In this document: positions 1 to 64,000 of the stretch, one piece after another
Numbering within the stretch: position 1 is the first letter of the stretch
Layout of the letters: every line of letters begins with the position of its first letter
Origin: Aedoeadaptatus ivorii
Lineage (GTDB): Bacteria > Bacillota > Clostridia > Tissierellales > Peptoniphilaceae
Direction: 5' to 3'
Assembly: GCF_900638585.1 (NCBI RefSeq)
Contig: NZ_LR134523.1
Span: 1,152,501-1,216,500, forward strand
Length of the DNA: 64,000 nucleotides
Program-made: the position numbers and the translations under genes
The notes under the pieces: model-generated
Told to the model about the DNA's origin: nothing
Seen by the model: only the letters and a program-made list of their open reading frames with translations
The model's database searches: none

Positions 1-372
1 AAGTTCATCACCTTTTTTAACATTTGCATAATCTGGTCGAATATCCATAAGGCTTGCAATTGACTTTCTCGACTTGCCAACTGCATAGCTTTGAAACAGT
101 TCTCCAACTTGATAAAACAGCATAACTGCAACACCTTCAGGATACTCACCAATAAAAAATGCACCAATTGTTGCAATACTCATTAAAAAACTTTCATCGA
201 AAACTTGACCTTTAAAAATATTTTTTACAGCTCTTTTTACAACATCTCCACCTACAATAATGTAACTTATTATAAAGAGAGCAATCTGTAACCATTCGTT
301 ATTTAAACTAAGCAATACTGCTGTAGCTAACACGGCTGCACCAATAATTATTCGCCATAGTCGTTTTGTCAT
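1..372 (-). CDS. Heavy-metal P1B-type ATPase, N-terminal part (gene runs off the left edge)
   Basis: The reading frame is open from an ATG at 372 to the left edge, giving about 124 residues that start MTKRLWRIIIGAAVLATAVL. It shows hydrophobic segments and then an MLFYQVGELFQSYAVGKSR-like stretch typical of the first membrane helices and cytosolic linker of CadA/ZntA exporters (Zn2+/Cd2+/Pb2+). The phosphorylation site lies outside the window. The protein has no N-terminal HMA domain. That domain is encoded separately by the gene just upstream, 15 bp away, so metal delivery is split from the pump. It is the last visible gene of an operon led by a CadC-type repressor. Family assignment is confident; the exact metal is inferred from the regulator. 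Confidence 0.85.
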   Translation of the reverse strand, partial: MTKRLWRIIIGAAVLATAVLLSLNNEWLQIALFIISYIIVGGDVVKRAVKNIFKGQVFDESFLMSIATIGAFFIGEYPEGVAVMLFYQVGELFQSYAVGKSRKSIASLMDIRPDYANVKKGDEL

Positions 373-387
373 ACTAAATAGCCTCCT

Positions 388-609
388 TTAAGCCTTTTTC
401 ATAGTTGTATCGGGTTCGATTTTTTTAACTATTTTTTCGGCCTCTGCTATTATTGTTGGCATTTTTTCATCCTCACCATCAATAACGAGTTTTGTGGTCA
501 TAAAGTTAACAGTAGCTTCTTTCACTCCATCAAGCTCATTAATAGCCTTTTCCATTTTTGCCGCGCAATTTGCACAATCTAAACCTTCAAGTATAAATTT
601 CTTTTTCAT
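388..609 (-). CDS. HMA-domain metallochaperone, copy 1 (73 aa)
   Basis: This is a small soluble heavy-metal-associated domain protein covering one complete fold. The metal-binding motif is GLDCANC, with Cys12 and Cys15, near the N-terminus. A Cys-x2-Cys HMA protein next to a CadA-like pump and a CadC-like repressor probably carries or buffers Zn/Cd for the pump, which lacks its own HMA domain. The start ATG at 609 follows a strong AGGAGG ribosome binding site. It is identical in protein sequence to the second copy at 725-946 because both lie in a recent tandem duplication. Confidence 0.9.
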   Translation of the reverse strand: MKKKFILEGLDCANCAAKMEKAINELDGVKEATVNFMTTKLVIDGEDEKMPTIIAEAEKIVKKIEPDTTMKKA

Positions 610-628
610 TATTAAATCCTCCTAAATA

Positions 629-709
629 TTATTCGTTATTTAAACTAAGCAATACTGCTGTAGCTAACACGGCTGCACCAATAATTATTCGCCATAGTCG
701 TTTTGTCAT
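629..709 (-). pseudogene. Duplicated 5' stub of the P-type ATPase gene (26 codons)
   Basis: The first 26 codons of the ATPase gene at 372 are repeated exactly here, beginning with ATG at 709. The copy is then cut by the duplication breakpoint and meets a TAA at 629-631. The peptide would be MTKRLWRIIIGAAVLATAVL plus six residues, i.e. one transmembrane helix and no function expected. It lies between the two HMA copies and is a by-product of the 337-bp duplication. Confidence 0.9.
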
Positions 710-724
710 ACTAAATAGCCTCCT

Positions 725-946
725 TTAAGCCTTTTTCATAGTTGTATCGGGTTCGATTTTTTTAACTATTTTTTCGGCCTCTGCTATTATTGTTGGCATT
801 TTTTCATCCTCACCATCAATAACGAGTTTTGTGGTCATAAAGTTAACAGTAGCTTCTTTCACTCCATCAAGCTCATTAATAGCCTTTTCCATTTTTGCCG
901 CGCAATTTGCACAATCTAAACCTTCAAGTATAAATTTCTTTTTCAT
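725..946 (-). CDS. HMA-domain metallochaperone, copy 2 (73 aa)
   Basis: Same 73-residue protein as the gene at 388-609, with the GLDCANC metal-binding motif. The open frame extends upstream to 1021, but the ATG at 946 matches the other copy and has a GAGG ribosome binding site, so 946 is chosen. A single base differs in the Shine-Dalgarno region (TGAGG here, GGAGG in the other copy), so the duplicate nearest the ATPase may be better translated. It is first after the repressor gene in the operon. Confidence 0.88.
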   Translation of the reverse strand: MKKKFILEGLDCANCAAKMEKAINELDGVKEATVNFMTTKLVIDGEDEKMPTIIAEAEKIVKKIEPDTTMKKA

Positions 947-1091
947 TATTAAATCCTCATAAATATTATTTGTAATTTTATTTTGAATACTACAAGTCTT
1001 TTTCAAATTTTCTTGAAGCATTGCTCATTTGAAATGAAGACTTAAATATATTCCCAAATATCTTCAAAAAATATTCTATTCTACCGCATTA

Positions 1092-1460
1092 CTACTTCTC
1101 GTTGATATGAATTAGACCTTGGTCAAATATTTCTCTTACATGATCATCAACTAATGAATAATATACTACTTTGCCTTCTTTTCTGTTTTTCACTAAATTA
1201 GCTTGTTTTAAAACTCTCAGCTGATGGGAAATTGCTGATTGTGTCATGTTAAGTAATACAGCGATATCACAAACACACATTTCAGCTTCATGTAAAGCCC
1301 ATAATATCCTGATTCGTGTTGAATCTCCAAATACTTTAAATAATTCTGCTAGATCATAAAGGCTTTCTTCTTGAGGCATTTTATCTCTAACTTGATTTAC
1401 AATATCCTCATGAATTACATTGCAGTCACATCTTTCAATTGAATTAAATTTTTTAGTCAT
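1092..1460 (-). CDS. ArsR/SmtB-family metal-sensing repressor, CadC-like (122 aa)
   Basis: This winged-helix repressor is released from DNA by metal ions. Two complete metal sites are readable. The CadC-type alpha-3 site has Cys62 and Cys64 (EMCVCD) plus an N-terminal Cys11/Cys13 pair. The SmtB/CzrA-type alpha-5 zinc site reads D105-x-H107-x10-H118-x2-E121. The recognition helix is TQSAISHQLRVL. It is the first gene of the operon with the HMA proteins and the P-type ATPase, and should autoregulate it in response to Cd/Pb/Zn. The ATG at 1460 follows a GGAGG site. Carrying both site types resembles CadC rather than CzrA or ArsR. Confidence 0.9.
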   Translation of the reverse strand: MTKKFNSIERCDCNVIHEDIVNQVRDKMPQEESLYDLAELFKVFGDSTRIRILWALHEAEMCVCDIAVLLNMTQSAISHQLRVLKQANLVKNRKEGKVVYYSLVDDHVREIFDQGLIHINEK

Positions 1461-1525
1461 ATTATGACCTCCTTTTAAATCATTTCATCTGAATACTTGG
1501 ACAATCATTCATACGTTGTATATTT

Positions 1526-1554
1526 ATTATATTATTGTTTTTCTCTTGTGTCAA
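1526..1554 (-). promoter_or_regulatory. Consensus sigma-A promoter of the metal-resistance operon
   Basis: On the minus strand TTGACA (1549-1554) and TATAAT (1526-1531) are both perfect and 17 bp apart. The promoter lies 66 bp upstream of the repressor start. A perfect promoter under a metal-released repressor is the usual arrangement. A TGAAT/ATTCA pair further downstream could be part of an operator, but its spacing does not match the usual 12-2-12 site. Confidence 0.85.
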
Positions 1555-1594
1555 TAGTTATATGAGAATTTATTCAGGTGTTTTTTTATATTAT

Positions 1595-1758
1595 TTAAAA
1601 TATCTCAAAAACATCTACTAAGACATTTGTACAGTCCTTTCTCGGTATCCTGTTCCATACATATCCTTTAAACAAATCCTTAAAAATAAAGACTTCTCCT
1701 TCGTACAAGTTTTCGGTTTCTTTAATAGCTTCATCTAACAGCTTATTACATCACTCAT
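1595..1758 (-). pseudogene. DUF1413-type small protein, frameshifted remnant
   Basis: A GGAG ribosome binding site precedes an ATG at 1758, but the frame stops after seven codons. One frame over, the sequence reads KLLDEAIKETENLYEGEVF and then a conserved FKDLFKGY-x-WNRIPRK segment, the signature of DUF1413 proteins, before running into an unrelated tail and TAA at 1595. The gene has at least one frameshift near its start and has lost its C-terminal part. In my recollection DUF1413 genes often accompany mobile elements of anaerobic Firmicutes, which fits the recombinases beside it. Confidence 0.75.
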
Positions 1759-1837
1759 GTGGTCAACTCCTTATCAATAACCTTATAAACAACATTTTTG
1801 ATAATATCACATGTATAAATCATGTAAAAGTCAATGC

Positions 1838-1880
1838 AAAAACCGCCAATCAAGAGAACCTAACTCTTAATTGACGGTTT
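1838..1880 (-). terminator. Rho-independent terminator after the recombinase remnant
   Basis: On the minus strand AAACCGTCAATTAAGAG pairs with CTCTTGATTGGCGGTTT (G-U pairs allowed) around an 8-base loop, followed by a T-run. It lies just after the stop of the recombinase fragment. Confidence 0.8.
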
Positions 1881-1894
1881 ATATTAGTATTAAA

Positions 1895-1994
1895 TCATAC
1901 TTCCATTTCAATTCCAGATTTAAAGCATATTACAAAGTGGTCATCATAAACACTAACATTCTGGATAATCTTCCTTACTAGGGTATCATCATAT
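1895..1994 (-). pseudogene. C-terminal fragment of another serine recombinase
   Basis: The minus strand reads YDDTLVRKIIQNVSVYDDHF and then VICFKSGIEMEV before a stop. This is clearly homologous to the last ~32 residues of the recombinase at 2117-3682 ([18 protein letters not shown] and then [11 protein letters not shown]) but is not identical to it. Only this tail survives. It shows that a further recombinase gene once stood here, so the locus has been remodelled by repeated insertion or recombination. Confidence 0.8.
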
Positions 1995-2116
1995 GTTTAA
2001 AATATAAAACGAAATTTATTCAAACAAAACCATAAACTGAACTTTCAATCCAATCTTGTAGTAGGTCATATGTCATGTATTATATAAAGCAAAAACAGCC
2101 CTATATCTAGAGCTGT

Positions 2117-3682
2117 CTATTTGCTAATCTCGAATTCCAATCCTGATTTGAATATCACTTTAAGCTTCTTTTCATATACTACTATCTTATCTACTAGTTT
2201 CCTTACTAAATCTTCATCGTATCTTTCTATTTCTAATTCTTGATTGTCTAAAAATCCTTCTAATTCCTTTAGTCTACTTTGTTCATTCTTCTCCTCCGCT
2301 AAATCTAGAAGTATCTTTTCTTTCTCATTCCTTAGCTCTTCCACCCTATTTGCAAGGTCTGTGTAGTCTTTCTTGGCATTAGCAACTCTTAAAAGTTCTT
2401 CTTGAACCGCCAGCATTTCTTTGTCTATCTCTTCTATTCCACTACTTCCATCACCTGTGATGGCTTTTTCTATATTCTCTTTTATTATTTCTTTTAATTC
2501 ACTACTTTCAGAAATAAGCTGATTGATGGCTTCCACAACCGCCTCTTGTAGATCAGTCTCTTTTATGGTTCTTGCATGGCAGGCATCTGGTCCATGGGTT
2601 ACTCTTGTACAACATCTCCAAACAGTATATTTCTTTCCTCTATTATTCCATGCTATTCTCCTGTAAATATCCCCACATTTAGAGCAGTAGACAATACTTG
2701 AAAGAGCGTATTTGCTGGAATAAATTCTTCTCTTTCCTTTGCCGCTCACCATATTAGCTCGTCTATCCATTTCTTCTTGGACTCGCATGAAGATTTCTTT
2801 TGGTATGATGGCTTCGTGACTATTTTCTACATAATATTGAGGTGCAATTCCATCATTCTTTACCCTTTTCTTATTTAGGAAATCTACAGTATAAGTCTTT
2901 TGTAAGAGGGCATCCCCCATGTATTTCTCATTAGTTAATATTTGATTGAGGTTTGATATATGCCACTTCTTATTCCCTGCCCCATTTACTATCTTGTCTT
3001 TCTCAAGCCCTTCCTTTATATCTCGTAGGCTTGCTCCTTCTAAATATTCTCTGTAGATTCTTTTTATAATTTTTGCTTCTTCAGGAACGATGACAAGTTT
3101 TCCCTCTTCGTCTTTTGTATAGCCTAAAAACCTATTATGATTTACCTGGACTTGACCTTGTTGAAATCTATATTGAAAGCCTAGCTTCACATTTTGTGAT
3201 AAGGACTGACTCTCCTGTTGGGCAAGAGATGCCATAATGGTAAGGAGGACTTCTCCCTTGGCATCCATAGTGTTGATGTTTTCTTTTTCAAAGTAAACTG
3301 GGATGTTATTCTCTTTTAGTTTTCTAATATACTTTAAGCAGTCTAGTGTATTTCTAGCAAACCTCGATATGGACTTTGTGATGATGTAGTCTATGTTTCC
3401 TTCCATGGCTTCTTCAATCATTTTATTAAAGCCAGCTCTTTTCTTGGTATAGGTTCCACTGATTCCTTCATCAGAAAAAACTCCCGCAAATTCCCATTCT
3501 GGATTTTTCTTAATATAGTTTGTGTAATGTTCTACTTGAGTGTCATAAGAAGTTGCCTGTTCATCACTATCTGTTGATACCCTTGCATAGGCAGCTACTC
3601 TTAGTTTCTTCTTTTCTGATTCCTTGATGGAATTTCCTTTTTTCTTCTTCGCTGGTATTACTATGACCTTGCTATTCATCAT
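2117..3682 (-). CDS. Large serine recombinase A (521 aa)
   Basis: This is a site-specific recombinase of the large serine (TndX/CcrA-like) family. The N-terminal resolvase catalytic domain (about 28-175) has [11 protein letters not shown] with the nucleophilic Ser, DEGISGT, and SRFARNTLD with the conserved arginines. A recombinase domain (about 180-290) follows, then a zinc ribbon (CSKCGD ... WRCC ... CHA, about 333-370) and a Glu/Lys-rich coiled coil (about 395-490). It is the last gene of a three-recombinase operon and overlaps the middle gene by 11 bp (start at 3682), implying translational coupling. It probably excises and integrates the element carrying the metal-resistance and MATE genes. 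Confidence 0.93.
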
Positions 3683-4088
3683 CTATCACCTCGATTAAAT
3701 TGTACTTGTGGCTTGCTCGTTCAAAGGGATCTATGGGCAAATTCTCTTCCTTCTTATATCTAAACTTGCAAGGAACTTTAATAATCTCTTCTTCCTTTTC
3801 CCAAACTCGTCCCATGGCCACTGCCCTTTCCTTTAACATTTGACCTGCCTTTTCAAAACTTTCTCTATCTATTATCTTGGGATAGATTTCGTTTCCTAAA
3901 TATTTTTCATTAGTCAACATTCTTTTGACACTGGAGCTGTTTTTCTTCAAGCCTGCAAGGTCTGCTGACTTTATAAGAGCATTGCCAGCAAGATAGTTTT
4001 TAAAGATTTTTCTTATATTCTCCGCTTCTGTTTCTTGAACTTCTAATCTTCCATCTCTTATGGTATAGCCATAGCATAACCTAGACAT
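3672..4088 (-). CDS. Small recombinase-domain protein without catalytic domain (138 aa)
   Basis: The sequence matches the middle (recombinase) domain of large serine recombinases: [20 protein letters not shown], then [11 protein letters not shown] and [10 protein letters not shown]. It has no resolvase catalytic domain, no Ser nucleophile and no zinc ribbon. It overlaps recombinase B upstream by 8 bp and recombinase A downstream by 11 bp, so the three are made together. It may act as a DNA-binding or directionality partner. It could instead be a decayed recombinase, but it has an intact frame, its own ATG and tight coupling. Confidence 0.82.
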
Positions 4089-5643
4089 CTTCTTTCACTT
4101 CCTCTCTTAATACAAGTCCACACTTTAAATGAAAATCAAGAGTCTCTCTATTAACAACCTGAATGTGGTCTATAATTTCTTCAAACAAGTCACCTTCAAA
4201 GCGATCTGTCAGTTCACTTTTTCCTAAGATTCCTATTAGCTTTTCAAGTTCTCTTATTTCTTCATCATTTCCAAGGATGGCTTTTTTACTTCTTTCCTTT
4301 TCCCTGAGTAGATAACTTTCTTCACTTGAAATTTCACTGCTTTCTTTTGCGTAAATACTTGCATCTAAAACTCCCGAAGTTATTAGTTTATTTAGAACCT
4401 CTTTTCTTTCCTTTAGTTTTTCTAAGCTTTCTTCTATTTTATTTATCTTCTCTACTTCTTCCTTGCTGTCCACTCTCTTTAAGGATTCTAAAAGCGGTGT
4501 AAGGATATTATCTTTTCCAAAGATTAGCTTGTTTACTAAAGTCACAAATGCCAGTTTTATGTCCTTGTCTTTTATAAACTTCATAGAACACTTATTAATA
4601 TTTTTAAGGTGTTCACTGCAAGTCCAAGCTATATATTTATTTTTGCCATTATAGTGGTGTCTTCTTTTAAAGGTTGAACCACACTCTCCACACTTGATTT
4701 TCCCCGATAGGCTATATCTATTTTGGTATCTTTTAGTGTTTTCTCCATTTCCTTTTGCTATAGCCCTTATCTTTATTAGGTCTTGTACTTTTTCAAAGTC
4801 CTCTCGACTTACAATGGCTTCATGGTTATCTATTATTTTATACTGGTCTTCTTCTCCCTTATTTTTATGCCTCTTGTAAGTATCGTCTGTATAGGTCTTT
4901 TGGTAGATGACGTCGCCTATATATTTTTCATTTTTTAAGATTCCATTTATAGTCGACCCGTGCCAGCTTGCTCCTTTTTGTCCTTTAATCTTTCTTTTAT
5001 TTAGGTTCTCTGCTATTTTATGTGTTCCCTTACCTGCAAGATACTGTTCAAATATTTCTTTTATGATTTTTCCTTCTTCTTCATTCACTACCATCTTTCC
5101 GTCTATATTCTCATAGCCATAAGGTGGGCTTGAAATAATAAACGTTCCATTTTGAAATCTTTTCTTTATGGACCATTTGTTATTTTCTGATATAGACCTG
5201 GACTCACTTTCTGCAAGGGATGAAAGTATGGATAACATCAACTCGCTTTCCATGGTTCTTGTATCAATGTTTTCTTTTTCAAAATAGATACCAATGTTTA
5301 AATCAAGGAGTCTTCTTACGATTTCCAAACAATCTGTCGTGTTTCTTGCAAGCCTTGAGATGGATTTAGTTAGGATAAAGTCTATTTTTCCGTCTTCACA
5401 GTCTTTTAGCATTTTTAGAAGTCCATCCCTGCATTCTTTCTTGGTTCCAGTGATGCCTTCATCAAAGTATAAACCTGCAAAAGTATATGAATTGTCCTCT
5501 GCAATCATCTTTTCGTAGTGTGCCTTTTGCGTTTTAAGACTCACAAGCTGAGCTTCCTCATCAGTCGATACTCTTGCATAGGCAGCAACTCTTAATGTAG
5601 ATTCTTCTTTTTGATTTGCTTCTATTTTTGTTATCTTTTTCAT
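4081..5643 (-). CDS. Large serine recombinase B (520 aa)
   Basis: First gene of the recombinase operon, with ATG at 5643 behind GGAGG. The catalytic domain (about 17-165) carries YARVSTDEEAQ, DEGITGT and SRLARNTTD. The recombinase domain has YGYENIDGK and LKNEKYIGD. A zinc ribbon (CGECGSTFKRRHHYNGK ... WTCSEH ... CSM) and a long Glu/Lys-rich coiled coil (about 385-470) follow. It is paralogous to recombinase A but clearly diverged, like the CcrA/CcrB pair of SCC elements, where both enzymes are needed for excision. The analogy is inference; membership of the large serine recombinase family is clear. Confidence 0.93.
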   Translation of the reverse strand: MKKITKIEANQKEESTLRVAAYARVSTDEEAQLVSLKTQKAHYEKMIAEDNSYTFAGLYFDEGITGTKKECRDGLLKMLKDCEDGKIDFILTKSISRLARNTTDCLEIVRRLLDLNIGIYFEKENIDTRTMESELMLSILSSLAESESRSISENNKWSIKKRFQNGTFIISSPPYGYENIDGKMVVNEEEGKIIKEIFEQYLAGKGTHKIAENLNKRKIKGQKGASWHGSTINGILKNEKYIGDVIYQKTYTDDTYKRHKNKGEEDQYKIIDNHEAIVSREDFEKVQDLIKIRAIAKGNGENTKRYQNRYSLSGKIKCGECGSTFKRRHHYNGKNKYIAWTCSEHLKNINKCSMKFIKDKDIKLAFVTLVNKLIFGKDNILTPLLESLKRVDSKEEVEKINKIEESLEKLKERKEVLNKLITSGVLDASIYAKESSEISSEESYLLREKERSKKAILGNDEEIRELEKLIGILGKSELTDRFEGDLFEEIIDHIQVVNRETLDFHLKCGLVLREEVKEDV

Positions 5644-5702
5644 CCATTCAACCTCCTTTCTGCTAATGCTATATTCCCGTACAAATGAGTATATATCAAG
5701 TC

Positions 5703-5912
5703 TTATAGCAATAATTCTGAAAGAATAGGTCTGAATCTTTTAATGTTTTCTCTTCTAATTTTCCTATATTCTTCAAGGCTAATTTCATCTAAAAGAAAGA
5801 GATCCTGGATAAATTTATCCGATAGATAAAAGTTAAGCTCTGCCTTTAAATCACTTTCAGTATATTCAGTCTTTACAACTTCTTTTTCACCTTCAAACTT
5901 CTCTACTCTCAT
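5703..5912 (-). CDS. Small SHOCT-like protein (69 aa)
   Basis: The C-terminal half, DKFIQDLFLLDEISLEEYRK, has the pattern of a SHOCT-like helical hairpin (hydrophobic helix, x-I-S-x-EEY, basic helix), often found on mobile elements next to recombinases. The N-terminal half is charged and probably flexible. It lies 59 bp upstream of recombinase B in the same direction, with a GGAGG site before ATG 5912, so it may be the true first gene of the recombinase operon. Function is unknown; a recombination accessory role is only suggested by position. Confidence 0.65.
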   Translation of the reverse strand: MRVEKFEGEKEVVKTEYTESDLKAELNFYLSDKFIQDLFLLDEISLEEYRKIRRENIKRFRPILSELLL

Positions 5913-6519
5913 ACTCCACCTCCTATATCACAGGCAAAGAAATCAAGCCTATTTTTAACCTAATTTTCTTTCCTCTATATTCCTTAGGACAAAGGAAGTG
6001 TTTTTGAGTAAAAATTAAATAATTAAAAAATTTAGATGAAAAAGATCTATCAGTATTCCTGTACGAATACCAATAGGTCAAATATAATATTTGATTTTTA
6101 TGTAATGATTCTGTTCTTTAAGGAGGGTCTCAAACTTTCTCTATTTGGATACAATTTAATGCTTTATTTTTAGAATGAAATTTTGTGATTTTGCACATCC
6201 CTTTTTAAAAGTGTTAAAATGTATGTAAAATATTGATTTTTATCTACCAATATCAGATGAGTATTCTTTTACTATAAGGTTTTCTGTTTTTCAGTCTTCA
6301 TGTATGCTTGTAAGTTCAAGGAACAAAAAAAGAGGACTCCTGCTCTTGGGCATGGTTAGTCCTCTAAAATGAATGAAACTCTTTCTGATAAGAATTATAT
6401 TTAATTTTTTAACTGAGTTATCTAGCTTATAAACAGCGTAAACCAAAGAAAAAAGGTAAATTTACTTTAATTATATTTATTTGCATATTTCCCTCCATTC
6501 TTTTAAATAAACCCACTTA
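5913..6519. other. AT-rich intergenic region with a near-palindrome
   Basis: No convincing gene is visible in these 607 bases. The notable sequence is GTATTCCTGTACGAATAC at 6053-6070, an 18-bp near-palindrome with arms GTATTC/GAATAC. A related ATTCCCGTACAAAT occurs at 5673-5686, directly upstream of the recombinase operon. These are candidate operator or recombinase-binding sites. The MATE gene's terminator lies at 6324-6365. Confidence 0.4.
6324..6365 (-). terminator. Rho-independent terminator downstream of the MATE gene
   Basis: On the minus strand AGAGGACT and AGTCCTCT form an 8-bp stem followed by seven T residues. It is 155 bp past the MATE stop codon. Confidence 0.8.
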
Positions 6520-7720
6520 TTATTCATTACTTGAATTTTTCAAACTAATTTTATCCATCCTATTTAATTCCCCAAACATCATTACTACACCAACTATTAT
6601 CATAATTAAATCTACAAGTGGTTCTGCAAACCATACTGCTTTAACTCCAAATATCATTGGTAAAATAATCATAGCAGGTACGAATAAAAATAACTGCCTT
6701 AGCATGACTATTATGCCAGCTTTTTTAGCGTTTCCTATTGATTGGAAGAATGTTATAGTCATTACCATTACTCCATATAGGATAAAGATAGAATAAAATA
6801 GTCTAAAGTTCCCTATTCCCTGAGTTATAATACTTTCTTCTACTCCAAATAAAGAAAGTATATTCTTTGAAAATGCTAATGCTGGTATCCAAAATATTGA
6901 TGCAAGAACTAATCCTCCGATAGAAAATACTTTCATAGCTTCTTTTACTCTGTCGGATTTTTTCGCTCCAAAATTTGTACCAACTACAGGTTGTAAACCT
7001 TGACTCATTCCCCAAAGTGGAATGAATGAAAAGGCATATATTCTAAGTGTTGCTGCCATCAAGATAGCATTTGTATCTCCGCCATATTTAAATGACATTT
7101 TATATAGCATTGTTTGTTGAATCATAAATAAAATTTGCATCATCATAGCAGATGACCCTACGCCAAACATTTCTTTTTTTATTTCCTGATCAGGTTTGAT
7201 TTTATTTATTTTTACTGCTTTACTTTTATATTTGAAGTAATGGAGTGTTATTATCGCTTGAACAAATTGTGTTGTAATAGTTGCAAGTGCAGCCCCTTCT
7301 ATTGCGTATTTTCCCATTAATTTCATTAGAATGGGATCAAGAATGATATTCAGTAAAGCTCCAAGTCCCATTATCATCATGGCTTTTTTCATTAATCCTT
7401 CTCCACGCATAACCATGTTTGCTGATTGAGTAAAGTTTACAAATAAAGAACCAATAAAAATTACTCGTAAATATCTGATACCATATTCTTTAATTTCTCC
7501 ACTTGCTCCAACCATATCTAAAAAATGTGGTGCAAGTAAAATTCCGCCTATTGTAATAATTGATGAGAATAGAATAACCCAAAAGATTAAATTCCCCATA
7601 ATTTTATCAACTGTTTTTTTGTCGCCCTTTCCTATAGCTCTTGATAAAACCGATGCTGAACCTACACCAATAAGTGTAGATACACCACTATTGAAAAATG
7701 TAAGTGGCATAGCTACACCA
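6520..7720 (-). pseudogene. MATE-family multidrug/Na+ antiporter, 5'-truncated
   Basis: About 399 residues of a multi-helix MATE exporter are present, from GVAMPLTFFNSGVSTLIGVG (usually around residue 50-60 of such proteins) to the normal C-terminus. The first helices are missing: upstream of the GVAMPL codons (about 7716) the sequence abruptly becomes GC-rich chromosomal-type DNA in a different gene. The frame continues by chance to an alternative start at 7737, but those residues (MSVSPC) are not MATE sequence. MATE proteins need all 12 helices, so this copy is probably non-functional. The internal fold is otherwise intact, so the truncation looks recent. Confidence 0.85.
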
Positions 7721-7728
7721 CAGGGGGA
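7714..7728. other. Breakpoint between AT-rich acquired DNA and GC-rich chromosome
   Basis: Left of about 7720 codons are AT-rich and encode MATE; right of it codons are GC-rich and encode the tail of an unrelated plus-strand gene. Both genes lack their 5' portion at the same point. A simple insertion would leave each flanking chromosomal gene interrupted once and the element end intact, so this implies a deletion, an element-internal recombination or an assembly join. There is no obvious terminal repeat. Confidence 0.75.
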
Positions 7729-8110
7729 AACGGACATTAGCGTGGAGGAATCCCGCCGCCTGCCCTACTTGCAAACCGGCGACGTCTTTATTTCCTCCTC
7801 GCACCTGGGCCGCACCACCTTCGCCCGCATCCGCATGGCGAGAACCACCTCCCCCCACACGGAAAATCCCTTCGACGAGCTGAAAAAGGTCAAGACCGCC
7901 TCCCAAGACCAACTCCTGAAAGCGGCGGCGGAACTCTTCCCCATCTCCACGGCCAACGACATCCTCGCCGTGCTGCCGGAGCTGGAAAAGCGCGGCCTCT
8001 CCTTTACCAGAGAAGGCCTTATCAGCGCCCTGGACCAATTGGCAGAAGAAGGAAAAATCCAACGCAGCGTGGATTTTTTAGGCAACAGCAAATACGAGAT
8101 GGTGGAATAA
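7722..8110 (+). pseudogene. 3' fragment of a GC-rich chromosomal gene (about 129 C-terminal residues)
   Basis: From QGETDISVEESRRLPYLQTG to the TAA at 8110 the codons are GC-rich. The segment YLQTGDVFISSSHLGRTTFARI resembles the last beta-hairpin region of HerA/DUF87-type P-loop ATPases, and the rest (ELFPISTANDILAVLPELEK onward) looks like a helical winged-helix tail. That identification is tentative. The 5' part is missing at the 7720 breakpoint. A chance frame starting at 7619 within the antisense of MATE is not its real start. A strong terminator follows at 8125-8153. Confidence 0.6.
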
Positions 8111-8124
8111 GAAATAGCGTGGAC

Positions 8125-8153
8125 AAACGGACATGGAGGGTGTCCGTTTTTTG
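8125..8153 (+). terminator. Rho-independent terminator after the truncated gene
   Basis: ACGGACA and TGTCCGT form a 7-bp stem around TGGAGGG, followed by T6. It ends the transcript of the truncated plus-strand gene before the SLH protein gene. Confidence 0.85.
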
Positions 8154-8245
8154 TTGTAGAAAAGAAATCATGGGAATCATAGTAATAAGCAAATTTATTG
8201 ACTATAATGGAGCTATCAAAGGAAGTGAAGGATAAGGAGGTAAAA

Positions 8246-11200
8246 ATGAGAAAGTGGAGATTACTTGCGGTGATCTGCCTGTCATTATTTGTCATGGCGC
8301 CGCGTGCGGCATTTGCGACAAGCCATAAGGTAAGCACCGTCGATGAATTTAAACAGGCCGTCACAGATGCGGCAGATGGAGACGAGATCATCCTGAAAGA
8401 CTTAAAACAACCGAAAGATTTTCAGGGTGTGGAAATTGCCATTAAAAAGAATCTGACCATTAAGGCAGAGTTGGAGTACGTGACCGAACCAACCATGTTT
8501 AAACCAATCAAAACAAACATCCAGGTGTGGGAGACGGCGATATTAAAAAATCTCAGCCTTGATGTTGCCGAAGGCAAGACATTGACTTTGTCTGCCGTGA
8601 AGATTTACGGAAATGAAGGCGTGGCCCCCATTCATGGTAAAGGGAATCTGACAGTCACCAATCTTTCCGGAATTATCGCCGCAAAGGACATGGCCGCCGT
8701 CAACCTTCCCGCCGGCACCGTAGAGGTGAAGGAAATTAAGGGAAAAAAGAATGTACCCACAGATTACAAAGAGATAATAGAAAAGGTCAAAGCAAGTGGT
8801 GTGACGGACTTTGGCTATCTTTATGTCAACAGAAAGAATATGGCTGATGTCAATAGAATCGTCGGCGGCGACGACGACACCAAGGCCAGCGAAGCCATTA
8901 TCGCCAAGAACTTTATGATGACCGACACGAACAACCGAGGCTTTGAGATCAAAGCCGGAAACAGTAAGGAGGGCGAAGGAGCCTTTGCCATCCTTGCCGA
9001 TAATGTAAATATAGACATTCGCCAGGCGAAACCGGGAGACTATACGAAAATTCTCATCAAAGGCGGTGACGGTCGCTACCCGGGAGGAGCCATTCGAGGG
9101 ACGAATCTAAATATCGTCGCCGGCGGCACACCTACTGCCATGAACGGCATTCGCCCCGGTGCAGGCACCACGCCAAATCCTAGTATTGAACCGGGAAGCG
9201 ACTATTATGTCGGCGTCGTGGAAGTGAAGGACGGCGGTAAGCTGGATCTTGGCAAGGGAATCGAAAAAAGCGGACAAAGCCATTTGGCGGGCTTCTATCA
9301 AAGTTACTTTCACGGTCCCACCATTCTCGCCAAGGGAAATGCCCAGGTGAACATCCACGGCGGCACCGTGACAGGCGCCTTGGGGAACCCGAAAAACGGC
9401 CAAGAGGCCCTCGCTCCTCGTGCCGTCATCGAAATGGATAAGGGAAAATTAAATGTGACATCGACAAATGTCGATACTGTCGTCGAGGGCGGATACGCGA
9501 CCTTCGGAAACTTAGATGCCATGATTCTTTCTGAAGGCGACGTTCTTCTTTCCGGTGATAAGGTCTCCGTCATAGGGCCGGGTTTTCCCAACGTGCTCAA
9601 TTCAGATGGTTACGCCGAGGCCAATGGGCCTAAGCGAGGTGCTGCCGGTGTAAAGACCACAGGCAATGTCACCGTCACTGAAGGTGCCAACGTCAAGGGC
9701 GGTACCATTAATAATCTTTTGATTGAAGACGACGCGCTTAAAAACGAGTATCGCACGGGCTCCGGCATCGTCGGTGCCAATAAGGTCACCATTAGTAATG
9801 GCGCCATCGTTCAAGGTGACGGCCTCTTCACCTATAAAAAGGGAGAATTAGAAGATGATTTAAAATATCGAGCATACAATCTATCCTCCGGCTACGGCGT
9901 AGAGGATGTCAAGGAACTGGTCGTCGTTGACGGCTTTGTCCATGGCGGCGATTCCAATTCGACAAAGGATCAATGTACGCCACAAAGTGTTTGTTCGGGA
10001 CGCGGCACGGCGGGCAGCGGAATTAAAAACGTGCCTAAGGTCGAAATCAAAGGCGATAGCCTCGTCACCGGGGGCTCCTCTGTAGGGGATGTCAATGAAG
10101 ATAACATTAGGAAATATTTCTTTTTCGGCAAGCTCGAGGCGGGTCACGGCATTGACAATAGTGGCATACAAAATGACGTCGTTAATATCTCCGGTTCCGC
10201 CAAGGTTTACGGCGGCAACAGCGGCACGAAAGCCGGCCACGGCATTGTCGGTTCGGATAAGATTGTAGTCGCAGATGATGCTCATATTTCCGGCGGTGCC
10301 TGCCGAAAACTGGTTGACGGAGCACCTGCAGGGAGCGGTATTTACGATGCTACTGACGTTACCGTCACCGGCGGCGTCGTAGAAGCGGGGAACCACGCCT
10401 TCCAAAACGACTACGACTACATGAAAAACATGATGGATAAAACGACGAAGGGAAAGGACTATGCAGGTGCCTCTTCCGATGCCGTGGCCATTCACGCCAA
10501 AGGTTTGGTCCTCGTCGACGGAACGGAGAAGAAGCCGGAAATAAAATCCCACTTCAAATCTGCGCCCGTCGTGAAACTCGTGAAGGATGATGCGACTTTT
10601 ATTCTCGGAAAAGGCATGGCCAATGCGGGAAAAGATTCATCGAACTTAGTCGAAGGCGGACGTTACCACGTGGACATCTTTAAGGACAACGAAGTGAACA
10701 CCGTCACGCTCGTCAATGGAGCGGACGAAACCCAAGGCCTTCGCTACAAGGACGCTTCCACCCCTCTCTACCGCGTCCTCGATAAAGACGGAGATAAATA
10801 CGTGGACGCCACTGTGAACGGAGCGATACCCATCGAAGTAGCGGGCTATAAACTTTATGCTAAAGATACGCCCATGGATCTGAAATTCCTTTCCTACGGA
10901 AGGAAGATGAAAGATCAAAAGGAAGCTTACGGTTTTATCGAAGAGAAAGATGCAAGCAAAAAAGCCATCACAAAAATGGTGGGCGACAACTTGTTAATCG
11001 ATAAACCGACGCCGCCCACACCTCCGACGCCGGATAAGCCGATAAATCCGGACAAACCGGTGACGCCTCCGACGCCGGGAACTCATTACAAAGGCGGATC
11101 CATGATTATGCCTGAAGTCAAGCTGAACACCAGGGATCACTTTGCCTATCTCTTCGGCTATCCGGACAGCACCTTCCGTCCCGACAAATCCATGACTCGG

Positions 11201-11773
11201 GCGGAAGTGGCGGCTATGTTCGTTCGCCTCATGGAAAAAGCACCGGATGCTTCCGCCGTGTCCTTTAAGGACGTGGCTCCCAGCGCCTGGTATTACGACT
11301 ACATCGCCAAGGCAGAAGCGGCGGGCATATTAAAGGGCTACGAAGACGGCAGCTTCCGTCCCCAAGGAGAAATCACCCGGGCGGAATTTGCGGCCATCGC
11401 CACCCGATTCGACAAACTTAGCCCGGCGCCTATCGCCTTTACCGACGTGGCGAATGATTACTGGGCTCACGACGCCATCGCCGCCGCTTACGGCAAGGGG
11501 TGGATCGCAGGCTACGAAGACAACACCTTCCGTCCCGCACAAAATATTAAGCGCTCGGAAGTGGCGACCCTGACCAATCGGGTTTTGAATCGTTACGCCG
11601 ATAAGGACTGGGTACAAGCCAATCGACAAGCCATCGTAAACTTTACGGATGTAAACGAAAACCACTGGGCCTTCTATCCCATTACGGAAGCCACCAATGG
11701 CCACGATTACACGAGAAAATCCGACGGCAAAAACGAAACGTGGATTCGATTAAATCACCTCGAACGTCGCTAA
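8246..11773 (+). CDS. SLH-domain surface protein with beta-helix-like body (1,175 aa)
   Basis: Secreted, wall-anchored protein. The ATG at 8246 has an AAGGAGG site six bases upstream and begins a signal peptide (MRKWRLLAVICLSLFVMAPR, cleavage after AFA). The frame is open from 8198, but those residues are charged and lack a ribosome binding site. Residues about 100-880 are Gly/Val/Asp-rich with recurring GNVTVTEGA, VEIKGDSLVTGG and VNISGSAKVYGG turns, as in right-handed beta-helix adhesins. A Pro/Thr/Asp linker follows. Three SLH modules (FGYPDSTFRPD, KGYEDGSFRPQ, AGYEDNTFRPA, each with a following TRAE/KRSE motif) bind pyruvylated secondary wall polymer. Monocistronic. An adhesin or S-layer-associated role is inferred; no catalytic site was recognised. 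Confidence 0.9.
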   Translation: MRKWRLLAVICLSLFVMAPRAAFATSHKVSTVDEFKQAVTDAADGDEIILKDLKQPKDFQGVEIAIKKNLTIKAELEYVTEPTMFKPIKTNIQVWETAILKNLSLDVAEGKTLTLSAVKIYGNEGVAPIHGKGNLTVTNLSGIIAAKDMAAVNLPAGTVEVKEIKGKKNVPTDYKEIIEKVKASGVTDFGYLYVNRKNMADVNRIVGGDDDTKASEAIIAKNFMMTDTNNRGFEIKAGNSKEGEGAFAILADNVNIDIRQAKPGDYTKILIKGGDGRYPGGAIRGTNLNIVAGGTPTAMNGIRPGAGTTPNPSIEPGSDYYVGVVEVKDGGKLDLGKGIEKSGQSHLAGFYQSYFHGPTILAKGNAQVNIHGGTVTGALGNPKNGQEALAPRAVIEMDKGKLNVTSTNVDTVVEGGYATFGNLDAMILSEGDVLLSGDKVSVIGPGFPNVLNSDGYAEANGPKRGAAGVKTTGNVTVTEGANVKGGTINNLLIEDDALKNEYRTGSGIVGANKVTISNGAIVQGDGLFTYKKGELEDDLKYRAYNLSSGYGVEDVKELVVVDGFVHGGDSNSTKDQCTPQSVCSGRGTAGSGIKNVPKVEIKGDSLVTGGSSVGDVNEDNIRKYFFFGKLEAGHGIDNSGIQNDVVNISGSAKVYGGNSGTKAGHGIVGSDKIVVADDAHISGGACRKLVDGAPAGSGIYDATDVTVTGGVVEAGNHAFQNDYDYMKNMMDKTTKGKDYAGASSDAVAIHAKGLVLVDGTEKKPEIKSHFKSAPVVKLVKDDATFILGKGMANAGKDSSNLVEGGRYHVDIFKDNEVNTVTLVNGADETQGLRYKDASTPLYRVLDKDGDKYVDATVNGAIPIEVAGYKLYAKDTPMDLKFLSYGRKMKDQKEAYGFIEEKDASKKAITKMVGDNLLIDKPTPPTPPTPDKPINPDKPVTPPTPGTHYKGGSMIMPEVKLNTRDHFAYLFGYPDSTFRPDKSMTRAEVAAMFVRLMEKAPDASAVSFKDVAPSAWYYDYIAKAEAAGILKGYEDGSFRPQGEITRAEFAAIATRFDKLSPAPIAFTDVANDYWAHDAIAAAYGKGWIAGYEDNTFRPAQNIKRSEVATLTNRVLNRYADKDWVQANRQAIVNFTDVNENHWAFYPITEATNGHDYTRKSDGKNETWIRLNHLERR

Positions 11774-11779
11774 TAAGAA

Positions 11780-11806
11780 ACGGGCATCATCAGGTGCCCG
11801 TTTTTT
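11780..11806 (+). terminator. Rho-independent terminator of the SLH gene
   Basis: ACGGGCA and TGCCCGT form a stem with an 8-base loop, followed by T6, seven bases after the SLH stop codon. Confidence 0.88.
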
Positions 11807-11825
11807 GTATGAAGTTTTCATCCAC

Positions 11826-11852
11826 GAAAAAAAGCGCCCCGCCGGACGCTTT
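11826..11852 (-). terminator. Orphan minus-strand terminator
   Basis: On the minus strand AAGCGTCC and GGGCGCTT pair around GGCG and are followed by T7. No gene now ends here. The gene it served presumably lay to the right, beyond the ~12,050 breakpoint, and has been displaced by the AT-rich insert. Confidence 0.65.
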
Positions 11853-12018
11853 ATCGTGAAGAAAGAGTTATCATATGGCGCTTGAAGAATGAAATTTTCA
11901 TAAAAAAAGTAGTGTAAATATATTTTTAGGGGGTAAAATCCTAATGTATGACGTGGGGGGCGGGTGAAAAAAGTCGAGAAATCCTGCAATTTTTCGAAAA
12001 AACAATGGTCGGAACGCC

Positions 12019-12047
12019 TTTACAACGGAAAAAGCCTGTGCTATAGT
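12019..12047 (+). promoter_or_regulatory. Orphan sigma-A promoter at the edge of the second insert
   Basis: TTTACA (12019-12024) and TATAGT (12042-12047) are 17 bp apart on the plus strand. Immediately downstream the sequence changes to AT-rich DNA carrying a truncated repA on the opposite strand. The promoter therefore drives no visible gene, and its original target was separated by the insertion. Bases 11,853-12,018 hold nothing else I recognise. Confidence 0.6.
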
Positions 12048-12775
12048 AAAACTATACACAAGCGGTACGGTTTGTTGTTCCGGTTAATTATCGTTGCCTT
12101 GTGGTCTTGATACTCTCTGTTATTTGCTTTCATATATGACGACAATCTATCAATGTATTCATTAATTCTGTTTCCCAACTCATTTGTTAAGTCCTTGTAT
12201 TCTTCATCAGTCAAAAATATATTTTTATATATTCCATAAGGCTTTTGCCCTTTATTAAAATCATTATTTCTTAACTCATTATTACTAATATTGTTATAGT
12301 TACCTTCCGATTTTCGGAAATCTTGAAGTCTGTTATTCGGAGTTCTTGAATTCCGATTATCGGAAGTCTGGACTTCTGCTTTTCGGAAATCTGGATTTCT
12401 ATTATTTGAATCATAGAAAACACTCATAAAATCCTTAACATATATCCTATTTGGTTTTCCAAGTCCTTGTCTTTTCTTTTCTATCAATCCAATTCCTGAT
12501 TTTGTATCAAGCTCATTTATAATCTTTAATGCTTTATCATTAGCACAGTTAAATTGCTGTTTAATAGCATCCATTGTGTAGTAAATAAAGACTTTTCCAT
12601 CTTCATCTATCCAGCCATTTTTATATGAAAGACCCATTCGATTAAGCATATATGAATACAAAACTTTAGCTTCAATAGAAATGCTCTCAAAAATCTCATC
12701 TTCCATTAATACCATAGGTAACCTAATGAAGTTATAAATCTCAGATTGCCTATTATAAAAATAATCAAAATTCAT
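12041..12775 (-). pseudogene. Replication initiator protein A (RepA_N type), 3'-truncated
   Basis: The N-terminal ~110 residues (NFDYFYNRQSEIYNFIRLPM, ISIEAKVLYSYMLNRMGLSY, YYTMDAIKQQFNC) match the RepA_N winged-helix initiators of plasmids and integrative elements in low-GC Firmicutes. A polar Asn-rich linker and a C-terminal segment ending EYQDHKATI follow. After about 12093 the frame runs into unrelated sequence (NRNNKPYRLCIVLL) and stops at 12041. The usual C-terminal end is missing, so the insert boundary lies between about 12,048 and 12,095. Start ATG 12775 follows GGAGG. AT-rich codon use contrasts with the core genes. Likely remnant of a conjugative or mobilisable element. Confidence 0.8.
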
Positions 12776-12796
12776 TCCTGCCTCCTTTCTTTGAAA

Positions 12797-12829
12797 TAAA
12801 AAAAGAGCAGCCTTATTTAAGCTACTCTT
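12797..12829 (-). terminator. Rho-independent terminator upstream of repA
   Basis: On the minus strand AAGAGTAGCTTAAATAAGGC opens a near-perfect stem with GCTGCTCTT, followed by T7. It lies 52 bp after the stop of the fragment at 12881-13053 and so would end that gene's transcript. Confidence 0.78.
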
Positions 12830-12880
12830 GTAGAAAGTATAAAATGGGTTTTATCTTATTATATTTTTCTTTGTGTCTCC

Positions 12881-13053
12881 TCATACCAGTTGCAAAACTA
12901 CTCTTACGTCCATGTAGTTTTTTTGGGTCTTTTTGACGTATCCTTCTTCATCTTTATCGAAGACAAAATGCTTATAAAACTGCTTAAAATGCAGGATTTC
13001 TATATTTACATCTTTTGTATCAACGCTATAGTCTCCACATGCCTCGAGTCGTC
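12881..13053 (-). pseudogene. 3' fragment of an unrecognised gene
   Basis: One minus-strand frame reads YSVDTKDVNIEILHFKQFYK, then HFVFDKDEEGYVKKTQKNYM and DVRVVLQLV before TGA at 12881. It has protein-like composition, but the frame closes upstream with a stop near 13053 and there is no start. A terminator follows it. It overlaps, in a different frame, the RlmCD-like tail described at 13006-13050. I do not recognise the family. Confidence 0.4.
13006..13050 (-). other. RlmCD-like 3' tail, candidate attachment site inside the insert
   Basis: The minus strand encodes SRHVETIALIQKM followed by a stop. This matches the C-terminus of TrmA/RumA-family methyltransferases and aligns with the end of the rlmCD gene nearby (AHVEAVVLMTNQ). 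The 23 bases 13019-13041 match 13882-13904 at 18 positions, with CATGTGGAG identical. The simplest reading is that this is an att-type junction or a displaced gene end left by integration into the 3' end of rlmCD. Confidence 0.5.
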
Positions 13054-13084
13054 ACTATGGATAAAAATTTCGTTTTTATGTTTT

Positions 13085-13176
13085 CGCAAACATATCATCG
13101 CCTTTTTTAGTATTTTCCTCGTATTGGCAAACATATCATGGATGTTTTTATACTAGTACGTATTCAGGAACATATC
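13085..13176. repeat. Three AACATATC repeats spaced about 40 bp
   Basis: CGCAAACATATCATCG, GGCAAACATATCATGG and a weaker GGAACATATCGAG copy have their AACATATC cores at 13089, 13130 and 13169 (spacings 41 and 39 bp). They sit beside the att-like tail and could be recombinase or regulator binding sites at an element end. The rest of 13,050-13,226 shows no gene. Confidence 0.4.
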
Positions 13177-13226
13177 GAGTTTTATGTTTTTGATATATAA
13201 TACACATTCTATAATGTAGAATTTAC

Positions 13227-13844
13227 TCATTTACGATATTTTTTTATTTTATCTGCATATTTGCTTAGAAGCTCTTTTGAATATACTTTACTTTGGTTAG
13301 ATTCTCTCACTTCGTTCCAAAGAATTGCAGCAACTTTCATCTTATTAGAAAATTTATCACTACGTTCATCTAAGTTAAAATCTTTTACAAACTGGTTCCA
13401 TTGGTTAGTAGAATTATCATATTTTGCGTAATCAGAGTCTCCATTATATACATCAAACATATCTTTAATGGTAAAATTTTTGTCGTTCTTTCTTTTTACT
13501 TTTCGCCAAGCTTCTGCCATATTCGCATTAAATTTAAATGGCTTAATTCCAGTTTGCTCTGAAAAATAGTCCCTAAATTTTTGATTGAATGAAAATCCAC
13601 ATTCCAGTAATGGGGTATTTAGCGTTATATTATCAGTTATCTTTTTATTTTTATTCCTTGAAGATTTTTTTATTTTATTTCCCTTAAAATATTCTTCTAT
13701 AATATGATTCAGTTCCTTTTTTGTTCCTCTATATTCTAATCCAAGAGTCTTGCAAACTTTTGATAACTCCTCTCGATACCAATAGTATCTGTTGAATTCT
13801 TCAAATGATTTTATATCTTTAAAGTCAGGTCTATTTTCTAACAT
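13227..13844 (-). CDS. SAP-like/DUF6434-type accessory protein (205 aa)
   Basis: The N-terminal part RPDFKDIKSFEEFNRYYWYR, then EELSKVCKTLGLEYRGTKKE with LNHIIEEYF, has the helix-extension-helix pattern of SAP nucleic-acid-binding domains as found in small accessory proteins of Firmicutes and bacteriophages. The C-terminal part is Lys/Asn-rich and helical, with FTIKDMFDVYNG. The ATG at 13844 follows GAGGGAAAG. AT-rich codons mark it as part of the insert next to rlmCD, 24 bp from that gene's stop. DNA binding is inferred and the cellular role is unknown. Confidence 0.65.
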   Translation of the reverse strand: MLENRPDFKDIKSFEEFNRYYWYREELSKVCKTLGLEYRGTKKELNHIIEEYFKGNKIKKSSRNKNKKITDNITLNTPLLECGFSFNQKFRDYFSEQTGIKPFKFNANMAEAWRKVKRKNDKNFTIKDMFDVYNGDSDYAKYDNSTNQWNQFVKDFNLDERSDKFSNKMKVAAILWNEVRESNQSKVYSKELLSKYADKIKKYRK

Positions 13845-13868
13845 ACACTTTCCCTCAAATCTTTTTTT

Positions 13869-15143
13869 CTATTGGTTTGTCATCAATACTACCGCCTCCA
13901 CATGGGCCGAACGCGGGAACATATCGATCGGTTGCACGTGCTCTACCCGATACGCATCGCCCAGCAGGCGAATGTCGCGCGCCAAGGTGGCGGGGTTGCA
14001 GCTGACGTAGATGACGCTGGCGGGAGCGGCTTCTTGTATGCTCTTGACGACGGTCTCATGCAGGCCCGCGCGGGGCGGATCGCATACGATGACGTCGATG
14101 GGGCCTTCTTCTACCAATCGAGGCAGTATGTCCTCCGCGGCACCGGCGATGTAGCGAACGTTTTTGACGCCGTTTTCTTCGGCGGTTTTGCGGGCGTAGT
14201 CGACGGAATCGGCGGAGATTTCGACGCCGACGACTTCTTTTGCCTCCTCGTGCAGGGGCAGGGTGATCATGCCGATGCCCGAGTAGAGTTCTACGACGGT
14301 ATCCGCGCCTTTGACGGCATCGGCGACGCCGCGGATGATGGCTTCGGCGCCTTCAGGGTTTACCTGAAAGAAGTTGGTGCCGGCGATGCCGTAGCGGTAG
14401 CCTGCGAGTTCTTCGGTAATGGCCGCCTTTCCATAAATATGGGTGAGGCGTTCTCCGTAGTGGCCCTTTTTCGATTTGCGTTCGGAGTAGTAGAGGCCGC
14501 TTACGCCGTGCTCTACGGCAAAGGCGACGGCGGCGGTTTTGGTTTTTTCGCGCAAGGGTTGATCCCCTACGAGGATCAGGAGCACTTCGCCCGCCCGATT
14601 GGTGCGGATCCCCACAAAGGAAAGCGCGTCCAAGAATTTTTGTCCCGTAAGGGCGAAGAGGATGCGATTGCCGCTATCGGTCTGCATCATACAGCGCTTT
14701 ACCGGCACGGATTCGCCGTTTTTGCCGTAGAGGCAGAGTTTGCGGTCGCGCACGTGAAACTGCATATGGTTTCGGTAGGCGCTGTCGCCGCCCCGCACCA
14801 GGACGTCCTCGACGTGTGTGGGCTCGTCGCCGATGCGCGCCAGGGCATCTTCGATGCGCTTTTTCTTCCACGCCAGTTCCGCCTCTCTGGAGAGTTCCAG
14901 AAACGCACAGCCGCCGCAGTCGGTGTACGGACAGGGGTTTTTGGCCCGCAAGGCCGACTTTATTAGGGTGCGGAGAATATGCGCCTCGTAGAAGCGCTTT
15001 TTCTTTTTGGTGATTTCGACTTCTACCACATCGCCGATATGGCCGCCGTCGAGGAAGACGACGGCGCCGTCTACCTTGCCGATTCCCCTTCCCCTATGGT
15101 CGTAGTCGACGATTTCGAGTTCCGCATGATCGAAAACTTCCAT
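13869..15143 (-). CDS. rlmCD: 23S rRNA (uracil-5-)-methyltransferase, RlmCD/TrmA family (424 aa)
   Basis: Transfers a methyl group from SAM to C5 of uracil in 23S rRNA. An N-terminal TRAM domain (about 1-60) is followed by Cys residues for a [4Fe-4S] cluster (NPCPYTDCGGC). The Rossmann methyltransferase domain has YSGIGMITLPL (SAM binding), CDPPRAGLHE and the catalytic Cys in VSCNPATLARD. First gene of rlmCD leading out of the core; its ATG overlaps the stop of cvfB by one base. The final codons, after CATGTGGAG at 13896-13904, are more AT-rich and lead straight into the insert, as expected if an integrating element replaced and rebuilt the 3' end. Confidence 0.93.
   Translation of the reverse strand: MEVFDHAELEIVDYDHRGRGIGKVDGAVVFLDGGHIGDVVEVEITKKKKRFYEAHILRTLIKSALRAKNPCPYTDCGGCAFLELSREAELAWKKKRIEDALARIGDEPTHVEDVLVRGGDSAYRNHMQFHVRDRKLCLYGKNGESVPVKRCMMQTDSGNRILFALTGQKFLDALSFVGIRTNRAGEVLLILVGDQPLREKTKTAAVAFAVEHGVSGLYYSERKSKKGHYGERLTHIYGKAAITEELAGYRYGIAGTNFFQVNPEGAEAIIRGVADAVKGADTVVELYSGIGMITLPLHEEAKEVVGVEISADSVDYARKTAEENGVKNVRYIAGAAEDILPRLVEEGPIDVIVCDPPRAGLHETVVKSIQEAAPASVIYVSCNPATLARDIRLLGDAYRVEHVQPIDMFPRSAHVEAVVLMTNQ
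13882..13904 (-). other. Candidate attachment site in the 3' end of rlmCD
   Basis: This stretch encodes HVEAVVLM near the C-terminus of RlmCD. It matches 13019-13041 at 18 of 23 bases, including CATGTGGAG. The 3' end of rum/rumA-family genes is a documented integration hotspot for streptococcal ICEs, which makes an att role plausible. The crossover point cannot be fixed from this sequence alone. Confidence 0.5.
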
Positions 15144-15949
15144 TATTTGCGTCTCGTTTCTTGTTTGCCGGGCACGGCTTTGCCTTCTTTGTAGAGTTTT
15201 CCGACGGCGCGCTTGAATGCCTTTTTCGTAAGGCCGGTGATGCGCATAATCTCTTCGGGATCGGATTTGTCGCCCACGGGCAAGACGCCGCCGTATTCGC
15301 CCATCATATCGTAGAGGACGTCGGAATCCTGCTGCATTTCGATATGAGCGTAGTCGCGGAGGCTCAGGGTGAGTTTGCCGTCGTCGAGGACGGTCTGTAC
15401 CCGCGCCTCTACGGCATCTCCCGCGCGGTATATGCCCTTGAGCTCCTGCTTGGGCACCATGCCGTCGAAGGTGTCGTCCACCGCCACCAAGGCGCCCATG
15501 TCGCCGGTATGGTAGACGGTGCCTTTTACGGTATCGCCGCGCTTATAGGGGCTGTCGGTCCGTAGGGCGTCTTTGATCTGCATGCTCATCGCCAAACGCT
15601 CGGATTTGTCCACATACATGGTAAAGAGGTAGCGCTCTCCTTCGGCGATGCGCTCGGTGGCCTCGGAGAAGGGCAGCAGAATGTCCTTGGGCGCGCCGAT
15701 GTCGACGAAGTAGCCGATTTTGGACTTATCCAATACTTTGAGGCGCTTTACCTCCCCCACCTGAATATAGGGGGTTTCGAGCATGCCGGCGATTTGTCCA
15801 TTGTTTTCCCTATACAAAAATACCGGTCGGATCTCGCCGTCTTTTGCGCGCATTTTTCCGTGGATCGGCACTTCGTTTTCTCCTTCTCTCGCCCAGAGGT
15901 ATTTTCCCTTTTGCACGAGCTCCATATCTTGTACGATTCCCAGTTTCAT
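15143..15949 (-). CDS. cvfB: CvfB/YitL-family S1-domain RNA-binding protein (268 aa)
   Basis: Contains tandem OB-fold/S1 modules. GYFVDIGAPKDILLPFSEA marks one S1 domain, and GTVYHTGDMGALVAVDDTFD marks another with a following GMVPKQEL. The C-terminal ~60 residues (MMGEYGGVLPVGDKSDPEEI, then RITGLTKKAFKRAVG) form the winged-helix domain of CvfB. Members bind RNA and affect virulence gene and protease expression in staphylococci. It overlaps rlmCD by one base downstream and the next gene by 4 bp upstream (ATGA), so the three form an operon. Confidence 0.88.
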   Translation of the reverse strand: MKLGIVQDMELVQKGKYLWAREGENEVPIHGKMRAKDGEIRPVFLYRENNGQIAGMLETPYIQVGEVKRLKVLDKSKIGYFVDIGAPKDILLPFSEATERIAEGERYLFTMYVDKSERLAMSMQIKDALRTDSPYKRGDTVKGTVYHTGDMGALVAVDDTFDGMVPKQELKGIYRAGDAVEARVQTVLDDGKLTLSLRDYAHIEMQQDSDVLYDMMGEYGGVLPVGDKSDPEEIMRITGLTKKAFKRAVGKLYKEGKAVPGKQETRRK

Positions 15950-16518
15950 TTTCGTCCTTTCTCCAATAGCGCCTTCGCCATGGTCTCATAAATTTCTTTG
16001 CCCCGGCCCGTTAGCGTCGATCCCAATTCGTAAAATGCGTGGGTGGAATCGGCGCTCTTCAAGAGGGCGTCGAGGGCGTAGTAGCTGAATGCGTCGTGTC
16101 GGCCCAATTCTTCTACGATTTTCCGCGCCTGCGTCTTGTGGCTCAGGTCAGTGAATTGGGTCAGGTATATGCCGAATTTTACGGCTTCTGTTACTTCGCT
16201 GTCGCGCATTAGGAGGATGCTTAGGCCCAAAAAAGGGCGGTCCATTTGGTCAAAGGCGTAGAGCCAGTTTTCAAAATGGGATTTTGCCTCCATGGCGCGG
16301 TGCTTGCGAAAGTAGTTTTCGATGTGTGGAATGCTGAAGGGTTCCCGGGCAAAGTATTCCATTATGCCCACGTCCAAGGCGTCGGTGGACACACTTTGGA
16401 CTGTCTCTTCGCCTTTTAGGACGGCGAGTTCGTAGCTGCCGTCCTCGGCGGAATCCAAGGGGATGTCTTTTACGACCTTTTCGTATACGGTCTTCGGCTT
16501 TTTTCTGAAAGTAAACAT
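15946..16518 (-). CDS. Conserved hypothetical helical protein (190 aa)
   Basis: I do not recognise a family. After a basic N-terminus (MFTFRKKPKTVYEKVVKDIP) the protein is mixed charged/hydrophobic and mostly helical, with AMEAKSHFENWLYAFDQMDR and KTQARKIVEELGRHDAFSYY segments suggesting a repeat-type helical scaffold. The frame is open to 16563, but the ATG at 16518 has a GAGGAGG site and is preferred. No signal peptide or membrane segment. It starts the cvfB-rlmCD operon (4-bp overlap with cvfB), so a role in RNA or translation is possible but unproven. It is divergent from the UvrA-like gene. Confidence 0.7.
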   Translation of the reverse strand: MFTFRKKPKTVYEKVVKDIPLDSAEDGSYELAVLKGEETVQSVSTDALDVGIMEYFAREPFSIPHIENYFRKHRAMEAKSHFENWLYAFDQMDRPFLGLSILLMRDSEVTEAVKFGIYLTQFTDLSHKTQARKIVEELGRHDAFSYYALDALLKSADSTHAFYELGSTLTGRGKEIYETMAKALLEKGRK

Positions 16519-16662
16519 AGCGCCTCCTCGTATCATTTTCCCACAGCAAAGCCGCTTTTGCAATTCGCCCGCGCGCGTTCGAGGCGCCTTTGCCGACGCG
16601 TACCAAACCCTGCTTCGGGTATAGGTGAAATGTATCCCATACAGAAACAGAAAGAAGGAACC

Positions 16663-18933
16663 ATGGAAGATCGAATCATTTTGGAGGGACTGACGCAGAA
16701 CAACTTAAAAAACATCAGTCTGTCTCTTCCCAAAGAAAAGCTGATCGTCTTTTGCGGTCTATCGGGCTCCGGCAAGAGTTCGGTGGTGTTTTCCACCTTG
16801 GCGGCGGAGAGCCGGCGGCAAATGACGCGCAATTTTTCCCAGTATCTGCGGCGCCATATGCCGCTCTTTCCCCGCCCGGAGGCGGAGTCCCTTCGGAATC
16901 TGAGCCCCGCCTTGGTAGTGGAACAGAGGCCCATCGGCGCCAATGCACGCTCCGATCTGGGGAGCTATACCGAAATCGGCCCGCTGATCCGCCTGTTGTT
17001 TTCCCGTGCCGGGGTCCCCTCGTTGGGCTCGGCCACCGACTATTCCAAAAAATCCGCCGTGGGGCGCTGCCCGACTTGTGCGGGAAAGGGGCTGATTGTC
17101 GAGACGGATCTCTCGAAATTGGTGGATGAAGACAAGTCCTTACGCGACTACGCGGTGCGCTTTAAGCCGCTTTCCCCTTCCGGCTGGCAGGGGCGTTGGA
17201 TGATCACCGGCGGCACCTTTGATCCCGATCTGCCGATCCGCGACTGGCCCGAAGAGAAGCGCCGGCTATTTTTTTATGGCCCCGAGGACGCGGAATATGT
17301 GATTATGCCCTTTCATACCAAAAACGGTCCCCATCAGGCGAAGTGGGACGGCCTGGTGCCGCGCTTCGAGCGGCTGTATGTGAACCGCGATATTTCGGAT
17401 CTGAAGGAAGTCGATCGCGACGACGTACTCGCCATGACCCGGCACAGCACCTGCCCGACCTGCGGCGGAAGCGGGCTGAATCCCAAGCTCTTGACTTCGA
17501 AGGTCGCGGGCAAGCATATCGTCGAAGTCAACGAACTGGAACTCACCGAACTGGTGCGCTGGCTCGATGCCGTGGACGACCCGCTGGGCACGCCCATCGC
17601 CAGAGAAGCCGCCGAGACGACGCGACATCTGATCCGCCTGGGGCTCGGCTATCTGCGCCTTTCCCGCGCGGTGGCGACGCTTTCGGGCGGCGAATCGCAG
17701 CGGGTAAAGATCGCCCGCCAGCTGGCATCGAGTTTGAACAATCTTACCTTTATCTTCGACGAACCCACCACGGGCCTGCACGCGAGCGAGGTGGCGGGGC
17801 TCGTAAAGGTGCTGCGGGATCTGGTGGATAAGCACAATACGGTCGTGGTGGTGGAACACAATCCCATGGTGATCGAAGCCGCCGACGAATTGATCGAACT
17901 GGGCCCCGGCGCCGGCGACGAAGGGGGCGAGCTGCTCTTTCAAGGGCCGCCCGAACGCCTCCCCAAACAGACGCCCACGGGTGTCTATCGCAACCGGCCG
18001 CTTGCGCTCAAGCCGTCGTATCGCAGCGCGAAGGACGCGTTTTCGATCGAACACGCCCGGGTACACAATCTCAAGGATCTGTCCCTTACCATCCCCAAAG
18101 GTGTTTTCTTCGCCGTCTGCGGCGTTTCGGGCTCGGGCAAGAGTTCGCTGATTCTCGATGCCTTCTACCCCGCGCACAGCGAGGACACCGTGCGGATCGA
18201 TCAGAAATCCATCGGCATTTCCTCCCGCTCTACCCTGGCGACCTATATGGGGATTATGGACGACATCCGCAAGATCTTTGCCAAAGCCACCGGCAAAGAC
18301 CCCGGCCTGTTCTCCTTTAACTCCCTGGGCGCCTGCCCGGATTGCGGCGGCAAGGGCTATCACGAGCCGGATATGGCCTTTGCCGATCCCGTAAAGCTGG
18401 TGTGCGAAAGCTGCGGCGGCCTCCGATATTCCGACGAGGCGCTTTCCTATACCTACCGCGGCAAAAACATCGTCGACTTTTTGCGCCTCACCGCCAAAGA
18501 GGCCCTTGCCATCGCCGAAAACGACAAGATATTGCACCGCTTGAAGACCCTGGAGGCCGTGGGCCTCGACTATCTGCGGCTGGGACAATCGACGGCAGAT
18601 CTTTCCGGCGGCGAGCTGCAGCGCTTAAAACTCGCGAGCCGCCTCCAATACGAAGGGAAGATCTATCTGATCGACGAACCCGCCACGGGGCTCCACCCCC
18701 GGGATGCGGAGCATATTCTGCGCCTGTTCGACACAATAGTCGATCGGGGCAACAGCCTGATCATTATGGAACACAATCTCCGCTTTCTCGCCGCGGCGGA
18801 TTGGATCATAGAACTGGGCCCCGAAGGCGGAAAGCGCGGCGGGCATCTGCTCTTTGAAGGCACGCCCGAAGCGCTTCTCCGTGCCGATACGCCGACGGCG
18901 CATTGGTTCAAAAAGAGAGTGCGGCAAAAATAA
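16663..18933 (+). CDS. UvrA-like ABC ATPase, short form (756 aa)
   Basis: Two ABC ATPase halves in UvrA order. Half one has the Walker A FCGLSGSGKSS, CxxC pairs (RCPTCAGKG, TCPTCGGSG), the signature LSGGESQRVKIARQL and Walker B FIFDEPTTGLH. Half two has GVSGSGKSSL, CPDCGGKGY ... CESCGG, LSGGELQRLKLASRL and LIDEPATGLHP. Length is about 760 instead of about 940, and the UvrB-binding insertion domain after the first Walker A is reduced. It thus belongs to the UvrA2/DrrC-like paralogues linked to drug resistance or DNA-damage tolerance. The start at 16663 (ATG after AAGAAGGAACC) is preferred over the upstream open frame from 16558. Monocistronic. Confidence 0.88.
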   Translation: MEDRIILEGLTQNNLKNISLSLPKEKLIVFCGLSGSGKSSVVFSTLAAESRRQMTRNFSQYLRRHMPLFPRPEAESLRNLSPALVVEQRPIGANARSDLGSYTEIGPLIRLLFSRAGVPSLGSATDYSKKSAVGRCPTCAGKGLIVETDLSKLVDEDKSLRDYAVRFKPLSPSGWQGRWMITGGTFDPDLPIRDWPEEKRRLFFYGPEDAEYVIMPFHTKNGPHQAKWDGLVPRFERLYVNRDISDLKEVDRDDVLAMTRHSTCPTCGGSGLNPKLLTSKVAGKHIVEVNELELTELVRWLDAVDDPLGTPIAREAAETTRHLIRLGLGYLRLSRAVATLSGGESQRVKIARQLASSLNNLTFIFDEPTTGLHASEVAGLVKVLRDLVDKHNTVVVVEHNPMVIEAADELIELGPGAGDEGGELLFQGPPERLPKQTPTGVYRNRPLALKPSYRSAKDAFSIEHARVHNLKDLSLTIPKGVFFAVCGVSGSGKSSLILDAFYPAHSEDTVRIDQKSIGISSRSTLATYMGIMDDIRKIFAKATGKDPGLFSFNSLGACPDCGGKGYHEPDMAFADPVKLVCESCGGLRYSDEALSYTYRGKNIVDFLRLTAKEALAIAENDKILHRLKTLEAVGLDYLRLGQSTADLSGGELQRLKLASRLQYEGKIYLIDEPATGLHPRDAEHILRLFDTIVDRGNSLIIMEHNLRFLAAADWIIELGPEGGKRGGHLLFEGTPEALLRADTPTAHWFKKRVRQK

Positions 18934-18970
18934 AAGTGCTCCGGCAAAGGCCGAAGCACTTTTGTTTTTT
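18932..18970 (+). terminator. Terminator between the UvrA-like gene and the next operon
   Basis: AAAAGTGCTCCGGC and GCCGAAGCACTTTT form a long stem around AAAG, followed by GTTTTTT. The A-rich left side would also let it work for the minus strand. Confidence 0.87.
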
Positions 18971-18977
18971 ATTCGCA

Positions 18978-19253
18978 TTACATTCTCTGCGCCACATGTC
19001 CGATGGTATCGGCCACCCATTCCCGTATGTCGGGCATATGGTCCCGCGCATAGGCGACGGAACCCTCGGCGGCGCTCACTACGTCTTCTACCCGGGCGCC
19101 GTCGGTCTTGTAGTACAGTCTTTGCAATGTGCCGTTGGAAAATAAGTACGCCATCAGGAGAAAGAATACGAGCAGGCGGCGGATGCGGCGACGCCGTCTC
19201 TTTCTGCGCTTTTTCTCCCGTCTTTCGTCGATAAATCCGTAAGCGGTATCCAT
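18978..19253 (-). CDS. Small single-helix membrane protein (91 aa)
   Basis: An N-terminal Lys/Arg block (REKKRRKRRRRRIRR) is followed by one hydrophobic helix (LLVFFLLMAYLF) and a C-terminal extracytoplasmic part, i.e. an inside-positive single-span protein. ATG at 19253 follows GGAGGAGAG. No family recognised. It lies between two converging terminators and ybaK, same direction as ybaK but 70 bp downstream. Confidence 0.6.
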   Translation of the reverse strand: MDTAYGFIDERREKKRRKRRRRRIRRLLVFFLLMAYLFSNGTLQRLYYKTDGARVEDVVSAAEGSVAYARDHMPDIREWVADTIGHVAQRM

Positions 19254-19323
19254 TTCTCTCCTCCTTTGCTATGAGTATAACAGACAATATCCAACAAATA
19301 GCAAAGAGAGGGAGAACCTCCTT

Positions 19324-19788
19324 CTACTTTGCCACATCCACCGCGCCTTCCGCGTCTATGGCTTCGATCAATTCATCGGGGCGAAAGCGACAGACGGCGT
19401 AGGCCGAGCCGCAGGCGGGGTAGACAATGTCGTAAGTGCGAAGGCTCTCGTCGACATAGAGCTTTACGCCTTCCTTTACGCCGAAGGGCGTGACGCCGCC
19501 GACTTCGTGGCCGATTTCGTCCGCCACCTCTTCGGGCGACAGCATTTTCGCCTTGGTGCCGAAGGTCGCCTTAAACTTTTTGTTGTCGACCCGCTTGTCC
19601 CCCGCCATCACGATCAAAATCGGCGTGCCGTCTTTGTCGCGAAAGGTAAGGGATTTGGCGATCTCGCCTTCGGTAACGCCCAGGACTTCTGCCGCCATAG
19701 AAACGGTGGCGGTCGAGTCTTCGGTTTCTATGAAATGTGCCGTGAGGCCCTTTTTTTCTAAGAATGCATAGGCTCTTTCCTTCGACAT
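19324..19788 (-). CDS. ybaK: YbaK/EbsC-type aminoacyl-tRNA deacylase (154 aa)
   Basis: Trans-editing hydrolase of the YbaK/ProX superfamily that removes Cys (or Ala) from mischarged tRNA(Pro). Family motifs seen are ATVSMAAEVLGV, EIAKSLTFRDKDG with the catalytic Lys, VMAGDKRVDNKKFK, and GHEVGGVTPFGV. Length is typical. Start ATG 19788 follows GGAGGG. It lies 9 bp downstream of typA, in the same direction, so the two are likely cotranscribed. Confidence 0.9.
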   Translation of the reverse strand: MSKERAYAFLEKKGLTAHFIETEDSTATVSMAAEVLGVTEGEIAKSLTFRDKDGTPILIVMAGDKRVDNKKFKATFGTKAKMLSPEEVADEIGHEVGGVTPFGVKEGVKLYVDESLRTYDIVYPACGSAYAVCRFRPDELIEAIDAEGAVDVAK

Positions 19789-19797
19789 ACTGCCCTC

Positions 19798-21618
19798 CTA
19801 TTTGTTCTTGTTGGATTTGTACCGCCGGTTGGAATCGAGAATGGTCTTTCGAATGCGGAAAGACTTGGGGGTGATCTCGATCAGCTCGTCGTCTTCGATA
19901 AATTCGATCGCCTCTTCCAAGCTCAGGTCCTCGATGGGAGAAAGGCGCAGCGCATCGTCGCTGCCGGCGGCGCGGACGTTGGTCTGCTTCTTGGTTTTGG
20001 TGACGCTCACCTCGAGGTCGAGCCCCTTGGGGGAAGAGCCCACCACCATGCCCGCATACACTTCTTCGCCGGGCTCTACAAAGAGATCGCCGCGGTCTTG
20101 GGCGTTGTGCAGACCGTAGGCGGATGCCACGCCGGTGTCGAAGGAGATGATGGAGCCGGTCTTGCGGCGGGGAATGTCGCCCTTATAGGGGGCGTAGTTT
20201 TCGAATTCGGAGTTCATAATGCCGTTGCCCTTGGTGTCGGTCATAAATTCCTGGCGATAGCCGATCAGGCCGCGGGCGGGAATGCGAAATACCAAACGGC
20301 TGTACCCGCCGCTGGGTTCCTGCATGGTGAGCAGCTCGCCCTTTCTGCGGCCGAGTTTTTCGATGATGGAGCCGATAAATTCCTGCCCCACGTCGATGGT
20401 GACTTTTTCCATGGGCTCGTGGCGCTTGCCGTCGATTTCCTTAAACAGCACTTCGGGCTTGGAAACCTGAAATTCGTAGCCTTCCCGGCGCAGGTTTTCG
20501 ATTAAGACCGAAAGGTGCAACTCGCCCCGGCCGCTGACCTTAAAGGCATCGGTGGAGTCGGTGTCTTCGACCTTGAGACTCACGTCGGTCTCCAGCTCCC
20601 GGTAAAGGCGGCTGCGAAGCTGTCTCGAGGTGCCAAATTCCCCTTCTCTGCCGGCAAAGGGAGAGTTGTTGACCGAGAAGGTCATCGCCAATGTCGGCTC
20701 GGAGATTTTGACGAATTCCAGCGCCTCGCCGTGTTCCGGATCGGTGATGGTGTCGCCGATATTGATGGATTCGATTCCGGTCACCGCGACGATATTGCCG
20801 GCGGAGGAGCCATCGGTCTCGACGCGGTCCAAACCTTCGAATTCGAAGATCTTGTTGATCTTCACCTTGCGTCTGAGCGTCGGCCGGGCGGCGTTTACGA
20901 GGAGCATTTCGTCGCCCTTGTCGATGGTTCCGTTTTCGATCTTGCCGACGCCGATTCGGCCCACATAGTCGTTGTAGTCGATGGTCGAGATCAAGAGCTG
21001 CGCGGGTTGATCGACATCGTCGGTGGGCGGGTCGATGTGCTCGAGGATCGCATCGAACAGGGGCTTCATATTTTCCCCTTTGGTTTCGGCGTCTTCGCTC
21101 GCCCAACCTTGTTTCGCCGAGGCGAAGATAAAGGGAGAGTCGAGCACGTCTTCGTCGGCTCCGAGTTCGATAAACAGATCCAGGACTTCGTTCACCACTT
21201 CGTCCGGACGGGCGCCGTCTCTGTCGACTTTGTTGATGCAGACGATCAAATCGAGGCCCAATTCAAAGGACTTTTTGAGGACGAATTTGGTCTGGGGCAT
21301 GGGTCCTTCAAAGGCGTCGACCAAAAGCACCACGCCCGATACCATTTTGAGCACCCGCTCTACCTCGCCGCCGAAGTCGGCGTGGCCCGGGGTGTCGATG
21401 ATGTTGATCTTCGTGTCCCCGTATCGGATGGCGGTATTCTTTGAAAGAATGGTGATGCCCCGCTCCTTTTCGATGTCGCCGGAATCCATAACCCGCTCGG
21501 CGACGACCTGGTTGTCCCGAAACACCCCGGACTGGCGGAGCAATACGTCGACCAATGTGGTCTTTCCGTGGTCGACGTGGGCGATGATGGCGATATTTCT
21601 GATTTCCCTGGATTCCAT
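19798..21618 (-). CDS. typA: Ribosome-associated GTPase TypA/BipA (606 aa)
   Basis: Translational GTPase that binds the 70S ribosome and aids 50S assembly and stress adaptation. G1 is AHVDHGKTTLVD, G2 is ERGITI, G3 is DTPGHADF and G4 is NKVDRD, all in the N-terminal ~200 residues. EF-G-like domains II, III and V and the BipA-specific C-terminal domain follow (RGLIGYRQEFMTDTKGNGIM). Full length. The gene is followed closely by ybaK. Upstream is a 100-bp gap to the anti-sigma-like gene. Confidence 0.96.
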   Translation of the reverse strand: MESREIRNIAIIAHVDHGKTTLVDVLLRQSGVFRDNQVVAERVMDSGDIEKERGITILSKNTAIRYGDTKINIIDTPGHADFGGEVERVLKMVSGVVLLVDAFEGPMPQTKFVLKKSFELGLDLIVCINKVDRDGARPDEVVNEVLDLFIELGADEDVLDSPFIFASAKQGWASEDAETKGENMKPLFDAILEHIDPPTDDVDQPAQLLISTIDYNDYVGRIGVGKIENGTIDKGDEMLLVNAARPTLRRKVKINKIFEFEGLDRVETDGSSAGNIVAVTGIESINIGDTITDPEHGEALEFVKISEPTLAMTFSVNNSPFAGREGEFGTSRQLRSRLYRELETDVSLKVEDTDSTDAFKVSGRGELHLSVLIENLRREGYEFQVSKPEVLFKEIDGKRHEPMEKVTIDVGQEFIGSIIEKLGRRKGELLTMQEPSGGYSRLVFRIPARGLIGYRQEFMTDTKGNGIMNSEFENYAPYKGDIPRRKTGSIISFDTGVASAYGLHNAQDRGDLFVEPGEEVYAGMVVGSSPKGLDLEVSVTKTKKQTNVRAAGSDDALRLSPIEDLSLEEAIEFIEDDELIEITPKSFRIRKTILDSNRRYKSNKNK

Positions 21619-21723
21619 ACAATTCCTTTCTCGGCAAAAGCCTCCATAAAAATAGGATCGGTCAAGCCAATCCTCTAACTCATCTATTATACAGCAACGG
21701 CCGCGTTTGTAAAAGATGCCGCA

Positions 21724-22116
21724 CTAAATATTCATATGACAGCGAATGGTGTTGCCCTCGTATCGGACCGATTCGCAGATGGATTCCACCAAAAACAGAC
21801 CCCGCCCGTTACATCGCGTGCTGGAACAATCGAAGGCCTCTCGCACCGTGTCGATGCCGCGCCCTTCGTCCCGCACGACGATGGAAACGGTCTCGGGACC
21901 GAGTTCCACGAGCAGATATACTTTTTTGTCGCTGTCCCAATCATTGCCGTGCTGCGCGCCGTTCAACAACAGCTCGTCGATGATCAGCCGAATGTCGTAC
22001 TGTAAATCTATATCTGAAATATAAAAGGATACCTGTCGCATGGCTTCGGCGATAAAGCCGCGCAGCGAAAGCATATCGCTCTCGACAGATCCCTCGATGG
22101 TTCTTAGCTCTTTCAA
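21724..22116 (-). CDS. Stand-alone RsbW/SpoIIAB-like ATP-binding protein (130 aa)
   Basis: HATPase_c_2-type GHKL fold with the N box LIIDELLLNGAQHGN, G1 box VRDEGRGID and a GRGLFLVES G2-type motif. Such small kinases are usually anti-sigma factors or anti-sigma-like regulators. The start is TTG at 22116, preceded by AGGGGTGAAG; no ATG is available. No anti-anti-sigma (STAS) partner or sigma factor is adjacent, so its partner must be elsewhere. The window shows no sporulation genes, arguing against a strict SpoIIAB role. Confidence 0.8.
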   Translation of the reverse strand: MKELRTIEGSVESDMLSLRGFIAEAMRQVSFYISDIDLQYDIRLIIDELLLNGAQHGNDWDSDKKVYLLVELGPETVSIVVRDEGRGIDTVREAFDCSSTRCNGRGLFLVESICESVRYEGNTIRCHMNI

Positions 22117-22350
22117 AACTTCACCCCTAATTCTATTTTTATTGTACCCAATTCTGTGCTTCTTATACGGGATTATTTTTTTATTCTTTTCTGTTTTCTT
22201 TTCGGTCCCTGCGCGGCGATTTGTTTCGGTCTTCGGACGAGCGCGTAAAATATTTTTCCCTTCGGTTTTAAATTTTCGGTTTTAGAATTTCGGTCTCGAG
22301 GGTATAAAAGGAGTAAGACAAAGAGTTAACTTTTGAAAGGAGTTCTATTC

Positions 22351-22512
22351 ATGGAAAAATACGAATGCACAGTTTGCGGATACATCTACGACCCGGCAGA
22401 AGGCGACCCGGACAATGGCGTAAAGCCCGGCACCGCTTTTAAAGACATTCCCGAAGACTGGGTATGTCCCCTCTGTGGCGCAGGCAAAGAAGACTTCGAA
22501 AAAGTCGACTAA
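22351..22512 (+). CDS. Rubredoxin (53 aa)
   Basis: Complete small electron carrier with one Fe(Cys)4 centre. Both CxxCG knuckles are present: [16 protein letters not shown] and [11 protein letters not shown]. Starts with ATG at 22351 behind GAAAGGAG. In anaerobes rubredoxin passes electrons to oxygen- and superoxide-detoxifying enzymes such as rubrerythrin and rubredoxin:oxygen oxidoreductase. Monocistronic between a likely promoter (TTTAGA near 22283, TATAAA near 22305) and a strong terminator. Its short length is normal for the family. Confidence 0.96.
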
Positions 22513-22521
22513 GAAATACAG

Positions 22522-22553
22522 AAACGGCGTGTTCTACAACACGCCGTTTTTTT
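22522..22553 (+). terminator. Terminator of rubredoxin, overlapping the engB stop
   Basis: AACGGCGTGTT and AACACGCCGTT form an 11-bp stem with loop CTAC, followed by T7. It touches the converging engB stop codon at 22552, so it probably serves both directions. Confidence 0.9.
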
Positions 22554-23154
22554 ATTGCCGTTTTCGATGAAATTCCGCCATATTTTCGATGACGTCCCAG
22601 AGTTCGGGCACCGCCTTTTTGTCGACGGCGCTAAAGGGAAAGATCAGATCCGTGTTTTCTATGGAGAGCGTCTTCTTGATGACAGAAACGGCCTTTTGCC
22701 GCTGATTGTTCGACAATTTGTCCGCCTTGGTGGCCACCACCATGCCGGCAAATCCGCTCTCTATGATCCAATCGTACATCTGCCGATCCTTTGCCGAAGG
22801 CGCATGGCGCATATCCACCAGGAGGATCAGCTCCGAAAGATTCTCGCGCTCGGCCAGGTATTCGTTGATGGTCTTCGCCCAGGCGTCCATATCTTTCTTC
22901 GACGCCACGGCGTAGCCATAGCCCGGCAGGTCGACGAAGCGCAATGCGTCGTTGACCCGATAAAAGTTGATGGTGCGGGTCTTGCCCGGCTTGCCGCTGG
23001 TGCGGGCGAGGTTTTTTCGGCCGAACATGGCGTTAATAAAGCTGCTCTTTCCCACATTGGACCGTCCGCAGAACGCAAACTCCGGCAGATCCGCCGCGGG
23101 GTACTGCGCCGCCTTGACGGCGACGCGCTCGAGCTCCAGTTGTTTAATGACCAT
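22552..23154 (-). CDS. engB: Ribosome biogenesis GTPase EngB/YsxC (200 aa)
   Basis: Essential Era-like GTPase for late 50S assembly. G1 is FCGRSNVGKSSFINA, G3 is DLPGYGYA and G4 is ATKADKL. I choose ATG 23154 (AGAGG site inside the lon 3' end); a TTG at 23160 is the alternative. The gene overlaps lon by 11 bp. Last gene of the tig-clpP-clpX-lon-engB operon, an order seen in many Firmicutes. Confidence 0.94.
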   Translation of the reverse strand: MVIKQLELERVAVKAAQYPAADLPEFAFCGRSNVGKSSFINAMFGRKNLARTSGKPGKTRTINFYRVNDALRFVDLPGYGYAVASKKDMDAWAKTINEYLAERENLSELILLVDMRHAPSAKDRQMYDWIIESGFAGMVVATKADKLSNNQRQKAVSVIKKTLSIENTDLIFPFSAVDKKAVPELWDVIENMAEFHRKRQ

Positions 23155-25471
23155 CGGCAATCGCCTCTTTGATGACTGCTTCCATGCTTTCGACGGGGAT
23201 AATCGTAAGCCGCGCGATCGAAGGCGAATCCATTTCCTTGAGCTCCCGCTCGTTCGCCTTGGGGATGAGCACGGTCTTGACGCCCGCCCGCTGGGCGGCG
23301 AGGAGCTTTTCCTTGAGGCCGCCGATGGGGAGCACGCGCCCCCGTAAGGTGACCTCGCCGGTCATGGCGACCAGTCGGTTTACGGGCTTTTCCGTCAGCG
23401 CCGAATAGAGTGCGGTGGTCATGGCGATCCCGGCGCTGGGGCCGTCCTTGGGAGTGGCGCCGTCGGGAACGTGGATGTGGATGTCGTGTTTTTCCTTAAA
23501 GTCGGCGGGAATGCCGATCTCTTCGCTCTTGCTCCAAATATAGCTGAGCGCCGCCTGTGCGGATTCCTTCATGACATCGCCCAGCTGGCCGGTAAGCTGC
23601 ATTTTGCCCTTGCCGGGGACGATATTGACTTCGATCCCCAAGAGCACGCCGCCGATCGAGGTCCACGCCAGGCCGTTTACATAGCCCACCAGATCTTCCT
23701 CTTCCACCGTATCGCGCAGCGCCTTTTTTTCGCCCAGATACTTGCTCAAGTTGCGATTGGTGATCTGCACGCGCTTTTTGTCGCGTTCCAGATATTCCAG
23801 CGTCACCTTGCGGACGATCTTCGCGAGTTCCTTGTCGAGCATGCGCACGCCCGCTTCGCCCGTATAGCTTTCGATTACGGTGTCGACGGCATTGTCCGAG
23901 ATGGTGATCTCCTCGGGATCATAGCCCACGTCCTTGAGATGCTTGGGCCACAAGTGGCGCGTCGCGATCTCGCGCTTTTCCTCGGGGGTGTAGCCGCCGA
24001 GGCGAATGATCTCCATCCGGTCCAATAGCGGCGCGGGAATGGTCTTGGTGGTATTGGCGGTGGTGATAAAGAACACCTTGGAGAGGTCGAAGGGCACCTC
24101 CATATAGCGGTCGGTAAAGGTGTTGTTCTGTGCCGGGTCCAATACTTCCAACAGGCCCGATGCGGGGTCTCCGCGGTAGTCGTTGCCCACCTTGTCGATC
24201 TCGTCCAACAGAAAGAGCGGGTTGTTCTTCTTCGCCTGCTTCATCAAGGTAAGCACCCGCCCCGGCATAGAGCCGATATAGGTGCGTCTGTGGCCGCGAA
24301 TTTCGCTCTCGTCGGTCATGCCGCCCAAGCTCATGCGCACATAGGGCTTTTTCAGCGCTTTGGCGACAGAGGCGGCGATGGAGGTCTTGCCGACCCCCGG
24401 CGGACCCACCAGGCACAGAATGGGCGACTTGGCATTGGAGGATTTTTTGCGCAGGGCGATAAACTCGAGGATCCGCTCTTTGATGTCCTTCAACCCGTAG
24501 TGCTCGTCGTCCAAGATCTTTCGGGCCTCGGCGAGTTCGTAGTCCTCCTCAGCCTCTTCACACCAGGGCAGATCGAGGACCCAATCCAAATAATTGGTGA
24601 TGCCCGCGTATTCGGGGGAGGCGCTGTTCATGCGGCCGAGCTTCTGCAGTTCCTTCTCGGCCTTTTCCCGCACGGCGTCGGGGAGCGCCTTTTCCTCGAG
24701 CTTTTCCCGGTAATTGTCGATCTCTTCTTCCTCGTCTCCGCCTTCGCCCAGTTCCCGGCGGATCACCTTCATCTGCTCTTTGAGGAAGTACTCCTTCTGG
24801 CTCTGGCTCATATTCCGCTTTACCTTGTCGTCGATGGCGTTTTCGATGGTTAAAAGCTCGATCTCGCGCGAAAGCACCATATGCAGAGTGGTGAGCCGCG
24901 CCTTAATGTCGATCGCATCGAGAACCGACTGGGCGTCTTCCGCCCGTAAATTGACATAGCCCGCCACGGTATCGGCAAAAGTCTGCGGGGTGTCGTAATT
25001 AATCACCGAATCCAAAAGTCCCGGATAGATCTTGTTGTTTTTTTCGATATATTCGTCGAGATCCGCCTCTGCCATGCGCAAAAGCGCCTCCATTTCGGCG
25101 TCCATGTCTACTTCTTCTTCCTCGAAGACATCGACTTGCGCGCGAATATAGCTGTCGGAAAAATCCGACGCGACGATGCGTCCCCGCGCATGGCCTTCCA
25201 CCAGCACGCGTACGATGTCGCCGGGCAGGCGCAGAATCTGGTTGATCTTAACCAGGGTGCCGATTTCGTACAGGTCGTCGATTTCCGGCTCTTCCACGTC
25301 GGGATCCTTTTGGGTGGTCAAAAACAGATAGCCGTCCCCGGCATCCGCCCGCTCGATGGCGGCGACGGATTTTTTGCGCGCGGCGTCGAAGTGGGTGATG
25401 ACGTGGGGCAGAATGACCATGTCCCGAAGGGCGAGCAGGGGAAATGCCTCTCGTTTTTTTACTGTTGCCAT
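23144..25471 (-). CDS. lon: ATP-dependent Lon protease (775 aa)
   Basis: Homo-oligomeric AAA+ serine protease that degrades misfolded and regulatory proteins. N-terminal substrate-binding LON domain (FPLLALRDMVILPHV), AAA+ module with Walker A GPPGVGKTSIA and Walker B LFLLDEIDKV, and C-terminal Ser/Lys protease domain with catalytic DGPSAGIAM and the later Lys region. Full length for LonA. Placed between clpX (44 bp away) and engB (overlapping), so proteolysis and chaperone genes are expressed together. Confidence 0.97.
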   Translation of the reverse strand: MATVKKREAFPLLALRDMVILPHVITHFDAARKKSVAAIERADAGDGYLFLTTQKDPDVEEPEIDDLYEIGTLVKINQILRLPGDIVRVLVEGHARGRIVASDFSDSYIRAQVDVFEEEEVDMDAEMEALLRMAEADLDEYIEKNNKIYPGLLDSVINYDTPQTFADTVAGYVNLRAEDAQSVLDAIDIKARLTTLHMVLSREIELLTIENAIDDKVKRNMSQSQKEYFLKEQMKVIRRELGEGGDEEEEIDNYREKLEEKALPDAVREKAEKELQKLGRMNSASPEYAGITNYLDWVLDLPWCEEAEEDYELAEARKILDDEHYGLKDIKERILEFIALRKKSSNAKSPILCLVGPPGVGKTSIAASVAKALKKPYVRMSLGGMTDESEIRGHRRTYIGSMPGRVLTLMKQAKKNNPLFLLDEIDKVGNDYRGDPASGLLEVLDPAQNNTFTDRYMEVPFDLSKVFFITTANTTKTIPAPLLDRMEIIRLGGYTPEEKREIATRHLWPKHLKDVGYDPEEITISDNAVDTVIESYTGEAGVRMLDKELAKIVRKVTLEYLERDKKRVQITNRNLSKYLGEKKALRDTVEEEDLVGYVNGLAWTSIGGVLLGIEVNIVPGKGKMQLTGQLGDVMKESAQAALSYIWSKSEEIGIPADFKEKHDIHIHVPDGATPKDGPSAGIAMTTALYSALTEKPVNRLVAMTGEVTLRGRVLPIGGLKEKLLAAQRAGVKTVLIPKANERELKEMDSPSIARLTIIPVESMEAVIKEAIADGH

Positions 25472-25515
25472 AGATACTCCTTATACAAAAAGGCCCACCG
25501 CAGTGAGCCTTTCCC

Positions 25516-26772
25516 TTATTGGTCCGACGAGGTCTTCTGTAAGGGCTCGTCTCTGATTAGAACGGGGTCTTCCGTTCCCTCTACGCTCTCTTTGGTCACG
25601 ATGACCCGCCGAATGTCTTCGAAGGAGGGAATCTCGAACATGGTGTCCATCATCACCTCTTCGATGGTGCCGCGCAGGCCCCGCGCACCGGATTTTTTGG
25701 CGATCGCCTTTTCGGCGATGGCTTCCAATGCGCTCTCCTCGAATTCCAGTTCCACATTGTCCATGGCAAACAGCGCTTCGTACTGTTTGACCAGGGCGTT
25801 TTTGGGCTCTGTAAGGATGTGCACCAGCGCGTCCTTGTCCAGCTCTTCTAAGGTCACGGTAACCGGCAGACGGCCGATAAACTCGGGAATCAAGCCGTAT
25901 TTTAAGAGGTCTTCGCCTTCGAGATGCTTTAAGAGGTCGATCTCGTCGTGCTTGCTCCGCTTGATTTCCGTACCGAATCCGATGCCGCCTTTTCCCATGC
26001 GCGCCTCGATGATTTTGTCCAAGGAGTCGAAGGCGCCCCCGAGAATAAACAGGATATTGGTGGTATCCACCTGGATAAATTCCTGGTTCGGGTGCTTTCT
26101 GCCCCCTTGGGGCGGCACATTGGCGACGGTGCCTTCGATCATCTTGAGGAGGGCCTGTTGCACGCCCTCGCCGCTTACGTCGCGGGTGATCGAGACGTTT
26201 TCGGATTTGCGGGCGATCTTGTCGATCTCGTCGACATAGATGATGCCCTTTTCGGCGGCTTCGATGTCGTAATCCGCCGCCTGAATCAGCTTGAGGATGA
26301 TATTTTCTACGTCCTCGCCCACATAGCCCGCCTCGGTAAGAGAGGTGGCGTCGGCGATGGCGAAGGGTACATCCAAGATCTTCGCCATGGTTTGCGCGAG
26401 AAGGGTCTTGCCGCTTCCGGTGGGGCCGACCATAAGGATGTTGCTCTTTTGGATCTCTACGCCGTCGTCGGACTGGGCGCGGTCCAAATTGCCGATCCGC
26501 TTATAGTGGTTGTATACCGCCACCGCCAAGGAGCGCTTGGCGCGTTCCTGGCGAATGACGTAATCGTCTAAGGTCTCTTTGATCTTCGCCGGGGTGGGCA
26601 GCTTTTCCTCGCGGGGAATCTCGCGAATGCGCGATTCCTCTTCCAAAATCTCATCGCACAGGCGGATGCATTCATTACAAATATACACATTCGGGCCTGC
26701 GATGAGGCGTTCTACCTGTTGTTGCGATTTGCCGCAAAAAGAGCAGCGCAAATCGTCCGAATTTTTCGACAT
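25516..26772 (-). CDS. clpX: ATP-dependent Clp protease ATP-binding subunit ClpX (418 aa)
   Basis: Hexameric unfoldase that feeds ClpP. N-terminal C4 zinc finger (CSFCGKSQ ... CNECIRLC) for substrate and adaptor binding, Walker [13 protein letters not shown], Walker [11 protein letters not shown], and GARGLR sensor 2. Start ATG 26772, 12 bp after clpP. The zinc finger distinguishes it from HslU. Confidence 0.97.
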
Positions 26773-26784
26773 GAATGCTCCTAA

Positions 26785-27369
26785 CTATTTACGTTTTTCG
26801 ATGACGTCATCGATAATGCCGTAGGCCTTCGCCTCTTCGGCGGACATAAAGAAGTCCCGATCGGTGTCGGTTTCCACCTTTTCCAGCGGTTGTCCGGTTC
26901 TTTCGGCGATAATCTTGTTCATCTGTTCCCGCGTCTTCAAAATCTTCTTCGCGTGGATTTGGATATCCGTCGCCTGTCCTTGGGCGCCGCCCAAGGGTTG
27001 GTGGATCATAATGTCGGCGTTGGGGAGCGCATAGCGCTTGCCTTCTTCGCCAGCGAGGAGCAAAAATGCCCCCATCGATGCCGCCAGGCCTACGCAAATG
27101 GTAGAGACGTGGGGTTTGATATATTGCATGGTATCGTAGATGGCAAAGCCCGCGCTCACCGAACCGCCCGGGGAGTTGATATAGATCTGAATGTCTTTAT
27201 CGGGATCTTCGGACTCCAAAAACAGGAGTTGTGCCACGACCAAATCGGCGATCTGATCGTTGATCTCTCCGGTCAAAAAGATGATTCTGTCTTTGAGCAG
27301 TCTCGAATAAATATCGTAACTTCTCTCACCGCGATTGGTCTGTTCTACGACCATAGGTACTAATGCCAT
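26785..27369 (-). CDS. clpP: ATP-dependent Clp protease proteolytic subunit ClpP (194 aa)
   Basis: Serine peptidase of the ClpXP complex. Catalytic triad seen: Ser in [11 protein letters not shown], His in IMIHQPLGG, and the downstream Asp. Length and the start [20 protein letters not shown] are typical of the family. Between tig (33 bp) and clpX (12 bp). Confidence 0.97.
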
Positions 27370-27402
27370 GATTGCCTCCTTATGCGAGGCCCGAGGCCTC
27401 GT

Positions 27403-28743
27403 TTATGCTTCTGTTGTTTCTTCTTCGTCTTTCTCTTCCGCTTCGACTTCTACGGCATGTTCTACCAAAAAGTCGACGGCTTTTCTGCGTTCCAGATCGC
27501 CGCGCAAAGCGTCGGTATTGGTTTCGAGCATGGTCTTGACCATCTCTTCTTGTTTATCTTCGTCGCCCTTGAAATAGTTTTTCGCCATTTCTCTGGCTTC
27601 TTTTTCGATCTCTTCGTCGTCGACGGCAAAGCCTTCTTTTGCGACCACCGCTTCCAGTGCGAGGGACTTGAGGACTTCTTTTTCCGCGTCGGGACGCATG
27701 CTCGCCTTAAATTCGTCGAGATCCTGGCCGAGCATACCCAGATATTGTTCCAGTTGAATGCCTTGGGAGCGCATATTGTAATCCATATTGCGAATTTGCT
27801 CTTCGATGGCCGCATCGACCATGACCGGCGGCAGTTCGACCTGCATATTTTCCGCCACTTTTTCCAGTACGCGGTTGGCGCGCAGGTTCTTGGCGTTGTT
27901 TACGACCTCTTCGGTCTTTTTGGTGCGGATGTCTTCGCGATATTCTTCGACGGTGTCGAATTCGGAGATGTCCTTAATAAATTCGTCGTCCAATTCCGGC
28001 AGCTCTTCGCGGCCGATGGAATTGAGCGTAATGTGGAATACCGCTTCTTTTCCCTTCAGATCTTCGGAGAAGTAGTCTTCGGGGAAGGTGACGTCGATGT
28101 CGAATTCGTCGCCGACTTCGTGTCCCACGATGCCTTCTTCAAAGCCGGGGATAAAGGAGCCGCTGCCGAGTTCGAGTTCCTGATCTTCCGCACTTCCGCC
28201 TTCAAAGGCTTCGCCGTCGACTTCGCCCTTAAAGTCGATATTGACCTTGTCGCCTTCTTCGGCGGCGCGGTCGTCGATGTTGATATGGCGCGCGTTCAGA
28301 TGTCTTTGCTTGTCGATTTCGTTGTCGATCAGCTCTTCGCCCACTTCGGTGGGTACGGCTTCGATTTCGACGCCCTTGTACTCGCCGAGGGTGACCTCGG
28401 GACGCACGTCCACGTCGATTTGCACGGTGACGTCTTTGTTGCGGTCAAAGGTCTCTTCGTCGATCTCCACATTGGGTTGGTCGATGACCTTCAGGTCCAA
28501 TTCTTCGACTGCTTTTTCGTAGTACTTGGGCAGAATTTCGTTCAACGCGTCTTCGAAGAAGATGCCTTCGCCGTAGAACTGCTCGATAATCTTCTTGGGC
28601 ACATGTCCCTTCCGAAAACCGGGAACGTTGAAGTAGTTCTTGTTCTTTTTATAGATCTTGGTCTCCGCTTCCTTGATTTCGGCCGCGGGTACGACCACGT
28701 CAAAGTACACTTTATTCTTTTCTTGTTTTTTGATTTCTGTCAT
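27403..28743 (-). CDS. tig: Trigger factor (446 aa)
   Basis: Ribosome-bound chaperone and prolyl isomerase. The N-terminal ribosome-binding domain contains the signature GFRKGHVPK. The FKBP-type PPIase domain reads DKVNIDFKGEVDGEAFEGG ... FIPGFEEGIVG. A long helical C-terminal domain follows with an acidic Glu-rich tail. First gene of the tig-clpP-clpX-lon-engB operon. Confidence 0.96.
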   Translation of the reverse strand: MTEIKKQEKNKVYFDVVVPAAEIKEAETKIYKKNKNYFNVPGFRKGHVPKKIIEQFYGEGIFFEDALNEILPKYYEKAVEELDLKVIDQPNVEIDEETFDRNKDVTVQIDVDVRPEVTLGEYKGVEIEAVPTEVGEELIDNEIDKQRHLNARHINIDDRAAEEGDKVNIDFKGEVDGEAFEGGSAEDQELELGSGSFIPGFEEGIVGHEVGDEFDIDVTFPEDYFSEDLKGKEAVFHITLNSIGREELPELDDEFIKDISEFDTVEEYREDIRTKKTEEVVNNAKNLRANRVLEKVAENMQVELPPVMVDAAIEEQIRNMDYNMRSQGIQLEQYLGMLGQDLDEFKASMRPDAEKEVLKSLALEAVVAKEGFAVDDEEIEKEAREMAKNYFKGDEDKQEEMVKTMLETNTDALRGDLERRKAVDFLVEHAVEVEAEEKDEEETTEA

Positions 28744-28773
28744 CGGTATCCCTCCATAATTTATATCCCAAGT

Positions 28774-28800
28774 ATTATACCATAAGGGCTATAAAAGCAA
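28774..28800 (-). promoter_or_regulatory. Extended -10 promoter of the tig operon
   Basis: On the minus strand TGGTATAAT gives a TGn extended -10 (TATAAT at 28774-28779), with a weak TTGCTT 15 bp upstream. No CtsR or CIRCE operator is visible, so the operon may be constitutive. Confidence 0.6.
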
Positions 28801-28852
28801 CAGTTGGCCACAATTTTCCCACCTTCGGCCACAAATCCGGTCCTTTCGCGCC

Positions 28853-29251
28853 CTACACGCGTCGTTCGTACCGAAAACCGCAGTGGGGACATCGGATGCG
28901 CACCTTGCCTTTTCCCTTGGGCACCTTGGCGAGTTGGTTGCAGGAGGGACAGTGTACGTATCGGTAGTATCGGCTGTTTTTGATGCGTGCCGCGAGTGCA
29001 TATAGGGGCTTTGTGCCGTCGAGATATTTTTGGTTCTCCTTGCGACGCTTGCCGCGATCCTTCGAGAGGGCGCGAAAGACGCATAGCCCCAGCAGGATCG
29101 CCGAAAACAGCGACAAGGGCTCGCATTTGAAGACCAAAGAAATCACGAGGAGCACCAAACCCGCCGCATACAGGGCGCGGTTCAGCCGGTCCCAGCCGTA
29201 TCTGTGTGCGAAGAAACGGCGAAGTTTTGCTTGAATTTCCTCGCGCTTCAT
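28853..29251 (-). CDS. Membrane protein with C-terminal zinc ribbon (132 aa)
   Basis: Basic N-terminus, then two hydrophobic helices (ALYAAGLVLLVISLVF and SLFSAILLGLCVFRAL), a linker, and a zinc ribbon HCPSCNQLAKVPKGKG...RIRCPHCGFRYERRV with two CxxC pairs. Small two-helix zinc-ribbon proteins like this are widespread in Firmicutes and have no assigned function. It overlaps the LDH-family gene by 4 bp (ATGA), so it is cotranscribed with it. Confidence 0.75.
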   Translation of the reverse strand: MKREEIQAKLRRFFAHRYGWDRLNRALYAAGLVLLVISLVFKCEPLSLFSAILLGLCVFRALSKDRGKRRKENQKYLDGTKPLYALAARIKNSRYYRYVHCPSCNQLAKVPKGKGKVRIRCPHCGFRYERRV

Positions 29252-30168
29252 GCTTCCACCCGGTACTTGCGGATGGTCTCGGCGCTCTCCCTATACCGCG
29301 CCAGCTCTTCTTCAGTCAGGGTGAGCTCCACCACTTCTTCGATGCCGGCTGTGCCCACCACGCAGGGCGTGGAGATAAACACATCGTCGACGCCGTATTC
29401 TCCCTGGTGGAGGGCCGATACCTGAAGCGTGCGCTTTTCGTCGTACAGCACCGCATCCAAGATGTCGTTTACCGTATTGGCGATGCCGTACTGGGTCGAA
29501 CCCTTTCCGAAAAAGGCGCGGTGGCCCCGGTAGATGACCGACTCCTCGAATTCCGCTTTGTCCAATTCCATATAGTGCTTTTTGAGGTATTCGTCGAGCG
29601 CCATATGGTGAATGCGCACGCGGGAATAGGGCAGGAACTGGCTGTCGCCGTGTTCTCCGAGCATCATGCATGCGACCGAATCGGGGGCGACGCCCAAAAT
29701 GCGAGCGAGCATCGTGCGGGCGCGCTCGCTGTCTAGGGCGGTGCCGCTTCCGATAATGCGGCATTTGTCGAAGCCCGAGTACTTCCACACATGGTATGCG
29801 ATCGCATCGCAGGGATTGGTGACCACCACAAATACGCCGGTAAAGCCGTTCTTTACGATTTCGGGCACATAGTGCGCCACGTCTTCGTGATTGTTCTTGA
29901 ACTCGTCGCGCCGCTGGGCGTTCTCGGGGATGCGCCCGCTGGCGATGACGATGATGTCCGCATCGGCGATCTGCTTGTAGTCCGCCGCAAAAAAATCGAT
30001 ATTGTGCGGATAAAATCGCGTCGCGTCTTCTAAGTCGCTCACCACGCCGTCGAGGCGTTTTTCGTCGACATCGCACAGGGCGATCTCTCGAAAGCCCCCA
30101 CGGAGCGCCGCCGTATAGGCGACGATTTCGCCCACGTGGCCCGCGCCTACGATTCCGAGTTTTGCCAT
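29248..30168 (-). CDS. L-lactate/L-2-hydroxyacid dehydrogenase family (306 aa)
   Basis: NAD-dependent oxidoreductase of the LDH/MDH superfamily. GAGHVGEIVAY is the nucleotide-binding loop, with Asp at the end of strand 2 (ALCDVDEKR) fixing NAD. The proton-relay His is in MLGEHGDSQF, and the substrate Arg is in GTALDSERAR. The mobile substrate loop reads ASGRIPENAQRRDEF, unlike the usual Q-K-P-G-E-T-R of classical L-LDH. The substrate could be a larger 2-oxoacid, as in HicDH-type enzymes. Start ATG 30168 after GGAGGGG. Calling it ldh would be premature. Confidence 0.82.
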   Translation of the reverse strand: MAKLGIVGAGHVGEIVAYTAALRGGFREIALCDVDEKRLDGVVSDLEDATRFYPHNIDFFAADYKQIADADIIVIASGRIPENAQRRDEFKNNHEDVAHYVPEIVKNGFTGVFVVVTNPCDAIAYHVWKYSGFDKCRIIGSGTALDSERARTMLARILGVAPDSVACMMLGEHGDSQFLPYSRVRIHHMALDEYLKKHYMELDKAEFEESVIYRGHRAFFGKGSTQYGIANTVNDILDAVLYDEKRTLQVSALHQGEYGVDDVFISTPCVVGTAGIEEVVELTLTEEELARYRESAETIRKYRVEA

Positions 30169-30178
30169 ACGCCCCTCC

Positions 30179-30385
30179 TTATTTGACGAGTTCTCTTAAG
30201 GCTTCGAATTCCTCGGGCGTCATGGTAATGCCCTTGGTCATCTTGGTATGGTCCTCGTTCCAGGACCGAATGTCGAATTTCGGCGCCCCGCCGTTATACG
30301 ACACCCTGTTCAATTCCTTCTTCCAAATGCCGGATTCGCCCAGCACGCCGATGTGTTCTACGATCTCAAATCGAAAATCTGCCAT
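30179..30385 (-). CDS. PC4/YdbC-like ssDNA-binding protein (68 aa)
   Basis: The sequence FDIRSWNEDHTKMTKGITMT followed by PEEFEALRELV matches the small bacterial PC4-like family (Lactococcus YdbC), which binds single-stranded DNA as a dimer. Start ATG 30385 follows GGAGG. It lies 11 bp upstream of the dehydrogenase gene, same strand, and just after the copA terminator, so it probably heads that short operon. Confidence 0.8.
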   Translation of the reverse strand: MADFRFEIVEHIGVLGESGIWKKELNRVSYNGGAPKFDIRSWNEDHTKMTKGITMTPEEFEALRELVK

Positions 30386-30398
30386 ATTTCCTCCCGAA

Positions 30399-30423
30399 AG
30401 AAAAAAGCGCCGTGGGCGCTTTT
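30399..30423 (-). terminator. Rho-independent terminator of copA
   Basis: On the minus strand AAAGCGCC and GGCGCTTT pair around a short CAC-type loop and are followed by T-rich sequence, three bases past the copA stop. Confidence 0.82.
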
Positions 30424-30426
30424 CGC

Positions 30427-33009
30427 TTATCTTACGGATTTTACCGTATACCCTGCGTCTTCCACCGCTTTTTTCAACGCGTCCGCATCGAGGTTTTCCC
30501 CTTCGACGACGGCTTGTTGCGGATCCAGCGTAACCTGCGCCTTTACGCCCTCGAGGGCGTTTAATGCCTGATCGACTCTGCCGACACAGTGGTTACAGCT
30601 CATGCCGTCGAGTTCCAAAATCTTTTTATCCATTTGTATTTTCTCCTTTCCGCTTCCGCTGTATTTATGCGTATACCCCTTTTGCGGGTGAGAGGTAGCG
30701 TTTAATCGATAAATTTTTGCTTCGGGCGCCGCTTCCGCCTCCCGCTCGCCGCGATCGGTGTCCAATTTGGTAAAGTTCAGCCGAAGGGCGTTAGTCACCA
30801 CAAAGACCGAACTCAGACTCATCGCCAAAGCGGCGATCATCGGGCTTAAGGTGAGGCCGAAGGGGATATAAAAGACCCCGGCCGCCACGGGAATACAGAT
30901 GACATTGTAGAAAAACGCCCAGAACAGATTCTCCTTAATATTGCGGATGGTCGCCTCGGAGAGTTTGGTGGCGCTCACCACATCCAAGAGGTCGCTGTGC
31001 ATCAAAACCACATCGGCGCTTTCCATGGCGATATCCGTGCCGGCGCCGATGGCGATACCCACATCCGCCCGCGCGAGTGCCGGGGCGTCGTTGATGCCGT
31101 CGCCGACCATGGCGACCTTGCCCGCTTCCTGATAGCGACGCACGACGCTTTCCTTTTCGTCGGGAAGGACCCCGGCGTGCACCGTATCGATGGGAAGGGA
31201 GGCGGCGATGACATGGGCCGTCTTTTCGTTGTCGCCGGTAAGCATCACGATCTTCTTGCCCAGCTTGCGCAGCGCTTCGAGGGCGCGCGGGGAATTTGCC
31301 TTCACGATGTCTTTGGCGGCGATAAAGCCGTACACTTCATCTTCATCGGCAAATACCAGGGGCGTCTTTCCCGCCGCAAGGGCTTCGTCCAGCGCCTGTT
31401 CGATCGGCGAGAGGTCTTGTCCCATCTCTTCCATAAGGGTGATATTGCCGCCGTAGATCCACCGCCCGTCGATCTTACCGCGCAGTCCCCTGCCGGGAAG
31501 CGATTCGAAATCCGTCACGCGATCGGCGGATGCGTTGGGGTAGCGCGCCTCAAAGCCGCGGATCACGCCTTCGGCCAAGGGGTGCTCGGAGGATTTTTCG
31601 AGCGCATAGGCCATGCGATAAAATGCCTCGGGATCGCGATCGAGTGCCACTACATCGGTCACAAAGGGTTTGCCCCGGGTGATGGTACCGGTTTTGTCCA
31701 AAATCAGGGTGTCGGCTTCGTGGAGCACCTCCAGCGATTCGGCGCTCTTATAGAGCACGCCCGCCTTGGCGCCCCGTCCCGTGCCGACCATAATCGCCAC
31801 CGGCGTGGCAAGGCCCAGTGCACAGGGACAGCTGATGACGAGCACCGAGATCGCGAGACGCAGCGCAAATTCCGCGCCGTAGCCGAGCAGAAGCCATACG
31901 ATGCCGACGATCGCCGCGATGGCGATGACCACGGGAACAAAGACGCCCGCCACGCGGTCCGCGATCTTCGAGATCGGCGCCTTGGTCGCATTGGCATCTT
32001 CTACCAAGGCGATGATTTTCGCGATGGTGGTGTCTTCCCCCACCCGGTCGGCGGTAAAGACCAGCCGGCCGGAGCCGTTGGTCGTCGCCGCCATCAGCGC
32101 GTCCCCCTCGGACTTTTCGACGGGGATCGACTCGCCGCTCAAGGCGGATTCGTCGACGGAGCTGATGCCTTCTACCACCGTGCCGTCCACCGGCACATTC
32201 TCACCGGGCTTTAATACGATTTTCTCGCCCAATGCGATCTCTGCCACGGAAACGCGCATTTCTGCGCCGTCTCTTATGACCGTCGCGGTCTTGGGCGTCA
32301 GGTCCATTAAGCCGCGAATGGCATCGGAGGTACGATGCTTGGCGCGGGATTCGAGCCACTTTCCGAAGTCGATCAAGACGACAATGGTCGCCGCCGATTC
32401 GAAATACAGTTCGTGGCCGAAGTGCATCACCCGTTCCATATCGCCGTGGCCGAAGCCGTAGGACAGCTGAAAGATGACGTAAATGCCGTAGAGAAAGGCC
32501 GCTCCCGATCCGATGGCGATGAGTGCGTCCATATTGGGGTGGCGCTTCCACAGGGACTTCAAGCCGTTTTTATAGTAGTGGCGATTGAGAAATAAGATCG
32601 CCGTTGTCAAAATCGCCTGTGCCAGCGCGAAGGAGAGCAGATTTTCCGTTCCCGCTAAAAATGCGGGGATCGGAAGTCCCATCATCGAGCCCATAGAGAT
32701 ATATAAAAGGGGAATCAGAAGCGCCACCGAGAAAATCAGTCGCCGCTTCTTCGCCTCCGCTTCTTTTTCAAAGGGATCCGCCGCTTCGCGCACCCCCTCG
32801 GGCGCATCGGCCGGCGTTGCGGTATAGCCCGCATCGTCCACCGCCTGCAAAATGGCGGGAATGCGGCTCTTGTCCGCCTCGAGTTTCATGGAGTTTGTGA
32901 GAAGGTTGACCGCCACAGAGGAAACCCCGTCCACCTTGGAGACTTCCCGCTCCACGGCGGCGGAGCAGGCGGAACAGGTCATACCCTGTACGTCGAATTT
33001 TAATTCCAT
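30427..33009 (-). CDS. copA: Copper-exporting P1B-ATPase fused to a C-terminal CopZ chaperone (860 aa)
   Basis: Cu+ exporter. N-terminal HMA domain with MTCSAC, eight membrane helices, LSGESIPVEK (actuator), the ion-channel motif SCPCALGLATP, DKTGTITRGKP (phosphorylated Asp) and MVGDGINDAPALARADVGIA. After the last helix a 45-residue low-complexity linker leads into a second complete HMA domain, MDKKILELDGMSCNHCVGRV. That domain begins with Met and has its own AAAGGAG Shine-Dalgarno nine bases upstream inside the frame, so it looks like a copZ gene joined in frame to copA. It may be made both fused and free. Start ATG 33009 (GGGAGG); the open frame reaches 33036. Confidence 0.93.
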   Translation of the reverse strand: MELKFDVQGMTCSACSAAVEREVSKVDGVSSVAVNLLTNSMKLEADKSRIPAILQAVDDAGYTATPADAPEGVREAADPFEKEAEAKKRRLIFSVALLIPLLYISMGSMMGLPIPAFLAGTENLLSFALAQAILTTAILFLNRHYYKNGLKSLWKRHPNMDALIAIGSGAAFLYGIYVIFQLSYGFGHGDMERVMHFGHELYFESAATIVVLIDFGKWLESRAKHRTSDAIRGLMDLTPKTATVIRDGAEMRVSVAEIALGEKIVLKPGENVPVDGTVVEGISSVDESALSGESIPVEKSEGDALMAATTNGSGRLVFTADRVGEDTTIAKIIALVEDANATKAPISKIADRVAGVFVPVVIAIAAIVGIVWLLLGYGAEFALRLAISVLVISCPCALGLATPVAIMVGTGRGAKAGVLYKSAESLEVLHEADTLILDKTGTITRGKPFVTDVVALDRDPEAFYRMAYALEKSSEHPLAEGVIRGFEARYPNASADRVTDFESLPGRGLRGKIDGRWIYGGNITLMEEMGQDLSPIEQALDEALAAGKTPLVFADEDEVYGFIAAKDIVKANSPRALEALRKLGKKIVMLTGDNEKTAHVIAASLPIDTVHAGVLPDEKESVVRRYQEAGKVAMVGDGINDAPALARADVGIAIGAGTDIAMESADVVLMHSDLLDVVSATKLSEATIRNIKENLFWAFFYNVICIPVAAGVFYIPFGLTLSPMIAALAMSLSSVFVVTNALRLNFTKLDTDRGEREAEAAPEAKIYRLNATSHPQKGYTHKYSGSGKEKIQMDKKILELDGMSCNHCVGRVDQALNALEGVKAQVTLDPQQAVVEGENLDADALKKAVEDAGYTVKSVR

Positions 33010-33052
33010 ATTGTCCTCCCTTTCCGCACAGATCACAGATTTGTCTACTTAT

Positions 33053-33081
33053 ATCCTACCAATCTGCTTGGTCATTGTCAA
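33053..33081 (-). promoter_or_regulatory. Promoter of copA
   Basis: TTGACA (33076-33081) and TAGGAT (33053-33058) are 17 bp apart on the minus strand, 44 bp before the copA ATG. No clear CopY or CsoR box was recognised. Confidence 0.7.
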
Positions 33082-33135
33082 TAAAAATTTTACCTTCTTT
33101 GATCTTAATGATACCCCGTTCGTTTCTCTGTAAAA

Positions 33136-35943
33136 CTATCCCTTTAACATTTTTTCAATGCGCGTGATTTCCTCTGTCGTCAGTCGCACCTCGGTCTTTT
33201 TTCCGTCCGCCGGCGTATAGATATATAGCGTGGGAAATGTGCCGCGTATCTGCCGATACGCCATGCCGTAAAGGCCCAGTTGCAGGCGGTAAACCGCCAT
33301 GGCGGGGCTTTCTGCGCCACGCGTGCCGGTCTTCATGTCGACGATGGCGATCTTTCCGTCGATCCTTCGAATCTGGTCGAAGGCCCCTTCCAATATAACC
33401 CGCGGAAAATCCACCACAAAGGGCACTTCGGCGGCGAGAATCTCGCCCCAGCCGAAGAGATCGTCATAGGCGTCGATATACGCCGAAAGCCGCGCCTCGT
33501 CCAAGCCCCGCCGGCGGGCCGATGCGAGCAAGTGCGCACGAAGACGCGCGTCGGGGCCCTGCGCCCGCTGCATATAGTGGTGAAACAACACCCCCAGGTG
33601 ACGGCGGCGCGCCGCTTCTTTTTTTCCGAAGCCCGCCGACGCGTAGGGCGCCTCTACGGTTTGTAAGAGCGCACTCGCCGAGGTGACGGGTTTTCGGGAA
33701 GCTACCGAGACCGGCGCGGAAACGGCGTGGGCCGGGGGAACCGTTTGCGCGCGCTTCGGCGGCTTGGGCATTTTGGGATCGGCGGTAAATGCCACCGACT
33801 GCAAAAAGCCAGAGAATCCCTCGGTCTCCTTGCCCGACCGCAAGAGCACGAGGGCGCTCTTGGCGCGGGTCATGGCGACATAGAGGAGCCGGCGCGCCTC
33901 TTCTTCGCGAAAGCGCGCCATCGCATCGGCGTTTTGATCGAATGCGTAGCGCGCCCCGTCTCGGCAGAGGCCCGCGCCGTAGAGATCGGAATAGTTCCAA
34001 TGGCCGCCGTCGCTTTTTTCTTTGGTAAACAGCGCCCCCAAATAGACCGTGTCGTACTCCAGCCCCTTCGCCTTATGAATGGTGGAAATCTCGATATCCG
34101 CATCGCCGCCGAAGCGCGCCTGTCCCTCGTCTTCCCACCGGGCGCGGCGTTCCATTTCGCCGACAAAGCCGTACAGCGTCGATCCCTCGGCGTCGTATTC
34201 CTTTGCCAACGCAAACAGGCGGTCCAGATTCGCGATGCCCTGCTCGCCGCGGCGTTCGCGCACATAGACGGCATATCCCGTCGCATACACCGCCGTCTGC
34301 AGGGCGTCGTAGGCGGAACCGTAGACGTCGATCTTCTGCAGCAGATCGAGACACGCCCGCTTTTTTTGTGTGCTATAATTCGGATCTTTCGCTTCCAAAA
34401 AGAGATCCTCGCGATTGTAGCCGACGAAGGGACCGCGAAGGGCTTCGGCATCGAAGATGCCTTTCGCCTTGGCGCGCAGTAGCGCGAGGAGATCGCGCAC
34501 TTCTCGCGTCTCAAAGAATCCCCGGCCGCTCCGGTTGCGGTAGCGGATGCCGTAGGCCTGAAAGACCGCCTCGTAAATCGCCGCGTGGGTGGTGGTGCGC
34601 AAAAGGAGGGCGCGGCTTCCGCCTCCGCCTTCTTGTATATCGGCGGCGATCCATTCCGCCTCTTTGCGCACCCGCTCTTCTTGCGAAGCGGATTCGCCCA
34701 GGTCCACCGCTTCCAATCGTACATCGCCCGTCCCGTGGCCCGCGAGGGGCACATAGTCCGGCATCTGCGGCGCAAAGATCTCATTGATCGCATCCACCAG
34801 CGCGGCGTGGGAGCGGTAGTTGTTCGTCAGTTCCGCCACGACGCCCCCCGCTTCTTTCAGCTTGCGGCGAAATGCCGCGCTCTCGTCGAGATCCGCCCCG
34901 CGAAAGCCGTAAATCGACTGCTTCTTATCGCCCACCACAAAGACCGTACTCGATTCGGCCAGGCGCTCCAAAAAGCGGATCTGCAGGGGATTGGTATCCT
35001 GAAACTCGTCGACCAGAATATGGCCATAGGAAGCGCTAAGAGCCGGCTCGGCCTCGATCAGCGCCGTCGCCTTTTCCAACAGGTCCGCAAAATCCACCGC
35101 CCCCGCCGCGTCTTTGTGCTTGCGGTAGTTTTCGTCGAGGCGGCGAAAGATCTGCGCCAAAATTTCGGTATAGGGGCGATTTTCTTCTTCGCGCGCCATC
35201 ATCATCTCGCGGCGCAATCGGTCGAACTTCTCCTGATCCTCGGGCCGAAAGGTGCTCTTTCCGCCGGGGGCCGGCAAACTTTCCAAAAATGCGGTCCGAT
35301 CCGCCCCGGAAAGGGCGGATAGCGCCTCGTCGTCGATCGCCTTGAGCGCCTGTTGAAACTTGGTATTCCCCTTGGGGTAATTTTGCTTCATATATAAAAC
35401 ATGCCGCATGAGTTCGCCCTCGGGATCGGTCGCCGCAAACCGCTTGGTCCGAAAGGCATGCAGATTGCCCCGCGTGCGGAGCTCCTCGTAAAAATCCATT
35501 ACCTCCGCAGAAAAGGCAGCGGGCCGCATATCGAGCGCGTGCATCAATGTATCCGCGCCGAGTGCTATCAGCGCCTCTTCGATCTCTCGATACGACGCCT
35601 CGAGCATCGCCCGCGCTTCCCCTTCCTGCAGCTGTTCCATGCCGCCCAAGGTCCCGGCGCGGTCGCTGTGTATATGGAGCAAGTGGCGACAGAATCCGTC
35701 GATGGTCGACACCTTCACCCGCCCGGGATCGAGATCATCCACCGCGGCCTCGATCCGCGCGCGCATCTCCTCGGCGGCGCGCACGGTGAAGGTGATGGCG
35801 AGCACCCGTTCGTCGGTGCGGGTGAGAATGTTGCGGATGCGCTCGGTCAGGACGCGGGTCTTTCCCGCCCCGGCGCCGGCGGAAACCGCCATCGACGCGT
35901 CGATCCCCTCTGCCGCCTTTCGCTGCATTTCGTCTAGTCGCAT
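33136..35943 (-). CDS. addA: ATP-dependent helicase/nuclease subunit A, AddA (935 aa)
   Basis: UvrD-like helicase plus RecB-type nuclease for end resection at double-strand breaks. Walker A SAGAGAGKTRVLTER, motif II LVDEFQDTNPLQIRFLERL, motif III GDKKQSIYGFRGAD and motif VI VAMTRAKSALVLL. The C-terminal PD-(D/E)XK nuclease has LEGAFDQIRRIDGKIAIVDM with KTG. It is about 250 residues shorter than B. subtilis AddA, mainly in the accessory helicase subdomains. The start overlaps addB by 10 bp. Last gene of the rluA-ROK-addB-addA operon. Confidence 0.93.
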   Translation of the reverse strand: MRLDEMQRKAAEGIDASMAVSAGAGAGKTRVLTERIRNILTRTDERVLAITFTVRAAEEMRARIEAAVDDLDPGRVKVSTIDGFCRHLLHIHSDRAGTLGGMEQLQEGEARAMLEASYREIEEALIALGADTLMHALDMRPAAFSAEVMDFYEELRTRGNLHAFRTKRFAATDPEGELMRHVLYMKQNYPKGNTKFQQALKAIDDEALSALSGADRTAFLESLPAPGGKSTFRPEDQEKFDRLRREMMMAREEENRPYTEILAQIFRRLDENYRKHKDAAGAVDFADLLEKATALIEAEPALSASYGHILVDEFQDTNPLQIRFLERLAESSTVFVVGDKKQSIYGFRGADLDESAAFRRKLKEAGGVVAELTNNYRSHAALVDAINEIFAPQMPDYVPLAGHGTGDVRLEAVDLGESASQEERVRKEAEWIAADIQEGGGGSRALLLRTTTHAAIYEAVFQAYGIRYRNRSGRGFFETREVRDLLALLRAKAKGIFDAEALRGPFVGYNREDLFLEAKDPNYSTQKKRACLDLLQKIDVYGSAYDALQTAVYATGYAVYVRERRGEQGIANLDRLFALAKEYDAEGSTLYGFVGEMERRARWEDEGQARFGGDADIEISTIHKAKGLEYDTVYLGALFTKEKSDGGHWNYSDLYGAGLCRDGARYAFDQNADAMARFREEEARRLLYVAMTRAKSALVLLRSGKETEGFSGFLQSVAFTADPKMPKPPKRAQTVPPAHAVSAPVSVASRKPVTSASALLQTVEAPYASAGFGKKEAARRRHLGVLFHHYMQRAQGPDARLRAHLLASARRRGLDEARLSAYIDAYDDLFGWGEILAAEVPFVVDFPRVILEGAFDQIRRIDGKIAIVDMKTGTRGAESPAMAVYRLQLGLYGMAYRQIRGTFPTLYIYTPADGKKTEVRLTTEEITRIEKMLKG

Positions 35944-38390
35944 TCCGCTTCGTCCTTTCTACACACCGGCATATATTGACAATAGGTACAGACCGATTCC
36001 TTCGCAGGCTGTGCGGGAAATTCTCCCGATTGCATGTCCTTCAGCGCGCGTGCCACCGCCGCCTTCGCATCGTCGATCTTTTGCTGCCAGCCCGCATCGT
36101 CGGTCTTTCGCACCTTCCGGAGGCGCGTATACGATCCGATTCGCTCGGTATTTCTGAGCATGATCGATTCCTTCGCCCCTTCCACCGACACGTACTCGAG
36201 TCCCGCCACAGGGTGCCCCATATACATCCGCGCCATGGCGTAGATATAGAGCTGGAGCTTGGTATGGTTTTCAAATTCCGTAAAGACGGGCACGCCCCGA
36301 GACTTGTAGTCGATCAGAATTTCGTTCGCCGCTTCGTCGCGGTCGATCCGGTCGATCCGCCCGCGAATGGTATAGGCCCCGAAGGGGAGGGTAAAGTCGG
36401 TCTCAAAAAAGGCGGGGGCGAACCCACCGTTTTTGTCCGCGGACCGTAGGCGCTCCTCTTCGTTTTGAGCGGCGGCGCCGACAAATTCGACAAACCGCGC
36501 TTTATAATACGGCGCCATATAGGGCGGCAGGAGATCCGCCAGATGCGCATCAAAGTAGGCGCGCACCCTATCGGGGATGTCTTCTTGGTGGCAGGTTCCG
36601 GCGAAGTACGACTCCAACACCTTGTGGTACAAGTTTCCCCGCTCGATAAAGCGCCTTCTGCCCCGATCCTCTGCGCTTTCTTTTAACACATGATCCATAA
36701 AAAAGCGAAAGGGACAGGCGAGAAAGTCGTCGATCTGCGTCGTGGATACGGACTTTTGCTGCAAATGGGCAGAAAGCGCCGCCGCCCCCGCCGGCGAAAA
36801 TCCCCGCGCATCCACGCCGAGATCCGCCGCCTGCACGTATGCCTCGCGCTTTTGGTCGAGATCTATCGTCCCCGCCGCTTCGGCGTATTTCGTAAAGGCG
36901 GCGGACGCCTCCTGGTCGCCGATGGTATAGAGCATGGCCCTGCCCGACGAGGCGATCAAATGGTCCAGGCGCATGGAATCCGTCTCCTTGCGGTGAAAAT
37001 CCGCAAACAGCCCCAGTTCCTTTAACCGCGCTTCGTTGTCGTAGTGGATCAGACCGCTCTCCTTTTCGCGTTGCGGAAAGCGGCTGTCCAGGGAGTAGAC
37101 GATCAAGAGGTCGTACGCGCCGCCCGATGCGCCGGCGAGGGAGAGCACCTCGACCCCGTCGGTCTCTTCGGCGGGCAGTTCTGCCGAAAGGAGCGCCTCG
37201 AATTCCCGGGCGTCCACATCGGCGCCGAAACCCTCCCGCAGTGCGGGGATCGCTTCGGCGAGCGCTTCGTCCAAATCCGCCTCTCCCGTGGGCAAGATGG
37301 ATTCTATCGCGTCGAGAAAATCGGACGTCGTGCGCGGCCGATTGCGATACAATGTGCGGAGTGCGGGCAAGTTTCGGGACAATAACGCCCGATCCGCTTC
37401 CTCGCCCAACCAACGATACGAGAGCGCCTCCTGTGCCGCCCTGAGGCTGTCTGCTCCGACGGATTCGAGCACGCGGGCGAGTTCTTTTCCGTCCGCAATC
37501 CGCGAAAAGCGGGAGCGCAAATGCGCCAAAAGCCCTTCCATGCCCTCGTCGTAAAAGCGCAGGAAAATCCGCAGCTCGCCGGCCACAGGCGAAGTGTCCA
37601 GGACGTTGGTACACTTCGATACAAAAACGCCGTCCTTTTCGAGCGTGCTTTCGATCGCGTATCGATCCGCCTCGTGAAAGGCCACCACCGCCACGCGCGC
37701 GGCGGGATCGTCTTTGAGCGCCTCTCGTACGGTGTCACCGATATGCCGAAACATCCGCGCTTCGTCGAGCGAGGCAATACACCGTACCCCAGAAGCGGGC
37801 TCTTCCGGCACAAAGCGAAAGACCGTCACCGGGGAAACGGCGTCCAGCTTTTCGAGGAGCGCGCGTTCCGCTTCGGTAAACTCAAAAAAGCCGAATACAT
37901 AATAGGCCCGCTTTACATAGACCTCCGCCTCCAGTGCGCGCGTAAAGATCTCGGGCGCCCCGACATAGTCTTCTTCGCGCCGCACTTCCTCGAACAGGCG
38001 CAGCAATTCGGGGTATTCTGGCTTCCAGGAATAGGGCAGTTCGCGATACGAAAAATCGACCCATCGGGCGCGATCCAAAAACGAAAACAACGCCTGCACC
38101 CGCTCCGGCTCCCCGATATGCGCAAGGGCGCTTTTTGTGCGGCGAAGGCGGTGGCGAAAGTGCAGATACGCCGCCCGCTCGTTGCGCACTTCTTCCATGG
38201 CGAGCTCTTCGGCCACGTCGGTGAGCGTCATACAGTCGATTCCCAGCGCCCCGCCCCGACGCGCCCAATATTCCTTGATACGCGCCAAACTTCTTCCGTT
38301 TTCCAATACATAGGTGGTGCGAAAAGGTCCGGAGGCGTATTGCTCTACGATCTCCGGACCCGTACCCACCGGTATCTCTACAATGCGCAT
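35934..38390 (-). CDS. addB: ATP-dependent nuclease subunit B, AddB/RexB-like (818 aa)
   Basis: Partner of AddA. The C-terminal nuclease has LPFGAYTIRGRIDRIDRD, EILIDYKSRG and QLQLYIYA-type motifs. A four-Cys iron-sulfur staple is formed by FLACPFRFF and VCTYCQYMPVC. The N-terminal inactivated helicase part has no Walker A GxGKT motif, so it resembles streptococcal/lactococcal RexB more than B. subtilis AddB. At 818 residues it is shorter than the ~1,100-1,170 usual. ATG at 38390 directly follows the ROK kinase stop (TAGATG), its GGAGG lying within that gene. Confidence 0.88.
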   Translation of the reverse strand: MRIVEIPVGTGPEIVEQYASGPFRTTYVLENGRSLARIKEYWARRGGALGIDCMTLTDVAEELAMEEVRNERAAYLHFRHRLRRTKSALAHIGEPERVQALFSFLDRARWVDFSYRELPYSWKPEYPELLRLFEEVRREEDYVGAPEIFTRALEAEVYVKRAYYVFGFFEFTEAERALLEKLDAVSPVTVFRFVPEEPASGVRCIASLDEARMFRHIGDTVREALKDDPAARVAVVAFHEADRYAIESTLEKDGVFVSKCTNVLDTSPVAGELRIFLRFYDEGMEGLLAHLRSRFSRIADGKELARVLESVGADSLRAAQEALSYRWLGEEADRALLSRNLPALRTLYRNRPRTTSDFLDAIESILPTGEADLDEALAEAIPALREGFGADVDAREFEALLSAELPAEETDGVEVLSLAGASGGAYDLLIVYSLDSRFPQREKESGLIHYDNEARLKELGLFADFHRKETDSMRLDHLIASSGRAMLYTIGDQEASAAFTKYAEAAGTIDLDQKREAYVQAADLGVDARGFSPAGAAALSAHLQQKSVSTTQIDDFLACPFRFFMDHVLKESAEDRGRRRFIERGNLYHKVLESYFAGTCHQEDIPDRVRAYFDAHLADLLPPYMAPYYKARFVEFVGAAAQNEEERLRSADKNGGFAPAFFETDFTLPFGAYTIRGRIDRIDRDEAANEILIDYKSRGVPVFTEFENHTKLQLYIYAMARMYMGHPVAGLEYVSVEGAKESIMLRNTERIGSYTRLRKVRKTDDAGWQQKIDDAKAAVARALKDMQSGEFPAQPAKESVCTYCQYMPVCRKDEAECD

Positions 38391-39245
38391 CTATTGCGCC
38401 TCCTCTCTGGCGGCCTTTCCGAGAAGCGCCGCGCCGATCATGCCGGCGTCGTTTCCCTTGGTCGCGACGGCGATGCGGCCCCGGCAGTTGGCATTTCCCC
38501 GGGATCGCACCAATTCGGATAAGAGCCTGCCGATCTGCGGCGCGTACTCGGCGATTCCTCCGCCGATTACAATCCGCGCCGGATCGAAGGTGTTTTCCAG
38601 GCCGATACAAAAATCCGCGAGCCCCTCGAGATACGCCCGCGCCGCGGGATCTTCACTCGCAAGAAATGCCTGCGTGTCGGAAAAACCCGCCGCATCGCGC
38701 GCCGCCTTGAGCGCTCCCGCGCTGAAATACGCCTCGGCACAGCCCCTCTGCCCGCAGCTGCACCGCCTGCCGCCGCGCACCACGATGGTGTGCCCGATCT
38801 CGAGAGCGTGGCCGCGGTCGCCGCGAAAGAGCCCATCTTCGCCGTAATAGGCGCCGCCGATTCCCGTTCCGATCCCGATCCACAGCGTATGCGCCACCGC
38901 ATCGGCGCCGTGCATTTCGCCGATCAACGCACAGTTCATGTCGTTTTCCAGCGCGTCCAGGCGCACGCCCCGCGCCGCCAGCGCGTCCTTTAGGGGGTAG
39001 TGGCCCCAGGCATTTACATTGCCGCCGAGGTCCGTGAGCGACAGCGTCTTTCTGTCCACCGTCCCGGCCGTAGAAATCCCCAGGCTCTCGACAGAAAATT
39101 CCGACACCGCCTCTCTAATCGCATCCGCCACCCCATCGGGCGTATCGGGGGTGTCTACACTGCGCTTCGCCGCAAGTGCGCCCGCCGCATTCAATACCCC
39201 GAGCTTGATCGTGGTGCCGCCGATGTCGATCCCGATATTACACAT
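38391..39245 (-). CDS. ROK-family sugar kinase (284 aa)
   Basis: Probable glucokinase-type enzyme. N-terminal ATP-binding IGIDIGGTTIKLGVL, substrate-side ENDMNCALIGE, GIGTGIGGAYYG, and the ROK zinc site HTIVVRGGRRCSCGQRGCAE with His and three Cys. No DNA-binding domain, so it is a kinase, not a repressor. Sugar specificity cannot be read. Overlaps rluA by 8 bp and abuts addB, so a sugar kinase sits in an operon with DNA repair and RNA modification genes. Confidence 0.88.
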   Translation of the reverse strand: MCNIGIDIGGTTIKLGVLNAAGALAAKRSVDTPDTPDGVADAIREAVSEFSVESLGISTAGTVDRKTLSLTDLGGNVNAWGHYPLKDALAARGVRLDALENDMNCALIGEMHGADAVAHTLWIGIGTGIGGAYYGEDGLFRGDRGHALEIGHTIVVRGGRRCSCGQRGCAEAYFSAGALKAARDAAGFSDTQAFLASEDPAARAYLEGLADFCIGLENTFDPARIVIGGGIAEYAPQIGRLLSELVRSRGNANCRGRIAVATKGNDAGMIGAALLGKAAREEAQ

Positions 39246-40173
39246 GCAGTTCCCTCCGAATCGCCCGAAACTTGCCGCCCGGCTCCGATAAATAGGTCTT
39301 TTTCGAGACCGCGGGAAACGCCTCGGTTTTGGGAAAGACTAACTTATAGGCATGCAAGAGCTGGTGATGGAGCGCGGGAAAGGCCGATGCCTTCTTGCCG
39401 TACTTCTGATCGCCCACGATGGGGTGCGCGATCGAGGCGAGTTGCTGGCGGATCTGGTGAGTGCGCCCGGTAATCAGCTCCGCTTCCACCAGCGTGCAGC
39501 CGTCCCCATAGGTGAGGGGCCGGTAAATGCCCCGGGCGTACTTGCCGTCCGCCGATTCGCGCATGCGGTTCTTCTCCCCTTCTTTTTCCAGGTAATTCTC
39601 CACCTCCCGCACATCCTCCAGCCGGCCTTCGACAATGGTGAGATAGTATTTTTTCAGCTTTCGTTCCCGAAGCCACAGATTGGCATGGCGAAGCCCTTCG
39701 GCGGTCTTTGCGCCGATGATCAGCCCGCCGGTGTTTCGATCCAGGCGGTTCGCCACCGAAGGCGTAAACGTGTGCTCCGCCCGGGGATTGTACGCCTCGG
39801 TATGAATCAAATACGCAATCATGCGATCGACCATATTATCCTCATACCGGCGTCCCGTGCCGTGGCTCAGCACCCCGACGGGCTTGTCCATAATCAAAAA
39901 GTCCTCGGTCTCGGCGACGATCTTCGGGAATTTGCCCGCCGCCGAGCGGGGCCTGCGGGAAAACTTCTCGATCGTCTCGTCGCTAAAAAACACCTCCACC
40001 GAATCGCCCGCCGTTAACATATCGTCTTCCTTGGCGCGCTTTCCGTTTACGGTAATATTCTTCTTGCGGATGGATTTATACAAGAGCGAGGGCTTGGCCT
40101 TGGGCAAAAGCTTTTTTAAGTAGCGATCCAGTCGCATTCCCGCATCGTTTGTGTCAATTTTGTAAGAGATCAA
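39238..40173 (-). CDS. RluA-family pseudouridine synthase with S4 domain (311 aa)
   Basis: Isomerises uridine to pseudouridine in rRNA (RluC/RluD-like). N-terminal S4 RNA-binding domain (RLDRYLKKLLPKAKPSLLYK, then NITVNGKRAK), catalytic domain with ANRLDRNTGGLIIGA carrying the catalytic Asp, and TGRTHQIRQQLASIAHPIVG. I choose a TTG start at 40173 (LISYKIDTND, after AAGGAAGGG); the frame is open to 40224 but overlaps the promoter of the divergent gene. First gene of the rluA-ROK-addB-addA operon. Confidence 0.9.
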   Translation of the reverse strand: MISYKIDTNDAGMRLDRYLKKLLPKAKPSLLYKSIRKKNITVNGKRAKEDDMLTAGDSVEVFFSDETIEKFSRRPRSAAGKFPKIVAETEDFLIMDKPVGVLSHGTGRRYEDNMVDRMIAYLIHTEAYNPRAEHTFTPSVANRLDRNTGGLIIGAKTAEGLRHANLWLRERKLKKYYLTIVEGRLEDVREVENYLEKEGEKNRMRESADGKYARGIYRPLTYGDGCTLVEAELITGRTHQIRQQLASIAHPIVGDQKYGKKASAFPALHHQLLHAYKLVFPKTEAFPAVSKKTYLSEPGGKFRAIRRELHV

Positions 40174-40201
40174 GTGCGATTCCCTTCCTTTCTCGCGGCT
40201 G

Positions 40202-40210
40202 TGGTATAAT
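40202..40210 (+). promoter_or_regulatory. Extended -10 promoter of the MltG-like gene
   Basis: TGGTATAAT at 40202-40210 is a perfect TGn extended -10 element 56 bp before the ATG at 40266. No good -35 is seen. It overlaps the 5' end of the divergent rluA transcript region. Confidence 0.65.
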
Positions 40211-40265
40211 ATAGCCATTCTCATTGATTATATCGAATTTACGCACAAAAAGGAAAAGAGGCAGT

Positions 40266-40994
40266 ATGAAATATAGCGGAAGATTAGCGAGATCTCTGGT
40301 AAATGTACTGCGATTTTTGGGCATCGTCTGTGTCCTCGCCGTACTCCTGTTCGTCATCAAATGGCGCATGAACCACTTGTTCGGACTGACCGCCCCCGAA
40401 AACGCAAAAGACAGCGGCATCGTGGCGGAAATCGAGTCCTCCAAAGAGCAGTTCGGAAAGATCACCGATGCCGCCAAAAACGCGTCGAAAGAGACGACTT
40501 TACTTACCGTAGAAGACACGACGCCTGCGGCCATCGCCGCCCGGTTGAAAGAACTCGGCCTGATCAACGACGCCGAGGCCTTTCGCGCCATGGCGGTTCA
40601 ATCCGGCGTCGCCAACTACTTTACCGAGGGCACCTTCGAGATCTCCGAAGGCGCATCTCCCGAGACCATTCTAAAACAACTCACCGAAGACGGACTGCAA
40701 AAGGCGACCCGCACCGTCACCATCGAAATCCCCTATAACGCCACCGACGAAATCGTCGCCAATATCGTCGCCAAGGAAAATCTGGTGCAGGACCGTTACA
40801 CCTTCCTCACCATGCTCCAGGAACAAGGCGCCACGGCGAAAATCTTGCCCGGCGGCTACGAGATCCACGCCCCCATCAAGGCACAGGACTTGATCGACGC
40901 CATGACCCAATTCTCCGAACAGCCGCCCCAAGAAGCGGCACCGGCAGAAGAGGCGCCCCAAGAACCCGCCCCCGAAGAAGCGCCGGCGGAATAA
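40266..40994 (+). CDS. Membrane-anchored MltG/YceG-like LysM-type repeat protein (242 aa)
   Basis: One N-terminal transmembrane helix (VLRFLGIVCVLAVLLFVIKW), then two repeats resembling the LysM-like subdomain that precedes the lytic transglycosylase domain of MltG. The first reads TPAAIAARLKELGLINDAEA ... FTEGTFEISEGASPETIL. The second spans NATDEIVANIVAKENL ... LPGGYEIHAPIKAQDLIDAM. The catalytic MltG domain is absent. A Pro/Glu/Ala-rich tail ends the protein. A regulatory or wall-binding role is inferred. Start ATG 40266 after GAGG; upstream frame residues lack a ribosome binding site. Monocistronic. Confidence 0.72.
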   Translation: MKYSGRLARSLVNVLRFLGIVCVLAVLLFVIKWRMNHLFGLTAPENAKDSGIVAEIESSKEQFGKITDAAKNASKETTLLTVEDTTPAAIAARLKELGLINDAEAFRAMAVQSGVANYFTEGTFEISEGASPETILKQLTEDGLQKATRTVTIEIPYNATDEIVANIVAKENLVQDRYTFLTMLQEQGATAKILPGGYEIHAPIKAQDLIDAMTQFSEQPPQEAAPAEEAPQEPAPEEAPAE

Positions 40995-41024
40995 ATAGCG
41001 CCCGCGAAGATCTACAAATAGAAA

Positions 41025-41057
41025 CGAGTACGTGCAATGCACGTACTCGCTTTTTTT
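41025..41057 (+). terminator. Perfect-stem terminator of the MltG-like gene
   Basis: CGAGTACGTGCA and TGCACGTACTCG form a perfect 12-bp stem, followed by C and T7. Confidence 0.93.
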
Positions 41058-41082
41058 GCGTCTATTGCTTTTGTTCGGCGAC

Positions 41083-41112
41083 AAAAAAACCGAATCCTTC
41101 CGGACTCGGTTT
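41083..41112 (-). terminator. Terminator of the met-type transporter operon
   Basis: On the minus strand AACCGAGTCC and GGATTCGGTT pair (one G-U) around GGAA and are followed by T7. It is 14 bp past the DUF169 stop. Confidence 0.87.
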
Positions 41113-41125
41113 CAGCTGAACTCGA

Positions 41126-41908
41126 TTATTTGCAGTCCATATAGTAATTGTATCGAAACCGCAAAGGTAGCGGTCCCCAGGATTTTTCGTCCCACCGGGA
41201 GAGGATTCTGCGCTTTTCGTCATCCCCCTCCATAGTATTGGCCGTTTTCTCTATGCCTTCTACGACGCCCGCAAATTTATCTCCAGGAATGCCGACAGAC
41301 ATATCTTCTTTCGCCCATCCCGCTCGGTGTCGGGTGCCGATACACAACAGCGAAAGGTTGAGCGAACCGGTGGTCAAGGGCAAGGTGGTGGACTCATAGC
41401 ACACCGCTTGATTCCCCAAGATCCGTAGCCCCTCCGGCTCGCCGTATTTATAGCCGTATCCCTGTACGATGCGCATAGCAATATATGGCACATCGAAGAT
41501 CAGTACGACTTCCGGGCAGCGGTCCCACGCTTCCAAAGGGCGCACGACGACGCCGTAGTTGCCATCGGGGAGTGTGCGCTGGCCCGTTCGGATCGCTTCG
41601 GATACTTCTTTTTGTTCGTATAGACCCAATCTATGCCAATTTTCTCCGCGCGCATTTGCGGGATCGTCGGGATGAATGCCGAAGAAGCGCTCGGCGCTTT
41701 TGCAGCGGAATTTACCGCGGGAAATTTTGATGCCGTGTCCCCGCGTGGCTGCGCGCACCGCCCCGCAATAATTGATGGCATTTTGGATGGGCTGCGCGTC
41801 TTCCGCTTCAAAGGCTTCTCGATCTTTGAGCACCTCGACGCCTACAGCCTTGTACTTTAGATCCAAGAGGGCATACAGCTTTTGGGTCGCGACGAGAAAA
41901 TCGTCCAT
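41126..41908 (-). CDS. DUF169 family protein (260 aa)
   Basis: Whole-length match to the DUF169 pattern: an N-terminal KYKAVGVEVLKDREAFE, central NINYCGAV-like Cys region (INYCGAVRAATRGHGIKISR, then KFRCKSAERFFG), and the C-terminal GTRHRAGWAKEDMSVGIPGD. Several conserved Cys residues could bind a cofactor or metal, but the function of the family is not established. It starts immediately after the metQ-like stop (TAAATGG), so it is translationally coupled to the transporter. Its activity probably relates to the transported compound. Confidence 0.8.
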   Translation of the reverse strand: MDDFLVATQKLYALLDLKYKAVGVEVLKDREAFEAEDAQPIQNAINYCGAVRAATRGHGIKISRGKFRCKSAERFFGIHPDDPANARGENWHRLGLYEQKEVSEAIRTGQRTLPDGNYGVVVRPLEAWDRCPEVVLIFDVPYIAMRIVQGYGYKYGEPEGLRILGNQAVCYESTTLPLTTGSLNLSLLCIGTRHRAGWAKEDMSVGIPGDKFAGVVEGIEKTANTMEGDDEKRRILSRWDEKSWGPLPLRFRYNYYMDCK

Positions 41909-42733
41909 TTATTTCGCCTCGTCGTCGCTGGTGTAGAATGTGAATACGCCGGGGAATTCTTCTTCGATTTTTTTCTGCGATGCGTCCGTGCGCATACTTT
42001 CGGCTAAGTCCACCGCCCATTGTGCCGCTTCATTTTCTTTTTTGACGATTACGCCCATGGGGTAGCGGATCATTACGGTATCTCTGGCGAGATAGGTGCT
42101 CGGATCCTTTCCGGCACTCGCCATATGCGTAAAAAATACACAGGCGGCATCCAAATCCTGAAGCGCCGTTACGGTCTGTGCCTGTTCCATTTCGACGATT
42201 TCGATGTTTTTCGGATTGTTCGTCACATCGGCTTTGGTGTAGAGATCCTTTCCTTCTTTTAGTTCGACCAATCCGTTTTCTTCCAAAATCCGCATGGCAA
42301 TGTCTTCGTTCATGGGATCGTTCATAACCGCGATCTTCGCCCCGTCGGGAATTTTGTCCACGGCGTCGTACTTTTCGGAGTACAAACCGATGCCGGTATG
42401 GAATACATAGGGCTTTGCCATGGTCAGATCGCCGGATTTGTTGGCGTTAAAGGATTCGACGAACTTGAGGTGTTGGCCGATAGAAATATCCACATCGCCG
42501 CTGTTGCAGGCTTCCAATACGACGGGATTGGCGTCGAAGGGAACGAATTCGGTCTTGTATCCCTTTTTTTCAAAGTCGTCTTTGCAGGCTTCGTAGTAGA
42601 TTTGAGAGACAGATGTTCCGCCGATGCGGATCAATTCTTTGTCTTCTGCGCCTGCGCCCGTATCGGCCTTCGTGCAGCCCACCGCCGCGATCATTACGGC
42701 GAGAAGCGCCGCTGCTGTAAATAGTTTCTTCAT
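41909..42733 (-). CDS. metQ: NlpA/MetQ-family substrate-binding lipoprotein (274 aa)
   Basis: Extracytoplasmic binding protein of a MetNIQ-type ABC importer. Lipoprotein signal peptide with lipobox AAVGC (lipidated Cys20), then IRIGGTSVSQIYYEACKDDF and the typical DISIGQHLKFVESFN and KIAVMNDPMNEDIAMRILEE regions. Family members bind D/L-methionine or related compounds. Usual H-x-P-Y-L (MetQ) residues are replaced here by IGQHLKFV, so methionine is only a presumption. Confidence 0.85.
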   Translation of the reverse strand: MKKLFTAAALLAVMIAAVGCTKADTGAGAEDKELIRIGGTSVSQIYYEACKDDFEKKGYKTEFVPFDANPVVLEACNSGDVDISIGQHLKFVESFNANKSGDLTMAKPYVFHTGIGLYSEKYDAVDKIPDGAKIAVMNDPMNEDIAMRILEENGLVELKEGKDLYTKADVTNNPKNIEIVEMEQAQTVTALQDLDAACVFFTHMASAGKDPSTYLARDTVMIRYPMGVIVKKENEAAQWAVDLAESMRTDASQKKIEEEFPGVFTFYTSDDEAK

Positions 42734-42742
42734 AATTTCCTC

Positions 42743-43408
42743 CTACTTCAATTTTTGGAATAACCACTTGCTCGTCCCCTGAATGGATAGGACGATGATC
42801 AACAGTATGATCACGATAAAGTACATAATGCCGTAGTCAAATCGCTGATAGCCATAGGTAAGTGCCACGGCGCCCAAGCCGCCCGCACCCACTGCGCCGG
42901 CGATGGTGGATACATTGAGCATATTGATCAATAGAATCGTATAATTGGAAACGATCGACGGCAGTGCCTCCACCAAGAGCACGCGGTAGATGATCTGAAA
43001 ATTGCTCGCGCCGAAGGAGCGCGCCGCCTTGATCAGATTGGGATCTACGGTCTGAAGCGAGTTTTCGATCATGCGGGTGGCAAAGGGCGTACAGGCGACG
43101 CTGATGCCTACGATGGCGGCATCGGCCCCCACGGCGGTTCCCACTAACAGCCGGGTCATCGGCGCCAAGGAGACGATTAAGATCATCGTGGGAAAGGCGC
43201 GCAGCACGTCGGTAATTTTTCCGAGTACGGCGTGCAAGGCGGGTTTTTCCCACAGGCCGCCCCTCCCCGTAATAAAGAGGAGCACGCCGAATACCACACC
43301 CAAGGCCATAGAGATCAGGGCGGAAAAGAACATAATCTTGAAGGTGGCGAGAAGCGCCGGCACGATCACATCGGGCAGGTATTCCGCCAGTTGCGTGTTT
43401 TCAAACAT
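42743..43408 (-). CDS. metI: MetI-family ABC transporter permease (221 aa)
   Basis: Five-helix permease with the EAA loop (LIKAARSFGASNFQIIYRVL, then LVEALPSIVSNY). The sequence AFPTMILIVSLAPMTRLLVG and TIAGAVGAGGLGAVALTYGY is typical of MetI. Pairs with the upstream ATPase (1 bp apart) and the downstream lipoprotein (9 bp). Confidence 0.92.
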   Translation of the reverse strand: MFENTQLAEYLPDVIVPALLATFKIMFFSALISMALGVVFGVLLFITGRGGLWEKPALHAVLGKITDVLRAFPTMILIVSLAPMTRLLVGTAVGADAAIVGISVACTPFATRMIENSLQTVDPNLIKAARSFGASNFQIIYRVLLVEALPSIVSNYTILLINMLNVSTIAGAVGAGGLGAVALTYGYQRFDYGIMYFIVIILLIIVLSIQGTSKWLFQKLK

Positions 43409-43409
43409 A

Positions 43410-44132
43410 TTACGCCTCCCCCTCTGTCAATCGTCGCAACGCTTCGGATTTGCCGGCAAAGATCGCCGACGGTTCGCCGCTTTCTACGATTTTTCCCTCT
43501 TCCAAGAGAATCATGCGATTGCACATCCGCTCCGCCAGCGCCATGTCGTGGGTGACGAGGAGAATGGTGACGTCTTGTTGTCTTCGGATCTCCTCCATTA
43601 GCGCCAAAATCGATTTGGTCGTGCTGGGATCCAAGGCCGAGGTAAACTCGTCGCAGACGATATATCGCGGCTCCAGGCTCAGCGCGCGGGCGATGGCGAC
43701 GCGCTGTTTTTGCCCGCCGGAAAGCGCGCGGGGACGTTTATGTATATGCTCCCCCAGCCCCACGGTCTCTGCCAGTTGTCGGCTCCGCGTATCGATCGTA
43801 TTTTTATCGTACTTCCAACACTGCATGGGAAGCGCGATGTTTTCGAGCACATTTCGCCGAGATAGGAGCGAAAAATGCTGAAACACAAAACCGATCTCTT
43901 TGCGAAGCATACGCGCCTCGTCGGCATCAAGGGCGGCGATTTCTTTGCCGTCGATGCGGATGCTCCCCGACTCAAAGGGCTGTAAGCCCGACAGACAATC
44001 CAGTAGGGTCGTCTTTCCGGATCCGCTCTTTCCGATAATGCCGAAGACGTCCTTGTCTTCGATGCGAAAACTGATGTCGTCCAACACCGTGTGTTCGCCG
44101 AAGGATTTTTTTAGATGGCTGACTTCAATCAA
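43410..44132 (-). CDS. metN: MetN-like ABC transporter ATP-binding protein lacking the NIL domain (240 aa)
   Basis: ATPase of the importer: Walker A GKSGSGKTTLLDCLS, Q loop FQHFSLLS, signature ALSGGQKQRVAIARAL, Walker B YIVCDEFTSALDP and the switch His VTHD. It ends soon after the switch, without the ~90-residue NIL/ACT domain that lets true MetN sense intracellular methionine. Import is therefore not feedback-inhibited in that way. I take the TTG at 44132 (IEVSHLKKSF, GGAG upstream) as start; the frame is open to 44324 but spans the promoter. Confidence 0.87.
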   Translation of the reverse strand: MIEVSHLKKSFGEHTVLDDISFRIEDKDVFGIIGKSGSGKTTLLDCLSGLQPFESGSIRIDGKEIAALDADEARMLRKEIGFVFQHFSLLSRRNVLENIALPMQCWKYDKNTIDTRSRQLAETVGLGEHIHKRPRALSGGQKQRVAIARALSLEPRYIVCDEFTSALDPSTTKSILALMEEIRRQQDVTILLVTHDMALAERMCNRMILLEEGKIVESGEPSAIFAGKSEALRRLTEGEA

Positions 44133-44166
44133 GATCTCAACTCCATTTTCTGATACTCTGCCTCTC

Positions 44167-44196
44167 AATATACCATAGGGCGATTTGCCCGAACAA
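44167..44196 (-). promoter_or_regulatory. Promoter of the metN-like operon with an internal inverted repeat
   Basis: TTGTTC (44191-44196), an 18-bp spacer and TATATT (44167-44172, with TG extension) precede the TTG start by 35 bp. The spacer contains GGGCAAATCGCCC, an inverted repeat that could be an operator. No S-box or other SAM riboswitch is visible. Confidence 0.6.
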
Positions 44197-44291
44197 TCGG
44201 AATCCCCTGCTATCGAAAAATCAAATGGCAGATCGTCGGGCATACCGTTTGTGTATATGCCTTGACAAGGTCGCGTAGTGGATCGCGCCAC

Positions 44292-44320
44292 AAAAAATCC
44301 CCCGACGAAATCGGGGGATT
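44292..44320 (-). terminator. Terminator of fni-trxB
   Basis: On the minus strand AATCCCCCGA and TCGGGGGATT form a 10-bp stem, followed by T6, 14 bp past the trxB stop. Confidence 0.92.
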
Positions 44321-44333
44321 GCAAATAAATCTC

Positions 44334-45260
44334 TTATTTTTGTTCCCGCACGTGGTCCAGTGCCACCGCCATGGCGGCGGTACAGCCCTCGCCGCAAGCG
44401 TTGATGACCTGGCGGAACTTCTTTGCCACGATGTCGCCCGCGGCAAAGAGACCGGGAACGGCGGTGCGCTGTTCCGCATCCACGGGCACATAGCCGTTGT
44501 CGAGTTCTAAGACGTCGGCCAAAAATTCGGTGCGCGGCCGAGCGCCCACATAGATAAAGATGCCCAAGGGCTTGTCGTCTTTTTTTACGGTATAGCTTTT
44601 GTCCTCTTTGTTGTTGTAGAGGACGAGGCCGTCGGCGGTTACATCGCCGATGACTTCTTTGAGCTCTGTATTCCAGAGGATTTCGATGTTTTCGTCTTTT
44701 AGCGCCAAGTCGGCGAGATAGGCCTCTGCGCGGAGCTGATCCCTGCGGTGCACGATATGCACCTTGGCGCCGAGCCCGGACAGGTACAGCGCTTCTTCTA
44801 CGGCGGAGTTGCCGCCGCCGATGACGTAGACGTCGCCGGTTTGGTAGAAGGCGCCGTCGCAAGTGGCGCAGTAGCTAATGCCGCGGGAGACGAATTTTTC
44901 CTCTCCCGGTATGCCGAGGGTATGGGGACGCGAGCCGGTGGCGGCGATTACGGCGCGGGCGCGGTATTCGCCGTCGGTAGTGGCGAGCACCTTGTCCTCT
45001 CCGTCCAATGTCAAGGATTCCACCGATGCACGGGCGAATTCCGCGCCGAAGGTGCGCGCCTGTTTGCCCATGCGCATGGCGAGATCCATGCCCGTGTCGT
45101 CCTCGTTGGCGCCGGGGTAGTTGGCGATCTCCATGGTCATGGCCATCTGTCCGCCTTCGAGTTCCGGTTCGAGCACCAAGGTCTTCAAGTTGGCCCGGCC
45201 GCAATAGATGGCCGCGGTCAGTCCCGCTGGTCCCCCGCCTACGATGATTACGTCGTACAT
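44334..45260 (-). CDS. trxB: Thioredoxin reductase (308 aa)
   Basis: FAD/NADPH disulfide reductase: GGGPAGLTAAIYCGRANLK (FAD), redox-active YCATCDGAFY (CATC), GGGNSAVEEALYL (NADPH) and the C-terminal GLFAAGDIV. Full length. It lies 4 bp downstream of fni in the same operon. Confidence 0.96.
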   Translation of the reverse strand: MYDVIIVGGGPAGLTAAIYCGRANLKTLVLEPELEGGQMAMTMEIANYPGANEDDTGMDLAMRMGKQARTFGAEFARASVESLTLDGEDKVLATTDGEYRARAVIAATGSRPHTLGIPGEEKFVSRGISYCATCDGAFYQTGDVYVIGGGNSAVEEALYLSGLGAKVHIVHRRDQLRAEAYLADLALKDENIEILWNTELKEVIGDVTADGLVLYNNKEDKSYTVKKDDKPLGIFIYVGARPRTEFLADVLELDNGYVPVDAEQRTAVPGLFAAGDIVAKKFRQVINACGEGCTAAMAVALDHVREQK

Positions 45261-45264
45261 TCTA

Positions 45265-46287
45265 TCACCTCATGAGTTCGAGGAGGCGGCCCGTGGCACG
45301 CCAGGGCACCTCTCTCAGTTCCTGTATGTCTTTTGCCCCGACGAGCACCATCAGCACGCGCACTTTATAGAGCAAGTCTTCCAAATATACGGAGGCATAG
45401 TCCAACCCGCCGTGGATCAGATACTTCAAAATCTCTCCGCTGATTCCCACCATATCGGCACCGATCACCAGCGCCTTTACGACGTCGAGGCTGCTTCGAA
45501 TGCCGCCCGACGCGGTGATGTGAAGGCCTTCTTTTTGAAGCGCCACCGCATTATACAGGGCGTAGGCGGTGGGGATGCCCCAGTCGTATAGATCGGTCAT
45601 ATCTACGGTGGAGCAACGCATATCTTCTACTTCGAAGAAATTGGTGCCGCCGAATCCCGATATATCGACGTAGCGCACGCCGATTGCATACAAAGATTCG
45701 ATCACCGAAGCGTCCATGCCGAAACCCACTTCCTTGACCATAACGGGGACCTCCAGGGCCTCGGTGACCCGCGCAATGCGCTCGGTAATGCCGCGAAAAT
45801 CCCGATCGCCTTCGCTCATGGCCAGTTCCTGCGCCGGGTTTAAGTGGATTTGCAGGGCGTCAGCATCGATTAAATCCACCGCACGCCGTGCGTCTTCTAC
45901 GCGCAAATTGCCGTTTAAGTTCGCGAGTACGATGCCCGCTTCCCCGATGTTTCTGCGCACAATGCGAAAACTCTCTTCTGCCGAAGGATCTTCCAGGGCA
46001 ATGGTTTCGCTGCCGACGGCCATGGGAAGCGCAAAGCGGCGCGCGAGTTCCGACAGATCGGCGTTGATATCTTCGGTAAAATCGGTGCCGCCGGTCATGG
46101 CGTTAATCATCAGCGGGAAGGGCACTTCCCGTCCCAGATAGCGCGTCGTCGTATCGATTTCCCCGATATTTACCTCCGGAAGGGAAATATGGGGCAGGAA
46201 AATATCCCCGAACAGCGGATCGCCCTGGTGTTCCGCCCTCAGGTAGTTTTCTACGTGTTCTCTTTTTCTGTATTTTCTCACATGCAT
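45265..46287 (-). CDS. fni: Isopentenyl-diphosphate delta-isomerase, type 2 (340 aa)
   Basis: FMN/NADPH-dependent IPP-DMAPP isomerase. Motifs: RKREHVENYLR (substrate), PLMINAMTGGT, LPMAVGSE, HLNPAQELAMSEGDRDF, VKEVGFGM, DISGFGGTNF and ASGGIRSSLDVVKAL (phosphate loop). Type 2 is the isomerase usual in mevalonate-pathway Gram-positives. Start ATG 46287. Cotranscribed with trxB, 4 bp apart. Confidence 0.95.
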   Translation of the reverse strand: MHVRKYRKREHVENYLRAEHQGDPLFGDIFLPHISLPEVNIGEIDTTTRYLGREVPFPLMINAMTGGTDFTEDINADLSELARRFALPMAVGSETIALEDPSAEESFRIVRRNIGEAGIVLANLNGNLRVEDARRAVDLIDADALQIHLNPAQELAMSEGDRDFRGITERIARVTEALEVPVMVKEVGFGMDASVIESLYAIGVRYVDISGFGGTNFFEVEDMRCSTVDMTDLYDWGIPTAYALYNAVALQKEGLHITASGGIRSSLDVVKALVIGADMVGISGEILKYLIHGGLDYASVYLEDLLYKVRVLMVLVGAKDIQELREVPWRATGRLLELMR

Positions 46288-46298
46288 CCCAGCCTTTA

Positions 46299-46326
46299 TT
46301 TTGATGAATATATCATATCATCAAAA
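46299..46326 (-). promoter_or_regulatory. 9-bp inverted repeat upstream of fni-trxB
   Basis: TTTTGATGA and TCATCAAAA are perfect inverted repeats separated by TATGATATAT, just 12 bp upstream of the fni ATG and overlapping a plausible -10 (GATATATT). It is a candidate operator for a dimeric regulator; which one is unknown. Confidence 0.5.
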
Positions 46327-46357
46327 TTGTTCTCCCTCAAATCATTTCCGCGGCGCA

Positions 46358-46383
46358 ACAAAAAACCGCCCGCAGGCGGTTTT
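46358..46383 (-). terminator. Terminator of bioY
   Basis: On the minus strand AAACCGCC and GGCGGTTT pair around TGCGG-type loop sequence and are followed by T-rich sequence. Confidence 0.88.
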
Positions 46384-46420
46384 CCTCGTTTCTAGTCCGG
46401 GATGGGATGTGTGCTTTTAT

Positions 46421-47008
46421 CTATCGGCGCCGCGGCAAGCCGATATGGGGCCGTATGCGATCCGCCGCAAGGGCCGCCGCCACGCACAAGGCGAAATCGG
46501 GGATCACGGTGCTGAAAAACCACACGGAGAATAGCTCCGAAAGGCCGATACCCGCGACGCCCGGCACGACGTAGTTAAACATGACAAAGTAATACACCAG
46601 TCCGCAGGCGTAATAGGCCATCTCTGCCGCAAATGCCGCCGCAATCATATGCCGAAGGGGCATGGCGCGCAGGTCTTTCGAGAGCCGCCCCACTACGTAA
46701 GCCGCCGCCGCAAATCCGATCAAAAAGCCGAAGGTGGGCCGCATTAAATAGCCCGGGCCGCCGCCATGGGCGAAGATCGGGATGCCGATCAAGCCGATAA
46801 ATAAGTACAACAACACACTCATAAGGCCGTTTACGGGCCCCAGCAAAAAACCAGCCATCAGGGCGAAGAAGAATTGTAGCGAGAAGGTCACCGCAAAGGG
46901 CCCTAAGGGAATCATGATTTTTATAAAGGCGCCGACGGCAATCAGTGCCGTGAACAACGCGCAGGCGACCAATTCCTTCGTTCCGATTTTGCGAATCGAA
47001 TCGTTCAT
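46421..47008 (-). CDS. bioY: BioY-family biotin transporter S component (195 aa)
   Basis: Six-helix substrate-binding membrane protein of an ECF-type importer. LVACALFTALIAVGAFIKI, LGPFAVTFSLQFFFALMAG and GGPGYLMRPTFGFLIGF are BioY hallmarks. No EcfA/EcfT is adjacent, so it must share a general ECF module encoded elsewhere, or act alone. Start ATG 47008 after GGGAGG. A TACAAT -10 with TG extension lies at about 47053-47058. No BirA operator was recognised. Confidence 0.9.
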   Translation of the reverse strand: MNDSIRKIGTKELVACALFTALIAVGAFIKIMIPLGPFAVTFSLQFFFALMAGFLLGPVNGLMSVLLYLFIGLIGIPIFAHGGGPGYLMRPTFGFLIGFAAAAYVVGRLSKDLRAMPLRHMIAAAFAAEMAYYACGLVYYFVMFNYVVPGVAGIGLSELFSVWFFSTVIPDFALCVAAALAADRIRPHIGLPRRR

Positions 47009-47106
47009 TTTTCTTTCTACCTCCCGTTTTCCGTCCCGATCTTGGAAAGATTATTGTATCATAGTTTCCTTGTTTTTTCCCGAGACGACCCCCGCTTATC
47101 TATGCA

Positions 47107-47138
47107 CAAAAAAAGCCGCACGCCTAAGCGCACAGCTT
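47107..47138 (-). terminator. Terminator of the P2A ATPase gene
   Basis: On the minus strand AAGCTGTGCGC and GCGTGCGGCTT pair around TTAG (G-U pairs allowed) and are followed by T7. Confidence 0.85.
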
Positions 47139-47160
47139 CTTTTCCGCTCGGCTACGAGCG

Positions 47161-49878
47161 TTACTCTTGTGTATCTTGGGGATGGCTTTGGTTGAAGCGA
47201 ATAAACTTTTGAATTTCTCCGATCACTAAGGGGATCAAAGAAGAAATCAGCACGATGGCCCAGTCCTTCACGTTGAGGTCGACCAAGTGGAACAAGTTCT
47301 CCAGGAAGGGGACATAGAGTACGACCAAGACCAATGCCAAGGACAGGAGCACCGCCTGCACGAGGCGCTTGTTGCTGAAGAATCCGATCTTCCAGAGGGT
47401 ATCGTCGATGCTCCGGGAGGAGAAGGAACGGAAGAGCTCGCAGAAGATCAGGGTGGTAAATGCCATGGTCCTCGAATACACGAGTCCCGCGCCGGTGTCT
47501 CCATGGGTCTTTAAGGCGTAGTAATACACGCCCAGGGTTGCCGCGGTAATGGCGATAGACTGGATGATAAGAGTGATGGTCACTTTGCGGTCGAGGATCG
47601 GCTCTTGGGGATCTCTCGGCGGCTCGAGCATGGTCTCTTCTTCGCCCTTTTCCACGCCCAGCGCGAGCGCCGGGAAGGAGTCGGTGACGAGGTTTAGCCA
47701 TAGGAGCTGGATCGGCAAAAACGGGGTGGGCAAATTCAGGATGATGGCCAAAAATACGACCAGCACTTCGCCGATATTGCAGCTCAACAGGAAGGTGACG
47801 AATTTTTTGATATTCGCATAGATGATCCGCCCTTCTTCCACCGCTTGCACGATGGTGGCGAAGTTGTCGTCGGTGAGGATAACGTCGGCGGTATTTTTGG
47901 CGACATCGGTGCCGGTGATGCCCATGGCGATCCCGATATCCGCCTTTTTGATGGCGGGAGCGTCGTTTACGCCGTCGCCGGTCATGGCGGCGATCTCGCC
48001 GTTTTCCTTGAGGGCGGTTACGATTTGTACCTTATTTTGGGGCGATACGCGGGCAAAGACGCGGGTGGTCTTTACGATCTCGCGAATTTCTTCGGGCGAT
48101 TTGCCGTTAAGTTCCTCGCCCATCATCGCATGGTCGCCTTCCCGCAGGATCCCGAGCTCTTCGGCAATCGCCTTGGCGGTCTCGAGATAGTCCCCGGTGA
48201 TCATCACCGGCACGATGCCGGCGGTGCGGCATTCTTTGATGGCGTCTTTTACTTCGGGGCGGGCGGGGTCGATCATGCCGACGAGGCCCACAAATACCAT
48301 ATCCTGCTCGATGGCATCGGTGCTGATGTCGGAGGGCATGGCGTCGAAGTTGCGAAAGGCGAAGCCCAATACGCGGAGCGCCTGCTTGGCGAAGGCGGTG
48401 TTTTGATCCAGCACTTCTTGGCGCATGGCGTCGGTGAGTTCTATGATTTCGCCGTCTTTATAGATATGGCTGCATCGCTTCAAGATGACATCGGGCGCGC
48501 CCTTGGTAAAGGAAGAGATCTTGCCGTCGAAATAGTTTTCGTGGAAGGTACTCATCATCTTCCGATCGGAATCAAAGGGAATCTCCTCGAGGCGGGGATA
48601 TGCCGCTTCGATCTCTTCTTCGTGGATGCCGTGTTTGCCCGCCAGGGTAATCAGTGCGCCCTCGGTGGGGTCGCCCACGATGCTGTAATTGCCGCCGGAT
48701 TCGGAGAGGTCGGCGTCGTTGACGAGGCTCGCGACGGCGGTGAGCGCATCGAGGCCGGGCATGGATTCGGGGGCCACGGTTTCTCCGCCTCCGGTGATCT
48801 CACCGGTGGGGGCATAGCCGGATCCCGATACTTCGAGCACCTTACCGTCCACATAGACGCGGGTTACCGTCATTTCGTTTTGGGTGAGCGTCCCGGTCTT
48901 ATCGGAGCAGATATAGGTGGTGGTGCCCAGGGTCTCTACCGCCAAAAGGCGCTTTACGATGGCATTGTGTCTCGCCATATTGCCCATGCCCATGGAAAGG
49001 ACGATGGTGACGATGGCGGGCAGGCCTTCGGGAATCGCCGCCACGGCGAGGGATACCGAAGTCAAAAACATTTGCAGGGTTTCCCGCCCGTAGATCTTTC
49101 CGACTACAAATACCACGGCGCAGACCGCGAGGACCAGAATCCCCAACGTCTTGGAAAGGCCCGCCAGTTTCCTTTGCAGCGGCGTTTCTTCCTCTTCCAT
49201 GGTGGAGAGTGTGGTCGCGATCTTTCCGATCTCGGTATTTAGGCCCGTCTCGGTGACGACGCCCTTGCCGCGGCCGTAGTTTACGATCGAAGCGGAGTAG
49301 GCGTAGTTCACGCGGTCGCCGATCCCCACTTCTTCATCCATGGTGACGGCGGCGTCCTTTTCCACCGCGACGGATTCCCCGGTCAGGGAGGATTCATCGA
49401 TCTTTAAGTTGCTGCTTTCGATCAGGCGCATATCCGCCGGCACGATGTCGCCGGTCTCGAGGATGACGAGATCGCCCGGCACCAGTTCGGTGGACTGGAT
49501 TTCCGATATTCTGCCGTCGCGCACCACTTTCACCGTAGGCGAACTCATCTTCTTTAAGGCGGCGATGGCCTCCTCCGCCTTCCCTTCCTGAAAAATGCTC
49601 AACAGGGCATTGACGATGACGATGGCGAGGATAATCACCGAGTCTACGGCTTCTCCCACCACGCCCGAGATGATTGCGGCGAGGAGCAAAATAATAATCA
49701 TGGGGTCGAGGAATTGTTCCGCCAGCTTTTTGATAAAGGGCTTCTTTTTTTCCTCTTTCAATTCATTGCGGCCGTATTCCGAAAGCCGGGTCTCCACCGC
49801 CGATGCGCTGAGCCCCGCCTCGGGATCGGCGGATAATTCTTTGAGTACGTCCCGGGTACTCGTCCTATACCATTCCAA
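47161..49878 (-). CDS. P2A-type cation-transporting ATPase, Ca2+/Mn2+ exporter (905 aa)
   Basis: Full-length SERCA/PacL-type pump. Actuator TGES (SLTGESVAVEKD), M4 PEGLPAIVTIVLSMGM with the ion-binding Glu, phosphorylation DKTGTLTQNEMTV, GDGVNDAPAIKKADIGIAMG, and M6 LLWLNLVTDSFPALALGVE with the N-x2-TD ion site. The start is TTG at 49878 (EWYRTSTRDVL, GGAGG upstream); the frame is open to 49917 but that would start within the riboswitch terminator. A yybP-ykoY Mn2+ riboswitch precedes it, so the physiological substrate or signal includes Mn2+, although annotation pipelines will call it a Ca2+ ATPase. Confidence 0.92.
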   Translation of the reverse strand: MEWYRTSTRDVLKELSADPEAGLSASAVETRLSEYGRNELKEEKKKPFIKKLAEQFLDPMIIILLLAAIISGVVGEAVDSVIILAIVIVNALLSIFQEGKAEEAIAALKKMSSPTVKVVRDGRISEIQSTELVPGDLVILETGDIVPADMRLIESSNLKIDESSLTGESVAVEKDAAVTMDEEVGIGDRVNYAYSASIVNYGRGKGVVTETGLNTEIGKIATTLSTMEEEETPLQRKLAGLSKTLGILVLAVCAVVFVVGKIYGRETLQMFLTSVSLAVAAIPEGLPAIVTIVLSMGMGNMARHNAIVKRLLAVETLGTTTYICSDKTGTLTQNEMTVTRVYVDGKVLEVSGSGYAPTGEITGGGETVAPESMPGLDALTAVASLVNDADLSESGGNYSIVGDPTEGALITLAGKHGIHEEEIEAAYPRLEEIPFDSDRKMMSTFHENYFDGKISSFTKGAPDVILKRCSHIYKDGEIIELTDAMRQEVLDQNTAFAKQALRVLGFAFRNFDAMPSDISTDAIEQDMVFVGLVGMIDPARPEVKDAIKECRTAGIVPVMITGDYLETAKAIAEELGILREGDHAMMGEELNGKSPEEIREIVKTTRVFARVSPQNKVQIVTALKENGEIAAMTGDGVNDAPAIKKADIGIAMGITGTDVAKNTADVILTDDNFATIVQAVEEGRIIYANIKKFVTFLLSCNIGEVLVVFLAIILNLPTPFLPIQLLWLNLVTDSFPALALGVEKGEEETMLEPPRDPQEPILDRKVTITLIIQSIAITAATLGVYYYALKTHGDTGAGLVYSRTMAFTTLIFCELFRSFSSRSIDDTLWKIGFFSNKRLVQAVLLSLALVLVVLYVPFLENLFHLVDLNVKDWAIVLISSLIPLVIGEIQKFIRFNQSHPQDTQE

Positions 49879-49896
49879 AGGTGCCTCCTTTTCGAT

Positions 49897-50008
49897 AAAA
49901 AAGAGACTTTTGCCCATAGGACAAAAGTCTCACAACCGCAGATGCGGTACTTAGCCGGGCATAACCGAATTGACGACTAAGTGTTGCTGTTACTCCCTCT
50001 TGTGGGGA
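49897..50008 (-). ncRNA. yybP-ykoY manganese riboswitch with terminator
   Basis: The minus-strand leader has the two characteristic elements: GAGGGAGTAACAGCAACACT with GTCGTCAATTCGG, and later GCCCGGCTAAGTACC ending in TTGTGAGACTTTTG. The expression platform AGACTTTTGTCC/GGCAAAAGTCT plus T6 is an intrinsic terminator. In known members Mn2+ binding between the two stems opens the terminator. Its position directly before a P2A ATPase is the usual one. Assignment rests on recognised consensus, not a covariance search. Confidence 0.85.
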
Positions 50009-50009
50009 T

Positions 50010-50039
50010 AGTATATCAAAGGCTTTTGGGGATCGTCAA
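50010..50039 (-). promoter_or_regulatory. Promoter of the riboswitch-ATPase transcript
   Basis: TTGACG (50034-50039), 18-bp spacer, TATACT (50010-50015, TGA extension), placing the start of transcription at the first riboswitch bases. It overlaps the end of serS. Confidence 0.8.
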
Positions 50040-50040
50040 T

Positions 50041-51327
50041 TTATTTCTTTTCGATCCGTTCCTTAAAGCCCATATAGGGACGCAGGGGTTCGGGAATAAA
50101 GACCGTGCCGTCTTCCTGCAGGTGGTTTTCCAGATAGGCGATCAGCATTCTGGGCGGGGCGACGACGGTGTTGTTCAGGGTATGCGCCAAATACAATTTT
50201 CCGTCTTCGCCGCGGACGCGGATATTTAAGCGGCGCGCCTGGGCATCGCCCAAGTTGGAGCAGCTGCCGACTTCGAAGTATTTTTTCTGCCGCGGGGACC
50301 ATGCTTCCACATCGACGCTCTTGACCTTCAGATCCGCCAAGTCGCCGGAGCAGCATTCCAGGGTGCGCACGGGGATCTCGAGGCTGCGGAAAAATTCCAC
50401 GGTGTTGTTCCACAGTTCGTCATAGAATGCCATGCTCTCTTCGGGCTTACAGATAATGACCATTTCTTGCTTTTCGAATTGGTGAATTCGGTATACCCCT
50501 CTCTCCTCGATGCCGTGGGCGCCAACTTCCTTGCGGAAGCAGGGGGAATAGCTCGTCAAACGGTGCGGAAGGGTGTGTTCTTCGGTGATGGTGTTGATGT
50601 ATTTTCCGATCATGGAGTGTTCGCTGGTGCCGATCAGATACAGATCTTCGCCTTCGATTTTATACATCATGTTTTCCATTTCCGCAAAGCTCATAACGCC
50701 GCTGACCACATTGCCGCGGATCATATAGGGCGGAATATGGTACTCATAGCCCTTGTCGATCATAAAATCGCGGGCATAGGAGAGGATCGCCGAGTGCAAG
50801 CGCGCCACATCGCCCTTCAGATAGTAAAAGCCGCTGCCGGAGGTATTGCGGGCGCTGTCGAGATCGACGCCGTTTAGGCTCTCCATAATGTCGATATGGT
50901 AGGGCACTTCGTAATCGGGCACCACCGGTTCGCCGAATCGATCCACTTCTACGTTTTCCGTGTCGTCTTTGCCGATGGGCACGGAATCGTCGATAATTTG
51001 GGGAATCGCCATTTGAATCTCGCGAATTCGTTCGGATTTTTCCCCTTCTTCTTTTTCCAACGCTTCGATGCGATCGTTGATCGCCTTTACCTTGGCCTTG
51101 GTTTCTTCGGCTTCGTCTTTTTTGCCCTGCCCCATCAGCGCGCCGATGGATTTGGACAGCTTATTTCTGTCGGAGCGCAGTTGGTCTCCTTCGGTCTTGG
51201 CCGAACGGTTTTCCACATCCAAGCGGATGAGCTCGTCGACCAAGGGAAGTTTGTCGTGTTGAAACTTCTTCTCCATATTTTTTTTGACCACGTCGGGATT
51301 TTCCCGAATAAAGCGAATGTCTAACAT
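50041..51327 (-). CDS. serS: Seryl-tRNA synthetase (428 aa)
   Basis: Class II synthetase charging tRNA(Ser). MLDIRFIRENPDVVKKNMEK starts the tRNA-binding coiled-coil arm (to about residue 105). Motif 2 includes FRKEVGAHGIEERGVYRIHQ with the following FEKQEM. Motif 3 is NNTVVAPPRMLIAYLENHLQ. Start ATG 51327 after GGAGGAGG; the longer open frame runs back into the T-box. No terminator separates it from the ATPase promoter. Confidence 0.96.
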   Translation of the reverse strand: MLDIRFIRENPDVVKKNMEKKFQHDKLPLVDELIRLDVENRSAKTEGDQLRSDRNKLSKSIGALMGQGKKDEAEETKAKVKAINDRIEALEKEEGEKSERIREIQMAIPQIIDDSVPIGKDDTENVEVDRFGEPVVPDYEVPYHIDIMESLNGVDLDSARNTSGSGFYYLKGDVARLHSAILSYARDFMIDKGYEYHIPPYMIRGNVVSGVMSFAEMENMMYKIEGEDLYLIGTSEHSMIGKYINTITEEHTLPHRLTSYSPCFRKEVGAHGIEERGVYRIHQFEKQEMVIICKPEESMAFYDELWNNTVEFFRSLEIPVRTLECCSGDLADLKVKSVDVEAWSPRQKKYFEVGSCSNLGDAQARRLNIRVRGEDGKLYLAHTLNNTVVAPPRMLIAYLENHLQEDGTVFIPEPLRPYMGFKERIEKK

Positions 51328-51342
51328 ATTTCCTCCTCCAAT

Positions 51343-51545
51343 AAAAAAAAGGCCGCCTGTCCCTAATGGGACGAGACGGACCCGCGTTGCCACCCAAATT
51401 AATCGCCGAGGCGATTCGCTTCCTTGCACAGACTCCGAGGTGGATTCACAAATGCCGCGTATCTGCTCACAGCTACCGCAGACTCTCTGGCACGCTTTCT
51501 TTGCTACTGCTCCTCATCTTCGTCGATATTCACTTGATACAAAAT
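51343..51545 (-). ncRNA. Serine-specific T-box leader of serS
   Basis: Contains the T-box core GGGTGGCAACGCGG (51382-51395) followed by a terminator stem (GTCCGTCTCGTCCC ... GGGACAGGCGGCC, T7). Upstream is a stem I with the GATGAGGAGCAGTAGC and GGTAGCTGTGAG elements. The specifier loop reads GTGAATCCACC, with TCC (51442-51444) in the usual GAA-NNN-ACC context, a Ser codon matching the downstream gene. Uncharged tRNA(Ser) should stabilise the antiterminator. Confidence 0.92.
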
Positions 51546-51546
51546 A

Positions 51547-51574
51547 AGTATACCACAGATCAATTTTCTTGCAA
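51547..51574 (-). promoter_or_regulatory. Promoter of the T-box-serS transcript
   Basis: TTGCAA (51569-51574), 16-bp spacer, TATACT (51547-51552) with a TGG extension, just upstream of the T-box. Confidence 0.78.
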
Positions 51575-51605
51575 AGTTCTGCGTCGATCTTTGAAAACAG
51601 CACAT

Positions 51606-51634
51606 AAAAAAAGACGCGTATCGCGCCTTTTTTT
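51606..51634 (-). terminator. Terminator of the ferredoxin gene
   Basis: GGCGCG and CGCGTC pair around ATA and are flanked by A7 and T7, so it can act in both directions. Confidence 0.85.
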
Positions 51635-51641
51635 GTAATAT

Positions 51642-51809
51642 TTATTCGGGTTGTGCAGCGCCGGTGGGGCAAACAGCTGCGCAGGAACCGCAGTCGATGC
51701 AAGCATTTTCATCGATGGAGTAGATGTCGCCTTCGCTGATGCAGTCTACGGGACATTCGGGTTTGCAAGCGCCGCAAGCGATGCATTCGCTGGTAATTTT
51801 ATGTGCCAT
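51642..51809 (-). CDS. 2[4Fe-4S] ferredoxin, clostridial type (55 aa)
   Basis: Small electron carrier with two CxxCxxCxxxC(P) clusters: ECIACGACKPECPVD and ACIDCGSCAAVCPTG. Length and internal symmetry are typical of clostridial ferredoxins serving pyruvate:ferredoxin oxidoreductase and hydrogenases. Start ATG 51809 behind GGAGG. Monocistronic. Confidence 0.96.
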   Translation of the reverse strand: MAHKITSECIACGACKPECPVDCISEGDIYSIDENACIDCGSCAAVCPTGAAQPE

Positions 51810-51878
51810 AATCAAATACCTCCAAAAAACTCAGTTATGTAATCGAAAAGTCGATCACATGATTCACTTCCTGATTTC

Positions 51879-51906
51879 ATTATAGCATCCGCTATGAGAA
51901 ATTCAA
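51879..51906 (-). promoter_or_regulatory. Promoter of the ferredoxin gene
   Basis: TTGAAT (51901-51906), 16-bp spacer, TATAAT (51879-51884), with a 70-base leader. Confidence 0.78.
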
Positions 51907-51991
51907 GACGAAAACGTAAATAATTTCGTTTTATAGGAATATTTTTTGCAAATCATAGTGTTTTACTTTGAATTTTGCAGCGCCTTTTCCC

Positions 51992-52018
51992 AAAAAAAGG
52001 AGCGGCAAAACCGCTCCG
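51992..52018 (-). terminator. Terminator of the feo operon
   Basis: On the minus strand GGAGCGG and CCGCTCC pair around TTTTG and are followed by T7, four bases past the last feo gene. Confidence 0.9.
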
Positions 52019-52021
52019 TTC

Positions 52022-52147
52022 TCAGCCTTTATGGCATTGTCCACTGCAACCTGCACAGCTGTCGCAACCGCCGCCGCTCTTTTTGACAGAGCGCACGGCC
52101 CATGCGATGGCCGCGATCAGCAATCCGCCTACCAGTATATTTCCCAT
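52022..52147 (-). CDS. FeoB-associated Cys-rich membrane protein (41 aa)
   Basis: One N-terminal transmembrane helix (MGNILVGGLLIAAIAWAV), basic stop, then a Cys cluster GGGCDSCAGCSGQCHKG with four Cys. This is the small protein commonly found right after feoB in Firmicutes; its function is not established, but iron or redox handling at the FeoB exit is plausible. ATG 52147 follows AAGGAGG, 10 bp past feoB. Confidence 0.88.
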   Translation of the reverse strand: MGNILVGGLLIAAIAWAVRSVKKSGGGCDSCAGCSGQCHKG

Positions 52148-52157
52148 CCTATCCTCC

Positions 52158-54278
52158 TTATGACAGCGCCCGGTCCACAGAAGGGCGCGCCGCCGGTTTC
52201 GCGGGTTTTCGAAAGATCGCCCACACTATGCCCGCGATCAAGACGAAGGCGATCGCCGTAAAGATGCCGAAGCCGCCGCCGGTAAAGAATACGCCCAGTT
52301 GATAAACGATCAGGGCGATTACATAGGCAAACAGCGTTTGGTACACGAGGGCAAAAGTCGTCCACTTTCTCGAGCGCATCTCCCCTTTGATGGCGCCGAT
52401 GGCGGCAAAACAGGGGATATTCAGTTGGTTAAACAACATAAAGCTGATGGCACTCCACAGGGTAAACTGTCCGCCGATAAAGGCGAGAAGGCCCGCCCCG
52501 GCGGCCTCTTCTCCCAAGCCGCCGATCACGCCGTAGGTAGAGACCACCGCTTCTTTGGCGACCAGGCCCATGACGCTTGCGACGGTGGCCATCCAGTTGC
52601 CGAAGCCCAGGGGCGCAAAGATCGGCGCAAAGACCTGTCCCAAGGCGGCGAGAATGCTGTCGCTCGAATCGGCAAATTCGACGAATTCGCCGTGAATGGA
52701 GATATTTTGCAAAAGCCAAATGGCGACGCTCGCCAAGAGGATAATCGTACCCGCCTTTTTGACGAATGCCTTACAGCGACTCCAGACGCTCTTGAACACA
52801 TTTTCTGCCGAGGGGATGTGGTACTCCGGCAGCTCCATAACAAAGGGCGCCGGCTCGCCTTGAAAGAGCGATGTCTTTTTGAGAATCAGCCCCGACAGAA
52901 TGACCGCGAGGATTCCGCTGAAATAGGCGATGGGCGCCAGATACCAAATGCCGAAGGCGGCCACAAATAGCGTGATGATGTCGGTCTTGGCGCCGCAGGG
53001 CATAAAGCTCGCCACGATAATCGTCATACGGCGGTCTTGCTCATTTTCGATGGTTCGGGTGGCCATAATGCCCGGCACGGAACAGCCGGTGCCGATCAAG
53101 ATGGGGATAAAGCTCTTGCCCGAAAGACCGAATTTTCTGAAGATCCGGTCGAGGATAAAGGCGATCCGGGACATATAGCCCACGTCTTCCAAAATCGCGA
53201 GGAAGAAATACAGCGTCGCGATCACCGGCAAAAAGCCCAATACGGCGCTGATCCCCGCCACCACCCCGTCGATGACGAGGGAGTGGAGCCAATCGGCGGT
53301 GTTCGCCGCCGTAAGCGCGTCGGACAAAAAGCCCGCGACATAGCCGCCCAAGAGCTCTTCGTTCACCCAGTCGGTGACGGCCCCGCCCACGACCTTGGCG
53401 CTTACAAAGTAGACAAAGGTCATAATGGCGGCAAAAATCGGCAGTGCCAACACGCGATTGGTGACGATGGCATCGATCTTGTCGCTTCGGGTGCCGCCCT
53501 TTCGCGCAGAGACGTAGTTTCCCGCGACGATATCTGCAATATACAGATACCGCGCTTCGGTGACGATTCCCTCGCCGTCGTCATCCAGCGCCTCTTCCAA
53601 GGACTCGATCCGCGCATCGAGGGCCGCGCGTTCCGAATCCGTCAACGTGAGGTCCAACTTTTCGTCGCCCTCTATGAGCTTCATGGCATAAAACCGTGCG
53701 GCGCCGGATTCGCCGATCGAGGGCACGGTCGCCAGAATATCGGCCGCCGCCTCTTCCACCTCGTCTTCGTAGACTGGATGCGGGGCGGCGTTTTCGATGG
53801 CCGCCTTTTTTGCCGCCTCGATCAGCCCGTCGAGGTTTTCTTTTTTGAGGGCCGAAATCTCGACCACCGGCGTCCGCAGTGCGGCTTCGATCTTTTCCGC
53901 ATAGATCACATCGCCATTGGCGCGGACCACGTCCATGCGGTTTAAGGCGACGACCACCGGGATGCCCAGTTCCATCAACTGTGTGGTCAGATAGAGATTG
54001 CGCTCCAAGTTAACCGCATCGACGATGTTGATGATCACGTCGACTTCGCCGTCCAATAAGTACTCCCGGCTCACCACTTCTTCCAAGGTGTACGGGCTTA
54101 AGCTGTAGATGCCGGGCAGGTCGGTTATGGCGATGTCCGAATCTTTTCGATAGCTTCCTTCCTTTTTTTCGACGGTGACCCCGGGCCAGTTGCCCACATA
54201 CTGGTGGGAGCCCGTCAGGGCGTTAAATAACGTGGTCTTTCCGCTATTGGGGTTTCCCGCCAACGCCATGCGAATCAT
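52158..54278 (-). CDS. feoB: Ferrous iron transporter FeoB (706 aa)
   Basis: Main Fe2+ permease with an N-terminal G domain (GNPNSGKTTLFNALTG, TDLPGIYSL, ALNRMDV), a GDI linker and a membrane domain with Gate motifs (PILIGTGCSVPGIMATRTIE; FMPCGAKTDI). The start overlaps feoA by 4 bp (ATGA). Full length. Co-operon with two feoA genes and the Cys-rich small protein. Confidence 0.96.
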   Translation of the reverse strand: MIRMALAGNPNSGKTTLFNALTGSHQYVGNWPGVTVEKKEGSYRKDSDIAITDLPGIYSLSPYTLEEVVSREYLLDGEVDVIINIVDAVNLERNLYLTTQLMELGIPVVVALNRMDVVRANGDVIYAEKIEAALRTPVVEISALKKENLDGLIEAAKKAAIENAAPHPVYEDEVEEAAADILATVPSIGESGAARFYAMKLIEGDEKLDLTLTDSERAALDARIESLEEALDDDGEGIVTEARYLYIADIVAGNYVSARKGGTRSDKIDAIVTNRVLALPIFAAIMTFVYFVSAKVVGGAVTDWVNEELLGGYVAGFLSDALTAANTADWLHSLVIDGVVAGISAVLGFLPVIATLYFFLAILEDVGYMSRIAFILDRIFRKFGLSGKSFIPILIGTGCSVPGIMATRTIENEQDRRMTIIVASFMPCGAKTDIITLFVAAFGIWYLAPIAYFSGILAVILSGLILKKTSLFQGEPAPFVMELPEYHIPSAENVFKSVWSRCKAFVKKAGTIILLASVAIWLLQNISIHGEFVEFADSSDSILAALGQVFAPIFAPLGFGNWMATVASVMGLVAKEAVVSTYGVIGGLGEEAAGAGLLAFIGGQFTLWSAISFMLFNQLNIPCFAAIGAIKGEMRSRKWTTFALVYQTLFAYVIALIVYQLGVFFTGGGFGIFTAIAFVLIAGIVWAIFRKPAKPAARPSVDRALS

Positions 54279-54511
54279 GCTTTCGCCTCCTCTTCCCGCA
54301 CCACAATCAGCGCGGCATCGGCCTTTCTCAGGCTCAACTCGTAGCCCCGCACCGTGACCTGAATGGGATCGCCTAAGGGGGCGAACTTGCGCACATAGAT
54401 TTCGGTATGGCGCGTGATGCCCATATCCATAATGCGCCGCTTTACGGGGCCCTTTCCTTCGATTTTCTCGACGACATAATGTCTGTCTTGTGCCGCTTCG
54501 TTCAGTCGCAT
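54275..54511 (-). CDS. feoA: FeoA-family SH3-like protein 1 (78 aa)
   Basis: FeoA domain: GKGPVKRRIMDMGITRHTEI, then YVRKFAPLGDPIQVTVRGYE with LSLRKADA, the classic pattern (the MG...P.GDPI core). Cytosolic regulator or partner of FeoB. Overlaps feoB by 4 bp. Confidence 0.93.
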   Translation of the reverse strand: MRLNEAAQDRHYVVEKIEGKGPVKRRIMDMGITRHTEIYVRKFAPLGDPIQVTVRGYELSLRKADAALIVVREEEAKA

Positions 54512-54521
54512 GCTTTCCTCC

Positions 54522-54746
54522 TTACGCCGCGACGCGGATGCACTCGGCGAGTTCTCTGCCGAGGCCGATGCGCGCGCCCTTTACCCGCACAATGACGGAA
54601 CCGTCGACGTCGGAGATAACCCGTACGTCGGCACCTTCCACAAACCCGAGATTTTGCAAGTGGTTCAGCTGCTGTTTGTCCAAGCGCTTTGTGCGTATCT
54701 TTAAAACCTTTAGGTCTACGTCTTTGGGAGCCAATAATAGATTCAT
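54522..54746 (-). CDS. FeoA-family protein 2 (74 aa)
   Basis: A second, diverged FeoA-like SH3 domain: RLDKQQLNHLQNLGFVEGAD, then VRVISDVDGSVIVRVKGARI with GLGRELAECI. It lacks the PLGDPI core of the first FeoA. Start ATG 54746 after AGGAGAGG; the frame is open to 54779. Two unequal FeoA proteins before feoB is a common clostridial arrangement. Confidence 0.88.
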   Translation of the reverse strand: MNLLLAPKDVDLKVLKIRTKRLDKQQLNHLQNLGFVEGADVRVISDVDGSVIVRVKGARIGLGRELAECIRVAA

Positions 54747-54837
54747 ATGTACCTCTCCTGTATTGAAACAAATTATCAACGCTGCCGATTAAGAAAGGGC
54801 CGAAGCCCCTCAACTAATACTATTTATCATTGTCTAT

Positions 54838-54866
54838 ATTATAGCACCCCGTCCTCGCGGCTGCAA
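54838..54866 (-). promoter_or_regulatory. Promoter and leader of the feo operon
   Basis: TTGCAG (54861-54866), 17-bp spacer, TATAAT (54838-54843). Just downstream AATGATAAATAGTATTAG resembles half of a Fur-type box (TGATAAT). Then GGGGCTTCGGCCCTTTCTT (54791-54812) forms a small TTCG hairpin with a short T-tract that might attenuate transcription. The promoter is well supported; Fur control and attenuation are inference. Confidence 0.7.
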
Positions 54867-54901
54867 GTAATCAATACAGTTTCTCAATCCTTTTTGGCAT
54901 G

Positions 54902-54927
54902 AAAAAGCCCCGCCAATTGTGCGGGGC
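54902..54927 (-). terminator. Terminator of uppP
   Basis: On the minus strand CGCCCCGC and GCGGGGC-type arms pair around ACAATTG and are followed by T5. Confidence 0.85.
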
Positions 54928-54933
54928 GATGGT

Positions 54934-55755
54934 TTATTGAAATTGAAAGTACAAAAAGACGATGATTCCGAGGGCGATTCGATAGTAGCCGAAAATCTGA
55001 AAATCGCGCTTTCGGATATAGGCCATAAACTTTCGGATGACGAAGACCGCCACAAAAAAGCTCACTACGCCACCTAAGAGGATCAAGAACCATTGGTAGG
55101 CGGAAAAGAGCAATCCGTTCTTTACGGTCTTTAACAGCGTCGCGCCAAACATAGTGGGGATGGCGAGAAAGAACGAGAATTCCGCCGCAGCGCCCCTCCC
55201 TACGCCGAGGATCAATGCGCCCAAAATGGTGGCGGCACTTCGGGAAGTGCCGGGGATCATGGCGAGGCACTGAAACAGCCCGATCAAAAGCGCCATGCCG
55301 TAGGGAATATCCTCTACCCGCTGGATCCGCTTTTCGCCACGTCTTTTTTTGTTGCGCCGCTCGATGGCGAGGATCAGCGCCCCGTAGAGCACCAAGGTCA
55401 CGGCGACGACTTCGGGCCGAAAGAGGTGGGCGTCGATAAAGTCGTCGAATAAAAAGCCCAATACGGCGGAAGGAATCACGCCGACGAGGACCCTAAGCCA
55501 CAGCTGCATGGTCCGCGCGTCGATGCGCGTCTCGCCGCTGTCGTTTTTTCGGAAGGGCCACAGCTTCGAAAAATACAACAGGACCACCGCTAAAATGGCG
55601 CCCAGCTGGATGCACACGTCAAAGGCGTTTTGAAAACTTTGGGGATCCAAGGAGACGAATTCGTGGGCGAGGATCAAGTGCCCCGTCGACGAAATCGGCA
55701 GAAATTCCGTAACCCCTTCGATAATCCCTAAAAACAGTACTTTCAGTATATCCAT
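54934..55755 (-). CDS. uppP: Undecaprenyl-diphosphatase UppP/BacA (273 aa)
   Basis: Integral membrane phosphatase that recycles undecaprenyl pyrophosphate for wall synthesis; overexpression gives bacitracin resistance. Motifs GIIEGVTEFLPISSTGHLIL and MIPGTSRSAATILGAL contain the catalytic Glu/Ser and Arg residues. Length is typical. Lies 10 bp after dnaB, same strand, so it may be read from the rpsF-dnaB operon. Confidence 0.95.
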   Translation of the reverse strand: MDILKVLFLGIIEGVTEFLPISSTGHLILAHEFVSLDPQSFQNAFDVCIQLGAILAVVLLYFSKLWPFRKNDSGETRIDARTMQLWLRVLVGVIPSAVLGFLFDDFIDAHLFRPEVVAVTLVLYGALILAIERRNKKRRGEKRIQRVEDIPYGMALLIGLFQCLAMIPGTSRSAATILGALILGVGRGAAAEFSFFLAIPTMFGATLLKTVKNGLLFSAYQWFLILLGGVVSFFVAVFVIRKFMAYIRKRDFQIFGYYRIALGIIVFLYFQFQ

Positions 55756-55765
55756 AAATCCTCCG

Positions 55766-57094
55766 TTACACCTGTAGATTGACGAACTTGGTGTATTCGT
55801 TTTTAAACAAGAGTTCTACCGTCCCCGTGGGGCCGTTTCTGTGCTTGGCGATGATGACTTCTCCGAGCCCCTGCTTTTCGGTCTCGGGATTGTAGTACTC
55901 GTCCCGATACAAAAACATGACGATGTCCGCGTCCTGCTCGATGGCGCCGGATTCCCGCAAATCCGAGAGAATGGGCCTGTGGTCGGCGCGCATCTCGGGC
56001 GCACGGGAAAGTTGCGAGAGGGCGATGACGGGCACGTCGAGTTCTTTGGCGATGCCCTTGAGCTGTCGGGAAATGGCAGAGATCTCCTGTTGACGGGATT
56101 CCGCCCGGCCGCCGACTTCCATCAGCTGAAGGTAGTCGATGACCACCAGATCGAGCCCTTTTTCCGCCTTGAGGCGGCGACATTTCGCCTTGGCCTCCAG
56201 GGGGCTGATGCCCGCCGTGTCGTCGATCATAATGTGCATATCGTTGACATAGGTCATGGTCTCGATGACCTTGGTCCACTCCTCGGTGCTCAGATCCCCC
56301 GATATAATCTTCATCAGATCCACATGGCAGATCGACGAGAGAATCCGCTGAGAAAGCTGCTGGCGGCTCATCTCGAGTGAAAACATCGCCACCGTGGCAC
56401 CCGCCTTGATGGCGGCGTTGGTAGAGATGTTCACCATCAGCGCGGTCTTTCCCATCGAAGGGCGGGCGGCGAGAAGCACGAGATCCGCCTTTTGAAGCCC
56501 CGAGAGTTTGCGGTCCAGGTCGATAAAACCCGTGGTGAGCCCCGTAAGTCCCCCTTTGTTGGCGGCGCGCTCCTGCATGGTGGTGAATGTATCCACCATG
56601 ACCTCGGACATATCGACCAGACCGTTTCTCTGATTGTCCTGGGTGATGTCGAAAATGGTCTTTTCCGCCTTTTCGATAATCGCCCCCACCTCGTCGTCGT
56701 CGCGATAGCCGTCTTCGACGATTTGGCTGCCGGCGCGGATCAACTCGCGCAGCGTCGCTTTTTCCTTGACGATATTGGCGTAGGCTTCCGTATTGGAAGC
56801 GGCGCCTGCCCCGGTGGTCAGACGCCCCAAATAAGTATAGCCGCCGACGGCATCGATCTGCCCGCTCTTTTTGAGAAAAGCGGACAGCGTGATGAGGTCG
56901 GCCGGCTCGTTTTGATTGTAGAGGCTGAGGATGCCTTCGTAGATCGCCTTATGGCTATCGTAGTAGAAATCCTCCACCCGCAATATTTCTATGGCCGTGG
57001 TAATGGCGGATTTCTCCAAGAGCATGGCGCCGAGTACCGAAATCTCCGCCTGCTCGTCATACGGCGGCGTCCTTCCCACGTCCGGTCTGTCCAT
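55766..57094 (-). CDS. dnaB: Replicative DNA helicase DnaB (442 aa)
   Basis: Hexameric replication-fork helicase (DnaC in B. subtilis naming). N-terminal helical domain (PPYDEQAEISVLGAMLLEKS), RecA-like C-terminal domain with Walker A AARPSMGKTALMVNI, Walker B DLVVIDYLQLM and AISRQLKGIAKELDVPVIAL. No intein. Start overlaps the rplI stop by one base. Confidence 0.96.
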   Translation of the reverse strand: MDRPDVGRTPPYDEQAEISVLGAMLLEKSAITTAIEILRVEDFYYDSHKAIYEGILSLYNQNEPADLITLSAFLKKSGQIDAVGGYTYLGRLTTGAGAASNTEAYANIVKEKATLRELIRAGSQIVEDGYRDDDEVGAIIEKAEKTIFDITQDNQRNGLVDMSEVMVDTFTTMQERAANKGGLTGLTTGFIDLDRKLSGLQKADLVLLAARPSMGKTALMVNISTNAAIKAGATVAMFSLEMSRQQLSQRILSSICHVDLMKIISGDLSTEEWTKVIETMTYVNDMHIMIDDTAGISPLEAKAKCRRLKAEKGLDLVVIDYLQLMEVGGRAESRQQEISAISRQLKGIAKELDVPVIALSQLSRAPEMRADHRPILSDLRESGAIEQDADIVMFLYRDEYYNPETEKQGLGEVIIAKHRNGPTGTVELLFKNEYTKFVNLQV

Positions 57095-57540
57095 TATTCC
57101 GCTTCGACGACGACGGTCAGATCCGCGTTGATGTCACCGTGCAGTTTGACGGGAACGGTGTGGTTGCCGACGGTCTTGATATTGTCGGAAAGGTCGATCT
57201 TTTTCTTGTCGAGCTTTACGCCGAAGACTTCTTCGACCTTGCCGGCGATGTCTTTGGTGGTAATGGCGCCGAAGAGCTTTCCGCCTTCTCCGCCCTTTGC
57301 CATAAGCGCGATGCTCTTGGATTCGAGGAAGGCCTTGGTTTCTTGTGCCTTTTCGACGCGCGCTTGTTCGTCGGCGGCTTCCTTTGCCTTCATTTCTTTC
57401 CAGTTTTCCATGTTTTCGGGCGTCGCTTCTACAGCCATCTTCCGGGGAAAGAGGTAGTTACGGGCGTAACCGGGCTTGGCGTCTACGAGGTCGCCTTCCT
57501 TACCCAATTTGTTGATGTCTTCCAATAAGATGATTTTCAT
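57094..57540 (-). CDS. rplI: 50S ribosomal protein L9 (148 aa)
   Basis: N-terminal rRNA-binding domain MKIILLEDINKLGKEGDLVD and GYARNYLFP, long central helix (NWKEMKAKEAADEQARVEKA), C-terminal domain. Overlaps gdpP by 4 bp and dnaB by 1 bp. Confidence 0.96.
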   Translation of the reverse strand: MKIILLEDINKLGKEGDLVDAKPGYARNYLFPRKMAVEATPENMENWKEMKAKEAADEQARVEKAQETKAFLESKSIALMAKGGEGGKLFGAITTKDIAGKVEEVFGVKLDKKKIDLSDNIKTVGNHTVPVKLHGDINADLTVVVEAE

Positions 57541-59534
57541 GATTCTTTCTCTCCTTTATCTAAATACCATTGTATCGATTCGACGAGGCGGTGTTCCACT
57601 TCGTCGATATCTTCCCCTTCGATTTGGGCGCCAGCCATATTGAGATGGCCGCCGCCGCCCAATCTTTCGAGAATCAGCTGTACGCTGATCTCGCCGAAAC
57701 TGCGTCCGGATATGTGAACGACCCCTTTCTTCTGATTGAGAACAAAGGAGGCCTTAACACCGTGAATTCCCAAGAGCTCATCCGCCGCCTGGGCGCTGAC
57801 GAGCACCGAATTGGGCATATCGTCGACCAGGCGAGAAATCGCAATGTTGTCGAAAACGATCCGCGCATTGTGTACCACTTCGGCGCGAGAGACGATGGTG
57901 TCGTAATCGTCTTCGAACAAAAAGCGGACCTTGGACATATCGGCGCCGCTGCGCTTTAGGGCGGAGGCCGCCTCGAAGGTGCGCACGCCGGTGCGGAAGG
58001 TAAAGTTCTTCGTATCCACTACAATGCCGCTCATCAAAGCGTCCGCTTCAAAATCCGTAAGCTCCACGTCCTTATACATATAGGTGAGCATCTCGGTGAT
58101 CAGCTCGCAGGTCGAGGATGCGTAGGGCTCCACATAGGAAAGCACGGGGTCTGTGACAAACTCCTTGCCCCGCCGGTGGTGATCCACCACGACGACATTG
58201 ACCGTCTTTTCCAAGATCGGCGGATACTCCGTAAACGAGGGCTTGTGGTTGTCGACGAGGATCAACAGATCCCCTTGGCGGATCAGCTCTTCCGCCCGCG
58301 TGCCGGGTATAATGCGTGCGTACAGTTCCGGCGCTTCCGCCTGCATGCGCTTCATCAGCACGTCGATGGAAGGATTGGATTCTTTGAGGACGATATAGCC
58401 CTCTTTCTTCTGATTGGCGACGGCACGCATTACGCCGACGGCGGCGCCGATGGAGTCCATATCGGGATTGGTATGGCCCATGACGAAGACACGGGGCGCT
58501 TTTTCGATCAGCTGGCGCAGGGCGATTCCCAGCACCCGCGCCTTCACCTTGTTTCGCTTTTCCACCGCCTTGCTCTTGCCGCCGAAATAGGCGTAGTTGT
58601 CTTCGGTCTGTACGACCACTTGGTCGCCGCCGCGGCCCAGCGCCACGTCGAGACAGGTGTCCGCCTCGCGATAGGCGTCGATAAAGGCTAGGCCCGGTCG
58701 GCTTACGCCGGCGGAGATGGTAACGCTGATTGTATTGCCCGCGTCGATTTCCCGCATGGTGTCCAAGATGTCGAACTTCTGCGCATACACCGACTCGAGA
58801 TCCATCTCGCGCATTACGATCAAGTACATATCCTCCTGGAACTTGCGCACGAGGGCGTTGCGGGAGCGAAAGTACTCGTTGATGCTGTGGTCGATTTCTG
58901 CGATCAACAGGGGCCGCTTGGAGGTGGGGGCGCCGTCGACCACTTCGTCGAAATTGTCGACTTCCACCACCAAGACGACGCCGCGCGTGTCGGTATAGAG
59001 GAGCTCGAGATCCTTGTATTCCTTACGGTCGACGAAATAAAACAGACAGAGATTGTCCTCCTTGCCGTTTCGCGAGAGCGCCACCAAATTGCTGTAGGCG
59101 GCATAGGGATTTTCGGCGACGGTGATTTCCTCGCCCGATTCGATGGCCTTTAGGCCCTTTTCTTCGGTGGCGAGATCGTCGACGAGTTTGGGCAAGAATT
59201 CCCCTTGTAAACTGCTCGTATCCCATAACTTGGAAAAACGGGAATTGTGCCACAAAATCTTTCCCGCCTCGTCGGTGACCGCCATGGGAAAGGGCATGGC
59301 AAATACGGTCTGTTCGGTGACCTTCTCAAAGTCTTTATGCAGATATTTGATCCGGTCGTCGAGTTCCTGATTGTATCGCTTTGCGCTGTTATAGGCGTAA
59401 TAGGCGCAGATCGCGGTGAGGATCAGGGCGACGGTGCCCAGAATCCGGTTGTAGGTAAACAGTGCCACCGCCGTGACGCCGCTTACCGCCAAATACAGGC
59501 GGAAGTCCTGTAAGCTAAATCTTTGTGGGTCCAC
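57537..59534 (-). CDS. gdpP: Cyclic-di-AMP phosphodiesterase GdpP (665 aa)
   Basis: Membrane-bound c-di-AMP hydrolase. Two N-terminal helices (about 8-50), a PAS domain (TVFAMPFPMAVTDEAGKILW), a degenerate GGDEF domain (GRGGDQVVVQTEDNYAYFGG), then DHH (GHTNPDMDSIGAAVGV, VVVDHHRRG) and DHHA1 (GGGHLNMAGAQIEG) catalytic domains. Start GTG 59534 with AGGAG in the yybS 3' end. Sits between yybS and rplI as in B. subtilis. Confidence 0.95.
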   Translation of the reverse strand: MDPQRFSLQDFRLYLAVSGVTAVALFTYNRILGTVALILTAICAYYAYNSAKRYNQELDDRIKYLHKDFEKVTEQTVFAMPFPMAVTDEAGKILWHNSRFSKLWDTSSLQGEFLPKLVDDLATEEKGLKAIESGEEITVAENPYAAYSNLVALSRNGKEDNLCLFYFVDRKEYKDLELLYTDTRGVVLVVEVDNFDEVVDGAPTSKRPLLIAEIDHSINEYFRSRNALVRKFQEDMYLIVMREMDLESVYAQKFDILDTMREIDAGNTISVTISAGVSRPGLAFIDAYREADTCLDVALGRGGDQVVVQTEDNYAYFGGKSKAVEKRNKVKARVLGIALRQLIEKAPRVFVMGHTNPDMDSIGAAVGVMRAVANQKKEGYIVLKESNPSIDVLMKRMQAEAPELYARIIPGTRAEELIRQGDLLILVDNHKPSFTEYPPILEKTVNVVVVDHHRRGKEFVTDPVLSYVEPYASSTCELITEMLTYMYKDVELTDFEADALMSGIVVDTKNFTFRTGVRTFEAASALKRSGADMSKVRFLFEDDYDTIVSRAEVVHNARIVFDNIAISRLVDDMPNSVLVSAQAADELLGIHGVKASFVLNQKKGVVHISGRSFGEISVQLILERLGGGGHLNMAGAQIEGEDIDEVEHRLVESIQWYLDKGEKES

Positions 59535-59540
59535 CGTCGG

Positions 59541-60461
59541 TCACACTCCTTCTATGCCCCGAATGTCCAGCGCCTGATCCAACAGTCCCAGGGCGCTGAG
59601 TGCCATCTGTCCGATGGGCAGGATCGGAGTCAGGATCATAATCACGCCCCGCAAGATCGGGGAGGGCACAAAACGCAAGAGATAAAAGTTTACGATGCTC
59701 ATCCCCTGAAAAGTCAGCAGTCCCGACAAAAGAACGATGCCGTTCAGCAAAAAAACCTGTATGCCTAAATCGAACAGAAGGTTCATAAGAAAAGCGGTCG
59801 CGAGTGCCGCCGCCCCCGCAAGGACCGGCATCTTGGGCACTCTGAGCAGAAAAAACGGCCCGGGACAAATGACCTTCTCGCCGAATGCGCGCATATTTCT
59901 GCCGCCCAGGCGATAGGACGTGTACGAGACGCCCAGCCCCGTCAGCAAAAAGAAGGCGGGTAGAAGATCGAAGACGCGGCGCAGGACGCCGCCCAGGTAG
60001 ATCGCCATGCGGTTTTTTTCCATGGCGGAAAGCTCCGTCTCTCTGACTACGTCCTTTTGTACGGCGTAGATCTGCTTGAGCATCTCTCCGCTTCGAATGG
60101 AGGCGAGCGCGCCCGATCGGTATAGGACAAATCCGAGCCCGATCAGAAAGATCGCCGCGCCCGCGAGCAGCGTCTTATCCACGGGGCGGTCGGTGCGCAT
60201 GCAGTAATCCAAGATCAAGATCAACGGCCCCATCGTCGTAAGGAGCGACAGCCCCAGCATGGGGTCCATAAGAAAGCCGACGATCACGCAGACGCCGACA
60301 AAAAGCGCGGAGACGGGCAATACGCCCTGCAGGCGCATTTCCGATACAAACAGTGCCGGTATAAATGCGAACAGCACGGGGAAAAACACCCCGCCCGCCG
60401 TCAGCAGTATGGCATATAAAAACAGCTTGGCCGCCCGCAAGCCGCGTATATCTCGAAACAA
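59541..60461 (-). CDS. yybS: YybS-like DUF2232 membrane protein (306 aa)
   Basis: Polytopic membrane protein (about eight helices) with a DUF2232 pattern, e.g. GGVFFPVLFAFIPALFVSEM and LPAFFLLTGLGVSYTSYRLG. Function unknown; fixed neighbour of gdpP in Firmicutes. TTG start at 60461 after GAGGTGATAAA, since no ATG is available in frame nearby. Confidence 0.85.
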   Translation of the reverse strand: MFRDIRGLRAAKLFLYAILLTAGGVFFPVLFAFIPALFVSEMRLQGVLPVSALFVGVCVIVGFLMDPMLGLSLLTTMGPLILILDYCMRTDRPVDKTLLAGAAIFLIGLGFVLYRSGALASIRSGEMLKQIYAVQKDVVRETELSAMEKNRMAIYLGGVLRRVFDLLPAFFLLTGLGVSYTSYRLGGRNMRAFGEKVICPGPFFLLRVPKMPVLAGAAALATAFLMNLLFDLGIQVFLLNGIVLLSGLLTFQGMSIVNFYLLRFVPSPILRGVIMILTPILPIGQMALSALGLLDQALDIRGIEGV

Positions 60462-60556
60462 TTTATCACCTCATACCGTATCAGTTTATCATATTCCGCG
60501 CAGGAGATCTATAAACTATTTGCGCCATGCACCCCTGTTGCCCTCAAAGTTTTGAC

Positions 60557-60580
60557 AAAAAAACTCCGCAAATGCGGAGT
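60557..60580 (-). terminator. Terminator between rpsR and yybS
   Basis: On the minus strand CTCCGCA and TGCGGAG pair around TT and are followed by T7. It would reduce read-through from the abundant ribosomal transcript into yybS-gdpP. Confidence 0.85.
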
Positions 60581-60595
60581 GCTCTTTGTTCTGTA

Positions 60596-60820
60596 TCAGT
60601 CTGCGCTGTAAGGCAACAAAGCGATTTGTCTTGCCCGTTTTACGGCGGTGGTAATCTTTCTTTGGTGCTTTGCACAAGCGCCGGTTACGCGACGGGGAAG
60701 GATCTTTCCGCGATCGGAAATAAATCTCTTCAAGGTTTGCGTATCCTTGTAGTCGATTGCCTTGTCCTTATCCGCACAGTAAATGCAGACTTTTTTTCTG
60801 GAACGGTATCTTCTTTGCAT
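60596..60820 (-). CDS. rpsR: 30S ribosomal protein S18 (74 aa)
   Basis: [20 protein letters not shown], then [20 protein letters not shown] with [20 protein letters not shown] is a full S18, including the CxxC-type (zinc-binding) form. Partner of S6 in the 30S platform. 21 bp after ssb. Confidence 0.97.
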
Positions 60821-60841
60821 GTTCTCACCCCTTAACTATAG

Positions 60842-61327
60842 TTAAAATGGGATATCATTGTTGTCGATCGGGTAGTACCCTTCATCATCGGACTTGGGTC
60901 CGAAATTGTTGCGGGACGCGTCCTGTCCCTCGGATTGATAGGCCATATTGGTCGGCGTGTTTTGGTAATTGCCGCCGGCATTTCCCGCTTCCTGCGCAGA
61001 TTCGATGAAATGCACCCGGTTCGCCACGATATCCGTGGTGTAAATGCGTTCGCCGTTTTTCTCGTAGCTGCCCGTATTGATGCGGCCTTCTACGGCAATG
61101 CGATTGCCCTTGTGGAAATAGTTCCCCAAGAGTTCCGCGGTCTTTCCGAAGGCCTTTACGGCGATAAAATCGGCGGTGGGTTGACCCGAGGCTTCCGCTT
61201 GTTGGCGCTTTTCTCGGCTCATGCCCCGATCCACGGCTATGGTAATAAATGTATTGGCAACGCCGCTTTGACTGTAACGTAATTCCGGTTCTCTGGTCAA
61301 TCTTCCGTAGAGTACAACTAAATTCAC
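60842..61327 (-). CDS. ssb: Single-stranded DNA-binding protein (161 aa)
   Basis: OB fold (MNLVVLYGRLTREPELRYSQ ... FITIAVDR ... DFIAVKAFGKTAELLGNYFH), disordered Gly/Asn linker, and the acidic tip DNNDIPF that binds repair and replication partners. GTG start at 61327 (GGTGATATC upstream). Between rpsF and rpsR as usual. Confidence 0.96.
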   Translation of the reverse strand: MNLVVLYGRLTREPELRYSQSGVANTFITIAVDRGMSREKRQQAEASGQPTADFIAVKAFGKTAELLGNYFHKGNRIAVEGRINTGSYEKNGERIYTTDIVANRVHFIESAQEAGNAGGNYQNTPTNMAYQSEGQDASRNNFGPKSDDEGYYPIDNNDIPF

Positions 61328-61347
61328 GATATCACCAATCCCGTTTC

Positions 61348-61632
61348 TTATTCATCTACGCGGACGATCATATGACGCATTACGGAATCCAAAATGCCGG
61401 CGATACGCGCCAACTCTTTGATCGCTTCCGGTTGTGCCTCAAACTCCATGAGTACGTAATATGCTTCCTTGTAGTATTCGATTTCGTAAGCGAGTTTTCG
61501 GTTGCCCCATTCATCTGCCGTTTGGATGCTGCCGTTGTCTTCGATGATCTTCTTGAGCCTTTCCAAGTGCTTTTCGCGTACATCGGCATCGACGTCGGGA
61601 TAGAACATAAGGACGATTTCGTATTTGTTCAT
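61348..61632 (-). CDS. rpsF: 30S ribosomal protein S6 (94 aa)
   Basis: MNKYEIVLMFYPDVDADVRE and WGNRKLAYEIEYYKEAYYVL match S6. First gene of the rpsF-ssb-rpsR operon, ATG 61632 after AAGGAGGTG, 15 bp before ssb's region. Confidence 0.97.
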   Translation of the reverse strand: MNKYEIVLMFYPDVDADVREKHLERLKKIIEDNGSIQTADEWGNRKLAYEIEYYKEAYYVLMEFEAQPEAIKELARIAGILDSVMRHMIVRVDE

Positions 61633-61641
61633 GTTTCACCT

Positions 61642-61674
61642 CCTTGTGGACTGACGGCTCATTTCTGAGCAAGG
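61642..61674 (-). promoter_or_regulatory. S6:S18-binding autoregulatory leader of rpsF
   Basis: On the minus strand CCTTG (61674-61670) pairs with CAAGG, enclosing the hairpin CTCA-GAAA-TGAG and then a bulge beginning CCG. This is the architecture described for the S6:S18 leader, where the complex recognises the CCG bulge as it does in 16S rRNA helix 22. The outer stem partly covers the Shine-Dalgarno region, so binding should repress rpsF translation. Confidence 0.75.
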
Positions 61675-61689
61675 ATATCCATCTGATTT

Positions 61690-61718
61690 ATTGTATTCGT
61701 CCGGGGCCCGAAAGTCAA
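61690..61718 (-). promoter_or_regulatory. Promoter of the rpsF operon
   Basis: TTGACT (61713-61718), 17-bp spacer, TACAAT (61690-61695), about 10 bases before the S6:S18 leader. Confidence 0.85.
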
Positions 61719-61789
61719 GAAGAGAATAATCACAAAGCGCTGTTTTCCCTCTCGTCTCCGTGTTACCATGGAGGGGAAGGAGGTTTTTC

Positions 61790-62686
61790 ATGCTGAAAGG
61801 ATTATTTTACATTTCCCTATGTACCTTGCTGTGGGCACTCAACGGTAACGTCGGCGGTTACATATTCGAATACAAAAACTTTACGCCGGAAGTTTTGGTC
61901 GTAATCCGACTCACAGCCGTCGGCGTGGTACTTTTTTTAACGGACTTATTCCGCAGCGGCCGCTACGCCTTTCGCGTGGTCCGCAAACGCGAAAACTGGC
62001 CGCCCTTTGTGCTCTACGCCCTGGGCGGGATCCTGTGTATGCAGTTCGGCTATTTTTCCGCCATCTCCCATTCCAATGCGCCTTCGGCGACATTGATGCA
62101 ATATGCGGGGCTGTTTATCATTATCGCCTATGCGTCGATTACGACCCGCACGGCGCCGCGACCCATCGTCTATTTTTCCCTTTTGCTCTGCTCGGCGGGG
62201 CTCTTCTTTATGGTCACCGGCGGCGATCCCTACAGCCTCGCCATCAGCAGACAGGCGCTCTTATGGGGCACGGTCTCGGCGGTGGGCTTCGCCAATTTTA
62301 ACCTCGCTCCCACCGGCCTCTCGAAGACCTACCATTCTATGGAAATCTTGGGGCCGTCGATGCTCCTCGCCGGCGGCTTCTTGTTCCTCGCGACGCGACC
62401 GGATTTTTCCGCCGTCATCTGGGACAAGGAATCGATCGCGGCGGTGCTTTTTTGCATCTTCGGCGGCACCCTCGTCCCCTTCTGGAGCTTTATGGAAGGC
62501 GCGCGCCTCACCGGACCCACCCGCTCGGGCATCTTCTCCCTTTCGGAGCCGATTTTTTCGACCCTGGTGGCGGTCTTTATCTATCATCTGGCCTTTACGG
62601 CGACGGATCTATTGGGCATGGCGCTGATTTTGGTCTCGGTATTTTTATTGAATCTGCCCGACAAACGCAAGAAAAAAGAGCTATAG
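61790..62686 (+). CDS. EamA/DMT-family transporter (298 aa)
   Basis: Ten predicted helices in two EamA repeats (LYISLCTLLWALNGNVGGYI-like start FYISLCTLLWAL; second repeat from LLWGTVSAVGFANFNLAPTG). Drug/metabolite transporter superfamily, typically amino-acid or metabolite exporters; substrate unknown. ATG 61790 has AAGGAGG; the earlier frame start at 61760 does not. Its stop overlaps the converging sulfatase gene by 6 bp (tail to tail). Confidence 0.88.
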   Translation: MLKGLFYISLCTLLWALNGNVGGYIFEYKNFTPEVLVVIRLTAVGVVLFLTDLFRSGRYAFRVVRKRENWPPFVLYALGGILCMQFGYFSAISHSNAPSATLMQYAGLFIIIAYASITTRTAPRPIVYFSLLLCSAGLFFMVTGGDPYSLAISRQALLWGTVSAVGFANFNLAPTGLSKTYHSMEILGPSMLLAGGFLFLATRPDFSAVIWDKESIAAVLFCIFGGTLVPFWSFMEGARLTGPTRSGIFSLSEPIFSTLVAVFIYHLAFTATDLLGMALILVSVFLLNLPDKRKKKEL

Positions 62687-64000
62687 GCGGTCTGTGTAGA
62701 CCCCTATGGCTCCTTTTTTTATCCATGCCTTGGCGGCATCGGCGTCGTTTACGGTGTGTACATAGTAGGGAATTTGCGCCCGGCGCAGTACATCGGCATA
62801 GCCCGCCTCCGCTTTTTGTTCCGACACGGTGATGGCATAGGGCCGCGCCGCGTCATAAAATGCCGCCACTTCTTGGGGCGTGTCTCCGGAAAGATAGAGG
62901 GTATAGAGAATCTTCTCAAAGCCCGCCTGGCGCACCGGCGCATATTCCGATTGGGCATAGATCTGGGGCAGAATGCGCGCCTTTAGGGCGGGTTCCACAT
63001 CGGCGAAATCCCGCACGAGATGGCGCACATTGTCGGTCTTTATATCGGTAATCAAATACGCGTCTTTATGCGCCCGAAACCAGTCCAGCAACATGGAGAG
63101 GTCCATCTGGGTGTAGCCGTGGCGTTCTTTGAGCGCCAGAAATTCCGCCCGGCTCACCGGCGTCTCTTCGCTTCCGCCGTAGCCGAAAAACTTCTGCGTA
63201 TAGCCGTCCCAGGAATGGATGCAGACCAGACGGTCGTCGGTGGTCTCCGACAGGTCGATCTCGAAGTACCGCTTACCCGCCGCATACTCTTTGTCCAGGG
63301 TTTCCTTGAAATTGGTGTAGCGCATGCCGTCTATGGTGCCGCCGGCGTGCATTACGGTTAGCGCCGCATCCAGCCGCTCTGTTCCCTCCATCGCCGCCCT
63401 TCGCATCTCGCCGATGCGGTCGGTCTCGCAAAGCGCATTGGAAAGGTCGATGGTTTCTTTCGCCGCGTCGCTTTTTTCCGCCGCCGTCTTTACGGCAAGC
63501 GGCTTTCTGTTCGTTCGGTCGATATAGCGCGAATTGGCGAAATGGCCGTCTCGGGTGATCTCAAAGAGTTCTGCTTGCGACAGATACGACCCTTTCAGCA
63601 TATAGGTCTGCTGCAGGACGCGGTGTTCTTCCGTCTGCGGCTCCAAGAGATCTCTGCCGAAGAGGACGGCGATCTCGTCGTTCCAGCCCATAATGTTCGC
63701 GATGGTGGGCAGAAAATCCAGCTGCGAGCCTGTGGTTTTAACCGTCTCTCGTATATCCGCCCCCGGCACGTGCACGATCAGCGGAATATTCATCATATCG
63801 TCGTAGTCGTAGGGCCTGCCGTTAAAGGCGGTCATGTCCGCGGTCTGCTCCGGATCGTTTTTGGTCATGGCGAAGTGGTCGCCATAGAGCGCCACCACCG
63901 TATTTTCTAAGATCCCGGCCCGATCCAGTTCGTCGAGAAATTGCCCCAATGCTTCGTCGGTATAGTGAATGGCGTTTAGATAATTGCCGAGAATATGCCC
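62681..64000 (-). CDS. LtaS-type sulfatase fused to a GDPD-like domain, C-terminal part (gene continues past the right edge)
   Basis: The frame is open to base 64000 (GHILGNYLNAIHYTDEALGQ at the edge). The first ~150 visible residues match the end of the extracellular LTA synthase/sulfatase domain: ENTVVALYGDHFAMTKNDPE (metal-binding Asp-His), NIPLIVHVPG, GSQLDFLPTIANIMGW. After a linker the last ~250 residues resemble glycerophosphodiester phosphodiesterase: MHAGGTIDGMRYTNFKETLD, YFEIDLSETTDDRLVCIHSW with the paired His and the ExD, and a C-terminal TIM-barrel end with AKAWIKKGAIGVYTD. A glycerol-phosphate polymer maker joined to a glycerol-phosphodiester hydrolase is unusual. Confidence 0.82.
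   Translation of the reverse strand, partial: GHILGNYLNAIHYTDEALGQFLDELDRAGILENTVVALYGDHFAMTKNDPEQTADMTAFNGRPYDYDDMMNIPLIVHVPGADIRETVKTTGSQLDFLPTIANIMGWNDEIAVLFGRDLLEPQTEEHRVLQQTYMLKGSYLSQAELFEITRDGHFANSRYIDRTNRKPLAVKTAAEKSDAAKETIDLSNALCETDRIGEMRRAAMEGTERLDAALTVMHAGGTIDGMRYTNFKETLDKEYAAGKRYFEIDLSETTDDRLVCIHSWDGYTQKFFGYGGSEETPVSRAEFLALKERHGYTQMDLSMLLDWFRAHKDAYLITDIKTDNVRHLVRDFADVEPALKARILPQIYAQSEYAPVRQAGFEKILYTLYLSGDTPQEVAAFYDAARPYAITVSEQKAEAGYADVLRRAQIPYYVHTVNDADAAKAWIKKGAIGVYTDRL

Follow-up and report, generated by a model that had tools for sequence, protein, structure and literature searches.

Serine integrases are usually viewed as single proteins accompanied by a small directionality factor, and the CcrAB proteins of SCC elements are two large serine recombinases (LSRs) that act together; to our knowledge, CcrAB elements have neither of the two small proteins, S and T, described here. 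Serine-integrase triplets (E, M and I), which cluster by position, were reported in streptococcal ICEs, and the available part of that article states that all 42 integrases have a Resolvase domain (Ambroset et al. 2016, PMC4701971). The temperate phage Phi1207.3 has three serine recombinases, according to the available part of its description (PMC4260502).

Organization and distribution of the T-B-S-A locus

The window analysed here is a 64,000-nucleotide stretch of the Aedoeadaptatus ivorii genome (contig NZ_LR134523.1, positions 1,152,501 to 1,216,500). Four genes map to the minus strand of its region 2117-5912, exactly as first described from the list of open reading frames: T (5703..5912), B (4081..5643), S (3672..4088) and A (2117..3682). 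The S gene overlaps that of B by 8 bp and that of A by 11 bp. T, the first gene of the module, encodes a 69-aa protein, predicted to be all-helical, that matches SHOCT_2 (PF20612; 32.0 bits, cut-off 24) and the phage family phrog_2996, which has no assigned function. B (520 aa) and A (521 aa, the product of the last gene) contain the Resolvase (PF00239), Recombinase (PF07508) and Zn_ribbon_recom (PF13408) domains, all above the Pfam cut-offs, and their catalytic motifs YARVS and TKSISR(F/L)ARN are intact (positions 32 and 102 in A, 22 and 92 in B). We take YARVS to hold the nucleophile; with the three domains and this motif, both proteins are LSRs. They share ~38-39% identity, and in the recombinase-domain tree their relatives make up an A side and a B side. 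Between them, S (the middle protein, M) has 138 aa and retains the recombinase (DNA-binding) domain alone, without the catalytic domain or the zinc ribbon. The first-pass annotation had described three overlapping recombinase genes, with two full-length, diverged LSRs around a small one, and this description agrees with the reading frames, overlaps, Pfam domains, motifs, sequence identity and recurrence in relatives.

The four genes recur at identical spacing in 15 of 21 named relatives, indicating that the arrangement is more than chance; the remaining six differ only by using an alternative start codon or by having A or B disrupted. Gene order is the same in 20 of the 21 named Peptoniphilaceae loci, the other having a broken B. 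Phages of Bacillota and Gardnerella also have the T-B-middle-A order, and among 84 IMG/VR and phage loci the complete T-B-M-A module was found in 55, and T-B-M up to the contig end in another 23. In one set of ten viral contigs, all end within 2 kb downstream of S, which places the module at the contig end, these contigs being possibly trimmed by the virus caller. By annotation, holin, lysin or DNA polymerase genes lie beside the module in named phages; that is, the lysis and replication genes that mark a prophage integration module stand alongside it in related elements. The phage group containing phi1605 has nine core genes, with no recombinase among them, as far as the available part of PMC9226167 states.

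A partial module lies beside aminoglycoside-resistance genes on one Enterococcus and one Macrococcoides plasmid. An integrase gene split by integration was considered for phi-SsuFJNP3_rum, which by annotation has another recombinase pair at its far end.

Seven related LSR pairs, T-B'-A', have no S. One of them includes a B' of 496 aa (L162), and the others include LSRs of 586-591 aa with two zinc-ribbon matches and one recombinase domain (L158-L161, L163 and L164), a domain content checked in Pfam for one of them. A fusion of B and S, considered for frames of ~595 aa, was rejected, as these are LSRs in pairs without S. T precedes all seven pairs, and in the relatives with a short M it likewise comes before B. 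Among 14 triplets whose middle protein is long, seven had no detected T. The suggestion that T could be a fourth component holds in that T is part of the module here, but its presence in S-free pairs shows that T does not go with S alone.

The copy in the window is a remnant of 5.6 kb that lies where a low-GC island ends. Positions 2127-7722 form one block, 93.6-93.7% identical to two relatives (L015 and L017), and likeness to relatives stops at 7722, where GC content changes from 0.303 to 0.508. A 5'-truncated MATE efflux gene (6520..7722, minus strand), found in the same element as the module in relatives, ends at this island edge. Among ten proteins scanned in the island, no phage lysis or replication gene was named, and four had no match. 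At the other side, a putative terminator, recognized by eye as a hairpin with a T-run (2091..2115, minus strand), lies just after A, and similar hairpins follow A in L020, L023 and L028. Similarity to L028 after A ends at window position 1992, and directly beyond is what appears, from its translation and by-eye likeness to the A tail, to be the C-terminal remnant of another A-type recombinase (1895..1993, minus strand). The A tails of relatives differ in their last codons. An attachment site may lie within the 3' end of A, although ordinary loss of homology would give the same variation.

Conservation and predicted fold of S

S was intact at 38 of 42 places in 130 family genomes, with three copies ended by a contig edge and one broken (G411), and it adjoined B in 39 of the 40 loci that a B query retrieved, as judged by eye. 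The neighbourhood check proposed in the first-pass annotation therefore finds S neither sporadic nor usually frameshifted. The median dN/dS of S was 0.126 (27 sequences), which corresponds to purifying selection, and S remains intact even in loci with a frameshifted or split A or B (L009, L010, L019 and L020). S is maintained by selection. The reading of S as a functionless decayed recombinase could draw on the missing catalytic domain, the broken copy and the persistence of S beside a truncated B on all three plasmids examined, but the intact copies, the near-constant adjacency to B, the dN/dS value and the single clade of middle proteins make it highly improbable, and it was rejected.

In the recombinase-domain tree, the middle proteins form that one clade (54 rows, 100/99), apart from A and B. 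Streptococcal ICE sequences and the T-B'-A' pairs were left out of this tree, and the M rows were selected by absence of a Resolvase match, so that a triplet whose middle protein is catalytic and lies outside the family would have escaped notice. The evolutionary distances of A, B and the middle protein correlate (r 0.92-0.95; A-M 0.92 and B-M 0.92, with none of 2000 permutations as high), indicating co-inheritance of the three.

Recombinase is the sole Pfam domain of S (30.5 bits, cut-off 21.1). Pfam gave no PF00239 match, so S falls outside the LSRs, which have a Resolvase domain with the nucleophilic serine, and the frame upstream of its start is stop-rich and encodes no catalytic domain, in agreement with the original description of S as catalytically dead. 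S matches phrog_7701 over its full length (141.8 bits, residues 1-134 on positions 1-135 of 137). In the AF2 model, residues 1-96 resemble the recombinase domains of LSRs (best Z 11.3), including DNA-bound ones, and VIA-align rows outside the LSR integrases all had Z <= 5.5; the predicted fold of residues 1-95 is that of an LSR recombinase domain. The positions G7, Y8, Y32, Y63 and P70 in its core are invariant in both alignments. The domain is shorter than that of full LSRs (92 residues align to a stretch of 106 in 4kis, and 88 to one of 131 in 9dxh), and DNA binding may thus be altered or lost. In the window lineage S also lacks the zinc ribbon and the coiled coil, with which LSRs grip the outer half-site and each other.

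The C-terminal part of S is modelled less surely (AF2 block means 66-83). In the window protein the N part is basic (+6) and the C part acidic (-4), and across 53 different short M proteins the medians are +6 and -3. A C-terminal DPFxQAEYxYSLI-like motif occurs in 106 of the 142 M rows and in none of the 214 LSR rows; ten of the 36 motif-free M rows are short forms or fragments.

Candidate roles of S and T

We consider the chances about even that the locus is an integration/excision module in which S is a non-catalytic, DNA-binding accessory subunit of the A/B integrase. The T-B-S-A module would belong to a temperate phage or a mobile element akin to one, with cutting and joining performed by A and B, both complete LSRs. 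S would descend from a recombinase whose catalytic domain was lost, apparently before the module spread. It would bind attachment-site DNA through its recombinase domain, and its C-terminal tail, with the motif absent from A and B, could contact one or both of them, thereby helping to set the sites joined or the direction, much as the first-pass annotation had suggested for a heteromeric recombinase. T may be a small helical partner of this recombinase class, possibly a directionality factor. Counted against a subunit role are the seven T-B'-A' loci that manage without S, as well as its shortened recombinase domain and absent zinc ribbon and coiled coil. A stricter form, a three-subunit serine integrase in which S is obligatory and half-sites carrying S instead of A or B set direction or site choice, with no separate directionality factor, seems to us rather unlikely.

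S could also act outside the recombination complex, competing with A and B for half-sites or repressing the operon and so damping recombination. Binding-only truncations of recombinases and transposases are often inhibitory, S is predicted to retain the DNA-binding fold alone, and its gene overlaps both flanking recombinase genes; yet the B-S-A order kept over long distances and the co-inheritance with A and B fit a stoichiometric partner equally well or better, and we regard a regulator as doubtful. That S or T is a directionality factor working solely through protein contact, with the S recombinase fold left as an evolutionary relic, appears quite improbable: such a factor would agree with the C-terminal motif, which is common in short M but occurs in no LSR row, the shortened domain, and a small, helical T upstream of recombinases even where S is absent, but a relic would not need the invariant positions in the recombinase core of S.

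A widespread phage module thus keeps a dedicated recombinase-derived protein without a catalytic domain. Should S govern direction or site choice, the module would be a natural multi-subunit switch, with possible use in controllable DNA integration.

Comparison with described recombinase systems

The first-pass annotation considered a non-catalytic third subunit poorly described. As a claim of novelty this stands in part: triplets were already published (PMC4701971, PMC4260502) and S already belongs to phrog_7701, but a conserved middle member without a catalytic domain was not found in the available parts of the open-access literature, weak evidence of absence since subscription papers lie mostly outside it. 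Such a member is not treated in the available parts of PMC10083194, PMC6814731, PMC12785378 and PMC12427128, and PMC9927172 does not mention recombinase, integrase, attB, attP or serine.

Among phage families, S and T match phrog_7701 ('DNA invertase') and phrog_2996, respectively; the invertase name does not suit S, which has no catalytic domain. The CcrAB families of SCC elements (NF047343 and NF047344) are among the top NCBIfam matches of A and B, but the scores of 69-145 bits are far below the equivalog cut-offs of 700-900. The gin element of Bacillus cereus (girA-girB/girC) resembles the present locus in having three serine recombinases, two of them in an operon, but girC is separate from these two and works together with GirX, and no comparable middle protein appears in the available part of PMC5595907. 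Phi1207.3 and related streptococcal prophages also have three serine recombinases, including the overlapping pair orf56 and orf57. In Phi1207.3, however, these two overlap each other with no middle protein listed, and the third, orf2 (370 aa, Resolvase and Recombinase), is at the opposite end, according to the available part of PMC4260502.

The streptococcal ICE triplets differ in the Resolvase domain that the publication ascribes to all three proteins and that the middle proteins here lack; T is unmentioned in the available part of PMC4701971. In both systems, three adjacent recombinase genes lie in one orientation, near the target gene in the ICEs, and their products cluster by position, here in a tree without the streptococcal ICE sequences.

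The module genes and the window copy

The module consists of two large serine recombinases (LSRs) with intact catalytic motifs, a catalytically empty recombinase relative under selection and a SHOCT protein, which are inherited together. The four open reading frames and their overlaps described in the first-pass annotation were all found in the window, on the minus strand in the order T-B-S-A. A (2117-3682, 521 aa) and B (4081-5643, 520 aa) are complete LSRs with intact catalytic motifs, S (3672-4088, 138 aa) contains a Recombinase domain only, and T (5703-5912, 69 aa) is a SHOCT_2 protein. S matches phrog_7701, a phage protein family of 137 positions, at 141.8 bits; thus, phage proteins of this length had been recognised as a family before.

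With its four module genes all open, the window copy is the remnant of an element at the margin of a mosaic island. This is indicated by the end of the block at 7722 with a truncated MATE gene (first ~54 codons absent, counted by eye), by a GC step from 0.303 to 0.508 at that position, and by the gene content of the island. Positions 2127-7722 form one block with 93.6-93.7% identity to loci L015 and L017, and L021 shows 92.4% identity to 2132-7722. Low GC continues leftward to about 37 kb past the window edge, as far as readable. Among ten proteins of the low-GC island, Pfam named GmrSD-type, three type I restriction-modification, iron-sulfur and thioredoxin-like proteins but no phage or conjugation proteins, with four left unmatched. 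Downstream of A, tandem heavy-metal-associated (HMA) genes at 388-609 and 725-1021 (minus strand) encode an identical 73-aa sequence, extended at the N-terminus in one of them, and are next to the gene of an ArsR-family regulator at 1092-1460 (minus strand) that resembles CadC by eye; these genes are metal-resistance cargo. In L021, similar ABC-ABC-ABC-MATE cargo rows flank the module at 1243-7567 and 14089-20414 (gene names by eye), and their MATE resembles that of the window.

Distribution of the module

With S as the query, 28 loci were retrieved from named genomes, 24 of them at 89-97% identity in Peptoniphilus, Anaerococcus, Aedoeadaptatus, Urinicoccus or a Tissierellia MAG, and four distant. 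Three close loci (L026-L028) are cut by contig ends, leaving 21 with full flanks (L005-L025). In all 21, S has 138 aa and is in frame, and A or a broken A follows; B lies upstream of S in 20 (it is broken in L019), and the same number have T upstream of B. Fifteen of these loci share exact gene spacings of -8, -11 and 59 bp, the exceptions having another B start codon (L015, L018, L025) or an A or B that is broken or split (L009, L019, L020). S stays intact in L009, L010, L019 and L020, although A and/or B is broken.

Among 130 genomes of the family Peptoniphilaceae, 39 were positive for S (E <= 1e-10), which occupies 42 places in them; 38 of these copies are full-length with an open frame, three are cut at contig ends and one, in genome G411, has stops. 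Since an S query is biased toward finding S, A and B were also used as queries. Among the matches listed for B, which rank the strong ones first, 41 rows of at least 430 bits represent 40 loci, and S adjoins B in 39 of them (by eye), a contig end cutting S in G423; the remaining one is a B fragment in G400, located on a different contig from that genome's two S halves. Among the matches listed for A, 3' fragments without S occur in several family genomes. At E <= 0.001, 59 of the 130 genomes match the T profile, phrog_2996, and chance probably accounts for the weakest of these matches. Seventeen further family loci (L141-L157), partly overlapping with the named ones, showed T-B-M-A in 16 cases, M being the middle protein between B and A, and none in L154 (from G411).

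In four genomes, orphan 3' parts of A all start at one base, near codon 142 (L255, 16158; L256, 7194; L257, 7757; L258, 6548; A reading forward), and have a common upstream flank of 160 bp to 1.2 kb; the arrangement is that of a single piece, inherited or mobile, attached to A at one constant position. Contig C2 of genome G509 carries two module copies in the same direction, at 307 kb and 356 kb (48.7 kb apart), which look like two elements in tandem.

Profile phrog_7701 matched 112 of 398 sampled phylum genomes, most listed matches lying in LSR-length frames, and flanks were fetched for the stronger matches. M was defined by the absence of a Resolvase hit, so that triplets with a catalytic middle protein are invisible in this wider sample. 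The 16 short-M loci (L080-L095) all contain M, with B upstream in 14 and A, whole or in part, downstream in 15; T was found in all 14 having B. Of another 16 loci, whose frames are mostly longer (L096-L111), 14 have B-M-A, in which M has 174-326 aa and a recombinase domain without Resolvase hit, plus a zinc-ribbon hit in six; the middle gene is a fragment in L097 and absent in L111. T was detected in only seven of these 14 loci, and therefore may not be required everywhere. A sister arrangement without S, T-B'-A', was observed in seven loci (L158-L164; T hits of 23-30 bits), B' having 586-591 aa and two zinc-ribbon hits in six; S is therefore not required by every relative.

The IMG/VR profile scan matched 276 stretches, of which 272 were relatives and 80 were kept; together with four phage loci, 84 were analysed. 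T-B-M-A is complete in 55 and T-B-M runs to the contig end in 23; the others comprise three without detected B (L187, L207, L251), one without T (L176), and one with T and one with B at the contig edge. By annotation or profile, the module order is present in named phages including Erysipelothrix phi1605, Gardnerella vB_Gva_AB1, Terrisporobacter TPDSL_ph1, Streptococcus Javan630, Javan105 and Javan191, and two Ruminococcus NatCom phages (Ca. Heliusvirales per their records); Streptococcus phi-SsuFJNP3_rum has a fragmentary B gene. Plasmid records matching S numbered 80, 72 of them from Enterococcus. In plasmids L073, L265 and L266 (Enterococcus, Macrococcoides canis) B is truncated and S retained, as is A in the last two, where aminoglycoside-resistance genes follow the module remnant. 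A similar row occurs in Javan630, and the plasmid cluster may derive from a phage module.

Selection, history and predicted structure of the middle protein

The median dN/dS of S was 0.126 (342 pairs among 27 sequences: the window, 21 named and five IMG/VR), compared with 0.100 for T and 0.093 for B (24 sequences each) and 0.065 for A (23 sequences), rows with a broken or shifted frame being left out for these three; the catalytic domains are slower still (0.022 in A, 0.037 in B). A maximum-likelihood tree of the recombinase domain, with few columns (118) for its 157 rows and long branches flagged by the program, grouped all the M rows (54; 100/99), all the A rows (52; 98/80) and all the B rows (51; 84/80, in 88% of bootstrap trees) each on a side of their own. 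Pairwise distances in 35 non-redundant triplets were correlated (A-B 0.953, A-M 0.921, B-M 0.916), values reached by none of 2000 permutations. Tree and correlations fit a triplet assembled once and inherited jointly, and in this sample M appears to have become non-catalytic long ago. The 138-aa M looks like a further reduction of a form of about 300 aa, yet L096 (277 aa, zinc ribbon) is nested in the short group.

The AF2 model of S (41 rows) had a mean pLDDT of 85.7, with block means above 90 for residues 11-90 and of 66-83 for 91-138. Its 19 best VIA-align rows were all LSR integrases (Z 11.3 to 6.3; next row 5.5), led by 9y66 (Z 11.3, rmsd 2.7, 95 residues); 4kis gave Z 10.8 (rmsd 2.3, 92 residues). 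Counterparts are longer than S over the matched region (106 vs 92 residues in 4kis, 131 vs 88 in 9dxh). A sequence-profile match in the PDB, to A118 integrase, had E 0.003, level with an unrelated carbonic anhydrase. Residues 1-95 of S carry a charge of +6 and those beyond -4, the medians in 53 distinct short M being +6 and -3. Allowing for small differences in length, the C-terminal motif [DE]P..[QR]A...Y..[IV] was present in 106 M rows out of 142 and in none of the 214 LSR rows, counts that include duplicates; 26 of the 36 M rows without it are forms above 170 aa and the other ten are short forms or fragments. T is predicted to be helical (helices 19-40 and 46-60, mean pLDDT 81.9).

Putative function and relation to known systems

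As a non-catalytic subunit of a heteromeric recombinase, as the first-pass annotation suggested, S would bind att DNA and contact A/B, and by both could set site choice or direction. T may be a directionality factor, since it also precedes the seven LSR pairs without S.

Serine-integrase triplets are known from streptococcal ICEs (PMC4701971) and were reported again in S. suis (PMC5053989; PMC13089153), and Phi1207.3 carries three serine recombinases (PMC4260502). A fourth recombinase after A in the Gardnerella phage (L075, 8307-9251), with Resolvase and Recombinase hits only, recalls orf2 of Phi1207.3. Searches of an open-access library found no account of a conserved catalytic-free middle member. 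In the available description of the streptococcal ICE triplets, a Resolvase domain is stated for every member (PMC4701971); going by that description, the module reported here is set apart by its conserved catalytic-free middle member and its frequent SHOCT partner.
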